From Polytrichum commune (taxonomy: Eukaryota; Streptophyta; Polytrichopsida; Polytrichales; Polytrichaceae): 64,000 bases of DNA. Under the pieces are notes generated by a model, which was given only the letters and a program-made list of their open reading frames with translations, was not told where the DNA came from and did not search any database. Positions 1 through 64,000 of the stretch are shown here, piece by piece. A program made the translations under genes and the position numbers. Each line of letters opens with the position of its first letter. Position 1 is the stretch's first letter. Location of the stretch: the NCBI GenBank assembly GCA_950295325.1, contig OX485805.1, positions 43,608,758-43,672,757 of the forward strand, given 5' to 3'.

Positions 1-29
1 ACTCCATGAGGAAAAACAAATACAAATAC

Positions 30-1284
30 AAATACAAATTGCCTTAAAGTTTTATTACCTCATAATAGAGCACAACAACCTCCCTCCCTAGTTTCTTTTT
101 AGGTTATTGACACAAATTTTGAAGCTACAAATTTAAAACATTCCTTGAGTTGGTCCCCACTTTTGGTGACTTCACGGTTAATTTTGAAACCATAGCACAT
201 TGATCCAATGTTTTAGTCCAAAAGCAAGGGTGGTTTTTGGATCCCCAAAGTTGTGTTACCCTATAGTAGAGTTGAACGACTTCCCTCCCTAGTTTTTTCT
301 AGGTCACTAACACAAGTCTTTGAATTGGAAAATAGAAACTAATCCTTCCAAAAACTTGAGTTGGTCCCCACTTTTGGTGACTATACGGTTCAACTTTGGT
401 ACCAAACCACCATTGGTCCAATCTTTATTCCACAAGTAACGACACTAAATACAAACACATAGACTAAATATCAATAACCCTATGAAAGTAAGCAACATTA
501 ATTGTAAACTCAAACACTAACTATCAACTATGGTAATATGTGGAAGTTACATGTTTGAATTTAGTGTTAGTAAGGATAGGAAAAAAAGATTATAATAAGA
601 GAGGTGACAGTAGGGAAGGTAGCGGCACGTTTATGTCTAACACTAATTTTCAAGGAATTAAAATTAGTGTTGACCAAGGTAGGGTGGTAACAACACTAAA
701 CATAATCAAACAATAGTGGTCTTTAGACCGCCAGAGTTATGTTTCCTAGTAATAGAAGTAAACAACTCCCTTCCTTCATTTCCTTTCTAGGTCACGGACA
801 CAAGTGTTTGAAAGTGACACATATGAAATGTTCCTTCCAAAATCATGAGTGGTTCCCCACTTTGGGTGACTTTGTGGTTTAACATTGGTACCAAACCACC
901 ATCGGTCCGATCTTAGTCCAATAGTAATGGGTGGTTCTCAAACCCCCGAAGTTTTGTTTCCCATGAATAAAGCAAAACAATTTCCCTCCCTAGTTTCTTT
1001 TCTAGGTCACTAATACAAGTGTTTGAAACGCCAATTCCTACTTTAAAGGTTGTCTAAATTAGAATACATAAACAACCACACAAGGTTTTCATAAATTTTC
1101 ATTATTTTGGCAAGAGAAAAGCATGGAGAGGTTGTTAAGATAGTTGATATACAAAACATTCCTTCCCTAAACACAAGTTGGTCCACACTTTTGGTGACTT
1201 TACAATTTATCTCTCGTGGCAGACCCCCAGTGGTCCAATTTTTAAAGTTTTGTTTTCATGAAATAGAGGAAATCAACTTCTCTA
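30..1284. repeat. Degenerate ~200-bp tandem repeat array
   Basis: The same module recurs about every 200 bp: a CTCCCTAGTTT-like block, then TAGGTCACTAACACAAGT, a GTTTGAA block, then TTGGTCCCCACTTTTGGTGAC and a stretch like ACCAAACCACCATTGGTCC. Clear copies lie near 81-200, 280-430, 765-910 and 980-1040, a shorter one near 1150-1280, and another beyond the inserted element at about 1640-1790. Copies are diverged and the array is interrupted around 440-720 by a different repeat. No coding potential is seen. It may be a decayed minisatellite or the internal repeat of a larger transposon. Confidence 0.7.
443..705. mobile_element. Relic of the CACTAAAT-ended MITE family
   Basis: This block interrupts the tandem array. 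It starts with CACTAAATACAAACACAT and ends near AACACTAAACATAATC. Its interior matches, in reverse complement, the element at 23957-24614; shared landmarks include the stretch around 535-575, the TAGTGTTAGTAAGGA block, and the GTAGGGTGGTAACAAC end. It is shorter than that copy because a central part is missing. No ORF of note. Its right boundary is approximate. Confidence 0.55.
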
Positions 1285-1638
1285 CCCCGGGCTAGATCAC
1301 ATCTTCATTCAGCTGGGTCCCGCGCCTCCCATGTCTCCTTCACTTCCCAGTCTTCCTACCCGCACATGTGTGGGAACTCTTCCCCGTTGGGAACCAATGT
1401 AACAATACCCAGTCAAAAGTACAAATATCCAAGTTGGCATCACTTTCATTATTCCCAAGTTAATCGATGAAGTTCCTTCACATGCCAAAGGAGCTCAATG
1501 GCTTAAGTGACTGGGTATTGTCACAGTGGTTCCCAACGGATACTAGTTCCCACGTAGGCACGGGCAAGAAGACTGGGCAGTGAAGGAGGCGTGGGAGGGG
1601 CAGGGCCCATCCGAACGAATACGTGATCTAGCTTGGGG
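1285..1638. mobile_element. Mutator-like fold-back MITE, copy 1
   Basis: The 354-bp element has long imperfect terminal inverted repeats of well over 100 bp. The left end begins CCCCGGGCTAGATCACATC, and the right end reads ACGTGATCTAGCTTGGGG. It is flanked by direct repeats CAACTTCTCT at 1274-1283 and 1639-1648, consistent with a 10-11 bp target duplication, and it splits a module of the tandem repeat array. Long TIRs plus a 9-11 bp duplication are typical of Mutator-like elements. A second copy of exactly the same length is at 15794-16147. Non-coding. Confidence 0.8.
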
Positions 1639-1648
1639 CAACTTCTCT

Positions 1649-4600
1649 CCCTGGTTTTTCTTTTTCCATGGCGCAAGTGTTTGAAGTGACAAATATTTCT
1701 TCCAAAAACTTCAGTTGGTCCCCACTTTTAATGACTCTAAAAAACTCTCGTAGTAGACCCACATTGACCAATCTTTAACTTAGTCCTAAAAGTGGCACGT
1801 GTTCTTTGGACCCCCAAATTTCTTGGACCTGGACCCTTAGTAAATGTGACCGCGGCCTTGTAAGTTCCTCCCCCTATACAATAACCAGGGCTGCCACGTG
1901 TCCCTTCTTTGGTGGCGGCAAGGTAGGTGCAGGGGGGTAGAGTAAACGGGTCCAAGTGCCAGCTCGGATATTTACTGTGCTGTGTGAATGCCACGTGTCA
2001 GTCATTTATCCTGAAAGGACTTTATGGAAAGACATCCACCGAAACCCCCATCCCCATGAAACCATTTATTAGTATTCAGTATAATATACATATAAATAGA
2101 CTCATGAACCCTATTCCTATTATTATTATGATGATGTTTCACTAATAATGATTCGGATGCTTTAGGTCGGCCACCTATAGTGCATTAACATGGATTAATG
2201 TGTCAAGCAGTGTCCACGCTGGCGCCCTCCTTAATTCCAGCCCTGCCAGCTTGGCATTTTTTTTAACAACCTATGCTCTATAATCAGTTGAGGTCAGCAA
2301 TTATCGAAGTATTGGATTTCTTATGCTTGTCACCGAGACTATAAATTTTGTTTCTCAACACCTACCACGAGGGCACAATCTAAACACGCCCCCTACATGT
2401 GTATTGTTGATTCATCTTGACTTGACTAAAAAAAATTACCATGACTTTACACGACTATCAACATTTTCACCCTCCCCTTGCGAGGTATGATGCTAGATAT
2501 GCAACGGAAAAATAAAATAGAATAAAATTGTGAATCATATCTTGATACCAATAGCCACAACATGAACCATATCCAAAATGGTCACACAAAAATCCTCCTA
2601 CAAGATTGGAACGTGCTTGAGTTCCGACTTACTTGCAATTGTCGGGGTGGGAGATCCACTAAAAATGTTGGAATTTGTGCAAGTGAAAGCACGAGACACA
2701 CTCCAAGAAGCTAGGGGCCGAATTCCGGCTTCCATATAATACGTGGGAGGTAATCAAGGGTGCTACACCAAATTCACATGTTAGCACACCAAGTTACGAC
2801 TCTTAGTGCGACCTCATTTAATATGAGGCCACACTAATTATAGTTGCGGACACCAATTTATGTTTATTATTGGCTTTGCCCAAGCGGGAAGAGACATGGG
2901 GGTGGTTTGTGAAATGGGCCACCATTTGGCAGCCAAATCTTGTCACATGCGGTGTTAGTAACTCCATCTTGAAGCAAAGTCTAATAACTGTTGATATAGA
3001 TTGTTGATATAGACTGGTCTCAAAACGAGGCAAAGTTTGGTCTTGGTTGGATGATCAACTAAAATTCGCCACGTGTCCAAGATAATGCTAGGGCAAAACA
3101 CTATTTTGATTAGCTACGTGCTCATTTTGTTGTCGTAGACATATTGGAGATCACCATCATAGAATAATTTTACTTGTACAAAACTAATTGGATGTAACCA
3201 TGTAAATATTATAGCATTATTTTGGATGTGTTTTCATTATTCAACATTTATATGTATATTTAACATCAAAATTTAATGTTTGATTTTTTTTCGTCATATT
3301 GCAATAGCATAACATTCCAAATAATCACCAAGGATTTCCACATCTCCCATAAAATTTAGGTACATCAAAAATATATTGTACGATCCTATGATAGAATCGA
3401 GACAACGAAAAAGTCCGAATTTTGAAAACACGACATGTGACCTTCATAATAAAATTCACAACGTCATTATTTGGTGTGATTTCATTCATGGGGGGGATTT
3501 TGATAGAGAAACTCGTGCTACCGAACGAAATATGATTTTTGAGATTTGAGATAGATATTTTGCCGAGTGTAGCCAAGTTAACATACACCAATGGACACAC
3601 TGACTACAACTAACCACGCTAAATATAGTTCCTAAATTGTAAGTAAGCTTTGGGAAGGTCGCACATCTTAAAAATGCAAAATACACGATGGTAAATGTCT
3701 TGGTCTTTGAGTTCCCCCCCCCCCCCTCTATCCAATCTAAGGTTTCAACTAGAGTGAAAAATTTGCCAACTATATTACAACACAATAGTAATTTTTAAAC
3801 ACAAAACGCAACACATCTGGCCATTGAATGTCATATATACTATCTTTATAACTATCTTTATAGATCACAATTCATGGAGAGAGAGAGAGAGAGATAGTGA
3901 ATATAATATACAACACAGTATGATGTGTTTGCACATTGTAATTCTCTTGTTAAATAATACAGAAATTTTAAACCAATAGGAATGAGGTGGTATGTGAGAT
4001 TTAGAGTGAAATGATAGTAACGGGTAAGCTTCGAATGGATGAAATTTTCAGCATAAAATTGGAGCAGGTGAATGTTTTGAAAACCAGACAAAATGAGTAC
4101 AAATTGACTGCCACCATTATACTTGAAAACCCCTATACGGAGAACACACACACACAGAATGTGACATAATATTCTGTTGTGGCATTGTAAATTGCAAAAA
4201 AAAAAAAAAAAAACTTAAAAAAATTGAAGAGAAAATATATCATTGACACTTTGTGGGGATCTACCAACTACAAATTATTGATAATAATTTCTACAAGTGA
4301 CTGAAACTAAGGCAATTCAAAGCAATACTCGAAACGCATGAGGTGGAGGGTGCTTAAACTAACACTTTAAGCTATTGCATGTACATATGGCTATATGCTT
4401 GATATAAAATAAAATAAAATAATATCATATCATATCAACCTTTGGGCTAAACGTAGGTATGAAGAAAAAAAATTAGCCTCAAATTAAATATTTGATGTAT
4501 ATTCAAAGTCAAAACCACTACTGTAGCTTTCTTAAACTAATCCCTAGGTCCCGTGTATATGATGAGGACCCCCCACCTTCATTGCCTAGAAGCAACACAA

Positions 4601-5356
4601 CATAGTTGGGTACTAGACCCCAGCTAGACCAAAGTCCAACTAGTAACGGTGTGCAAAGCCACGCTGGCCACCTCCATGATCCCACCCCGTTCGGCTGCAA
4701 AACCGTCACCTTGCATCTTGGGACCTGACCCCCTTTGTGCTTTGTGGGCCCACCTCTTTGGCTTTGTGAATAAAATGACTAGAAACCCCCCCACCCACCT
4801 GCACCCAATGAATAGTATGGCTAGAATAGGTACCGACAAGGCACCCTAAACCCACCTTGAACCGACATGAGATAGAATGGAGGCCGGTATGAGGTGGCGC
4901 CACTAATGACACCCAAAACCGCCACTCTATGGGCCAGGGCACTCTTTCACCATGAAAAACGGATGAAGATAGCAAAATGTTGACGATTGGGAGGCGTTTA
5001 TAGGTGTGGGTTTTAGCACCCTCAATCTCACACTAGCATCACTCGATGAAATTATTCGTTTAACTGATTTTTCTCATGTAGTAGGGGGTTTATTCCTTTT
5101 CACTAGATATTTTGGAACGTAGATATTTTCAATTTGGCTTTCTTCGAATAACTTGGAGCCCGAATTTCAAGTTTACAGGCATTTTCAGTTCGATTCTTCG
5201 TGTCTATGGGACCAAGTGCTGGGACATTCAAATTCGCCCATTTTTAATAGTCAACGTTGATGGACGGAAAACAAGAATTTTAAGGCGGCTACATTCTATT
5301 CGAATGCCAATTAATGCAAGTGGGCTTTGACTGCACAGTTTTCTCTTAGCATGTGA
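1649..5356. other. Gene-free AT-rich stretch with simple repeats
   Basis: The last module of the left-edge tandem repeat runs to about 1790. Beyond it I see no ORF with recognisable domains, no RNA gene and no long inverted repeat. It contains a 13-C homopolymer at 3714-3726, a GA microsatellite at 3876-3894 and an A-run near 4197-4213. The segment around 2395-2485 is related to one near 20390-20450. Short ORFs here look random. Confidence 0.5.
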
Positions 5357-5359
5357 TTA

Positions 5360-5836
5360 GGACGACTTCACACACGAGACTAAGGGCCCGTGACCGTTGC
5401 ACTTCAAGCACTCTCATTGGTGGTTAAGGCGGAGCCGGTCCAAGTTCGTTTCATACTACGCTTAGGGACCAACGGAGTATGTGAATGCAAGATGGATGTA
5501 AAGTTTACATGGATGGATTCCTACATGGCATTGAATGGATCATGTTTCATGGTCACTTGGACTAGTTTCAAAAATTATTTCTTGGAGGTAGGCCTAACAC
5601 AAAACGAGGAGACCGTGTCACTCCGAATGCTCACAACCGTTGATTTATTCTATTTTATCATGCGTGAGGACTTGCATGAAAAGAAAATTCATTGAAATAA
5701 CATTTAGTTAAGGGCCCAGTCACGTATGACTGCACACTACATGATTTTGGAAGTGATGTGGGATGGCCTTTGGACACTTCTTTTATGCTCTCATAATCCA
5801 GTGGTCGTGACTCTTGGCTTGTGTGTGAAGTGGCCC
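5360..5836. mobile_element. Tourist/Harbinger-like MITE, copy A1
   Basis: The 477-bp non-coding element is flanked by TTA on both sides (5357-5359 and 5837-5839), the target duplication typical of PIF/Harbinger elements. The left end GGACGACTTCACACACGAG and the right end CTTGTGTGTGAAGTGGCCC are imperfect inverted repeats of about 35-40 bp. The interior includes a block beginning near 5475 that is repeated, inverted, in the copy at 12308-12802. The 101-aa ORF inside it is accidental. Confidence 0.8.
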
Positions 5837-5839
5837 TTA

Positions 5840-8606
5840 GTGCGAGATGATTCACAAATCCAAATCGTGCCCAAAGCCATTTTCCTTTTAATATATGGAG
5901 TTCAAATGAATATATGTTTACTAGCAAAGTGAAGATGCCACAACATTACACAAAGTCTTTGATTGTGTCTGTGGGACTATGTGTCAAATAAACATATGTT
6001 TACACAACTTTAATTATGGCTACATTAACTCGTGAGCACTGAGGGTGTAAACTGTACTTTTCAAGAAACAACCGTAAATTATTAGGGTTTTTTAATCGCG
6101 ACCTCTTTCTTTGAAAAGCATAACGTTATTCAAATCCATAACAATGTTCTTTGGGACTGACAATATTTTGTGGGGTATTCCTCGTATTCATATTGAATAT
6201 GGGGAATATTCTACATAATATGGTTAGTCCCACTTGTTATGGATCTAAATAATGTTATGAGCGACCATCATGTAGCTACTTAATAATGTTATGGCCCATG
6301 CACGTAAAATGGTCATATAGTCTTCCCCCCCCCCCCCCTCCATAAGAATGGGTATCATACTCGTTTTGCAATGACTATTGGGTCTAGAATGGCTATCAAA
6401 TTTTTGAGCATGTAGTCCAATCCTCTTTTAAACACGTGTCATTTTGGTGTTTGTTCTTACATTCAAACCTAACAACATCCCACTCAAATAGTAGGTGTCC
6501 ACATTATTCCTATGTCGGATTAACACCAATCTACCTTGTGTGCCACTTTAGACTGAAATTGTGAGGGCACTTGAAAATAATGTGAAAGTTGAACAATGAA
6601 AATTTTGAAAATTGAGTACCAAGAATCTTGTTTCTCTTATCGTTTCACCATTGTAACATATGATTGTATTTTCACCTTCCCTTGGTCACATGTTGTTATG
6701 TTGAATGTAAGAATTAGCAAATTTTGTGTTAATATGATCTAAACCCACAAGACAACAAATCCACTACCAAAATATTCCTACATTTGTAAATTTTGATATG
6801 AGATCATTTGTGAACGAGATTGATAATTCCCCAAATGGTCTAAACTTGGATGCAATGGAGAGTGTGGCTTCGGCGATCACAATTGCATTCCCCAAAACGG
6901 GTCCTTCTTTCATCAATAGGCATACATCAAATTCCGTTCAAAACCAACCCTCGTTATTAGACCAACAATTAGTATTTGTGGTACAATGTTATTATATCAT
7001 GAAGTGGTACAAAAGCCATAATGATTTTGCACAAAAACAAACGTCATATACACCAAGCATACCACCAAGATGATATCAATCCATGTATTATTCTCTTAGT
7101 GCCTATAATAGCTAGAAAACAAAGACTTATATAGAAAGAAAAAAGAAAAAGAAAAGCTCTTCTTATAGCTTGAATGGTTATCACTCATTATTGAATTGTA
7201 AATATCCGTCCAAAACAAAAAGGAAAACAAAAGGAGTGAAATTCACATGAATAAATATAAATAAAAAATATTATATTATATTTCTATCTCAACAGTTGAA
7301 TGCTAGATCAATTTTGTATTGACTTCCTTGTTGATTATCGGTTTTCAATCATCAATGAGGTCAAAATCATTGGTAAATTATTTTCAATAATTGATTTGCG
7401 AGATACTTTAAAGATGAATAATTGAACAAGATCAAGTGTCTAATAACAAACCAAGGTTAATCATGACAAGTAATTTTAGTAAATTTTACATCGACGAAAA
7501 TTTGTTGAAGGATGATATCTTTGGTGTATGATTTGAACCCCCTCAACCCCTTCATCTCGAGATCTTATTATTTTTTCCCGTGTATTTTAATTTACATCAA
7601 AAGGAACTTAACACGGTTATTAACCTTTTCTTTCAATTCAACTGGAGTTTTGGTAAGGAGTCTCGTCGGGAGTTAGTTGTTTTGCATATAACACTTTCCA
7701 TATTCAGTAACTTTTGGGTGCATTCTTGAGATCAATGTGAGGGTTTGAACAAATAACACAAGTCTAGCTCCTTATGTTCCCAACCCCTCCAAGTTGTCTC
7801 AAATATTATCTCAAACTTGTTTTCCTTTAAGGCCACCTACGTTTGAATGGAATTGGAAAATCAATAATCGGGGGAAGACAAATTGTAAAGGATCAAACAA
7901 AGGGGTAAGTTTTCAGCCAAATTCTTGAAACCATCGCTTTTGCACATGTTTGGCTATTTGTTCCTAATCATATGTAGTATTGTTTGGGAAAATGGCATGC
8001 AAATTTGATATTAAAATCTCCAATCAAGTAACTTTGAGATTGGGTATGGGACTGAGCACTTCCGAGGCATAAATGTTGAATGTGCAAAATTCTTGTGAGG
8101 CAAAAGTGGCTTTTAACCATAAACCCTTTGAGTTTGTTGTTGCGGTTTATATGTTATGTACATGGCCTAGGTGAAACTTACCTCATCAAAAACACAAGTG
8201 GTAGTCGTTTTCTCTTTCACATATAGGTTGCACAACCCAACATTCCAGGACTTGCAATCTAAAAGTGAGAGACGCATCATCCTTGATCAAAACCACAAAC
8301 TCAAAAGACATTTGAATCCAAGGGACAAAGTCTATTGCTTCACTATTGAATATGGTATCTTTTGGGACAAACGATGAGAACCTAGGGTACCTTTGGAACC
8401 AAATGTCAAGTAATTGGTACTAAGATGAGACGAGAATCCTATGATTTTATTGGTTTTGGATTTCTTACTCTTTTATGACAAAATCCAAGAAAATTAACCT
8501 AGGTCATGATATGTGTGATCGATGGTTACATGTTATGTGTTGATGCGAAGGAGGTGTATTGCATGCTAAACATTCAAGTTTGCACAAATCCTTCATGAAG
8601 CACTAA
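5840..8606. other. Gene-free stretch
   Basis: AT-rich DNA with a 14-C homopolymer at 6325-6338. No coding region, RNA gene or bounded element can be supported. The 91-aa ORF near 6798 has no recognisable domain. Confidence 0.5.
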
Positions 8607-8883
8607 GGGTCACTTCACATGAGACTGAAGGCCCGTGACCATTGCATTTTAAGATCTCTTTTTGGTCGAAAGGTCAAGATGGTCTAAACTCACTTCACAC
8701 TTGAAGGTGAAGGTCTAAGGGTTATCATGGATGACCTACATGGCAAACTATGGATAACATTTCCCACCTCCAAGAGGTAGACCTAATGCAAATTCCGCCA
8801 AACCAATGATATGATCTTTGGATGAGAATCAAGGGCCCTCTCATTACATCGCCACGGCCATTGGCCCGTATGTGAAGTGGCCC
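8607..8883. mobile_element. Tourist-like MITE, internally deleted copy A2
   Basis: The 277-bp copy of the same family has left end GGGTCACTTCACATGAG and right end GTATGTGAAGTGGCCC. After the left end it shares the GGCCCGTGACC motif with copy A1 and then keeps only part of the interior. The flanks are TAA and TAG, so the target duplication has probably changed by one base. Non-coding. Confidence 0.7.
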
Positions 8884-11800
8884 TAGAGATTGAACTTGAT
8901 GAACAATTACTCCACTTGTATCATTTAAGGTAGATGAGGCTAACTCAGTTAGCTTCCTAAATCGGACACCTATGTTTGGCTCCTAATCAACAACCCAATT
9001 ATCCTAATTAGTAAGTGAGTAATACATGGTGATTGGGCCGCCACCTTGATGATATTTGAATTAGTCACCTTCGCAATATCAAACTACACCACCATCCTCC
9101 ATAATCAGGAGTGCTATCCAATGAGCTATGATATGTTTGATTTTTGTGGGCAAGGTGGGCAACTCGGGCAAATAAGGAGGCATCATGTGGCTGTGAGGTG
9201 TTGACCAACTTGTATTTTGGGTATTCTACAATGAGAAACCAATTCAATAACATTTTATCTCGTCCTTGACCACTCCAGAGGCACGACACAACCAATATTG
9301 GCATTAAACTTGGTTTTCATTTGGCAAATGCTCATGTAGAATCTACTGATAATGTCGTCCAGTAACACAACATTGACTGAAGAGTCCCCCCCCCCTGTAA
9401 CACCAAATTGGGAAGCAAAAAATCCTTGATTCCAAAGCTTAGATCAACGCCTTCCTCAACTCCGATTTCAGCGATTTCAATTTCTTCGATCGTGATTCAC
9501 AATTGCTAACCTGCTCCATCTTATATTGAACGAATCCATCGGTGGGATGATTCCACAAAGTTGGAGGTGTCCACATTAACCTCATCTACCTTCTTTTATG
9601 TCCACCATTGTAGTTGCAATGACAAGTTGAAAGGGGAGGAATAAAGCGGGTTCCCAAAAGTTTTCTCTCCCAAAAGTTGGATGTGCACCGTCCCCACTTA
9701 CACATTCTTATACGTCATATTCTATGTTCGGGGAAAACCAACGGCTAGTTCATTACCAGCCGATGGATTTCCCCTCATGGCTGGTCCAAATTTCCAACCA
9801 TCGGATGGCAATCCGACTGTAATTTCAATCCTCCGGCAATTAGCCGATGGACTAGAAAATGTCCCGGAAATATAGCCGATTCTTCTTGTGAGTTACTGGA
9901 TTTCAACCGGAAGCATCCAGAGCGCTATTTGTCTGGGGCATCTGATGATGCACTTGAGGAAGTACCCTAAACCTTAAACTTTTTGAATTATGCAACCTTT
10001 CCATGACCAAATCCAATTGCTTCTATGAAGAATTGGGGGACCCTTGGCCTTCAAGTGGTGAAGGCATTGCTAGGTTTAATTCCTGCCAAGGATATTAACT
10101 CTTCAAATTTAAAGTTTTGAACATGCCTTTTCTTTTCACTTATTCAAGATTTTGCACTAAGAAATGATTTCTAATAACTTTTCATACATTTTTTAAACAA
10201 TTAGTGCCGATATGAATTCCATTTAATTGGATATTGGCCAATTGATTTTACAAAAGACCGGCTCTTGCCGATGTAAATTGGAAAAAATTCGACCCTTCGT
10301 AGCAACTACCGCCAATTAGCCACTAAGGCTTTAAAAACTTCCCGAACTCTGGTCATATTGCCATTGAACAAGGACTTGTGGTTGTTTGAAGGTGGGCAAA
10401 TCTAGATATAAACCCCCCTTGGTTTCATGGACCCGGTCCCCAAAGCTGCAAAGCTCTCCTTATAATACACAATATAATTGTTTTATTTGGATGGTCTCAG
10501 AATCCTTAGTCAACCCTTTATTGAATTTGAAACAGTACTTAAGTGTCTAAAAGAGCATCAATCCCATCCCGTGGCCCGATACAAACATAGCATTATTTAG
10601 CTGCATGGTTGTGTTTCATTCTATATTTAGCCTCTGACATGGATCTCCGCTCTTTTATATTCAAGGGAAGAAACTAACACCAGTACGAATAATGAATAGT
10701 GCCAATATGAATAGTGTCGGTCTTTTCATTTGACAATTGTTGTTATGAGTAGTATTTTCAGCGAGTAATACCGGGAAGAACAATGTTGCATATGAATAAT
10801 ACTGGGATGAACAACGATTCATGTGAATAGTCAATTATTTTTTAAACTTTTATTTCCTCATACTACATACCAATATTCAATTGATATTAGCCTTTCCATT
10901 TTAATAATATCATTGTACTTCACCTTGGTTTTTGAGCTTGAATATGCTAGTGTAACGCTTTGTTGTGAGAATAAAACATAGTATGATTCCAAATAGAATT
11001 TGGCTTATTCCCGGCTGCACCCAATATACAAACTCAGTTGAATAATGTTATGTGGATATTTCTCCACCAAAGTCACGCTCACCTTGCATGAGGATTTGCT
11101 TTGAGAAAATAGCTAAGTCTTTCTGAAGATGTTCAACACAAAGTAAATTGAGGTAGCCATGTCGTGTTATGGCATGATTTGGTGAAATCTTTGCTAGAAA
11201 TGCACGGTTCTTAGGAATCCTTGATTTGCCCACATGAGTGGTTGACCTTGATATGATCATCTCGTGGGTTTATATGGGTTTTGGCATGTGTGTGAAGTGC
11301 CAACAAGTTACGTAGGTCTTGTATTTAAGAGTTTTAGAACATAGAAACATGTAAGTGGAAGGTCGAGAGAAGAACGATTGTTGGATTTTGTTGTATGGGT
11401 GCTGAAAAGTAAGAAATTGCCACCTAAGTGTTGGTTTTCCTCGGCACACACTTACATTAATTATCCAACTTACTAAAATTATTATCCCAATTGGTGAGGG
11501 AAGGCTAATAGAAATTAGCAAAGGTTAATAGTGAGCAAAGAACAATATCATTCATAGCAACACTACTATTCATTAAAAGTACTGACATCAAGTACTTTAA
11601 TTTGTTCAAAATGTATTCCCTATACATATAATTGGTTTTAACATTCTACAAACACCTTAAAACACACACTATTCTTTTTCTCCAAATGCATGGTAAATGA
11701 GCATGTACTCATGAATTTAATATCACTCGGTAAACGAGATTAGCAACATTGATTTAAAGAGCTGGTAAACTAGTGTGCGTTTCGGTAATTAGGCAATATC

Positions 11801-12304
11801 ACTCACACTACTATTGGGATAATCAGTGTACTAGTGCCAGGCCTGCCCTTCAAGTACGGTAATGTTAAAGAAGATTTTGCCAAATTCATTCCTACTATCA
11901 CAATGGAGGTTTCGATTCTTGACATGTAGGAACGAGAATTACATGTGGGAATTAATTAATGGAACTTTGTCATCGAATTTCACTTTCAAGTGTTTTAATT
12001 AGTTGGTGTTTAATTAGTTCGCCAAGACCCGTTCACCCTAGGGTTGATATTATTGTCCCGGTTTCCCAAATGAATTCCTACCCATCTTCCGGATTTATGA
12101 AAAGCATTTTGTGTGGTCGGCTCGGTGGATGAGAAATGTGGATGAGAAATAATAAGTCAAGGGGAATGAAAGTTGCGTCCCATATTCCGTGTGTCTGTTG
12201 AAATTGGAGCTCCACATGGGAATTGCCACCCGAGGAATGTGAAGGATTCCAATATAAAATAATTAACTAAAACGGATAAAAAAATGCATGTCTCCGGAAG
12301 GATT
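8884..12304. other. Gene-free stretch
   Basis: No gene can be supported. There is a 10-C run at 9386-9395. Around 9735-9870 the motif CCGATGGA recurs three times in a short, locally GC-richer block that could be a decayed repeat. Scattered fragments such as ATTGGGATAATCAGTG near 11815 resemble the terminal sequence of the inverted-repeat element at 16627-16834. Confidence 0.45.
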
Positions 12305-12307
12305 TTA

Positions 12308-12802
12308 GGGCCACTTCCCACACGAGCCAAGAGCCGTGACCGTGAAATTGTGGGAGCCCAAAAGAAAAGTGTCCAAAGGCCGTCCCAACATACCTTCCAA
12401 AATCATCTAGTGTGGTCACGGATCCTCAAGTGTAGTAGTGTGAAGTCACACGTGACCGAGCCCTCAACCAACTGCATTTCAATTAATTCCTATTCACACG
12501 GGCCCTCACGCATGATAAAATCAAATAAACCAACAGATGTGAGCGTTCAGAGTGTCATGGTCTCTTGGTTTTGGTGTTAGGCCTACCTCCAAGAGACGGT
12601 TATTGAAAATGGTCCAAGTGACCATGAAACATCATCCATTGGATGCCATTAGGAATCCATCCATGTAGACTTTACATCCATCTTACATTCATTCACATAC
12701 TCCGTTGGTCCGTCAAGCGTAGTGTGAAGCGAACTTGACCGGCTCCACCCTTTCCACCAATACGAGTGCTTAAGTGTAATGGTCACGGGCTCTCAGTCTC
12801 AT
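12308..12802. mobile_element. Tourist-like MITE, copy A3 (opposite orientation)
   Basis: About 495 bp. The left end GGGCCACTTCCCACACGAG is preceded by TTA (12305-12307). The interior from about 12575 onward is the reverse complement of copy A1, including the blocks around GTAGACTTTACATCC and GTGAAGCGAACTTGACC. The right end stops at TCAGTCTCATA, so the outer ~16 bp of the right inverted repeat are lost or diverged. Non-coding. Confidence 0.7.
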
Positions 12803-15793
12803 AATTGGTACTTTAAAATACTTTATATATATTATGCACAATAAAGCATTGGCCTCTAGAATGCAAAAGACATTGACTTTGGCAAACATAACTACCAAAT
12901 GACCCTATCAACAAACTTCTTTGAATGATAAAATAATACCTATGAGTTAGTTCTTATCGGATAGTTTTGTTGGTAAGGCTTTCACTCCAAGAAATCATTG
13001 AAGCTGCCAAGATGTCACCTACTAACTTGGCAGTTTCGAGTTATTAAACAAATGCTTTTAACAATGTCGTTTTGTTTTATTATCGGAGTTTTAAAGACAA
13101 CTTGCAAGAAAGCGGCGACTTTTGAGTGCAAACTTGAGGAGGTGTAATTGAACGGGATTATTGTACTCTCCTCTTCAAATGCTTTGTTATGCTACCAATC
13201 ACACACATAAACTTCTATAATCACCCAACAAGCAAAGCACACATTTACATATATTGGTTTCATTACATTGTCCAGCATGCTTGGGGTGTTGGGTAGGTCT
13301 GACTCATGTGAATAAGATATAAAACAACACACCTGGAAACATGAACAGTGCTAGCCCGATCTTAGGCTTTTCCGATGGTTTATTGCGATTGGTGCTGACC
13401 ACCCTCTCAGGTTCGGGTCCCACCAAGTTACTGGGCGGTGCCAATGGCTGATTGTGTTGGCCTACATGATGACCCAATTTAGCCAATAAGAAAATTATGG
13501 TACTTTTAGGCCTATATCTCAACTCGTATGTTTACTAATGTTATGTTAGGGTCAACTTGTCATGGTTGATTAATATTTACATGGCTCATGTGATATCTGG
13601 AGAGTTGGATATTAATTTGATTTTTTAAAGATCAAACTCGCTTAGCAAAAACCCACAAAGAAAAAACACATCCATTTAGGCACATTTGGATTTTCTTGGG
13701 ATATAAGGGTTAGACATTTCTCCGCATCCCATTCCTCCCATGAGAATCCTTGTATTTGAAGTTGGATGTCATTTATTTATTTAATTATTCATAGAAAGAA
13801 AGAAAAAAACTTCATTTGTCTAGTAGGAGATTACCTCCATAGTTGAATGATTATATATTAAGCGTATCAGAGTCCTAGAACAAATGTTGCACCCATAACC
13901 ACCCTCTATCACAACATAGAACATGTATAACATAAAATGGTTCTCCTGAGGTGATTGTACTTTTGGTTCCGATCTTGCAACTGAATTTTTAATTTGTGCC
14001 AAAAAAACAAAAAACAACAACATGTATTTCCCAAAATCCAAAGGGTAGTGTAGAGTGCAATTTGTGCGATGAATTTACACCTAGATGTATTGTTTAATAT
14101 GATAAATTCATAGTACTTTGATTTAGCCTCATCTAACAAAATTTCTTTGCAATAGTGTAACGTGACCCACAATAGTCTAATTCAAGAAAACGATTGAATC
14201 ATTGCAACATTCCTTGACACATTACAATGTTATTTCAACACTTTATTGTAGTCATACGATGATTGGAGGTTGCGATGTAGAGTCCATTTTCCCCTTTTAC
14301 ATGACTCTTGTGACAACATTGAATAGGCCAAAAAAATAAAAATAAAAATAAAAACCACAAAATCATAGTTTATGAAAGAAAGAGACTACACCAAATATTG
14401 TATTTAGTGTCAGCAATTAATACGTGTCTTGTGAAACCACATGTGCAATGTCACCAACACTAAATGCGAACTGAACATTATTTGCCATTCCTCGTTAAAA
14501 AAAATGGGGCATTAATAATTTACAATGTGGCCATTACTCTCAATGTTGCAATTCGATATCCGAATTTCAATCGTCCATCTCAATATTTCAATTCAAGTAT
14601 GTTAGGATGCAAAAGAAAATATATTATATTATATTATATATATATATATATATACACACCAAACCCTTGTTTCTTCCAATAATTGGCATGGATGTCATCC
14701 AATTTTTAATCATCATGACAATATTTGTAACTTATTCATAAGAAGTGTCATCACAAAAGTTACCACAATGAGATACAACACCACATGACACCAACTACAA
14801 TATGTAGTGTAGCGACCCACCACTAAGTGTAAAATATGAAAGATCCCTTCACATGTGCCACAAGTGGACAACCCTCGAAAACCAAGTGTATTGACCAAGT
14901 TGGGTGCCAAGGTGGGGCCTAAAGCAAAGGACCAAAGGAATGAATGAGGCCGACGCCACACTAAATACTCCTATTACTTCGGGCCCTAATAATTTTCTAG
15001 AGCCCACGCTTATTTCCATACTCAAAATCAAAGTGGGTCACATTACATTTCAACCCAAGGTATGTTCATATGGGAAAACTCGTGGCCCACGTTAGTTATT
15101 TTCTACAAATTTAACGTGGGTGGTTATTGTTTTTGGTGCTACTGTTGTCATATGAATGATATTTATTGTGTTAGTTGAAAGTCTACGTGAACACTTAGGG
15201 AAAGATCCCAGTTCTCATATCCATGTTTACTCCACCTTGACTAGAAAATTTGTGTGGCCCATGTAAAAAATATTTATTAGGGGCACTTTTTTAGAAAGGT
15301 AATCTTGTGTTTTTGATAATGTACATGCCAAATTGTAGCCAATTACGAGGGGTAAAAAATAGTGGTGTTTTGTTCTCATTACAATACATTCAATAAGAAT
15401 TGTTTAAAGGACAACAAAACATGCATGTGTTGTGTGGTGTCAACAATTTAGCCATTTCAGTATGACATGAGAACTGCAAACCTTGGAACAACAAACAAGG
15501 AGCAAACAAGTTTCCAAAAGCCTATGAAAACCTAACAAAATACAAGCATGCCATTGGACTTGTGCATGTGTTCAATGTTCTAATGAGGATACAAAGGTTC
15601 ATGCCAACCACTATGTCCATTTTCAAATTTACATCAAAATTAGTACATAATCCGAACATCTGCCACTCGAACTTCTTTAATATGAAAAAGAAGCAACAAC
15701 AACATAACTTGACTTGCCTAAACCCCTAAATGATATATGCAAAATGTCACAACTCAACATGCAAGAAAGAGACAAATCCCACATGATACCTTA
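12803..15793. other. Gene-free stretch with short CACTAAAT-type remnant
   Basis: No supported gene. At about 14388-14466 a short stretch starts CTACACCAAATATTG and ends near CACTAAATGC, like the ends of the element at 23957-24614 with almost no interior. An AT microsatellite lies at about 14625-14655. Confidence 0.4.
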
Positions 15794-16147
15794 CCCTGGG
15801 CTAGATCACATCTTCATTTAGTTGGGCCCTGCTCCTCCCACGCCTCCTTCACTGCACGGTCTTCCTGCCTGCACCTATGTGGGAACTCTTCCTCGTTGGG
15901 AATCAATTTGACAGTACCCGATCAAAATTACAAATATTCAAATTGACATCACTTTCATTCTTCCCAGGTTAATTGATGGAGTTCCTTCACATGCCAAAGG
16001 AGCTTGATGATTTAAGCGACTGGGTATTGTCGCATTGGTTCCCAACGAGGAGGAGTTCCCACACAAATGCAAGCCAGAAGACCAAGCAGTGAGGGAGGTG
16101 TGGGAGGGACGGGGCCCAACTGAATGAAGATGTGATCTAGCCCAGGG
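15794..16147. mobile_element. Mutator-like fold-back MITE, copy 2
   Basis: The 354-bp element runs from CCCTGGGCTAGATCACATC to GATGTGATCTAGCCCAGGG, and these outer 19 bp are a perfect inverted repeat. The whole element folds back on itself with long arms and matches the copy at 1285-1638 over its full length with scattered differences. I see no convincing target duplication here. The inverted repeats are better preserved than in copy 1. Confidence 0.8.
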
Positions 16148-16626
16148 CTAAAACCCCAACCTTAAGTTGATGCTTGCCCTATACATGGATACGAACGAAG
16201 GTAACAACCAACACCTTCCAACCCATGCTTGGCTTTATCCTACGACATGATCCTAAGCAATTTGTATTATTTCTCAAGTAAAATAATTTCAATCATTTTC
16301 TACTATCCGTCATTACTATATAATACACTTACCTTAAATTTTATAGAATTGTTGCTACATAGTTTATGTACATGTTCCGCCAAAACCTTTTTGTCTTCAT
16401 AAGTCCGGTTCCCGAGAGTGGCAAGTGTTCCATCCCATCTTCTCTAGTTACCACCGAGTAGAAATCATTGCAAGGTCATCTACAAGGGGGCAATAATGAG
16501 TATTGTGGGGCCACACTAAAAGCAATTGTATAGTTGTAGTTTTTTATGTTATATGGATTAAAAAATGGTAGTCTTAGTGGGCGGTTATAGAAACTTCTAA
16601 ATTCAAATGCTAACCCTAACTACACC

Positions 16627-16834
16627 GATTATCCCAATTAGTGCATGTTACTCTTTGGAGTAATGCAGTGCAATAACATTTTACTTGTGAGTTCATTTCT
16701 TACTAACAAAAGTTCAATAGGTTGTTTGAACATTATAGACCATGAATGAATTTGCCTAGTAAATATTAAATTCTCATTCAATAGTTATAACATTGCGTAA
16801 TTCCGAATAATAACATGCACTAATTGGGATAATC
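16627..16834. mobile_element. Small inverted-repeat element
   Basis: A perfect 24-bp inverted repeat lies at 16627-16650 (beginning GATTATCCCAATTAGTGC) and 16811-16834 (ending CTAATTGGGATAATC), with a 160-bp spacer. The size and structure fit a MITE, but no target duplication is clear. No coding content. Confidence 0.55.
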
Positions 16835-18059
16835 AACGTAATGGGACAAATTTGCAAATTCAAATTGTAATTTGTTCTTTATAACACTACTCAATTTGCA
16901 TAACCTCCTCCATTTTCCCAAACATAGTAAGCCTACATGACTATGGGTGAAGCGATTGATCTTTAAATAATTAGTCACGTCAATCGATGAATTGATTGCT
17001 CATGCCACCCGTTAGATTGTAGGGCTAATTACCAAGGTAAAGGAGGTATCGTATAAACATGACCCCCAAAAAATTTTGGTCATTTTTATCTCAAGAAAGT
17101 TTCCATGGATTTATTCAACACCTATGGTACTAATTTCAAGGTCCAATTGGTCAAAATATCAAATCTACGTGCTATAGTAGAATATATATTACTTTTTCAT
17201 TTTCAACTCGGGTAATAATGGCAGGGGCCCAACTTAAAGAGATGGGCGTGTAGTCTTGGCCAATACATAGTAGGTCAGGAGTAACTAGATTGATAACCCC
17301 CATTGTCTAAAGTTAAGTTGGGTGTAGGACAAAAGCCACTCATGTGTCCAAATGTCGACAATGTTACCCACACACATGGCAATATCAATTCACTCGATTG
17401 GCCACCATTTAAAGCCACCTTTCCAAATTTAAAACGATGGATGACCAAAATGGTGCAATCACACACACTATGCATCCTTTCCAAAAGTTACATTCAATTC
17501 AAGCCAAGTACTAGCAAAAAAATAAAACCATACTTTACAACAAAAAAAAGTTCATTAATGTACCAAACATGGCCACAAAAAATCTGCAAGGTAGGGGGGG
17601 TCAGCTAGCCATTTTGGTTGGCTCCCCCAAACCCTCGTTTCTTTATTGAAAAAATCAACTATGTTGTCAATTAACCAAAAACAAAAAAAAAACAAAAAAA
17701 AAAACAAACTAGCCCGTCCCCAACTCTTACATGACGGCGAGTAGTTGCTAGAGGGGACTTGCAACAATTGCACTTTGTGCACAATAGGCATGTCCGTCAC
17801 ACTAGCCATAGCTGCCAACTCGGTGAGAGTGGGACTCCAAGCTAAATGAACTCCAATGTTCATTAATCTCTTCGATAATACAACTTAAAATTGTTTGAAA
17901 CAAATTATACAATACTCCAAAACCTTGGATGAAGGTTGAGCAATGTTATGTTGTACATATAACAAATACATACATGATAGTTATTATGTCCTATATTCTT
18001 TTGATGTGGTTACTACGGGCGCCACCACATTCATGCTTTGCCACCCTAAAGCCTAAAAT
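16835..18059. other. Gene-free stretch
   Basis: Low-complexity and AT-rich DNA, including A-rich runs at about 17680-17706. Overlapping ORFs on both strands near 17.3-17.9 kb show no recognisable domain and look accidental. Confidence 0.45.
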
Positions 18060-19660
18060 GGAAGTCGGCTCATATCCTAGTCACACTCATTGAAGCATTT
18101 ATCATGAGCTCAACCAAGTAGAGCTATTCCGAGGGCCCTCGTCCAAAGGAGCAAAACCAAGCAATTCTTTCAAACCACAACACTTTGTTCATCTACGATT
18201 ATTCCTCAACTTTCCCAAATAGTCATCCTTACACACCTTCTTTTGCATTCATCATTATCTAACTCCCCACTATTTTAGATTATTTTCATCCACATTTGAC
18301 AAATCGATGAAAAACTTGCAGAGAGTGCTAGAGCAACCCACCATATGGTAAGCCGCCTATTCCAAGTCAAAGGGGGTTTTGTCCAATTATGAGAAATTTG
18401 AGTAGTACATACTCACTGACATAATATATATCTCTATTTTGGATTGGGCATATCCAAATGAACTTGATATTTTCACATAGGGGCTTACCCTTTGGGGAGA
18501 TAGGTGCCCACTGGTTTGTCCATGCCCATGCAAGGTGTTCACCTTTTGAAAGGAGGCAATAGTTTGGAGGGTCTTCTGATTCTTGTAATGCTTGATTAAG
18601 GGTTTCATATACACTAAGGCCAACTCAAAAGACAAAGAAACAACATAACTCACCCCGATGACAACATTGGAGTCGTTTTTCTTTGTTATGTCTATTGTTA
18701 TTCTATTTGTTTGTCTTTTTTATTTTTATTTATTTGTTTATTTTTGAATAGAAAGACATCTATTGCGTTGATAAGGCAAAAGAATACACCACACTAGCAC
18801 CCAATCACATGAGGACTGGAAGTTGAGGGTACATATTATACACACCTACCATCGAGGAGGGTGGAAAAACTGATCACTATGCATAGAACATGGAGGTCAA
18901 AACATGACAAAAATCAACACCAAATTGGGTCAAAGGTCCCAAACTCAACTAAAAATGCCATTTTGTTAATACAAATCAACAGTGAGTTCTACAGAGACAA
19001 GTTCATGTTCCACCTCCAACGGTAGGTGTTAGGAAACGAAACCCATGCTTCGGGAGGGTCAACTACATGGGACAATTGAGAAATCGTTAATCAATACAAA
19101 AAATTATCAAGTGAGTGACACGTGAAACATGACATCCGCCCTTCTATCCCAATCCAAAGGAGTAAAACCAAGGCTTTCTTTCATCCTAGAACACATGACA
19201 AGTCCTCACCGAAAGAAATCATCCAATGCTCACATCCTGGAGGATCATGCGACATACTAGATGCTAACATCTACATACGTACTAGATGCTAGCAATCCCT
19301 CTTAACCTGCACTTGCAAGTCGGCCGCCGTAACCAAATTGCACTATGAATATAGAAAACCGAACAATGAATGTCCTTGAACAAAATTATGCACAAACTCC
19401 ATTCATCCACTCTCCTCCCACCTATTTCTCATCCACATCGGACGGATGGATGAAAAGGAGGCCGGAAGGGCCCACAGCAGCCCACCAACAAACCTTCAGC
19501 CACCTATTCCAAGTTCCAAAGGGTTTTTCATCCAAAAGGGATTAAAGGGGTACTAATAAGCATAACTGAGAAGTACATGCTTTAATGCTATTCTATTTGT
19601 TATCCCAATCCACAGATTGGATAAATCCAAGCGGCCCTAATATATACTAGAGTTGGCCCC
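18060..19660. repeat. Two diverged copies of a dispersed repeat
   Basis: Landmarks in about 18110-18450 recur in the same order in about 19150-19640: a CCAAAGGAGCAAAACCAAG-like block, a TTCATCCACAT block, then CCTATTCCAAGT with an AAAGGG run, then a TTGGAT/ATCCAA block. Part of the same repeat reappears near 22540-22690, around CAAGGTGTTCACCTTT. Divergence is high. No ORF of substance. Confidence 0.45.
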
Positions 19661-22600
19661 TCCAGGCTCCAGGCTCCAGCCACCTATTATAATATTATGA
19701 CCCTCAAGGTAATATTATCCACACTGGCTTAATTGGGCACATGGACTGTCCCCCAGGGGCACCGGCGAACAGCGTGACCTGGTAATCCGGTCACCGCCCA
19801 CGCGCTTATGACGTGGCGCCACGTCGGTTGCTAAAGAGGCGCGAAGCAGGCACCGTGTGAAGAGATTTGGGCGCCCTTAATAACTTACCCTGTACTCACA
19901 AAACCACTGCTGTGTTTTGATTTTACCTTTTTACTATACTGGATGTGGTATTTAGTGTCATATGGTGGGTTATGTCGCTATGGTAAATGTTTGGATGACA
20001 TTTCTTATGAATGAGTGAACGAATATTGTCATGGATGATGGAAGATTTCATCCAGTGATTTCGTTTGTCAGCAGTTTATGTTGAAATAGTGTCATGGATG
20101 ATTGAAATTTTGGATGAAAAATGTCTTGGTAAGTGACTGTAATTGCAACACTATGAATCTATGATTAACCCCAACTTTTTTCTACAAGGAATGACAATTA
20201 ACGTTGGGTTAACATTTAGTATCGGTGACACTACACTGCGGTTTACAATTAGTATCGAGCGAGACAATTAGAATTGGTGACATTATTTAGTGTAGTGTCA
20301 CCTACTTTTTCATGAAGTTTCTTGCTACTCCCTTGCACCTTTTGTATGGGGGTGAATGTTCACGGCACCGATAGAGGGGGGAGGGCAAACCGGTGGAGGG
20401 TGAAAATGTTGATAAGTGTTGTAGAGCATGTGTATTGTTAGTTTTAGATTGGCCAACTCCGGAATCGTGATCATAGACCTTGAATTGGTTTTGTGAGCTT
20501 CAATTATGGCAAATGAGCAACCAACTTGTAGATTGTTGGGTATTTTCTATCCCTTTTAGTAGGTCTTGGGAAACCAAACCTCCACTTCACAAACTTTCCA
20601 AGTGCCACGGGGTTAATGTTTGAGCAATCCTAATGAAAATGGATCTTTCATGTTTTGGGTTTTTGGTTATCTTTGGTTCCTTGCAGACGCCCCCTCTATC
20701 TTACGTAACAAGAAGAGTTTCTAAATATGCTTATCATATTTGTTTAGGAACCCAAAAGCAACCAACTTATAGGGCGGTAGTTTTCATTGATTCCTCTTTA
20801 GTTGGTGTTAGGAAACCAAATTGATTGAAGATGCATGAGCATAGATTTTGTTTCATAACACCCGCAAAAAGGATAATAGTTTAAACATGCACCCTATAAG
20901 TTGGTTGCTTATTTATCTCAATCTAAGCTCACTTGACTAAATTAAGGTCATTAATCCCAATCAAGGGGTTATCTTTCTAAAAAATAGTTATACTCAGGTT
21001 CATTAACATTGATTGTTGTTTTCACATCCCCCCCCCAAAAAAAGGAAATGTTTGCGCTTCCCCTAGTGGGTGTTGTGAACATTCACCCTGGAGGCACAAT
21101 CTGTACCAAAGAATGTGAATTACTTGGATTCTTACCTACATGGGCTTGACAAGAGAAACTTGTAAGTGTTTGTAAGCTATGAAATTCTCAGCGAGTATGA
21201 AATTAGATTTATTTGTTTTTTTACAAGTTAGGATCTATGAGAATGACATGCATTGTTGGTTAAGGCAACATTGTTTAGTTTTTTTGAATGGACACAAGGA
21301 AGTCCATACTTAATGCATCCATACAAGACAAATTGAAATATCATATAGGTTGGAGGATGCATTTCCTATAATATTTGATATGAGTATGAGCTTTCAGGAT
21401 CTAGACAACCTTATAAGTAATGGTGAATTTGCATTTACTTTCATAGCATTACACAACTCCTTGGCTGCGTTTCGTGGGACCATGTATCACATGATCATTA
21501 TTCTCCTTAATTTTGGGATTCCTCATTTACGGGGAGCACTCATGTCGTGTACTATGAAATTCTTGACAAGCAACTATAGATTATCATAGTTTTAAAATCA
21601 CGATCATTTTCTTTGGAAAGAGACCATCGTGTAGTTGCTTAATGATGTTAATTTGAGAAAAATAAATGAAATGTTGAGTTTACCTTGGTATAAAGAAACC
21701 TTTAAGCTTTCCACTTCATAGAGCTCGTACTACAAAGTGAAACGGATGGAGAGTCTACTTATGATTGCTAATCACAAGGAAAAATGTGTGTCATAGAATT
21801 TTGCAATTGATGAATGCAACATTCCATTTTTTGACACCCTGCTATTGTCATGCATTATGCCTAGGCCTATTCAACCACTATTCACAATATTAGGTATATT
21901 TAATGAATGTTTATCATATAACATTACTTAATACTAGGGTGTTGCACCCATGGTGTTAGGCATGTAGAAAGCATTATTCCCCATTATGTTGGGCCACTTA
22001 TGCAAACTGAACAATACTCAACATGAGTATTGTTCACTTTGCAAGATGAGCAAAGAAGTGCATGTAGTCAGGGTTCAGCTATTGAGATGCACTAGATTTT
22101 AATTTGCAAAAGTAGTGTTAGGCAATCACTTATGGCTGACATGGGAGCCAACATGTAGTGCATGGGGCCTTGACATTTGTAAAAAGGATCGCCATTGGCA
22201 CATGAAATCTTGGTTACTAAATTTAGGCCGACTTTGCAGAAAAATGGGGGGCAATTTGCTGCCATACCTTACCATGTTCCATGTAGAAAAGGAAGGCTCC
22301 CCAGCTTGAGTAATGTTATGTACTTATAAAATTTCAAGATTTTGTTTATCATTTGGACAAGTGAGAATTAAGTGAGATTTATAGTTGTCTTGTTGTTACT
22401 TTTGTCATCGTCGTTGGATGTTTTGTCCCCACAAATGCACATTCCTTATTATTCATGGAGATGTGGTTTGTCCAAATATACTTAAATTTTAATTACATGC
22501 TTGATTACAAAGCCTTTTCACTTCAATCCCCGTAGTCGATTCTCAATTGGGCTTATAATTTTGACCAAACATGTGGGAACCTAGAGGCTTGGCCTTGGGG

Positions 22601-23956
22601 GAGATGTGTGGATGATGTGTTGTCTACAATCATTCAAGGTGTTCACCTTTCACGTGAGACAATATTCTTTAACCCTTAAAGGATGTTTGTGTTCAAGGTA
22701 CGACATGTATACACAATTTCTACAAGCCTCCTCAACTCTTATAAGTATTTATTTAGAAATTGGGAGGAGTGGAACTTTATTTACCACGTCATCTTATGTA
22801 AAGGATAAATTCAAAACATACTCAAATTGTGACACCGATGATCAAATTACAAAGTGCACATTCTCACTCAAGGGCACTCATACTATATATTTAAACCTTA
22901 AATTGGATAGCATGAAGGTACTCAATGGATTCAAAAATGTAAATGAGGAATATGTTAATTTTAAATAAGGTATGTTTTCACACAATTAACTCAAAATAAA
23001 AGTATGTAGCTGAAATACATGATCTGAGCATGGAGAGGCCCAGTTTGGGTCTTCTGGGATGCTCAAGGGTCAAGATCTCTCTATTTCCCCGTGATTCCCA
23101 TTTGAGGATTACATATAAAATTAGACGACCTGAAAGGTGAAGCAACATCAAAAAGCATATTGGTGGCAACTTCAAAGTCATCTCTTTTCTCTTCTCCCTT
23201 CTTGCTTGTGATAATATTAAAGTGATCACACATTATTGTGGAAGACATGGCAAACTCTTAAGTGCTACACATGTGATACTTTTTACATAGTGCGCCATCA
23301 ATTAGGAGATGACATGAATAGAACATGTCTCACATGTATACCATTGTTGCCTTTATGATTCAACATTAAATAGAAAGAAGGGAGGGAGGCAAGGGAGAAA
23401 CCCCATGTTGGCATGAACGAACGAGAGATAGCTTCACCTTTGATTGTAGCCGCAAACTCAAAACAATAATTAATGATAAAGTATTTGCCACATGTCATTA
23501 TCGCATTGGTCGGGACCCACGGATTTCCAACATGAATACGTTCCACCACTCAGATTTTTTCAACCAAGTAACCTTTTGTGTCATATAAAATAGTTTGTGC
23601 CAACAACACCGGTGCCAACAAAGGTAATACCACTTTGGCTTTCCAAGCTAAAGAAGCAAGAAAGGGTGCCCAAGGCCGGGTGAGTCCATAAGAGAGGGAA
23701 TTAAAAACGAGCTTTCTATATCGCGTGATTGCTCTATAGCACGGCTCCCCACATGCATGAAAATCGTTCTTGCCACAATCGTATTGGAATCGAACTTCTT
23801 GACGTCCGATAGGTTGGAACCCGGTTGGAATAGGTAACGAGGTCATAGGGGAACCATAAGATAAAACCCAAAGTATCATCAAAGTGTTGTTTTTTCCACA
23901 TGGTGGAATAGACACATAAATGTAAGTTTTTAGTTCCACTTGTACGATCCAAGGCT
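19661..23956. other. Gene-free stretch with a large inverted-repeat frame
   Basis: No supported gene. GGTGAATGTTCAC near 20351 and GTGAACATTCACC near 21077 face each other and could bound a ~740-bp element. Inside it, a segment with CAACCAACTTGTAG and AGGAAACCAAA is partly duplicated. A 9-C run is followed by 7 A at about 21028-21043. The 148-aa minus-strand ORF at 23550-23996 has no domain I recognise and is not called a gene. Confidence 0.4.
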
Positions 23957-24614
23957 CTACACCAAATACGATATTTAGTGGTTGTTTACATTTCATGTTG
24001 TTACCACCCTACCCTGCTCAACACTAATTTTCACTTCCTTGACAATAAGTGTTACATGATGGGATTCTCCTTTTATCATTGTTGTTTTATTTTATTTTAT
24101 TTCCACGTCTTTACTAACACTAAATTCAAACACATAACTTCCACATATTACCATACATGATATTTATTGTTTGACTTTACATAATTTAGTGTTACTTACT
24201 TTCATACTTGGGGGGGGGGGGGCAGTGTGTTAAAAAGTTAAGGATATAGGTGCGAACAACCACTATTTTATAGGGGGGTATTACTTTTTTTTTCACATGC
24301 TATCATTATGTAAATTTCTACTTTGGGTTAATAGAAAAATGGCTTGCATTACTTATAATTCCAAATTACCTATTATTCCATACCCTATAGTACTTTAAAG
24401 ATGTCCAGTGCCATTTTTGATACCCTATATTACTCTTAAGTCCATTTATAATTTTTTGCCCCCATGTTTTTAAAATACCCTATCATTTGTTCGCACGTAT
24501 ATTGCTACTCCAACCAATGACTACCCCCCCCCCCGAGCTTTCATAAGGTTATTGACATTTAGTGTATGCGTTTGTATTTAGTGTATCAAACACTAAATAT
24601 CATATTTAGTGTAG
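23957..24614. mobile_element. MITE with palindromic CACTAAAT termini
   Basis: The 658-bp element starts with CTACACCAAATACGATATTT (23957) and ends with AAATATCATATTTAGTGTAG (24614), which are imperfect inverted repeats of 24 bp. Each terminal repeat is itself nearly palindromic. The interior matches the relic at 443-705 in reverse complement and adds a segment holding a 13-G run at 24210-24222 and an 11-C run at 24524-24534. No coding region. Confidence 0.65.
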
Positions 24615-27400
24615 ATCTCCACCAACTTCCAATTGTTGTTGCCGATTCACAAGCCGTTGGGTGGTCGTCAACAACAAAGGGAACCTTTCGGGCCGCCTCG
24701 TGAGCAACGACGGAGGCCCGTTGGTCGAGGTCCACGCCACATTGGTAATCGTTTGTCATGTCGATCGAGAGCAATGAACTAGAGGCGATAATTCTCTTTG
24801 TCGTGGTTTCAAAACATCTATTGTATAATCGGGGGACTTAAGTCATCTATAAATTCATGTTAAGGCTTTCTACCCAACGTAGAAGGAACCAAAGACGACT
24901 AGGTGCTTATGTGAAAGAGAGAGAGAGAGACAATGTTTATTGCATATGAGAGTGTACCTCACATCCATCCAACATAAACAAGAAAAAGAAAAAGAAAAGA
25001 AAAAAGACTTTGGCCTCTTATAGGTTTGCGGCCATTTCATCTCACATGATTTGAACGACACCAATTTGGGGTCTCGAAAGTGGGTTTCGGTGTCAAAGCA
25101 ACCCATAAAAGTGATTTCCGTTCTTGTACTATTTCAAGTTTTTTCTTTATAATGGATAAATTCCTTTGGATTGAATGAGAGGTGTGCTCGTGTGTGAAAA
25201 TTCTTTCTCTTCATGTGAAAGTGAGTTGATTGCAATTCTTGAGATAAGGCGTGAGGGATTTGTAGACACAACTCCATTTGATACTCCATACAAATGTTAT
25301 ACACTCTACACTCCGTAGTATCACACCTATGGCAACCAAAGTGCATGTAATATTACAAAGTCTTGTAGTGTTAACATGGATGCGTGATACTATAGAATTG
25401 GTGTAGCATGTGAGACTATGGAATAACGCAAAGTGCAACATTTTAATGATGTGGTGTGGTCCACTCTACTCGACCTTCCCGGGCAATGTGATAAATGCAT
25501 GCACCAACATTCAACAAGTCGCATAAGAGGAAGAAGAATAAGAATAAGAAGGTGACACTCCACATATTGACACATGGCGCAATGCGAGGGTGTGGGTTCA
25601 CTTCTTTGGTGGTTTGCATTAATGACAAAATTTGTGATATTAGGGAGAGCAGTGTGACAATAAGGAATGAGATTTGAACTACGAACATCCGTTCTCTAGG
25701 GTTTTGGGATATTAGAGAGTGAGTGACATTGTGGAGGTTGATATTACGGAGTTTAGGGTGTAATTTCATGATCATTCTAATCTTTACAACTTCAGTTAGG
25801 TGAATCAACATATTGAACACAAACTATACCTTGCCAATTTAAAGTGGCAATTAGCCACATTTCCTAATTGAATAATTCAAAACAATAACAATGAATCAAA
25901 TCAAGGAGACTAATAAAATGTTTATAATGTTATAAAAAAATATCTATGTAAACTACAGTTTGTCTATATATGAAAACAAATTATAGAGTTTGTGGAATCA
26001 TACATTGAAGTATCGTCGTTTAACTCAAATCAACCATTGTGTTCAACATATGCTTCATTGGTTAGCTTCCTAACACCAACGACACACATATTTTCATTTG
26101 TGTTTGATTCAAACATGTGAAGGGCTTCATGGTCTCGGAATGATATTTTAAATGCAATCAAACCTACTTCCTTTAATACATATGATATGCCTATGACATT
26201 CGGAAGGGCATACACACCTTTCTTGTTCAATTTTCCATGGTTGAGGCCCACAAATTAATTCCCAAAACTCAATGGTTTGAATTAACGTTGTAACATTCAA
26301 CTAGGGATGTACTTTTTGTATGAATGTAACATGAATAAATAGTATGCAATTTTAGAGACTAACTGGAAACTAGAGTCCAAATGGTATCCCATACCACTTG
26401 GAACCAATGGTGTAGTGTTTGCAAATGACTCTCTTTTGGGGGAGGCCCTAAGGGGGAGGACTTTCCCAAAATGAATGTCAACATTGCCCCAAGGGTAGGG
26501 TCCGATGTTTTCGGAAAATCCCAACCCTTAGGGCTTCTCTTGCTTATGGCACGAGGGAGATTCATGTAACATAGTGTATATTCCAACCACATGTAAAGCC
26601 CCCCCTCCATCCATAATGCCATCCTTTGAAAAAAGGGAGGATTATGGAAAAGAAGGACCTCCCGTTAGAACAACAAAATTACCACAAGTGATTTAAGCCA
26701 ATGACATGGCTTGCAAAGACTCAATGCATATTTTCCTTTGTTATTTGAAGTCTTCTTACTTTCTATAATTGTAATCCATGTATCTAAGAGTGCATCATGT
26801 TTTTGGACAAGGCATTACATTTCTTGGTTGGGCATTATGTTTCCCCAAACTAATAAGGACCGTGGAAACCCAACATGGATCTTTAATGCATGAGGGAGAG
26901 TGAGGAGGAGAGTGAGAGAGACAACACCAACCTCTAGTGTTCGTGTGAACGAGGGACGCTTCACCTTGGTCAATAGCCACGAGCTCACATGTGAACCTGA
27001 ATTGGATTTACGGCGCAAGGCCATGGTCCAAATGATAATGCATGAGAAGGAGTGCATTATGCAAAGTAAGGGCGGGGATGCATGTGTGTCCCCAAAAAAC
27101 GATCGCTCATCCAAGACTAGAATAGTTACAATAGTGTGTCTCAAATTTCCCATCCATGGAAGCACAATATAATACATAATTCCCAGATCCTATCCATGAG
27201 CTTATCAATTATGATTGATAACGAACATGAGTAGGTGGACGACTCGCTCTTCGTGTGGTGCCCTAATCACACCAAACTGAAAATGCAGTTTTTTTTTGTA
27301 AGTGAATTAATCTTCCATAATGACTTTCATGATGAGCCATCACTGTTCAACCTATGTGACGACGCTGGAGATGGTCATAACATGCACTCTGACGTTCACG
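24615..27400. other. Gene-free stretch upstream of PEPCK
   Basis: No supported gene. A locally GC-rich block at about 24620-24780 stands out from its AT-rich surroundings and is unexplained. A GA microsatellite lies at about 24917-24932. Several 60-125 aa ORFs overlap on both strands near 25.4-25.8 and 26.8-27.2 kb with no recognisable domain. Confidence 0.4.
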
Positions 27401-28463
27401 TTCGGACACTTGTTGCACACGTGGGGGCCACCACCCAAAACTCGTGCTCTGTCCACATGGCCCCACTTTGCTGCCCCATGATTGTTTTTAGCTGCTGGGG
27501 ACGTAGGACAATTGGCATGAGTAGTTCCACATCACAAGAAAAATGTTGAGCAAGCTGAGATGTTGGTGTTGAACAACTTGGCAGCTGGCCGTGGTGACAT
27601 CTCCAACTATATATCACATTTGGAAGTTGACGGAAAGTTGGTGTGCTTGGGGCATGAGATGGTGGAAGAGGGGGTGGGGAAAAAGTGCAGGCATGTAAGT
27701 AACTTAGAGGGGAAGTAAAAAAAAGCAGGAGTTGGGTGAAAAGCTTGAGTCTAGAAAGATATTTCACCGCGGGGTAAATAGTAAATGAATTAACCCCTTG
27801 TTGACTCGAGTTTGTGCGGGAGACCGACGGTGGGGGCACAAAACGGTGGGAGGGGACCACAGGGGTAAAATTGGGATGGGGTAAAGTAAACCGTAGTTTA
27901 CCAGGGGAGAGAAGTTACTAGTTACTGGTCGTAAGAAACGGGGGAGAGAGCAGAGAGCTTCATAAGGAGCGAGGCTGCCATGGCTCTTCTCCCATCTCTC
28001 GTGTTTGTTGCGTTCTCTGCTTCCTTTGAAGCTCCCGTTCCGTCTCTCGCTCCCCACCCCGCTCCTCCGATCGCCCTCCGGAGCTCCCCTCCGTCTTGCT
28101 CCCATGCACCCGTCTTGTTGAGCTTTCGCTGGAACTTTGCGGTGTGCCATTTGGTTCAGGATTCCGGTTTCTGTGGTGCGCGCTCTTTCTCTTCCCCATG
28201 GCCGCTCTGCTCTGGTTTTCTGCGGCTGCGATTCTTGCTTCTCTGCGGTTTCGGTTCGTTAGAAGGATTTTTCGTGGTGTCCAATGCCTGTAGAAGTAAC
28301 CGGAGCTTGCGATTTGGCTGCTAACTCCTGTGACCGAGGTTTTTTTGTGTTTTTTTATATACTCACGTGGTGGTGATGATTTTTTGCTTTTCTCATCATG
28401 TGGTTTGTTGAGGCCTGCAGATTGCACAGCGTGCGTGTGGCTGTGTGCTAGTTTGTGAGCGAC
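27401..28463 (+). promoter_or_regulatory. PEPCK promoter region and 5' leader
   Basis: A perfect G-box core CACGTG lies at 27418-27423 and a TATA-like TATATA near 27609. From about 27900 the DNA turns GC-rich and CT-rich, as in a transcribed leader. A possible leader intron ends with the acceptor AGGCCTGCAG at 28411-28420. The leader contains an upstream ORF of 114 codons at 27980-28324 whose product looks unlike any known protein. The transcription start is not determinable from sequence alone. Confidence 0.4.
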
Positions 28464-31400
28464 ATGGCGTCCAACGGCAACGAGAATGAGCATCACGGCG
28501 ACTTTGAGTTCGCCAGCCCTGTGTCTTCGGTGCCAAACGGCTTGTCGAAAATCAACACGAAGAAGCCTGTTTCTCGGGAAGTCTGCAAAGACGACACAGC
28601 ACCTACCGTTAAGGTGCAGAATGTGGAGGAGCTTCATGCTCTACAGAAAAAGAAGGCATCGGCTCCAACGACGCCCCGAAATGCTACAAACCCCTCCACG
28701 CCCAAGAACATGACTCCTCGCTCTTACCTCAGCGAAGAGGAGCGTCAGAAGCAGCAGATGCAGTCCATCAGGTAAATAAAACACTTGACGTATGTTTGTT
28801 GTCTTGGATTGCTTCTTGAGGGGCTGGGAACTTTTTCTGCATCCTATTATTGACATTTGATGAGAACTTCCGTACTTCCTTCGTACAATCACTGCGGTGC
28901 AGCTCTATTGCATTTTGAGTGTCCTGTAGAGGAGGTATTGGCTTTGTTCATGCTTACTCACTTTCATGACGATTTTGGTAAACAATTGGCTTATGTTGAT
29001 GTCCGATGGTCCTTGGAGTGCTTCTTGAGGAGAAGGTCTGCCTTGTATTATTGACATCCGGGCATCTTCCGTACCTGTGTGCAACATGGCAAATACTGTA
29101 GTGCAGCTCTATTGCGTCTTTAACTCTCTTGTTGAAGCTATCAATCTCATTTCTACGATGATTTTTGCAGTGCATCTCTGGCGTCGTTAACTCGTGAGAG
29201 CGGACCTCAAGTTATCAAGGGCGATCCGACCAGGAAGAGGTCACCCCCGAAATCTGTGGTGGCTCCCAGGCTCGACATCAGTGATAGTGCTTTGAAGTTC
29301 ACGCATGTTCTGTACAACCTGTCTCCTGCTGGTTGGTCTTTGACACCCTCCTGCCAATTTATGCTGGCAGAGTTCTGATGATGCCTTTATAATCATCGTG
29401 TTTTTGCATTTTGAAAAAGGGAAAAGTGCACACGTGATGATGTGGAAAGTGATGGTTGACTTTTTGATGGCTTTGCCCATTGGCAGAATTATACGAGCAG
29501 GCCATTAAATTCGAGAAGGGTTCATACATTACATCAACTGGAGCACTTGCTACACTGTCTGGCGCTAAAACTGGGCGGTCTCCCAAGGACAAACGTGTGG
29601 TGAAGGAGGAGACCTCAAAGGATGACTTGTGGTGGGGAAAGTAAGTGCCTCTCGATTTCAAAGCCGACATAGTAGAATCTGTTTTGTGAATTCCCTTGTA
29701 TGCAGAAAAACGCACCAGTGAAATTATGTGATAGATTGAGCAGCTAATCTTTTGAAGTAACATTGCATTTTCCCAGGGGTTCTCCAAATATTGAGATGGA
29801 CGAGGAGACATTTTTGGTCAACCGAGAGAGAGCTGTCGATTACTTGAACTCTTTGGAGAAGGTAATTATTTTATATATATTTATATAATGATTTCTGCTT
29901 ATATACTCTATCGAAAGTGTCAATACTGTATATGTTGTGTCCATAAATTTAATGACGAAGTTTGCTGATCTCTGTGCCTTCCACTTTTGATTACAGGTCT
30001 TCGTGAACGATCAGTTCCTGAACTGGGATCCGGAGAATCGCATCAAAGTGAGGATTATATCCGCTCGGGCTTACCACTCACTCTTCATGCATAACATGTA
30101 AGTACCGATTCTCTGGAAACCGTCAACCCTTATCTCCCTTCTACAGTACGCCCGGTATGAACGCTGAACGCTGGACTCTGCTTTGGCTTTAGCGAAATTC
30201 TTGATTTTATGGTTACTCTCACTCACTATTCACGTGCACAAAGTGCAAGGCCTCTGGCACAACGAACTCTATAGCGTTTTTGGTGAAAGGGGAGAATTTG
30301 GAGATGATCACTCGGCCCACACTGGAGGCCTCCCTCTAGATCTGGCTAGAGGGAGATATATTTCGATGTATGCATGTCTTTGGTGTGCTCGGTGGCATTA
30401 AGCATATGGGTGGCAGGTGCATCCGCCCTACACCTGAAGAGCTGGAGGATTTTGGGACTCCGGACTTCACAATTTACAATGCCGGACAGTTCCCTTGCAA
30501 TCGATATACACACTACATGACATCCTCAACTAGCATAGATCTGAACCTGAAACGGAAAGAGATGGTGATTCTGGGGACGCAATATGCTGGAGAGATGAAG
30601 AAGGGTCTATTCAGCGTTATGCACTACTTGATGCCCAAAAGAGGAATTCTGTCGTTGCATTCGGGCTGCAATATGGGGAAGGCAGGGGATGTCGCCTTGT
30701 TTTTTGGATTATCAGGTATCGTTGGTAAAAAAAACGAGAAGCTCACGTGCTTGATCAACTGAAGCTACAATTTGTGTCCGTACTTGGACGTGTTTCTGAC
30801 TGTTATTGATGGTGTGGCAGGTACCGGTAAGACGACGTTATCTACCGACGAGAATCGATACCTCATTGGTGATGACGAACACTGCTGGAGTGAGAACGGT
30901 GTGTCAAATATTGAGGGAGGATGTTATGCGAAGACCATTGATCTTGCCCGGGAGAAGGAGCCAGAAATTTGGAATGCAATCAAGTTTGGAACTGGTGAGT
31001 TTGTAAATGTGTCTGGGTGGGTGAGATAGGGGGGTTGAGGTGTGGCTATTCAAAGTACTTCGACATCTAAAGATTATTGACGGAATTTTTGTTTCCTGCA
31101 GTGCTTGAGAACGTAGTCTTCGAGGAGCACTACAGGGATGTTGATTACACAGATAAATCTGTGACTGGTAAGTTCTGTCAGAATCGTGCTAATTGGTCGT
31201 ATATTGAGTGCCTTCTGTACCCGCTGTTATAGATGCTTAGTGATGTACGAGACTTATTGGTTTTTATTTATTGTTTCTGTCTTGTTGTACAGAGAACACA
31301 AGGGCAGCTTATCCTATAGAGTTCATCCCGAACGTCAAGTTGCCTTGCGTGGGACCACACCCAAAGAATGTTATCCTGCTCGCATGTGATGCATTTGGTG

Positions 31401-32355
31401 TCTTGCCACCAGTCAGCAAATTGACGCATGCACAGACGATGTATCACTTCATCAGCGGTTACACTGCCTTGGTACGCAATTTGTGGATTAGAAATCCCAC
31501 TTGAAAGGAATAATCAATTTGTTCTTTTTATGGTTTCCTGAATTCCTCGATAGTGTACTTGGGAGTGAATGGTTTTGGTTATGCAGGTTGCAGGAACTGT
31601 TGATGGCGTGAAGGAGCCAACTGCCACCTTCTCGGCTTGCTTTGGAGCAGCTTTCATCATGCTGCACCCAACGAAATATGCTGCCATGCTTGCAGACAAG
31701 ATGAAGAGACATGGTGCTACTGCCTGGCTCGTGAACACCGGCTGGACTGGTGGCAGGTGCGATTTCAAAGCGCATGAATTTTATATTACACTTGGATCAA
31801 AGATTTTGCGCTATTTATTCCTGTATGTGGTTGGGTTTATGACGCTTGTGTCAGTTATTTGAAGCTTGACAAACAACTTATTCTCGGGTGATCTTCTGGC
31901 GACAGCTATGGTGTCGGGAGCAGAATGAAGTTGGCATATACAAGAAAGATCATCAATGCCATTCATGACGGCTCGTTGTTGGGAGCTGAATATGAGAAGA
32001 CCCCTATCTTTAACTTGGCTGTACCCACCAAGGTCAACGGTATTCCAACAGAAGTTTTGCACCCGGAGAACTCGGTATGCGATCTGCACATTCGGCCGGC
32101 TGTCCTCATTTCAAGAATCGTTTCTGTATCCTTGACGTTTTTTCTCTAGTTTCGTGTGTGCAAATGATTTGTGGTTTCTGAGTTTTGAGTACATGGTCTG
32201 TGCAGTGGTCAGACAAGAAGCAGTACACGGAGACCCTGAAGAAGCTGGCTGGTCTTTTCCAGAAGAACTTTGAGGTGTATGCCGACTACAAGGTCGGTGG
32301 AGACAGCAAGCTGACACAGGAGATTCTTTCGGCCGGACCAACATTGGAATTTTGA
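28464..32355 (+). CDS. PCK: Phosphoenolpyruvate carboxykinase (ATP), 12 exons
   Basis: This cytosolic enzyme converts oxaloacetate and ATP to PEP, CO2 and ADP (gluconeogenesis, C4-acid metabolism). Exons: 28464-28771, 29171-29331, 29487-29640, 29777-29861, 29997-30097, 30417-30715, 30821-30994, 31102-31167, 31293-31471, 31587-31756, 31906-32074, 32206-32355. All introns are GT-AG, phases close, and the product is 671 aa, the usual plant length. The kinase-1a P-loop GLSGTGKTT (about residues 366-374) is split by intron 6. Family blocks [31 protein letters not shown] and [10 protein letters not shown] are present. The N-terminal extension carries [15 protein letters not shown] (about 57-71), which matches the phosphorylated regulatory region of plant PEPCKs (family knowledge). 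I chose the ATG at 28464 because it gives a typical N-terminus; the frame extends three codons upstream to a GTG only. From intron 3 onward the gene is repeated at 51519-54193 as a pseudogene. Confidence 0.96.
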
Positions 32356-33644
32356 TTTTTAGGCACCCATGTGCCTCGTGAAGATGGTGTTGCAGTGTTT
32401 TTCTCAGTGATGTATCATGTATGTCACTGAGTTCCACTGGTAGAGTTTGAGAATGAATCTGAGGATCATTCTCGGAGAAGTTTGACGATTAGCTTTGATT
32501 AAGTTACGTCAGGTGGGTTGAGCCCTTTCTTTGGGTTATATTTTTCCTTCCAAGGTCTAACAAGACTCTGGTAGCACATTCTTATTTAACATCCTGTCCA
32601 TATCCTAATTTAAACTTCTTGTCAATACCAAACAGTCAGATTTCAATCAAACTTTTGTAAAGTTTATGGGTATCAATCTTTTATGCATTTCTGTTTTTCC
32701 TCATCTGTTTTTCAGCGCTTGAAGTGCCAAGTTGATGGTGGCTTGCATTTGATCACTTGTTGGAGTGGTTGTCCTTGTGAGGGTGATGATTTGCATTCTC
32801 TCAATTGCATAATCAAGCATTTATCATGGGTAGAGTGAGTATTATTCCAAGTCCTCAGCTTGGAAAAAATGATATCTCAATAAATTTCGTACCTCTTCCC
32901 ATTTGTTTCAAAAGATTGGTTCGAAAACACTTGCTTACCATCTGTGCAACTTGCAAATTATGAGAGGATGAAACGTTTACAAGTACTTAACCTTACTATA
33001 GTTAGTTAACCTTACTTTCCTGTCACCTTGTTGACCAAAGATTGGACACTAGGCACAAATTTGACAACCAATATGGAAAGCATCATGGGGTTTTATGTCG
33101 TTCAGAAACCCATGACAGCCCAGCATCATATTAGATTTGATGACCTTAGGAGGGAAGCTCTTTTTATCTCAGGGAATAACTTAGATTACATCTCTCCTTG
33201 GGATTTTTGAAAATACAAATGTGAACCATTGCCACCATCATAATGCAAGATTGTTGTTGATTACTGCACCTCAAATTGAACATTGAAATTGGATGGTGAT
33301 GTTGCATTTGCTCTTATAATGTAGTTGAAAATGAAGCAGACTTTGTTGGAGATAGGTTTCAGTCATAATTAGCAAATATAAATCTTTCTTTTGTTTGGAC
33401 CATGAAGTTGACAAATGTTGATTAGTGCGACTATCTCACACAGCCTATTACAATCCGCCACTTTGACACCGTCTTGATGTACTTATAGTCCCATAAACCT
33501 ATCGGCCTCCTAGACTTTGAAATCTTATTTTCATTTCATTTCATTTCAATGAAATTGGCTTAGATGTGCCATTTCAATATACAACTAAATCATAATGTGG
33601 AAATTTCTCAATTTTAGTAGATTGATGCTTGCGAAAAAAGAAAA
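32356..33644. other. PEPCK 3' region and 983-bp segment unique to unit 1
   Basis: The first ~305 bp (to 32661) are the probable 3' UTR and flank, almost identical in unit 2 (one mismatch noticed). Positions 32662-33644 are missing from unit 2, where GTAAA joins directly to CTACTATTTTC. AAA microhomology at the joint favours a deletion in unit 2 over an insertion in unit 1. No ORF of note and no transposon ends are seen. Confidence 0.6.
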
Positions 33645-35606
33645 CTACTATTTTCTCTAAACCATCGAATCATTGAACGGGGAAGGGAGCTCTGCAAAGC
33701 CCTATGTATCATTGAACGGGAAAGGGACCACCAAGTTGACAATAGCATGAATGGGAAAGGGAGCACCCACACCTTGAATAGATGTTTTGGAATGAAGACA
33801 TCCTAGCACATAACTCACAAGATTTGATAATTTGGTATAAGTATGTGGAATATTGAGTCATGTTTCAATTATGAATTGGTACCTTTCTTTTATTTTAATT
33901 TATTTTAATTTTCCTAGTAATGGAATTGGTAGACAATATAAGTTTGGGGAGGAATGATAGCAACAAAGGTTAAAGCCAAGCTGCTAAGAAATAATGAAGC
34001 ATTCATGAAAACAAATTATGAAATTCTTTAGCAATAGCATGTGTTAGAAACCTTCGCTCTTAATAATAAACCATTGATAACCTTTATTGTTATCTTTCCT
34101 AGTACAATTGTTCATAATTTGAATTGGTGTTTCTGTTCATGTAAATAAAATTAGGTTTGGAATTGTATTATACCGTGCATGGATTGATGACACGAGATTT
34201 TTCTTTGATAATACTCTAGCTAAATCTAGAGAATACCTTGATTTCAAAGAGAACATGAACTTTAATATTTTGTATTGCAGTTTGACATCTTTTATGTCAA
34301 TGTACATCTTTAATGAAGCCTACCAAGTATTCCGACTCACACAAGTTGGAACCATGTTAAAATAAAACATTTGCCATAAATCATTCATTGGTTTAGGGTA
34401 ATGGCCATATGTTGGATTTGTGAGTATATTGGTTTTGTGAGACGAGTTGTTGCAATGAATGTGGAGTGGATGTTATTATTATTGAGGGGTGGGGGGGTGG
34501 TGATTTACTTTAGGTACATGGTCCTTAGAGTAGCGCCATGAGGCTTTTCGGTGATCTAGGGTTTCTCATCATTTATGGAAAATTTAAGGAAAATTTACCT
34601 AGGTTAAAAACATATTCATCCAGAACATTGATTTTTTAATTAAATTTTATTAATTGTTTTGTGATCCCTATAAATTGTCAAAGTGCTTTGCAATATTGGG
34701 TCCATTGGTGTCATACAGGGGGGGGGGGTCCACTAATGTTGGATTGTTAGGTGAAAACTACCTCCAAATTAGTTTATAACACGGAAGAGCCTTCTATTGA
34801 GTAAGGCCATTGTTCACGTGTTGTGGAACAATTCTTATATAGGTGTGAATAAACACCCCCCCCAAGGAGTATTGCTTGGAAGGTATCCAAGGAATAAACA
34901 CCTAAAAGTATGAAGGTTTGAGCACGAATCAAAGATGTATACTTTATAAAAATTTAATCAGTGACCTTATTTGGGTTTGATATACAAGAGAGAGTTCTAG
35001 AGGGTTTCAATTTAAGGCACATCTATATGGTTAGAACAAGAATTAATATGTTTTTTCTCCACCAACTCATTTTCAAAGCATTTTCCTTCAAAAATAAATA
35101 AATTCCAAGTCATATGAAAATCAACTCAATCTTTCAGAGGATTGGCTAAAAGTATGAGCTTCATAACTTTGGTGGAAAATCCGAAAGTTGTTCACGTCAC
35201 CGAACTTGTTACTTTTCCCAAACAATAAATTTTGTAACAAAGATTTTTTCTGGGTTTTAGACACTTCAAGGTCCATATCTTAGAGAGTAATTTGACTGCT
35301 TATCTTAATTAGACGCTTGTGTTTGAGTGGTATGTGGTTAGATGGGGCTCTTGAAATGGATACCAATAATGTGTCTTCAAATAAAAAATAAAAAATCCTA
35401 GGGGCTAAGGATCAGTAATGTAAACCCCTGCGGACCGAGGGTTAGAGGCCAAGGCTTGAAAATTTCATATACCTCCTTGCATCTCTCATTCATTCTCTTT
35501 GGGCTCTTCATGTTTTGAATTTTGTCTCACCTCTTGAGTTTTAGGATTTTGTGTATGCACTATGATTTTCCATATACACAAAACCTTGGTGGTTCTAGTG
35601 TTTTTC
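33645..35606. other. Intergenic DNA shared by both units
   Basis: Repeated at about 54500-57482 with visible divergence and with a solo LTR inserted in the second copy. It contains a G11 run at 34718-34728 and a C8 run near 34856. A short frame at about 34166-34366, ending in QVGTMLK and a stop, is conserved in both units and could be a gene fragment of unknown origin. The empty site of the LTR insertion, GTTAG, is at 35441-35445. Confidence 0.5.
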
Positions 35607-36259
35607 ATGGCCATTCGACAGATCATGATGGTTGTAGTAGCTGCACAACAATTTGCCATTGGTGACCACAATGGAGCTATGATGATGATATTTGCCATGA
35701 TCATTGAAAGCAACGAACCATGAAAACGTAGTGATTGGATGTACGAGAGAGCTTGTAGTTACATAGAGAGACAATTAATGGATAGTTATTCAATTCAAAT
35801 GTTTAAGCAACGAACAAGGTTGCATCTATAAACTTTACATATTTATGTTCAATTATAACACTTTCTTTAAGAAACTCAGATTTTCATATGAGAGCTTGTA
35901 TTCTAGTAGAGACACGTGTAGCTATAGTACTAGGTCGATTAGGATGTGTTAATACATTACAAATGTGTGGTGAGGTCTTCGAAGTGGCAAAAAATACAAC
36001 TTATATTATAGTTAAAAAAATTTGTGCATCCATTAGGAAACATTTAAAGCCTTTAGTATTTGAAAAACCAAGCAGGCAAAGTATAAAACAAATGATAACA
36101 TTGTAAGAAATTCCGTATGTTATTGGAATTATAGAGGGCAACTACATACTTATAATTGCTCCTAAACTTGATCCAATATCTAACTACTGCCGTAAAGGAT
36201 TTTATTCAATTTTATGCCAAAAAGTAGTAGACTCAAAATGCAAATTTTTAATTTTTTAA
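35607..36259 (+). pseudogene. PIF/Harbinger transposase relic (unit 1)
   Basis: This is a decayed DDE transposase of the HARBI1-like family. The frame from 35888 reads MRACILVETRVAIVLGRLG, then a GEVFEVAKNTT helix-turn-helix-like block. It meets a stop at 36104-36106 and continues in the same frame with EIPYVIGIIEGNYI and YCRKGFYSILCQKVVD, matching the family's IPxVIGAIDGTHI and RKGFHSINxQ blocks. The first catalytic Asp is replaced by Glu. Upstream coding (35607-35850) is broken by a stop and a frame change. The same in-frame stop is in the unit 2 copy, so inactivation preceded the duplication. The C-terminal part of the DDE domain was not recognised. Confidence 0.75.
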
Positions 36260-36909
36260 ACCATACTACTACTGTTTTCAACCATCTTGGAAAACGTATA
36301 TATGATTTGTTCATGAAATGACTTCTTACCACTCTTCAAAGAAAATTGTGAAGTTGGTTCCGATGTAGGCGCGCTCAGTGTCCAAAAAATCAATATTTTC
36401 TTTTTGTGTAGCTGGAGTGGTTGGTCGATCAAAATATTTATTTCCAGATGTTGTAACATGCTTCTATTTTATTAAAAAAGTCCATTATCCATTTTATCAT
36501 ATTTGTATTGTTTGAATAATGTATTGAACTTTTTCTTACAAGCCTCTAATGATTTTGTGGATCCTAGAACTGCTGCAATTATTTTGGCATGTAGCTTTAA
36601 TCATGTATCAACTTATGTACCAATATAGAGGCAAATTCACGAGAGAAATGATTTAAAAAAATTGATTTCGGACCCTAAATCTTAACCCTAGAAGAAAAAT
36701 AAGCATTATTGTGGAATGCAATATGAAATAATTGAATAATTATACACTTGATACAATGATGAGTTGGTGGTTAGTCTAGTCTCTTTTTCCCAAGAGAATT
36801 GGGTTCAATCCACCGTAAGAACACCACCACATAGCGATGTTGAAGACACACCACATACTTACAATTGGGGGAAGATGTTGCAAACGGACAACAACAAAAC
36901 CCAAGGCCT

Positions 36910-37556
36910 TTAAAAGGCTCAATTGCTCAATTTGAATTTGGATTTTTTTTCTTTCATTTATTAGGGTTTTATTCTATGGGCTTTTGCAAACATGAAGCAT
37001 TAGATCATATACAATTTGTAGAAAATTACCTTGTTTCATTGCATTCTTTACAAAATTTAGTTCTATTTCACCTCGCAAAGCAATTAATGTTTTCACATCA
37101 GAATCTCTCCAATACTTTAAAATTCCAAATTCTTCATCTTCTTCATGCTCCTCTTTTGATGTTGTTTTCTTAGATTTTGTTGCTTTTGTTGTAGCCTTCG
37201 TATGTGAAGTTTGTTTTCTTTTTGTTGAAGGTCCTCCACAAACAATCTAGATGTCTACATCATCATCTAGGGTTTCTATGGCTAAGGCCTCCACATATGG
37301 CATTTTTTATTTTTATTTTTTTTATTTTTTTGCATTGCAACTTTTCAACAACTTCTATAGGTTCAGTGATCGAATTGAACCGATAATAAGTATTTGACAG
37401 TGAAAAAGACAATTTTTTTTTTCTTCCTACAACCGGACGGAATGGTTGAAATGCGTGAGATCCTACACTAGACACACCTCTCTCTTGCAGATTGGGTGAT
37501 CCATCAATGATCCTTGCGGCATACTGCGATGAGCTATCCATTCTACAAGCAAGCAA
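36910..37556 (-). pseudogene. Harbinger ORF1-like Myb/SANT protein relic (unit 1)
   Basis: On the strand opposite the transposase, a frame starting MLACRMDSSSQYAARIIDGS continues, through breaks near 37263 and 37240, into a basic Lys/Thr-rich region and then WRDSDVKTLIALRGEIE. This resembles the Myb/SANT-like DNA-binding protein that PIF/Harbinger elements encode beside their transposase (family knowledge). Opposite orientation of the two genes is common in this superfamily. The frame has stops and frameshifts, so it is dead. A small fragment at 36256-36459 on the same strand may be its C-terminal end. Confidence 0.55.
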
Positions 37557-37832
37557 TCACACACGGACAAAGCAAGAGCAAGAAACAAGAAGTGAAGAAG
37601 AAAATGATGAGTGCAAATCAAAAGTGTGAAGGGTTTACGTCTGGAGTTGCCTTTCATTTGATCCAACGGTGGAGATCAAATGCAAATATTTTATTTTTGT
37701 ACTCGTTGACACCAAAGCCCTTTGTTGACCCCCCAATCCATGGGGGTTCTTTTTATGCCTTGGAAGCCATCTCAAAACCAACATTTTATAGATTATAATT
37801 CTCCTAGTCTAAAGCTCTTCGGATTCGCCTTA

Positions 37833-38205
37833 GGCCCTTACCAAACGGCCGGCATGCAATTTCGCCGTGCAGGCTAGGAAAACATGTAGGCTCGCTATAG
37901 CCACTTCACCCCAATCTCGCTAGAGCCACCACACGAGCGGCAGGAAGTTCCTCATCATTGACGACGACTAGGCACGGAGATTCGGCGAGAGAGCGGGAGA
38001 GGACGGTCTCGGTGGGCCAGGGGGTGGCCACCACCGGATTCCATGAGTTTCCGGTGGGAATCCCCTTAATAGTTCCGATGGCCTAAATTCTTGAACACGT
38101 CATCACGCCTCCCCTCATAATGCTGCTTGTGTGGTAAGCGGCAAGGTTGCTCGGCCAATGAGGCCCACCGGTTCATGGAAGTTGCCGGTGGTGTGGTAAA
38201 GGGCC
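37833..38205. mobile_element. Tourist-like MITE with proven empty site
   Basis: A 373-bp GC-rich element is present only in unit 1. It is flanked by TTA on both sides (37830-37832 and 38206-38208). The termini GGCCCTTACCA and TGGTAAAGGGCC are imperfect inverted repeats. Unit 2 has a single TTA at 59743-59745 in the matching position, which is the uninterrupted target. The TTA duplication points to a PIF/Harbinger-mobilised MITE. Non-coding. It belongs to a different family from the elements at 5360, 8607 and 12308. Confidence 0.88.
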
Positions 38206-38208
38206 TTA

Positions 38209-41030
38209 AAGCTCTCTACCAATAGGATAGCGAGCTTTCCCTGGGTTCTTGGCCTCGACTCCTAGTGTAAAAGTGGGCCTTAGAAGACTTGTGAAGGCCT
38301 GAGAAAACGCGGTGACGAGAGACATGGTTCGATCTCTGTCTTCAGGTTGTGTTCAAAGTACGAAGAGGTCGGGAAAGATGGACATACCTGGAGGTACGAG
38401 GATGCTCCGCCTCCTCCCCTCTCCGATTCTCCTCCACCGCCTATGGAGGCACCCATATGTATATAGCAGCGTAGATGGAAACGCAAATTCAGATGGGACT
38501 CATTGGTGGCAGGCAGCAGGAGGCACTGGAGTTTAAGAAGAGACTCTTTCCCAAGAGTCGGGCGAAGGCAAATGGTTTTGAGCTGGCTGCAAGAGGAGAC
38601 TCACGGGAAGCAGTTGGGGACGGTCTGGGCAGGCTGGCCTTTGGGCTTGGAACAGCACTGGCACCCCCGAAGCAGAGCTCGTTGGCGAGTGCTTAGCAAC
38701 TTACGGGATCTTCAACCTCCTGTCGGTGAATCCTGGCCATGGCCGGGCTGCAATAAGTTTGAGAATTCATACTTCGCGTAGTAGTCTTAGTCTGCGATTG
38801 CGGTCGTGGATGTGCAGCAGGAAAGGGAAGGACGAGCGGCTGGAAAAACATGGCCCTCGGATACAGATTCCTCTCAGGTTATGCTCATCCCCGCCTGTGT
38901 CTCCTTTTGTTGGTGTAGGAAAATCTTGCTTTCACCCGACAGAGATGCCAACCTTGGTAGAAATAGGCTATGAACTCTATAATTCGATCATGTATTCTGT
39001 GTGGCTGCACATGTTAAGAATCCTCCTTGCATCGGTGAGTGGAATCCCGCAAAGGCTGATCGTGGAGCCGAGCATTCAAGTTTCAGAAGCGGAGGGAAGA
39101 CGCAAAAGTTATAGGAGGTCTAAGTGAAGAGTCCTTTACATTTAGGAAAACTGGTTCCGTAGCCGTTTCGTGATAGTGGATCCCCATTTCTTCGAGGCCT
39201 TTTGTAGCAACAAGTACGACATAAGGATCACAAAGATCAAGACGTGTACCAGAAATACAAAGACATTCCGCACTCTCTGGATAATCGATAGCCTGATCTC
39301 CGTGCCCTCTCTCTGTGATAGAGTTTCATCGATCCTGTTACTTGTCTCGTGATTCAAGCTTATGTAGAAACAGACCAAGGAGTCCATGTCTTATGCATGT
39401 TGTTGAATCTGGATATCACTTGTATACACTCAATGCTCTGTCATGCTAGCCGTAGGGAACTGGTTTGACAATCAACAAATCCATTTGTCATAATTTGACT
39501 ATATGCACCCAGGAGTCTCTTCAGTAGGAGTACATTTACAGAACTTCGGTTTGTGATTCGGCTCTCATTTTGCTTCCCGTGGAACTTTTGTTCATAGTAG
39601 AATTATAGACATACCGCATGCACATATGCATATACCCATCCGATCATTGCGGACTTACCGTGCCATTTCTGCAGTATATGTTCCTGTTGTTAAGTGATAC
39701 GTCAACCTGGGGCTCATCTCTAGATTGATAATTGGTGATTGTGCTCTGCAGATCTGTGTTCCAAGCTGCAGGAACCCTTTCTCAGGGACGTCGTAAGACT
39801 TCTGGTTATTTGAAGAGGAGGTACCCGTACCAGCATGCACGTTATCAACATTTTCTGTGGTATTGTTATGCAAATTATACACCTATATAACGAATCTTTC
39901 AACTCAAACCTCTATAGGTCCTGAAAATACCTTTCTTGCTTGAGATTCTATTGGATTCACAGTAGCCTGGAAGGAAGTAAAGGTGATGCTGGCCGACTTG
40001 AAAGATCCTAGAACTCTGCTGTCCTTCCCACGATTAGTCACCTCGAGGAAGTATTGTTGTGTAGAAAGTGAGACACCGATTCTTGGGTAACATATGGTAC
40101 TATGAAGAAATATCTTGTGTAGGTATCGGAATACCTTTCGAAAGATCCAGAGGCGACTTCTTCTCAATGCAGGTCTCTGCAAAGATTGGCCATAGGGGAA
40201 ACCTTTCAAAGATATGGATAAAGTTGTTTAAAGAGGTGTATGAAATGAAAAAAAGAAATTGATGTTAAAGTCCAGGAAGCCAAAAGGGTCATGGTACTAG
40301 AAGTACATCAAGATGTGGTATAAAGAATAATATTGTGTGGGGATGGAAATTCTTCCAAGTATATTCTTCTAGGTCAATTGCGGAAGATTTTGGTCTTGTA
40401 GAAATTATGCGGGATTCCATATTATTTACGAAGTAATGAAAGGTTAGAAAGGAAGTAGGAAGACCACAATGGTATTGTAATTCCCATCTCTTTGAAGATG
40501 TTGGCCATCTACACGCGGACATCTACACATGGACATTTACGTGTGCAAGATGTGCATCTCCAGAGAGAATAACTTGTTACCACTTATCTTGAGGGAATGT
40601 TCTTTGTGCAGATCTTTGTTGTGGGGTCACAACGTGCATTGCAAGGGCAGTTCTTGGGTATTAAGTATATCAATGAAGGGGGAGAACTGGCTACTACTTA
40701 CAGTTCAACTGGTTCGTTTTCCCTAATTTCGGGTTTAAAATTCAAACTCTAGGAAATGAAGCGAACTACATTTTTGGGAAATTTTACTACTTTAAGTTAA
40801 AATACAATGAACAACCGAAGCATTTTAATGAATAAGCGGTTGACAATGAAGAAGTAAAGAGAGTGAACGAGTTGGCTCAAATTTCTTCACGTTCGCTGAG
40901 GTATATCCATGGTGTTGCTTAAACTAATTGCAGATCTCCGGTGAATGTTGAAGGGTGCTTCTGCCCATCCTCGGATAATCTTTTAGGTGTTATCTTTCTT
41001 TCTTGGTCAAGGTGTGTTTTCTGTGGTCAT
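38209..41030 (+). promoter_or_regulatory. Upstream region of the four-kinase gene
   Basis: No supported coding exon. Sections 38710-38920 and 39845-41150 are well conserved with unit 2, while 38382-38709 is absent there and 38921-39844 is replaced by unrelated sequence. The conserved proximal ~1.3 kb ends in a short leader intron. Promoter elements and the transcription start cannot be fixed from sequence. Some segments might be untranslated upstream exons. Confidence 0.4.
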
Positions 41031-41091
41031 GTAAGTGAACTAATTTTCACCTCGAGGTAATCTTCTTGTCATCTCTTGCTCTTGCGTGCAG
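41031..41091 (+). other. Probable 61-bp intron in the 5' leader
   Basis: A consensus donor GTAAGT at 41031 and an acceptor TTGCGTGCAG ending at 41091 precede the start codon by 62 bp. Both sites are intact at the matching place in unit 2. This is a prediction from splice-site sequence only. Confidence 0.5.
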
Positions 41092-41153
41092 GAACTTGAT
41101 ACCAGGGTGCACTGTGCACTTCCTGATTAGGCAGGATATGCTCGCTGACACCA

Positions 41154-44100
41154 ATGGCTAATTATTTGAGGTTTGCTGGAGCTGTCCTAGATGAAATTGA
41201 GAGTGGTTTGTCGACCAGGAGGATCATCTTGCAATTGAACGCCGCAAAGTGCAAGCGCCTCCTTGGAAATCTTAGAAAAACTCATGATCATTTTTATCAG
41301 AGCCTATTGTTCCCAACACGTACACTACGTCAAAAATGTTTTCCATTTTATAAGGAGTTTTATCGCATTGTGGAGCATACAGAAGCAATCGTGAAGGAGT
41401 GCAGTAAGCCGGATTGGCTGGAAGCAGCCATCATGCAAGCGGGCAACCAAGAGGTATTTATACAGATGTCCCGGAAGCTCCATTTCTGCATCAATGGGTT
41501 TACTCAGACCCTTGAGCCTTTTCTTGACATCTGCAGTAACTTTCAGTTCACTGCTCTAAGTGTAACAGTGGAGCAACATGAGAGGGATGAGGACTATTGT
41601 CAAGATTCTTTGAAATTTATGGAACGACTTAAGGAGGTAGTGAACCAACAGGTTTCAGAGGACACCATTACAGATCCTTGGAAACACCAACTCGCAGAAT
41701 ACCTCATTGAACGTGAGAATTACATGTCATCCACAAACCTTGACTTGTGTACATCTCTCCCACAATTCTATGTTGCAAAGCGTGAGTACCCAAGAGTTGG
41801 GGAACCCATTGGGTCAGGCTCAGCTGGATCGGTTCTGAAGGTGCACTGGTTGGGGCTAGAATGTGCTAAAAAACACTTTGCTACTAATCCTGATAAGAGC
41901 AACTCACCACGGAAGTTGGAGCTAATGAAGGAGGTCAGCGCCCTGGTGCATTTAAACCATCCGCATATTGTAAAGCTGCTCTGTGTGAGTATGGAAGGTG
42001 AGGTTTCTTTTTTGATGGAGCTCATGCCAATGAGCCTCCACAATTTCATCAGGAAACGATGGAAGGGGCAGAAATACATCCCCTTTACATTGGCAGCTGC
42101 CACTGACATTATGTTGCAGATTGCCCTAGGCATGGAATACCTTCATGGCAAAGGAGTGGTTCATCGCGACTTGAAATCCCAGAATATCCTTGTCACCCCT
42201 TCAGCTTGTGAAGGACTCTCTGATGAGGGCTATGGAAACATTAAGGTGACAGATTTTGGGTTGTCTAAGACACTGACTCATGAGTTAACTGAGCCTACTG
42301 GGATATTAGGAACTGCTCGTTGGATGGCACCCGAGGTGTTAAGATTGAAAGAAGGCTTGAAACCAAAAATTGATTGGAGGAAAGCGGACACTTACAGCTT
42401 TGCAATGACGTGTTCGGAGATACTCACTGGGGCTACACCTTTCTCTGAAGGTGATTGCAGAACAGCTATGTTGTATGAAAGGATCACCAACGGTGGAGAA
42501 AGACCAAAGCTGCTGTTAGCATGTCCAAAATTTCTAGCATCTTTTTTGACACAATGCTGGCATACAAATCCAGCTCTCCGTCCCAGTTTCACCGAGAGCT
42601 GCAACATGCTTCAACTCCTCCAAGGTTTCCTATTCAGAGGCTCTGACCTGATCCACAGGAGCTGGTCATTAGCAGAAACTTCGAGTTTGGATCAAACGAG
42701 TACACTCAGACGTGCAACAGGGCCAGAGCAGGACATAATCATTAACGTAGGCTTATCCTCGTTGAAGGAGTTGAAGTTGGACAGGTTCTTCAGGTCCTCC
42801 AAGATCTTCAGGTCGCAGTTGATAAGTCCCCAGTGTGACGGGGAGGTTTTGTCATCCATCCTCATGGGGAATTTCCCACAACCAGTGGGTTTACGGGGAG
42901 TACAGGTATTTGATTTTAATTCCTCTCTAAACTATGAGTCAAGGAAGGAATTGGAATTGAGGACGATGGCAAAGTGTAGATATTTTGTAGAGGGGATGAA
43001 GGCATTGACTGACAATCCTCGGAACCATCTGGTGAAATTGCAATACTGGCATTACGCTTCTTTCAGACAGTCAAAACATAACAGACTTTATGTTGTGCAT
43101 GACGCTTGGGCAAGCACTCTTGACGAGCATCTCAGTGGATTAAAGAAGACGCTCCCGTGGAATACACGGTTACATATATTAACTGGATTTATGGCATGTG
43201 TTGTGTACTTCATTGAGCTGATTGAGCTCAATGTGATTCGCTCAATATCTCTCAGCACCAAAAGCATCCTCTTGGACAAGAGCTACAACTTACAATTTAC
43301 TGATGTAAGTCTGGTGCACGACGCTCGATATGTTAAGGCAACCAACGGGGATAATCTGAAAGGCATGGTTTACAAGATTGGAATTTTCATAATGGAGGTT
43401 TTAGGTGGAATCAGGAAGCACGATATTGATACCTCAGATCAATATGCAACAGGAGAGAAACTTACCTTAGATCCACAGTGGGTGCATGGCTTCATTGACC
43501 CGAGGCTGAATACTGGTTACCATACAGGCCAAGCTGGTACTCTCTTGACCCTCAGTCTCATGTGTACACATCCTAATGAGCATGCGAGGCCAACCATCTG
43601 GTCAGCTCGGGATATAATTACCTCAACTGCAGATATGGCAACAAAGCTGACTCCTTCTCAAGACCAAGGGCAATTTTCAGCTCTTGATATCCTGGAGTAC
43701 AACAGAGCTTCTGAAACCACATGTCAAGAGGTGAGGGACATAACTAGCAATTTCTCAACACCCAAAGGATATGGGAAGTACCCCGGGATATTGTCAAATG
43801 GAGAGAAAGTACTGGTGGACCAGTTGCATCCTAGTTCTGCATCTCCGAAAGAGTTTATCGATCAGGTACATTTTCTAATGAAATAATTGTGGATGGAACA
43901 CAACCACTGCATTTCCTCATTTCAATAGTTGGGAGATTATGATATTCATATGGTATGAAGTGACCAGGCCCGGTGTGAAGAATTTGAGATTGCACTTAGG
44001 AGGTATGCAAGCTCATTTCAGTGCCTCACAAGGCCATTCTATGCAGTTCGAGAAACAATTGAGAGGTTTTATAAGAATTTGGGAGCTAGAGTATTATCTC

Positions 44101-47100
44101 AACTGATGTGCCTGATTTTAATGCTTCAATTTGTGTAGACCAGTGTTGGTTTGGTATATAGGTGAATCCATGGTTTCAGTAATCAACATCCATAATGGTA
44201 TGGACGAACCACCCGTGGGTGTCAGAATTATACACCAGTCAAATATTGATATTTGGTTGGTATGTCAAGGTGAGAAATATTTGTACAGCCGAGTCATTAT
44301 TTGGGTCAGTACCATTCGAAGCCATATTGATACTAGGGAGTTTTTTTCCTAGGTATGAAGGTTCTTGCAATGTGTATGGACCCAAATTGTATCGAAAACA
44401 AAAGTGACGTCAGCTCTCTATACCCTACTGGTCTCAAGAAATGTGAAATCCTCATCATAGATACACAGTGGGTATGAGAAAAGGACGATACGAGACCAAC
44501 ACTGGTCTAAACTATATTGAGAGATTTGATTTGTTTGTTCTAGGTCAAGATGTACAAAAAAGTGCCAACTTGCGGTTTGGTCATGAACCCAATTGGCTTC
44601 TGCGTGGAGGAGGGTGAGCGAATACTCATATACAGGGATATGGAGACAGTGCCTGCACAAGTATATCTAGGTGAGTCACAGTAGTTTCGTAGGAATTTGA
44701 TCCTACCAGATTCAATCTTGCAGTTATTATGTGAATGTTGTATGTCGTGTATGGTGATGTTTTGAGGATAGAACTATAGATATTTGGCAGAGGGAATTGC
44801 AAAGGTTTGTCTAATTACATCCAAGCAACACGGGTGGAAGTGCTAAGGAGGTTCTTAAACCATTACCACTTAATTTTCAAATTCATTGTCAGTAGGACAA
44901 TCATTGTTCTTAGAATGCCATCCATAGATTGTGCACATTTAAGGCAATATTATATGCATTAATTATGAGATACTTTGACACTTCGTTCGCGAATGTTTAA
45001 TGAAGCATGTGGTTATAGGCACGAGGGATATGGAGACAATGCCTCGACAAGTATATGTAGGCGAGTCACACTAGTTGCGTAGGAATTTGATCCTATCAGA
45101 TTCAAACTTGCTGTGATAGTTATGTTAGATGATTGCAGTTGTATCTAGTGTGCGTTGATGTTTTGAAGATAGAGATATGTTCTTTGGCAGAGGATAATGC
45201 AAAGGTTTCCCTTTTTACAACCAAACCACAATCAATAGCATTGCAAATCGCAAGAGGTAAATTGACTTTTTTACCATCACCACTTTATTTTGCAGAAACA
45301 TTCAGTTGCACAATCATTGTTCTTAGAGTGCCATCCTTGGATTAGCTGGACATTTCAAGCAATATTATATATGAGATATTTTGACACCTTCATCCCCAGA
45401 TGTTTGATGAAGCATGTGGTTGTGCATGAAATAGGCTTGAATTCGTTATGCAACATGGGCATCGTCCTCCACAACACAACTCTTGATAATATTCATGTGA
45501 CAAGAAATGGATGTGTAATGTTTGGATTACAATTTGAGGAAGAAAACAGCTTGACGAAGTCTGAGTAAGGACTATATTTCTCACTAGCTCTGAAGTCTTG
45601 ATTTTTAGATAGGCTATGTGTGTCACCATCACGTTGTGCTTGAATAGTTAATTATTGGCCTAGTGAACCAGATTATCCTTGTGATCTACTGGTAGGATTC
45701 ATGTGAAACTTTAAAGTCCAGGTATTTCATCCCCCATGATCCTGATTATGCAGGAAACTCTCAAAGCAAATGGAAGATTTTGGTACCATACTGGGGCAGC
45801 TTGTATGCGGGCCAAAATGGCAGTCATCTTTTGGTACACCTATGCACTTGAAGAATATGGTAATGTTCTCCCTTTTAAATCGTGAATTTTCTTGCATTAG
45901 CCTTGTGAACTACAAGAATTAGTTGGGCTCATCACATGCTCCAAGCGTGTGATGATTGCGTCCAATGTCATGACACATCCACAACTTTTCTTATCTATCT
46001 ATCTATGCACTCGATTGGGACTATTTTTAATTCGTCTTTTATGGATCCACGAATACAACATATTATTCGCAAGAATCGTGAGATCAATCTTGAATCATGA
46101 GATCAATCTTGCCGTTGTGATGTTCATGGGTCATGAATTAAGTAAGGTGGAGCATGCTAAACAGTACCCCACCCAAAACCGACATCCTAAAAGCTTCCAC
46201 AATAAGTACATTTTGATTTTGAGAATGTTCACTAGCTTAACATCAACCTCCCGAGTTCCCTGATGCATTTGGATCATGTACCAATAAAACTTTGAATCCT
46301 TGTAACTATTGCATATGACATTCGGATAAGGCATAATGTGATGCATTGGAATCCCTTTCAATTACAAATGAGAAATATTAGGCCTTTGTCCATCTAATAT
46401 AAGTAGATATACTAAGGGTTTTATACAACGGTTTGAGCATTGTCTACTTTATGTGGCCACTTCAACAACTTTGTCAATTCACATGGAGGCATAAATGACT
46501 ATGTTACTTCAATGTTCAACGTGAATGAATTTGTTATTTTACACAAATGGCTAAAGGAGTATTTGCAAGTGAAGTTGAATAAGCTTAGATATTTGTGTAC
46601 ATAACAAGCCATGAATATCAAGAGTTTTGCTTTTGAATGTCTCACTTTTATTATAGATAAACATAGAAAACTAAAAACTAAGATGAATGTTGCAGGCAGT
46701 TCATATTGAGCAGTTTGTGCATCCTGGGTTTCTCAAATTCAACAACTTGGCGATGTCACAACTTGCAATGCTAGCATCGCTGTGCCTAGAAGAGGGGCAT
46801 GCAAGATTGAGTATGGTTGACGTCATTCAAAAGCTAGAAGGAGTGGCGAAATCATGGAGAGGTATGGAAATTCTGTTTTGAGTTGTGTTTCTTACAAATA
46901 GACCTATTTCCTTGTCATTTTTCTCATCAATTTATTTTTGTGCAAATGTTTAGGAAAAGGTTTGTCATTTCTATGAAGGTCTACCACTTCAACAGTAGTT
47001 GAATTGGTTAGAATGTATAGCTTTGAATATATAGATGTCAAACGTCGAGCCAACAACTTGAGTAGCTGGGATACATCTTCACTAGGGATACAGGTGCGAT

Positions 47101-49414
47101 TCAGATCTTCGCCAAATCACGCTACTGGTACCCATTGTAATTCACCCACAAATTCGAAGGTCACCGGATCAATCGGTCATCTTAGAAATTGTGGACACTG
47201 AGGGGCTTAGCGAACTCAGTAAGGCTTTCTAGGAGTATGTACCAATGATTCTATGGTGCTGATGAGATGGTATATTATTATACAACCTTCACTAATTTTG
47301 AGCTGAAGTTGATGGAAGTTCTGATGTTAAACTGATATGTGACAGCTCATGCGGGTACTTTGGAATTGATATCCTCATATGAGAATGTTGCCCGCAAATT
47401 TACTCTCCATGAGCTTGATGCCACTAATGAGAACTTTGGACTGGAGCGTCTACCCGGCGAGGGTGAATCAGGTTGGATGCGGCTGGAGGCGAAGCTGGAA
47501 AGGTCCGGTTTCAGGCAGGCAAGTGAAGGCATCATGTTTATTGCCTGGTGAATGTGTTTCACGTTTGCAGTTTCCTGTCAAGGACAAAATTTGTTGTCCA
47601 GTTGTTGTAGGGATACTAGATACTATAGGTTCTTGTGGCTCATGGGGGGGAGACCGGGAAAATGTGCAGGTTCTTGCAATGAGACAGCTGGATCGAAATG
47701 GGTTCCAAGGCTATCAAGAACCTCTTGTAGAAGCCTTGCTGCAAAGTCTGTCGTATCATCGGAATCTTGTGAATTTAATTGGATATGGTGCCGATAACAA
47801 CCGACTTTTCTTGTTGTACGATTGTGCCCCCTCATCCTTCTTGAAAGATAGGCTATATGGTAAGCTTTTGAATATTCTGTGCAAGTTGTGAAACATTAGA
47901 CTAGTCAGGAAGTTGTGGAATGTTTCAGGAGATGCCTAACATGTGAGGTTGAGAGATGATGCAGTTGTTGTTTGCACATGCAGATTTGGACTGGGTGTCA
48001 AGAATGCGTATTGCCTATGGAGTGGCCAGGGGTCTGGAGTATCTGCATGATAAAGCGAGCCCACCTGTTATTTGTGGAAACCTCAACTCTTCAAAAGTTC
48101 TTTTAGATTGCCAGTCATATCCAAAACTGAATGGTTTTAGGCTTGCTGACATGGGGCCACCGGGTAGTAAGAATGATGTGAATGGGAATGATGGATATTG
48201 CGCTCCCGAATGTGTCATAACTGGGCAGTTCACTTTCAAGTCAGATGTGTACAGCTTCGGCATGGTCTTGTTAGAATTAATTACTGAGCGCAGAGCCATT
48301 GATAATGCGAGGGCAGCTGGGGAGCAGAACCTGGTGGCATGGGTAGAACTCTCAACCGTGTTTCTTGCATATATACAGGTAGTTTGGCCTTGAGATCAGG
48401 CATGATACAGATTGTTGTGCGAGTAGTATAATAGCAAATAATATGGGAATGTGCACCTTCCACGTGGACGAGGAGATGAAGTGGTTGTGTGATAGTAGAG
48501 TGCCTTCAAATGTGTGTAGTTTGAAGCTTTTATGTGTGCATCTTATCTGACAGTGGTATGCAGGGTTGCTTGGAGGTTGGCATGAATACTTGTGCGATTG
48601 TTTGGGCACTGTAGGTGAACTTGTGATTGTAGCAATATAATATGTTTGACAATAAACAAGTGTTTTATGAAGAATACAGATTGATGACTGAAATAGGTGA
48701 TGAAGGTAGGTTAATGGGAATGAATGTAGGTATTTATGTGCTTGGTGATCATTTCCTCAAAGAGGTAAAACTTGCAAACGAGTGGATGATGTATGCTCAT
48801 TGGTAGAGTCACTAGTATCAGTAAAGCTTTTTACATAGTGTTGTGTGTTTAGTGTGACCTCCTAGGTGTATGGAATTAAGCGGTGCTGCAAATGTTTAGT
48901 ATAAATTACATTTCTATAAAGCATAAAGGATAGCACAAATAGGTATGTTTGGCAAGTCTGATTTTGTTGTCATTTTTCTCCTACAATTACCCCGGAATGT
49001 TGATTGAAGGATTTCAGAGTTATGCTTGCTTTTCCTCTTGAAATTCCTAACTGGAAACGTGAGGTTTGAAGGATGCGCTTGATGTTTTTGTTTTTGTTAT
49101 ATTCTATAAAATTTATAGAGTTCGGATTGTCAGTGGCTCCTTTAGGAATATGATATAAGAGTCTCTTGAATCACAAGTGAGGTTTGTAAGTTTGATACTG
49201 ATCGCACAAATTGCAAATGATACTGCAGGCACGACCATTCTTTGAGCATAGCCACGAGATTTTTCCATCCATTCTGAATCCCGAGCTCCTGGCATGCACT
49301 TTGGATTTAGCAGCCCAGTGTTTGGAACAAGACGCAGTAGCTCGTCCTCCTATTAAAGATGTGGTGTCAAAGATGGAGGACTGTATGGCTATGGAAGGGT
49401 TCCGTTTTGACTGA
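41154..49414 (+). CDS. Four-kinase-domain protein: one kinase plus three pseudokinases
   Basis: Eleven exons: 41154-43865, 44544-44670, 45191-45256, 45360-45564, 45754-45859, 46696-46861, 46996-47136, 47346-47518, 47571-47859, 47984-48342, 49229-49414. Phases close over 4530 nt, giving 1509 aa. Residues 1-205 are helical, resembling the DUF1221/MLKL-type N-terminus of some plant kinases. Kinase 1 (about 212-490) is complete: GSGSAGSV loop (220-227), K240, E260, HRDLKSQN (337-344), DFG (367-369), APE (392-394). Kinase 2 (about 575-825) has SIS for HRD and DVS for DFG. Kinase 3 (about 860-1125) has D889 for the ATP-binding Lys, LHN for HRD and MFG for DFG. Kinase 4 (about 1190-1505) is PBS1/RLCK-VII-like but has R1270 for Lys, GN for RD and GFR for DFG. 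Intron 8 (47519-47570) uses a GC donor. Stopping at 43886 instead would give a 910-aa form. No signal peptide or membrane segment is seen. The borders of exons 3-4 and 7 are less certain. Confidence 0.82.
44635..45413 (+). repeat. ~390-bp tandem duplication inside the kinase gene
   Basis: Units 44635-45024 and 45025-45413 both start GGGATATGGAGACA and share the same landmarks: GTAGGAATTTGATCCTA, a CAGATTCAA block, a GATGTTTTGA block and the exon-3 sequence after TTGGCAG. Exon 2's end is used from the first unit and exon 3 from the second. The spare copies of each have decayed and now lie in intron 2. Confidence 0.75.
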
Positions 49415-49525
49415 ATTGGAAGTGATTTGAAGCTACAAGTTGCTACTCCAGTGTGCAATTGTCATTACGCATCAGTAAACTTGCAATGTAATTGATTATC
49501 GAGAGCTTATTGATTATTGATTAAA

Positions 49526-50035
49526 CAAAGCTGACTCTTTCTCAACCCCAAGGGCAATTTCCAGCTCTTCATTTCCTCGAGTACAACGGAGCTTCTGAAT
49601 ACACATGTCAAGGCGTGAGGGACATGACTAGCAATTTCTCGACACCCAAAGGATATGGGAAATATCTTGGGACATTGTCAAATGGAGAGAAAGTACTGGT
49701 GGAGCAGTTGCATCCTAGTTCTGCATCTCCACAAGAATTTTTCGATCAGATGCATTTTCTAATGAAATGATTGTGAATGCCACACAACCACTGCATTTCC
49801 TCATTTCAACAGCTTGCAGGTTATGGTATTTATATGGTATGAAGTGACCGGGCCTGGTGTGAAGGACTTGAGATTGCACTTAGGAGGCATGCAAGTCCAT
49901 AGCAGTGCCTCACAAGATTATTCTATGCACTTCAAGAAACGATTGAGAGGTTTGATAAGAATCTCGGAACTAGAGTATTATATCAACTGGGTGCCTGGTT
50001 TTAATGCTTCAATTTGTCTAGACCGGTGTTGGTTT
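49526..50035 (+). pseudogene. Orphan copy of the kinase gene's exon 1 end and intron 1 start
   Basis: About 110 bp after the stop codon, the sequence repeats 43645-44154. The frame corresponding to residues about 831-910 is still open (it includes [13 protein letters not shown]), but the splice donor GTACAT has become ATGCAT. It lacks the flanking kinase parts. It is best read as a leftover of an earlier local duplication. The following 78-codon open frame at 49814-50047 matches intron 1 sequence and is probably not a gene. Confidence 0.7.
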
Positions 50036-50045
50036 GAGCACGCTT

Positions 50046-51518
50046 AACCCAGTAGTGAGCCTGTAGTGAGCTTCATTGGGCAAGACGGAACTAATGTTTT
50101 TGAGGTCGCAACATGAATGAGAAGAGGCCAGGTGGTGGATTTGCCCTTTGGTAGATGTGATTGGTATCACCATGTCCATTGTGGTTTTGACTGCAAAGAA
50201 TGTGACACTTGGTTAAATTCATTTTTGTGATAAAGATTATGTATTTGGCACCAATGGTATCTGTGGGTGGTAACCATCACCACTTCAGATGACCAGGAAG
50301 AAACTAAGTAGCCACTAGATTGCTAATTGTGTGTTATGGGTATACATATTGAGTGGCAAGATGACCACTGAGGTTATATATTTTTAGCAGTCATTGTGGG
50401 GCAATAACAGTCACCAAAGAGGGTAGCAGTTACCATAGAGTGCAAATTATAGCACTTGGCCTATTTAATTAATGATTTATATTTTGTAGATGTAGCGCAA
50501 CCATTTATCACATTTAATTGAAAAGCTCAAATTTAATACACGAGTTCATTTTCTAGCATGCTGTTAGTACGTACTACGTACGTAAGCATTCGTTTTTCTC
50601 TATAAACTTCTCCTGTATAGGGGATTTAATTTCATTGTGACCCACACACGTTATTTTGGTTTCCAACGAAGATTCCATTCCCCAAAAAAATTTGTATGCA
50701 TCACCCACAATGAAGACACTCACCCTCACGTCACTCAATCTCGCTAAAACATCAAACACCACCGTGATTTTGACCTCTCGACGTGGCTATCAAGACCACA
50801 ACCGATATTGCACACAAACTCATTATTGGTGACCGTTTTCATTGCAATTTAAGCTACCCTATGTGGTTCATTTGGATACGATTTTCTCTAGTACGTGCAA
50901 TCCCTTTGCTGATGGCTCATGCCATGTAAAAGATTGCACCACTGGCCCGGAAGACACTTAGGAGATAGTCTCATTGTGTGGTGGATGGGGATGATCCGAA
51001 TTGAGGTAGGTGGCTGGGATGGAAACTTGGATGGTTGAGCAAGTTCTTTTGGAAATTGTCGTCCACTAGGGAGGTAGTTTTACAGTCTAGAAGCTTTTAA
51101 AATCTTTTGTGCTATTACTGGCTTATGCACACTGAGACTCATTTACTGTGCTAAATGTCGAGGATTATCGAAGAAGATGCAAGTCCAAAGAGAATGTGCA
51201 TAAAGTTTGCTAATTCAAGTCAACTAAACCAAAGAGATCTGCATAAGTTACAGTAGCCACGTCATTGTTATTGGTCCTCCGTTTGTTGGTGCCCTTCATA
51301 CGAGACTTGCGTTATCTTTGGTAGTTGCTCAAATTCATCTCCAAAGAAGGTTACAACTCGATCTTCTGATTCACACAAATATTGCATGGTGAATTTTTCC
51401 TCAACATTAATTGAAATATAGGAGGTGTGAGCACCCTGGACATGACCCTTTTTGGTCTTGCACATTTGACAATTCACTGGTCTATGCTAAGGATTTCACA
51501 TGAGCGCCCTTGCATACG
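50046..51518. other. Gene-free stretch up to the duplication joint
   Basis: No supported gene. A near-palindrome built on TACGTACTACGTACGTA lies at about 50567-50585. The joint with unit 2 is at about 51518/51519. CCCTTGCATAC occurs just before the joint and again about 27 bp later, inside the duplicated intron. Confidence 0.5.
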
Positions 51519-54193
51519 ATCTGTTTTGTGAATTCCCTTGCATACAGAAAAACGCATCAGTGAAATTATGTAGGAGGTGGAGCAGCTAATCTTTTGAAGT
51601 AGCACTGCATTTTTCCAGGGGTTCTCCAAATATTGAGATGGACGAGGAGACATTTTTGGTCAACCGAGAGAGAGCTGTCGATTACTTGAACTCTTTGGAG
51701 AAGGTAATTATCTTTATAAGCATCTATATAATGATTTCTGCTCATATACTCTATCGAAAGTGTCAATACTGTATATGTTGTGTTCATCAATTTAATGACG
51801 AAGTTTGCTGATCTCTGTGCCTTCCACAGGTCTCGTGAACGATCAGTTCCTGAACTGGGATCCGGAGAATCGCATCAAAGTGAGGATTATATCCGCTCGG
51901 GCTTACCACTCACTCCTCATGCATAACATGTAAGTACCGATTCTATGGAAACCGTCAACCCTTATCTCCCTTCTACAGTACGCCCGGTATGAACGCTGAA
52001 CGCTGAACTCTGCTTTGGCTTTAGCGAAATTCTTGATTTTATGGTTACTCTCACTCACTGTTCACGTGCACAAAGTGCAAGGCCTCTGGCACAACGAACT
52101 CTATAGCGTTTTTGGTGAAAGGGGAGAATTTGGAGATGATCACTCGGCCCACACTGGAGGCCTCCCTCTAGATCTGGCTAGAGGGAGATATATTTCGATG
52201 TATGCATGTCTTTGGTGTGCTCGGTGGCATTAAGCATATGGGTGGCAGGTGCATCCGCCCTACACCTGAAGAGCTGGAGGATTATTTGGCCTCCAGACTT
52301 CACAATTTACAATGCCGGACAATTCCCTTGCAATCGATATACACACTACATGACATCCTCAACTAGCATAGATCTGAACCTGAAACGGAAAGAGATGGTG
52401 ATTCTGGGGACGCAATATGCTGGAGAGATGAAGAAGGGTCTATTCAGCGTTATGCACTACTTGATGCCCAAAAGAGGAATTCTGTCGTTGCATTCGGGCT
52501 GCAATATGGGGAAGGCAGGGGATGTCGCCTTGTTTTTTGGATTATCAGGTATCGTTGGTAAAAAAATGAGAAGCTCACGTGCTTGATCAGCTGAAGCTAC
52601 AATTTGTGTCCGTACTTGGACGTGTTTCTGACTGTTATTGATGGTGTGGCAGGTACCGGTAAGACGACGTTATCTACCGACGAGAATCGATACCTCATTG
52701 GTGATGACGAACACTGCTGGAGTGAGAACGGTGTGTCAAATATTGAGGGAGGATGTTATGCGAAGACCACTGACAATTGCCCGGGAGAAGGAGCCAGAAA
52801 TTTGGAATGCAATCAAGTTTGGAACTGGTGAGTTTGTAAATGTGTCTGGGTGGGTGAGATAGGGGGGTTGAGGTGTGGCTATTCAAAGTACTTCGACATC
52901 TAAAGATTATTGACGAAATTTTTGTTTCCTGCAGTGCTTGAGAACGTAGTCTTCGAGGAGCACTACAGGGATGTTGATTACACAGATAAATCTGTGACTG
53001 GTAAGTGCTTTCAGAATCGTGCTAATTGGTCGTATATTGAGTGCTTTTTGTGCCCGCTGTTACAGTATAAATGCCTAGTGATGTATGAGACTTATTGGTT
53101 TTTATTGATTGATTCTGTCTTGTTGTACCGAGAACACAAAGGCAGCTTATCCTATAGAGTTCATCCCCAACGTCAAGTTGCCTTGCGTGGGACCACACCC
53201 AAAGAATGTTATCCTGCTCGCATGTGATGCATTTGGTGTCTTGCCACCAGTCAGCAAATTGACGCATGCACAGACGATGTATCACTTCATCAGCGGTTAC
53301 ACTGCCTTGGTACGCAATTTGTGGATTAGAAATCCCATTTGAAAGGAATAACCAATTTGTCCTTTTTATGGTTTCCTGAATTCCTGGATAGTGTACTTGG
53401 GAGTGAATGGTTTTGGATATGCAGGTTGAAGGAACTGTTGATGGCGTGAAGGAACCAACTGCCTCCTTCTCGGCTTGCTTTGGAGCAGCTGTCATCATGC
53501 TGAACCCAAGGAAATATGCTGCCATGCTTGCAGACAAGATGAAGAAACATGGTGCTACTGCCTGGCTCGTGAACACCGGCTGGACTGGTGGCAGGTACGT
53601 TTTCAAAGGGCATGAAATTTCTACCAGACTTGGTTCAAAGATTTTGCGCTATTTGTTCCTGTATGTGGTTGAGTTTATCACGCTTGTGCCAGTTATTTGA
53701 ATCTTGATAAACAACTAATTCTCTGGTGCTTTTCTGGCAACAGCTATGGTGTCGGGAGCAGAATGGAACTGGCGTATAGAAGGAAGATCATCAATGCCAT
53801 TCATGACGGCTCGTTGTTGGAAGCTGAATATGAGAAGACCCCGATCTTCTAACCTGGCTGTACCCACCAAGGTCAATGGTATTCCAACAGAAGCTTTGCA
53901 CCCGGAGAACTCGGTATGCGATCTGCACATTCGGCCGGCTGTTCTCAACTTATTTCAGATTCGTTTCTGCCTTGACTTTTTTTCTCTAATTTCCTGTGTG
54001 CAAATGATTTGTGGTTTCTGAGTTGAGTACATCGTCTGTGCAGTGGTCAGACAAGAAGCAGTACAGTGAGACCCTGAAGAAGCTGGCTGGTCTTTTCTAG
54101 AAGAACTTTGAGGTGTATGCCGACTACAAGGTCGGTGGAGACAGTAAGCTGACACAGGAGATTCTTTCGGCCGGACCAACATTGGAATTTTGA
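51519..54193 (+). pseudogene. 5'-truncated PEPCK pseudogene (unit 2)
   Basis: It matches PEPCK from intron 3 to the stop codon, so exons 1-3 and the promoter are missing. Exon 4 lies at 51619-51703. It has a one-base loss at the start of exon 5, one-base gains in exons 6 (near 52284), 7 (near 52770) and 11 (near 53849), and a CAG-to-TAG stop in exon 12 near 54099. Most splice sites are still recognisable. It cannot make a functional enzyme. Intron 5 and the 3' flank remain nearly identical to the intact gene while intron 10 is clearly diverged. Confidence 0.95.
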
Positions 54194-56342
54194 TTTTTAG
54201 GCACCCATGTGCCTCGTGAAGATGGTGTTGCAGTGTTTTTCTCAGTGATGTATCATGTATGTCACTGAGTTCCACTGGTAGAGTTTGAGAATGAATCTGA
54301 GGATCATTCTCGGAGAAGATTGACGATTAGCTTTGATTAAGTTACGTCAGGTGGGTTGAGCCCTTTCTTTGGGTTATATTTTTCCTTCCAAGGTCTAACA
54401 AGACTCTGGTAGCACATTCTTATTTAACATCCTGTCCATATCCTAATTTAAACTTCTTGTCAATACCAAACAGTCAGATTTCAATCAAACTTTTGTAAAC
54501 TACTATTTTCTCCAAACCATCAAATCATTGAATGGGAAAGGGAGCTCTACAAAGCCCTACAAAGCCCTACATATTATTGAACGGGAAAGGGACCACCAAG
54601 TTGACAATATTATGAACGGAAAAAGGGAGCACCCAGACCTTGAATAGATGTTTTGGAATGAAGACATCCTAGCAAATAACTCACAAGATTTGATAATTTG
54701 ATAGAAGTATGTGGAATATCGAGTCATGTTTCAATTATGAAGGGGTACCTTTCTATTATTTTTAAAATTTAAAATTTTAATAATGAAATTGTCAGACAAT
54801 ATAATTTTGGGGAGAAATAATAGCAACAAAGGTTAAAGCCAAGCTTCTAAGAAATAATGAAGCATCCATGAAAACAAATCCTGAAATTCTTTAGCAATAG
54901 CATGTGTTAGAAACCTTTGCTCTTAATAATAATCATTGATAACCTTTATTATTATCTTTCCTAGTATAAGGAAAACTTTGCTCTTTCTTATACAATTGTT
55001 CATAATTTGAATAGGTGTCTATGTTCATGTAAATGAAATTCCGTTTGGAATTGTATTGTACAGTGCATGGATTGATGACATGAGATTTTTCCTTGATAAC
55101 ACTCTAGCTAAATCTAGAGAATACCCTGATTTCAAAGAGAACATGAACTTTAATATTTTGTATTACAGTTTGACATCTTTTATGTCAATGTACATCTTTA
55201 ATGAAGCCTACCAAGTATCTCGACTCACACAAGTTGGAATCATGTTAAAATAAAACATTTGCCATAAAATTATTCATTGGTTTACATTAATGGCCATATG
55301 TTGGATTGTGGATATATTGGCTTTATGAGACGAGTTGTTGCAATGAATGTGGAGTGGATGTTATTATTATTGAGGGGTGGGGGGTGGTGATTTACTTTAG
55401 GTACATGGTCCTTAGAGTAGCACCCAAAGGATTTTTGGCGATTTAGGATTTCTCATCATTTATGGAGAATTTAAGGAAAATTTACCTAGGTTAGAAACAT
55501 GTCCATCCAAAATATGGATTTTTTAATTAACTTTTATTAATTGTTTTGTGATCCCTATAAATTGTCAAAGTGCTCTGCAATATTAGGTCCATTGGTGTCA
55601 TATGGGGGGGGGGGGTCCACTACTGTTGGATTGTTAGGTGAAAACTACCTCCAAATTAGTTTATAACACGGAAGAGCCTTCTATTGAGTAAGGCCATTGT
55701 TCACAACTTCACGTGTTGTGGAACTATTCTTATATAGGTGTGAATAAACACCCCCCCCAAAGGAATATTGCTTGGGAGGTATCAGAGGAATAAACACCTA
55801 GAAGTATGAAGGTTTGAGCACGAATCAATGATGTATACTTTATAAAATTTTAATCAGTGACCTTATTTGGGTTTGATGTACAAGAGAAAGTTCTAGAGAG
55901 TTTCAATTTAGGCCACATCCATATGATTAGAACAAGAATTAATATTTTTTTTGTCCACCAACTCATTTTGAAAGCATTTTTTTTTCAAAAAATAGAAATT
56001 CCAAGTCATATGAAAATCAACTCGATCTTTGAGAGGATTGGCTAAAAGTATGAGCTTCATAACTTTGGTGGAAAATCCCAAAGATGTTCACTTCACCGAC
56101 CTTGTTACTTTCCCCAAGCAATAAATTTTGTAACAAAGATTTTTTCTGGGTTCCTGACTCTTCAAGGTCCATATCTTAGAGACTAATTTGACTTCTTATC
56201 TTAAATAGACGCTTGTGTTTGAGTGGTATGTGGTTCGATGGGGCTCTTGAAACGGATACCAAAACAATGTGTCTTCAAATAAAATAAAAAAATCCTAGGG
56301 GCTAAGGATCACGAATGTAAAGTCCTACGGACCGAGGGTTAG
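54194..56342. other. Intergenic DNA of unit 2
   Basis: Copy of 32356-35445 minus the 983-bp segment. It includes a 12-G run at about 55604-55615 and the conserved short frame at 55056-55253 (ending QVGIMLK). No gene is supported. Confidence 0.5.
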
Positions 56343-57316
56343 TGTTGCGCACCTCTCCATGAGGAGTGCCCAAAACACCATGGGCACAAGGGGGACCCCG
56401 GAGTGACACCCGGGACTTGTGTCGCCATTGGTGAGAAGGTCCAAGTGATCCTAGTGTGAGTGAGGTCCCGGACGTTGGGAACGCCTCCCACCTACGGAGA
56501 TTAGGATGCCCGAGGGTAGGGCCATGAGCTATGCGTAGCTTATGGCGTGGTGATTCCATTAAGCTCAAGAACACCTCAATTGGAGGTGTGAGCTAGGAGT
56601 TATGGCAATTTGAGTGGGGCGTTGTTCCGGGACAGCGCCCTGGTACAGCAGTGGCCTGGGAGTGGCTCCCGGGACTGCTAAAGGTTTGAACAGGCATAAC
56701 TTCCACAATACTTGCCTGAATGAGGCAAGTGAGGAGTCCATCAGCATCTACGTGAAGCGTAGATGAGGATGGAGTGGTTGCTTGTTAGCATCAGACATCA
56801 TAAAAAGAAGTTATGATGGTCTGAAGTTGCTAGGGGCTTCTAAGCCCAACGGCTAAGGGAATACGTCTACTTGGCCCCAGCTCTTGGTAGAGAGACATAA
56901 GGTTTCTTGGCAATGGGGTAGGGGCCCCGCGTAGTGTACTAGAGGCTTATATGGGTGAGGTGGTGTGGCCTCACCCACCCGAGGCCGAACGGCACGGCCT
57001 TCATGGGTATTGGCCCAATGCGAGACCATAGTTGCCTAGTACGCTTCGGGTTGTTGTAGTGTTGCTTCGGCAATGCGATGATCAACATAAGATTGGACTT
57101 CCATGAATGGAAGTCCACATCTAAGAATTGGTTACCGAATAAGGGGTGAGTCCCGAAAGCAAAGTAGGAGGGTTGGTTCCCCTCCTATGAACTATAAGGT
57201 CCGGGGTAAGAGGAGCTAACCATTAGCATGGTGGAATGCGAAGGGTTAGCGCTCGTAACCTTTGCTAGAAATGAAAATTGGCAATATTGTTAATGGGGCT
57301 AGCAAGGGTTGCGACA
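56343..57316. mobile_element. Solo LTR of an LTR retrotransposon
   Basis: A 974-bp insertion begins TGTTGCGCAC and ends GGTTGCGACA, so it has the TG...CA ends of LTRs. It is flanked by the 5-bp direct repeat GTTAG at 56338-56342 and 57317-57321. Unit 1 has a single GTTAG at 35441-35445, the uninterrupted target. There is no internal coding region, so it is a solo LTR left by LTR-LTR recombination. It is GC-richer than its surroundings. Superfamily and strand cannot be assigned. Confidence 0.9.
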
Positions 57317-57482
57317 GTTAGAGGCCAAGGCTTGAAAATTTCCTATACCTCCTTGCATCTCTCATTCATTCTCTTTGGGCTCTTCATGTTTTGAATTTTG
57401 TCTCACCTCTTGAGCTTTAGGATTTTGTGTATGCACTATGATTTTCCATATACACAAAACCTTGGTGGTTCTAGTGTTTTTC

Positions 57483-58128
57483 ATGGCCATTCGACAGATC
57501 ATGATGGTTGTAGTAGCTGCACAACAACTTGCCATTGGTGACCACTATGGAGCTATGACGATGATATTTGCCATGATCATTGAAAGCAACGAACCATGAA
57601 AATGTAGTGATTGGATGTACGAGAGAGCTTGTAGATATTACATAGAGACACAATTAATGGTAGTTATTCAACTCAAATGTTTAAGCAACGAACAAGGTTG
57701 CATCTATAAACTTTACATATTTATGTTCAATTATAACACTTTCTTTAAGAAAATCAGATTCTCATATGAGAGCTTGTATTCTAGTAGAGACATGTGTAGC
57801 TATAGTATTAGGTCGATTAGGAAGTAATAATACATTACAAATATGTGGTGAGGTCTTTGGAGTGGCAAGAAATACAACTTTTATTATAGTTAAAAAAATT
57901 TGTGCATCCATTAGGAAACATTTAAAGCCTTTAGTATTTGAAAAAACAAGCAGACAAAGTATAAATCAAATGATAACATTGTAAGAAATTCCATATGTTA
58001 TTGAACCTATAGAGGGAACCTATGTACTTATAATTGCTCCTAAACTTGATCCAATATCTTACTACTGCCGTAAAGGATTTTATTCAATTTTATACCAAAA
58101 AGTAGTAGACCCAAAATGCAAATTTTAA
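57483..58128 (+). pseudogene. PIF/Harbinger transposase relic (unit 2)
   Basis: Second copy of the relic at 35607-36259. The frame from 57766 reads MRACILVETCVAIVLGRLG and runs to the shared stop at 57982-57984. It resumes in frame with EIPYVIEPIEGTYVLII and YCRKGFYSI. It ends earlier than unit 1 at a TAA at 58126-58128. The first catalytic Asp is Glu here too. Clearly inactive. Confidence 0.75.
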
Positions 58129-58878
58129 AAATTTCTAACCATACTACTACTGTTTTCAACCATCTTGGAAAACATATATATGACTTGTTCATGAAATGAC
58201 TTCTTACCACTCTTCAAAGCAAATTGCGAAGTTGGTTCCGATGTAGGCTCAGTGTAGCTGAAGTGGTTGGTTGGTCAGAACGTTTATTTCCAGATGTTGT
58301 AACATGCTTTAAGAGTGTTCTAGTTTGATGCCATTACTGATCAATTGAATCATAAAATTTGTATTCATGTTTATTTTATTTAAAAAGTCACATTAGCTAT
58401 TTTATCATATTTGTATTGTTTGAATAATATATTGAACTTCTTCTTACAAGCCTCTAATGATTTTGTGAACCCTAGAATTGTTGCAATTATTCTGGCATGT
58501 AGGTTTAATCATGTATCAACTTATATACCAATATAGAGGCAAATTCACGAGAGAAATGATTTAAAAAAATTGATTTCGGACCCTAAATCTTAACCCTAGA
58601 AGAAAAATAAGCATTATTGTGGAATGAAATATGAAATAATTGAATAATTATACACTTGATACAATGATGAGTTGGTGGTTAGTCTAGTCTCTTTTTCCCA
58701 AGAGAATTGGGTTCAATCTACCGTGAGAACACCACCACATAGTGATGTTGAAGACACACCACATACTTACAATTGGAGGAAGATGTTGCAAACGGACAAC
58801 AACAAAACCCAAGACCTCTAAAAGGCTCAATTGTCCAATTTGAATTTGAATTTTTTTTTCATTTATTAGGGTTTTATT

Positions 58879-59447
58879 CTATGGGCTTTTGCAAACATGA
58901 AGCACTATATCATATACAAATTGTAGAAAACTACATTGTTTCTTAGCATTCTTTACAAAATTTGGTTCTATTACACCTCGTAAAGCAATGAATGTTTTCA
59001 CATCAGAATCTCTCCAATTCTTTAAAATTGCAAATTCTTCATCTTCTTCATGCTCCTCTTTTGATGTTGTTTTCTTGGATTTTGTTGCTTTTGTTGTAAC
59101 CTTCGCATGTGAAGTTTGTTTTCTTTTTGTTGAACGTCCTCCATGAACAATCCAAATGTCTACATCATCATCTAGGGTTCCTATGGCTAGGGCCTCCACA
59201 TATGGCATTTTTTTTTTTTTTTGCATTGCAACTTATCAACAACTTCTATAGGTTCAGTGATCGAATTGAACCGATCATAAGTGTTTGACACTGAAAAAGA
59301 CAAATTTCTTATTCTTGCTAGAACAAGATGGAACGGTTGAAATGCGTGAGATCCTACACTAGACACACCTCTCACTTGCAGATTGGATGACCCATCAATG
59401 ATCCTTGCGGCATACTGCGATGAGCTATCCATTCTACAAGCAAGCAA
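58879..59447 (-). pseudogene. Harbinger ORF1-like Myb/SANT protein relic (unit 2)
   Basis: Second copy of the opposite-strand partner gene, better preserved than unit 1. One frame (59187-59447) carries MDSSSQYAARIIDG. A second (58879-59226) carries PYVEALAIGTLDDDVDIW, a basic KATKSKKTTSK stretch, acidic EEHEEDEEF and the SANT-like WRDSDVKTFIALRGVIEP. The two frames are separated by a T-rich run near 59210 that probably holds the frameshift. Confidence 0.6.
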
Positions 59448-61852
59448 TCACACACGGACAAAGCAAGAGCAAGAAACAAGAAGTGAAGAAGAAAATGATG
59501 AGTGCAGATTAAAAGTGTGAAGGGTCTAGGTTTGGAGTTGCCATTCGTTTGATCCAACGGTGGAGATCAAATGCAAATATTTTATTTGTATACTTGTTGA
59601 CCCCAAAGCCCTTTGTTGACCCCCCAATCCATGAGGGTTCCTTTTGTGCCTTAGGGGCCATCTCAGAAACAACATTTTATAGAATATAGTATTCAATCAA
59701 TTGTTGGTGTTGACTCCTAGTCTAAAGCTCTTCGGATAAGCCTTAAAGCTCTCTACCAATAGGATGGCAAGATTTCCCTCGGCCCTTGGCCTCGACTCCT
59801 AGTGTAAAGTGGGCCTCAGAAGACTTGTGAAGGCCTGGAAAAATGCGGTGACGAGAGACATGGTTCAATCTTTGTCTTCCAGTTGTGTTCAAAGTACGAA
59901 GAGGTCGGGAAAGATGGCCCTTCAACCTCATGTCGGTGAATCCTGGCCATGGCCGGGCTGCAATAAGTTTGAGAATTCATACTTCGCATTGTAGTCTTAG
60001 TCTGCGATTGCGGTCGTGGATGTGCAGCAGGAAAGGGAAGGACGAACGGGTGGAAGAGCATGGCCCTCGTATCCAGATTTCTCTCAGGTTATACTCATCC
60101 CCGCATGTGTCTCCTTTAGTGGGTGTAGGATGATGCAAGTATGCTCAATTTACACAAGTATCTGTGTGATTAACTTTGCAACTGAAATACAATTTTATTC
60201 TCTATGTATTTAGCACCTTACAGAATATTGCTTACAATAACTCCTACGCTTGGTGGATCTTGCTTATCCTATGCATTTCCATATCTAGAACTCATGGTTC
60301 TCACATGCTTCTCTCTGATACACTGCATCTGTTCATTTTGGCGTTGGCTGATTTGGGCCTTCTGTCTGAAAAAAGAAAAAAAGAAAAAAAAAGATACACT
60401 GCATCTGCTAAGATAACTTTCCCTGTAATGCTTCCCGAATGTAATCCAGCAATTCTTTGTTTCACCTGGAACCTTCCATTCTAGAAAGTTCTGAGATCGT
60501 CTAACAGAGTCTGTCCAAAGTAACTGGATGAACGCACTAGATGAACGATGGCCCTTCAACATTTTCTGTGGTATTGTTATGCAAATTGTACACCTATATA
60601 ACGAATCTTTCAACTCAAACTTCTATAGGTCCTGAAAATACCTTTCTTCCTTGAGATCCTATTGGATTCACAGTAGCCTGGAAGGAAGGTGATGCTGGCC
60701 GACTTGAAAGATCCTAGAACTCTGCTGTCCTTCCTAAGATTAGTCACCTCGAGGAAGGTGTAGAAAGTGAGACACCGATTCTTGGGTAACACATGGTACT
60801 ATAAAGAAATATCTTGTGTAGGTATCGGAATACCTTTCGAAAGATCCAGAGGCGATTTCTTCTCAATGCAGGTCTCTGCAAAGATTGGCCAGAGGGGAAA
60901 CCTTTCAAAGATATGGATAAAGTTGTTTAAAGAGGTGTATGTAATGAAAAAAAGAAATTGATGTTAAAGTCCAGGAAGCCAAAAGGGTCATGGTACTAGA
61001 AGTACATCAAGATGTGGTATAAAGAATAATATTGTGTGGGGATGGAAATTCTTCCAAGTATATTCTTCTAGGTCAATTGCGGAAGATTTTGGTCTTGTAG
61101 AAATTATGCGGGATTCCATATTATTTACGAAGTAATGAAAGGCCAGATAGGAAGTAGGAAGACCACAATGGTATTGTAATTCCCATCTCTTTGAAGATGT
61201 TGGCCATCTACACGCGGACATCTACACATGGACATTTACGTGTGCAAAATGTGCATCTCCAGAGAGAATAACTTGTTACCACTTATCTTGAGGGAATGTT
61301 CTTTGTGCAGATCTTTGTTGTGGGGTTACAACGTGCATTGTGAGGGCAGTTCTTGGGCATTAAGTATATCAATGAAAGGGGAGAACTGGCTACTACTTAC
61401 AGTTCAACTGGTTCGTTTCCCCTAATTTCGGGTTTAAAATTCAAACTCTAGGAAATGAAGCGAACTACATTTTTGGGAAATTTTACTACTTTAAGTTAAA
61501 ATACAATGAAAAACCCAAGCATTTCAATGAATAAGCGGTTGACAATGAAGAAGTAAAGAGAGTGACCGAGTTGGCTCAAATTTCTCCACGTTCGCTGAGG
61601 TATATCCATGGTGTTGCTTAAACTAATTGCAGATCTCCGGTGTATGTTGAAGGGTCCTTCTGCTCATCCTCAGATAATCTTTTAGGTGTTATCTGTCTTT
61701 CTTGGTCAAGGTGTGTTTCCTGTGGTCATGTAAGTGAACTAATTTTCACCTCGAAGTAATCTTCTTGTCATCTCTTGCTTTTGCGTGCAGGAACTTGAGA
61801 CCAGGGCGCACTGTGCACTTCCTGATTAGGCAGGATATGCTCGCTGACAACA
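59448..61852 (+). promoter_or_regulatory. Upstream region of the second kinase gene
   Basis: Homologous to the upstream region of unit 1 but without the MITE, and with 60131-60555 in place of 38921-39844. It holds the empty MITE target TTA at 59743-59745 and an A-rich run near 60370-60395. The leader intron signals (GTAAGT donor, GCGTGCAG acceptor) are intact just before 61853. No coding exon is supported. Confidence 0.4.
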
Positions 61853-64000
61853 ATGGCTAATTATTTGAGGTTTGCTGGAGCTGTCCTATATGAAATTGAG
61901 GGTGGTTTGTCGACCAGGAGGATCATCTTGCAATTGAACGACGCACAGTGCAGTCGCCTCCTTGGAAATCTTAGAAGAACTCATGATCATTTTTACCTGA
62001 GCCTATTGTTCCCAACACGTACACTACGTCAAAAATGTTTTCCATTTTATAAGGAGTTCTTTCGCATTGTGGAGCATACAGAAGCAATCGTGAAGTAGTG
62101 CAGTAAGCCGGATTGGCTGGAAGCAGCCATCATGCAAGCGGGCAACCAAGAGGTATTTATACAGATGTCCCGGAAGCTCCATTTCTGCATCAATGGGTTT
62201 ACTCAGACCCTTGAACCTTTTCTTGACATCTGCAGTGACATTGCGTTCACTGCTCCAAGTGTAACAGTGGAGCAACATAAGGAGGACTTCCGTCACGATT
62301 CTTCGAATTTTATGGCACGACTTAAGGAGGTCGTGAACCAACAGGTTTCAGAAGAGACCATTATAGTTCCTTGGAAACACCAACTCGCAGAATACCTCAT
62401 TGAACGTGAGAATTACATGTCATCCACAAACCTTGACTTGTATACATCTCTCCCACAATTCTATGTTGCAAAGCGTGAGTACCCAAGAGTTGGGGAACCC
62501 ATTGGGTCAGGCTCAGCTGGATCGGTTCTGAAGGTGCACTGGTTGGGGCTAGAATGTGCTAAAAAACACTTTGCTACTAATCCTGATAAGAGTAACTCAC
62601 CACGGAAGTTGGAGCTAATGAAGGAAGTGAGCGCCCTGGTGCATTTAAGCCATCCACATATTGTAAAGCTGCTCTGTGTGAGTATGGAACGTGAGGTTTC
62701 TTTTTTGATGGAGCTCATGCCGATGAGCCTCAATAATTTCATCAAGAAACGATGGAAGGGGCAGGAATACGTCCCCTTTACATTGGCAGCTGCCACTGAC
62801 ATTATGTTGCAGATTGCCCTAGGCATGGAATACCTTCATGGCAAAGGAGTGGTTCATCGCGACTTGAAATCCCAGAATATCCTTGTCACCCCTTCAGCTT
62901 GTGAAGGACTCTCTGATGAGGGCTATGGAGACATTAAGGTGACAGATTTTGGGTTGTCTAAGACACTGACTCATGAGTTAACTGAGCCTACTGGGATATT
63001 AGGAACTATTCGTTGGATGGCACCGGAAGTGTTAAGATTGAAAGAAGGATTAAAACCAAAAATTGATTGGAGGAAAGCCGACACTTACAGCTATGCAATG
63101 ACGTGTTCGGAGATACTCACTGGGGCTACACCTTTCTCTGAAGGTGATTGCAGAATAGCAATGTTGTATGAAAGGATCACCAAGGGTGGAGAAAGACCAG
63201 AGCTGCCTTGGGCATGTCCAAAATTTCTAGCATGTTTGTTGACACAATGCTGGGATACAAGTCCAGCTCTCCGTCCAAGTTTCACCGAGATCTGCAACGT
63301 GCTTCAACTCCTCCAAGGTTTCCTATTCAGAGGCTCTGAACTGATCCACAGGAGCTGGTCATTAGCAGAAACTTCGAGTTTGGATCAAACGAGTACACTC
63401 AGACGTGCAACAGGGCCAGAGCAGGACATAATCGTTAACGTAGGCTTATCCTCGTTGAAGGAGATGAAGTTGGACAGGTTCTTCAGGTCCTCCAAGATCT
63501 TCAGGTCGCAGTTGATAAGTCCCCAGTGTGATGGGGAGGTTTTGTCATCCATCCTCATGGGGAATTTCCCACAACCAGTGGGTTTACGGGGAGTACAGGT
63601 ATTTGATTTTAATTCCTCTCTAATCTATGAGTCAAGGAAGGAATTGGAATTGAGGACGATGGCAAAGTGTAGATATTTTGTAGAGGGGATGAAGGCATTG
63701 ACTGACAATCCTCGGAACCATCTGGTGAAATTGCAATACTGGCATTACGATTCTTCTGGTCTTTATGTTGTGCATGACGCTTGGTCAGGCACTCTTTACG
63801 AGCATCTCAGTGGATTAAAGAAGACGCTCCCGTGGAATACACGGTTACATATATTAACTGGATTCATGGCATGTGTTGTGTACTTCATGGAGCTGATTGA
63901 GCTCAATGTGATTCGCTCCATTTCGCTCAGCACCAACAGCGTCCTTCTGGACAAGAGCTACAACTTACAGTTTACTGATGTAAGTCTGGTGGTGCACGAT
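61853..64000 (+). pseudogene. Second copy of the four-kinase gene, stop at codon 82, partial
   Basis: It matches 41154-43320 of unit 1. The reading frame is interrupted by TAG at 62096-62098 in place of a Glu codon, within the helical N-terminal region. After that it is open to the window end. The only length changes are in frame: two codons lost near 62280, six lost near 63751 and one gained near 63990. Kinase 1 keeps its glycine loop, Lys, [11 protein letters not shown] and APE, with GTIRWMAPE for GTARWMAPE. The next ATG, at about 62131, would give a protein lacking the first ~92 residues, so it could be a recent pseudogene or a shortened gene. The last two kinase-like domains are outside the window. 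Confidence 0.8.

Follow-up and report, generated by a model that had tools for sequence, protein, structure and literature searches.

Tandem kinase-pseudokinase proteins (TKPs), including WTK1/Yr15, Sr62, Pm24 and RPG1, join a complete kinase to a degenerate one and are often fusions of different subfamilies, as outlined in PMC6170490 and PMC8956640. The 92 TKPs assembled in 2018 (PMC6170490) carry no further conserved domain; later TKPs, for example Lr9 and Pm36, bear extra parts. The functionally tested plant tandem kinases described in PMC8956640 come from cereals. Other groups also share parts with the gene analyzed here. The passages of PMC10951266 on these proteins describe the kinase domains of AtMLKL as dead and Pm13 as an MLKL_NTD joined to a kinase that has every key residue, and they mention no additional kinase domains in either. 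The Pkn-NLR (PNL) class of mosses, described in outline in PMC3352924 and PMC11218826, carries an N-terminal kinase module followed by NB-ARC-LRR.

We analyzed a 64,000-nucleotide stretch of the Polytrichum commune genome (the window) and rebuilt a gene at 41154-49414 on the plus strand, with ten exons, matching phases throughout and a single 1404-aa open frame whose stop codon ends at 49414. It reads best as an unusual relative of the cereal tandem-kinase resistance proteins, plausibly with the role of a decoy-type immune receptor. Read unspliced, the first exon has the 910 codons given in the preliminary description, starting at the ATG at 41154 within an open stretch that begins at 41127 and is closed by the stop at 43884-43886. 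Splicing this exon at 43865 to nine later exons, rather than the ten claimed, yields 1404 aa in place of 1509 aa, a length whose origin we did not find. The 1404-aa product contains the strings quoted from the protein ([28 protein letters not shown]) as well as the final ARP motif. Exon structure, domain ancestry, motif loss and copy variation were each computed, and the observed sequence pattern is genuine. The window gave zero Rfam matches at gathering thresholds, and its four other long frames had no Pfam match at E up to 0.01. The features are as follows.

41154..43865, plus strand: exon 1 (904 aa), with the putatively MLKL-like N-terminus, kinase 1, pseudokinase 2 and the start of pseudokinase 3
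41154..41765, plus strand: N-terminal domain, about aa 1-204, probably helical (family profile against 6LBA; weak Pfam matches in relatives)
41769..42638, plus strand: kinase 1, aa 206-495 (Pfam PF07714, E=1.4e-45; all catalytic motifs)
42639..43643, plus strand: linker and pseudokinase 2, aa 496-830, RLK-like (PDB 6cth, E=3e-7; profile, E=5e-7; motifs lost)
43644..43865, plus strand: linker and start (N-lobe) of pseudokinase 3 at the end of exon 1 (Pfam and phmmer, spliced domain)
44544..44670, plus strand: exon 2, pseudokinase 3 (splice sites in 9/9 copies; one 6-bp insertion, no frameshift)
45191..45256, plus strand: exon 3, pseudokinase 3 (splice sites in 9/9 copies)
45435..45564, plus strand: exon 4, pseudokinase 3, LHN replacing HRD (splice sites in 9/9 copies)
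45754..45859, plus strand: exon 5, pseudokinase 3, the activation segment mostly absent upstream of this exon (splice sites in 9/9 copies)
46696..46861, plus strand: exon 6, end of pseudokinase 3 (splice sites in 9/9 copies)
47105..47218, plus strand: candidate extra linker exon of 38 aa, unproven (AG/GT present and open in 8/9 copies)
47346..47518, plus strand: exon 7, start of pseudokinase 4 (GC donor, the same in the active C2 RLCK gene L009)
47670..47859, plus strand: exon 8, pseudokinase 4, Lys to Arg (sites kept in the window, L001 and L008)
47984..48342, plus strand: exon 9, pseudokinase 4 with CGN, GFR and a retained APE (sites kept in all 3 copies that have exon 9)
49229..49414, plus strand: exon 10, end of pseudokinase 4 and stop (acceptor common to L001, L008 and L009)
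49524..50036, plus strand: downstream relic, an 88% copy of 43640-44153 (linker and start of domain 3)

The gene belongs to a set of nine close copies, eight of them consecutive on contig C3 and one on C1. Across these nine copies, exons 1-6 retain every one of their 99 splice sites, and exons 2-6 contain no frameshifts while the introns carry many indels. In 2401 bp of intron we counted 46 gap events, whereas the 595 bp of exons 2-6 have a single one, 6 bp long, against an expectation of 11.4 (Poisson P=1.4e-4). Frameshifting gaps numbered 0 (8.4 expected, P=2.2e-4). One stop was counted, with 5.9 expected (P=0.018). Based on this copy comparison, the predicted structure of a single gene with four kinase domains is well supported, and the conserved splice sites and frame favor the earlier reading of one active-looking and three dead kinases. 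Five of the nine copies have an uninterrupted frame through exon 6, exon 1 is broken by a frameshift in the other four, and all four domains are encoded in only two, the window (1404 aa) and C1 (1414 aa).

Kinase 1 matches Pfam at E=1e-45, and its K240, E260, H337-R338-D339, K341, N344, D367-F368-G369 and A392-P393-E394 are invariant across 14 family members; by these motifs it appears catalytically complete, and we infer that it is active. The preceding N-terminus had been called MLKL/DUF1221-like. The family profile aligns with residues 5-512 of 6LBA at E=1.9e-73, matching nearly the whole of that chain, and 6LBA ranked first among the 759 distinct sequences passing the cut used; weak Pfam matches in relatives, with E up to 1, comprise MLKL_N (4 of 12 members), RPW8 (2 of 12) and DUF1221 (2 of 12). 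The entries 6LBA and 6KA4 we take to be Arabidopsis MLKLs. The window protein alone, however, gave no Pfam match to MLKL_N, RPW8 or DUF1221, its single-sequence match to 6LBA spans the kinase only, and a profile of the N-terminus by itself found nothing in the PDB better than E=0.23. A single-sequence structure model of the N-terminus and kinase 1 was poor (mean pLDDT of 39). An MLKL/HeLo-like N-terminus is supported less firmly than the one-gene reading, with its tie to MLKL running only through profiles. The order of N-terminus and kinase follows that of 6LBA in the alignment, and the combination of a putative MLKL_NTD with a kinase complete in key residues is like that of Pm13. Kinase 1 is complete, whereas the kinase domains of AtMLKL are dead, so that the plant-MLKL pairing of helical bundle and pseudokinase is not found here, and three more kinase domains follow.

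The same module occurs in moss receptors of the Pkn-NLR type. We found that the N-terminus and kinase 1 precede an NB-ARC domain in L023, L024 and L025, which were all three of the long frames scanned in this genome, and that LRRs are present in the two of these loci whose fetched stretch extended far enough. The window module shares 27-34% identity with 13 relatives, among them the three NB-ARC genes, and has invariant columns in common with them, and the start of its protein (MANY..) is shared with the relative L018. No match to NB-ARC or LRR was found in exon 1 plus the spliced domains 3 and 4; where Pkn-NLR proteins carry NB-ARC-LRR, the present gene has three pseudokinases.

The motifs of domains 2-4 were read by alignment to a pair of active kinases from this genome, and these alignments are weak in places for domains 2 and 3. 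In domain 2, Glu replaces Lys, RSIS replaces HRD, DVS stands at DFG (the Asp retained, the Phe and Gly lost) and APE is absent. In domain 3, Asp replaces Lys, LHN replaces HRD, the DFG Asp is absent and most of the activation segment is gone. A check against Pfam kinase models, suggested in the preliminary description, matched domains 1, 3 (E=2e-6) and 4 (E=3e-19) but not domain 2, which had zero matches at E up to 10 and yet matched receptor-like kinases in the PDB at E=3e-7; a single-sequence structure model of domain 2 was poor (mean pLDDT of 33). On these comparisons, both domain 2 and domain 3 are degenerate and resemble receptor kinases.

Domain 4 has a different origin. Arg replaces Lys, CGN replaces HRD and GFR replaces DFG, while APE is retained; its best PDB match is PBL2. 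Compared to the active C2 gene L009, it is 66% identical over exon 9 and 39-55% over the other pieces, and five of six internal exon boundaries are common to both, including the rare GC donor, with a different exon 9 acceptor. By sequence and intron positions, domain 4 is a diverged, dead relative of this RLCK-VII (PBL/PBS1-type) gene. It is related to the group of PBS1 and PBL2, but is fused and dead. At the position of GDK in the active C2 copy, domain 4 has GSK, and the four residues that follow are missing from it.

TKPs are proteins with at least two kinase domains, of which at least one is complete and one degenerate. The present gene has the complete kinase joined to degenerate ones, with four predicted kinase domains in one spliced frame where the named TKPs have two, and adds a putative MLKL-like N-terminus; its complete kinase is MLKL-type, while that of the named TKPs is receptor-kinase-type. 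If the MLKL-like N-terminus is real, the feature common to the 2018 set, the lack of any other conserved domain, does not hold here. The four-domain architecture appeared in none of the papers listed, as judged from titles and abstract starts in a search that covered few subscription papers or preprints. A survey of plant tandem kinases from 2025 may already include moss proteins of this kind.

We consider it about an even call that the protein is a decoy immune receptor, in which an MLKL/HeLo-like N-terminus and a complete kinase 1 are followed by three dead kinases, two RLK-like and one RLCK-VII/PBS1-like. The pseudokinases would restrain the executor and serve as decoys for effectors that attack RLK and RLCK-VII kinases. 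Binding or cleavage by an effector would alter the shape of the pseudokinases, and this change would set kinase 1 and the helical bundle free, allowing signaling or membrane damage and hence cell death. Transcription into a single mRNA, kinase activity, decoy sensing and cell death are all suppositions of this mechanism. More tentatively, and somewhat short of even, the gene may be a single-chain moss immune receptor without NB-ARC-LRR, the head module of a Pkn-NLR having been re-wired to three dead kinases as effector bait. If so, an MLKL-type executor and its own decoys would lie within one polypeptide, a moss would possess a more elaborate tandem kinase (four kinase domains plus an MLKL-like executor), and one common module would link TKPs, Pkn-NLRs and MLKLs. 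A direct test would become available: with pseudokinases in place of NB-ARC-LRR on the same executor, is there still an effector-triggered switch?

Selective constraint on the gene is weak. Together with the broken and incomplete copies, this counts against the receptor reading and fits an alternative that we regard as unlikely, namely that local shuffling produced a fusion now drifting into pseudogenes. For exons 1-6, omega is about 0.9 (P=0.18 for the 5 intact copies; P=0.14 for all 9); its value is near 1 in the N-terminus and exceeds 1.2 in domain 2, and exons 2-6 are nearly as variable as the introns (18.5% versus 21.5% variable columns). Decay of this kind would also suit the exon 1 frameshifts, the scarcity of full copies and the domain 3 relic directly downstream. 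However, omega is below 1 across all 9 copies for kinase 1 (P=0.010) and domain 3 (P=0.028), a trend reaching only P=0.094 and P=0.078, respectively, in the 5 intact copies; exons 2-6 stay in frame in every copy despite the intron gap events; and the domain 4 frame is uninterrupted in both the window and C1, at a dS of about 0.8 and a dN/dS of 0.36 versus its active relative.

Pseudokinases often regulate an adjacent active kinase. With kinase 1 intact, the dead kinases could merely restrain or scaffold it, as in JAK-like regulation, within a developmental or stress pathway and with no pathogen sensing. We find this improbable, since the growth in tandem copies, the variable domain 4, shortened in a lineage-specific manner, and the fast domain 2 suit immunity better, and the same module heads NLR-type genes. 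Tandem amplification with lineage-specific variation is frequent at immune loci.

Least probable is a division into two or more genes, a 910-aa protein stopping at 43886 and separate downstream kinase-like genes, which would fit the open exon 1 and the different ancestor of domain 4, but all nine copies retain the GT donor at 43866, domain 3 straddles the phase-0 junction that joins exon 1 to exons 2-6, and the exon 7 frame has no Met back to a stop four codons upstream (an undetected 5′ exon might provide one). Likewise, domain 4 is unlikely to be a gene on its own, since neither exon 7 nor the sequence just before it contains a start codon.

The predicted four-kinase gene is a real, unusual member of the tandem-kinase kind. 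A 910-codon uninterrupted reading frame occupies 41154-43886, and splicing the frame from 41154 at position 43865 to nine downstream exons, with a stop at 49414, predicts 1404 aa instead of the 1509-aa product of the preliminary description. All exon phases of this model are compatible and its splice sites are GT-AG throughout, with the GC donor of exon 7 as the sole exception. A 74% tandem repeat (44634-45014 and 45024-45421) takes in the last part of exon 2 and continues through the introns after it; exon 3 sits in the second unit, and by eye the first unit has no usable counterpart. Immediately 3′ of the gene, 49524-50036 is an 88% copy of 43640-44153, a relic of an additional domain 3 start.

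We searched the genome with the exon 1 protein and scored the best 50 of 772 candidates, so that all copy numbers given here are minima. Among the scored matches, eleven were at least 85% identical to the query and formed at least nine loci; the remaining 39, at 31-36% identity, are members of the wider kinase family.

Close loci found with the exon 1 protein among the best 50 of 772 candidates
Window, 41154-49414: the gene under study
C3, 43.67-43.86 Mb: seven other copies (L002-L008)
C1: one copy

All eight other close copies were retrieved for comparison with the window gene, and the nine are pairwise 91-97% identical across a common 6.4 kb. Their unrooted maximum-likelihood tree groups the window and C1 copies, L002 with L008, and L003 to L007. 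Sequence exchange among the copies is likely because trees built from different gene parts partly disagree. In a genome search with exon 9, matches above 68% identity were confined to the window gene, the C1 copy and L008; exon 9 is thus present in two of the three tree groups, and its loss from the remaining one is probable. The second tandem copy starts inside the window (61853-64000) and runs on into L002, with a stop and frameshifts in its exon 1. The dispersed C1 copy (66.11-66.12 Mb; L001, L028 and L029) is 97% identical to the window gene across the common 6.4 kb, and its similarity to the first window copy ends at window positions 39845 and 50461. Its sequence farther upstream is similar to the flank (60131-61601) of the second window copy.

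The data support coding beyond exon 1. Across exons 1-6 of the nine copies, 54 of 54 donors are GT and 45 of 45 acceptors are AG, and exons 2-6 contain a single length difference, of 6 bp. Introns of the same stretch carry 46 gap events in 2401 bp, while exons 2-6 (595 bp) carry one against 11.4 predicted (P = 1.4e-4) and no frameshifting gap of up to 30 bp against 8.4 predicted (P = 2.2e-4); these P-values are approximate because gaps were treated as independent and uniform. One stop, in L008, is found in exons 2-6 against 5.9 expected (P = 0.018). Counter to coding, the share of variable columns in exons 2-6 (18.5%) and in exon 1 (19.2%) comes close to that of the introns (21.5%). Five copies (window, C1, L003, L005 and L006) are open through exon 6, and exon 1 is broken in L002, L004, L007 and L008. 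In L008, exons 7-9 are open and exon 10 has a stop and small insertions. An unproven candidate exon of 38 aa (47105-47218) is open in eight of the nine copies.

Omega was computed for each gene part against the intron mutation spectrum. For the five intact copies it was about 0.95 in the N-terminus, 0.72 in kinase 1 (P = 0.094), 1.22 in domain 2, 0.73 in domain 3 (P = 0.078) and 0.90 with all parts together (P = 0.18); for all nine copies the values were 1.06, 0.64 (P = 0.010), 1.26, 0.73 (P = 0.028) and 0.91 (P = 0.14), respectively. Nei-Gojobori ratios, pooled over pairs of the five intact copies, were lower (N-terminus 0.75, kinase 1 0.61, domain 2 0.93, and 0.52-0.58 in two parts of domain 3). 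Therefore, judged from sequence, the reading frame is maintained under weak amino-acid constraint, a pattern compatible with fast-evolving immune genes and equally with a young, relaxing array.

The first kinase had been described as keeping its key motifs, and it does: its catalytic motifs are complete and invariant across an alignment of the window protein with 13 relatives (14 were retrieved; L013 was omitted owing to a longest open frame of just 421 aa). The profile of this alignment best matched 6LBA in PDB (residues 5-512, E = 1.9e-73), with 6KA4 third; we take both to be Arabidopsis MLKLs. As a single sequence, the window protein matched 6LBA in the kinase only. Twelve sequences were aligned over the N-terminus alone (L013, L020 and L022 excluded), and their Pfam matches at E up to 1 were MLKL_N in four (best 0.006), RPW8 in two (best 4.4e-5) and DUF1221 in two (best 0.022); the window N-terminus matched none of the three at that threshold, and the 12-sequence alignment had no match in PDB. 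The proposed MLKL/DUF1221-like N-terminus is tentatively supported by the family profile and by these weak matches in relatives, and not by the window N-terminus alone. In all three long frames scanned (L023, L024 and L025), the N-terminus and kinase lie upstream of an NB-ARC, with LRRs in L023 and L024; the short frame L012 contains only the kinase. The Pkn-NLR class to which such genes belong is described as dominant among mosses and not recovered from liverworts (PMC3352924), which makes a moss the probable source of this genome. At C1:11.03 Mb, one 1137-aa frame (L030:329-3739, minus strand) comprises two tandem MLKL-like N-terminus and kinase modules, both with HRD and DFG, and C1:10902312 falls within a comparable long frame of 1167 aa.

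Domain 2 had no match in Pfam and matched receptor-like kinases in PDB (E = 3e-7 by sequence, 5e-7 by five-copy profile). Domain 3 matched PF07714 (E = 1.8e-6) and, in PDB, best 2qkw_B (E = 8.5e-7), presumably tomato Pto. Domain 4 had a Pfam match at E = 3e-19 and PBL2 as its top PDB match (E = 2e-49), and its nearest genomic relatives outside the family are L009 and L010 on C2, with YRD, DFG and GDK intact. These two genes (C2:19.54 and 19.55 Mb) look like active PBS1/PBL-type RLCKs, and gave identical peptide matches to domain 4. Identity to the C2 relatives is 66% in exon 9 and 55%, 45% and 39% in the other pieces. Domain 4 and L009 share five of six internal boundaries, including the GC donor CAG|GCAAGTGAA; the exception is the start of exon 9, which is shorter in domain 4. 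Between the two, dS is 0.81 and dN 0.29 (ratio 0.36). The GDK-region loop has 23 residues in L009 and 19 at the matching place in domain 4. Because the matching GDK site of PBS1 is, we assume, cut by AvrPphB, the domain 4 loop is a natural place to seek effector recognition.

By analogy, we infer at every functional step that the N-terminus and kinase 1 would act as executor and domains 2-4 as sensor and brake. PMC9950082 and PMC10951266 credit the helical bundles of plant MLKL and RPW8-type proteins with the ability to cause cell death, and part of PMC11218826 reports mild ion leakage in Nicotiana from Pkn-NLR N-terminal kinases, the moss kinase response being modest and variable. In one model proposed for wheat tandem kinases, as outlined in part of PMC8956640, the pseudokinase is an effector decoy acting with the active kinase. 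Literature searches, mainly over open-access papers, did not find this combination of parts in print; the gene is not categorically new, because every part has known relatives. Predicted products are 1404 aa (window), 1414 aa (C1, with a tail unlike the window's), 1220 aa (L006), 1214 aa (L005) and 1109 aa (L003), and the last three end ahead of the domain 4 C-lobe; such a shortened sensor may reflect different specificities or loss of function.
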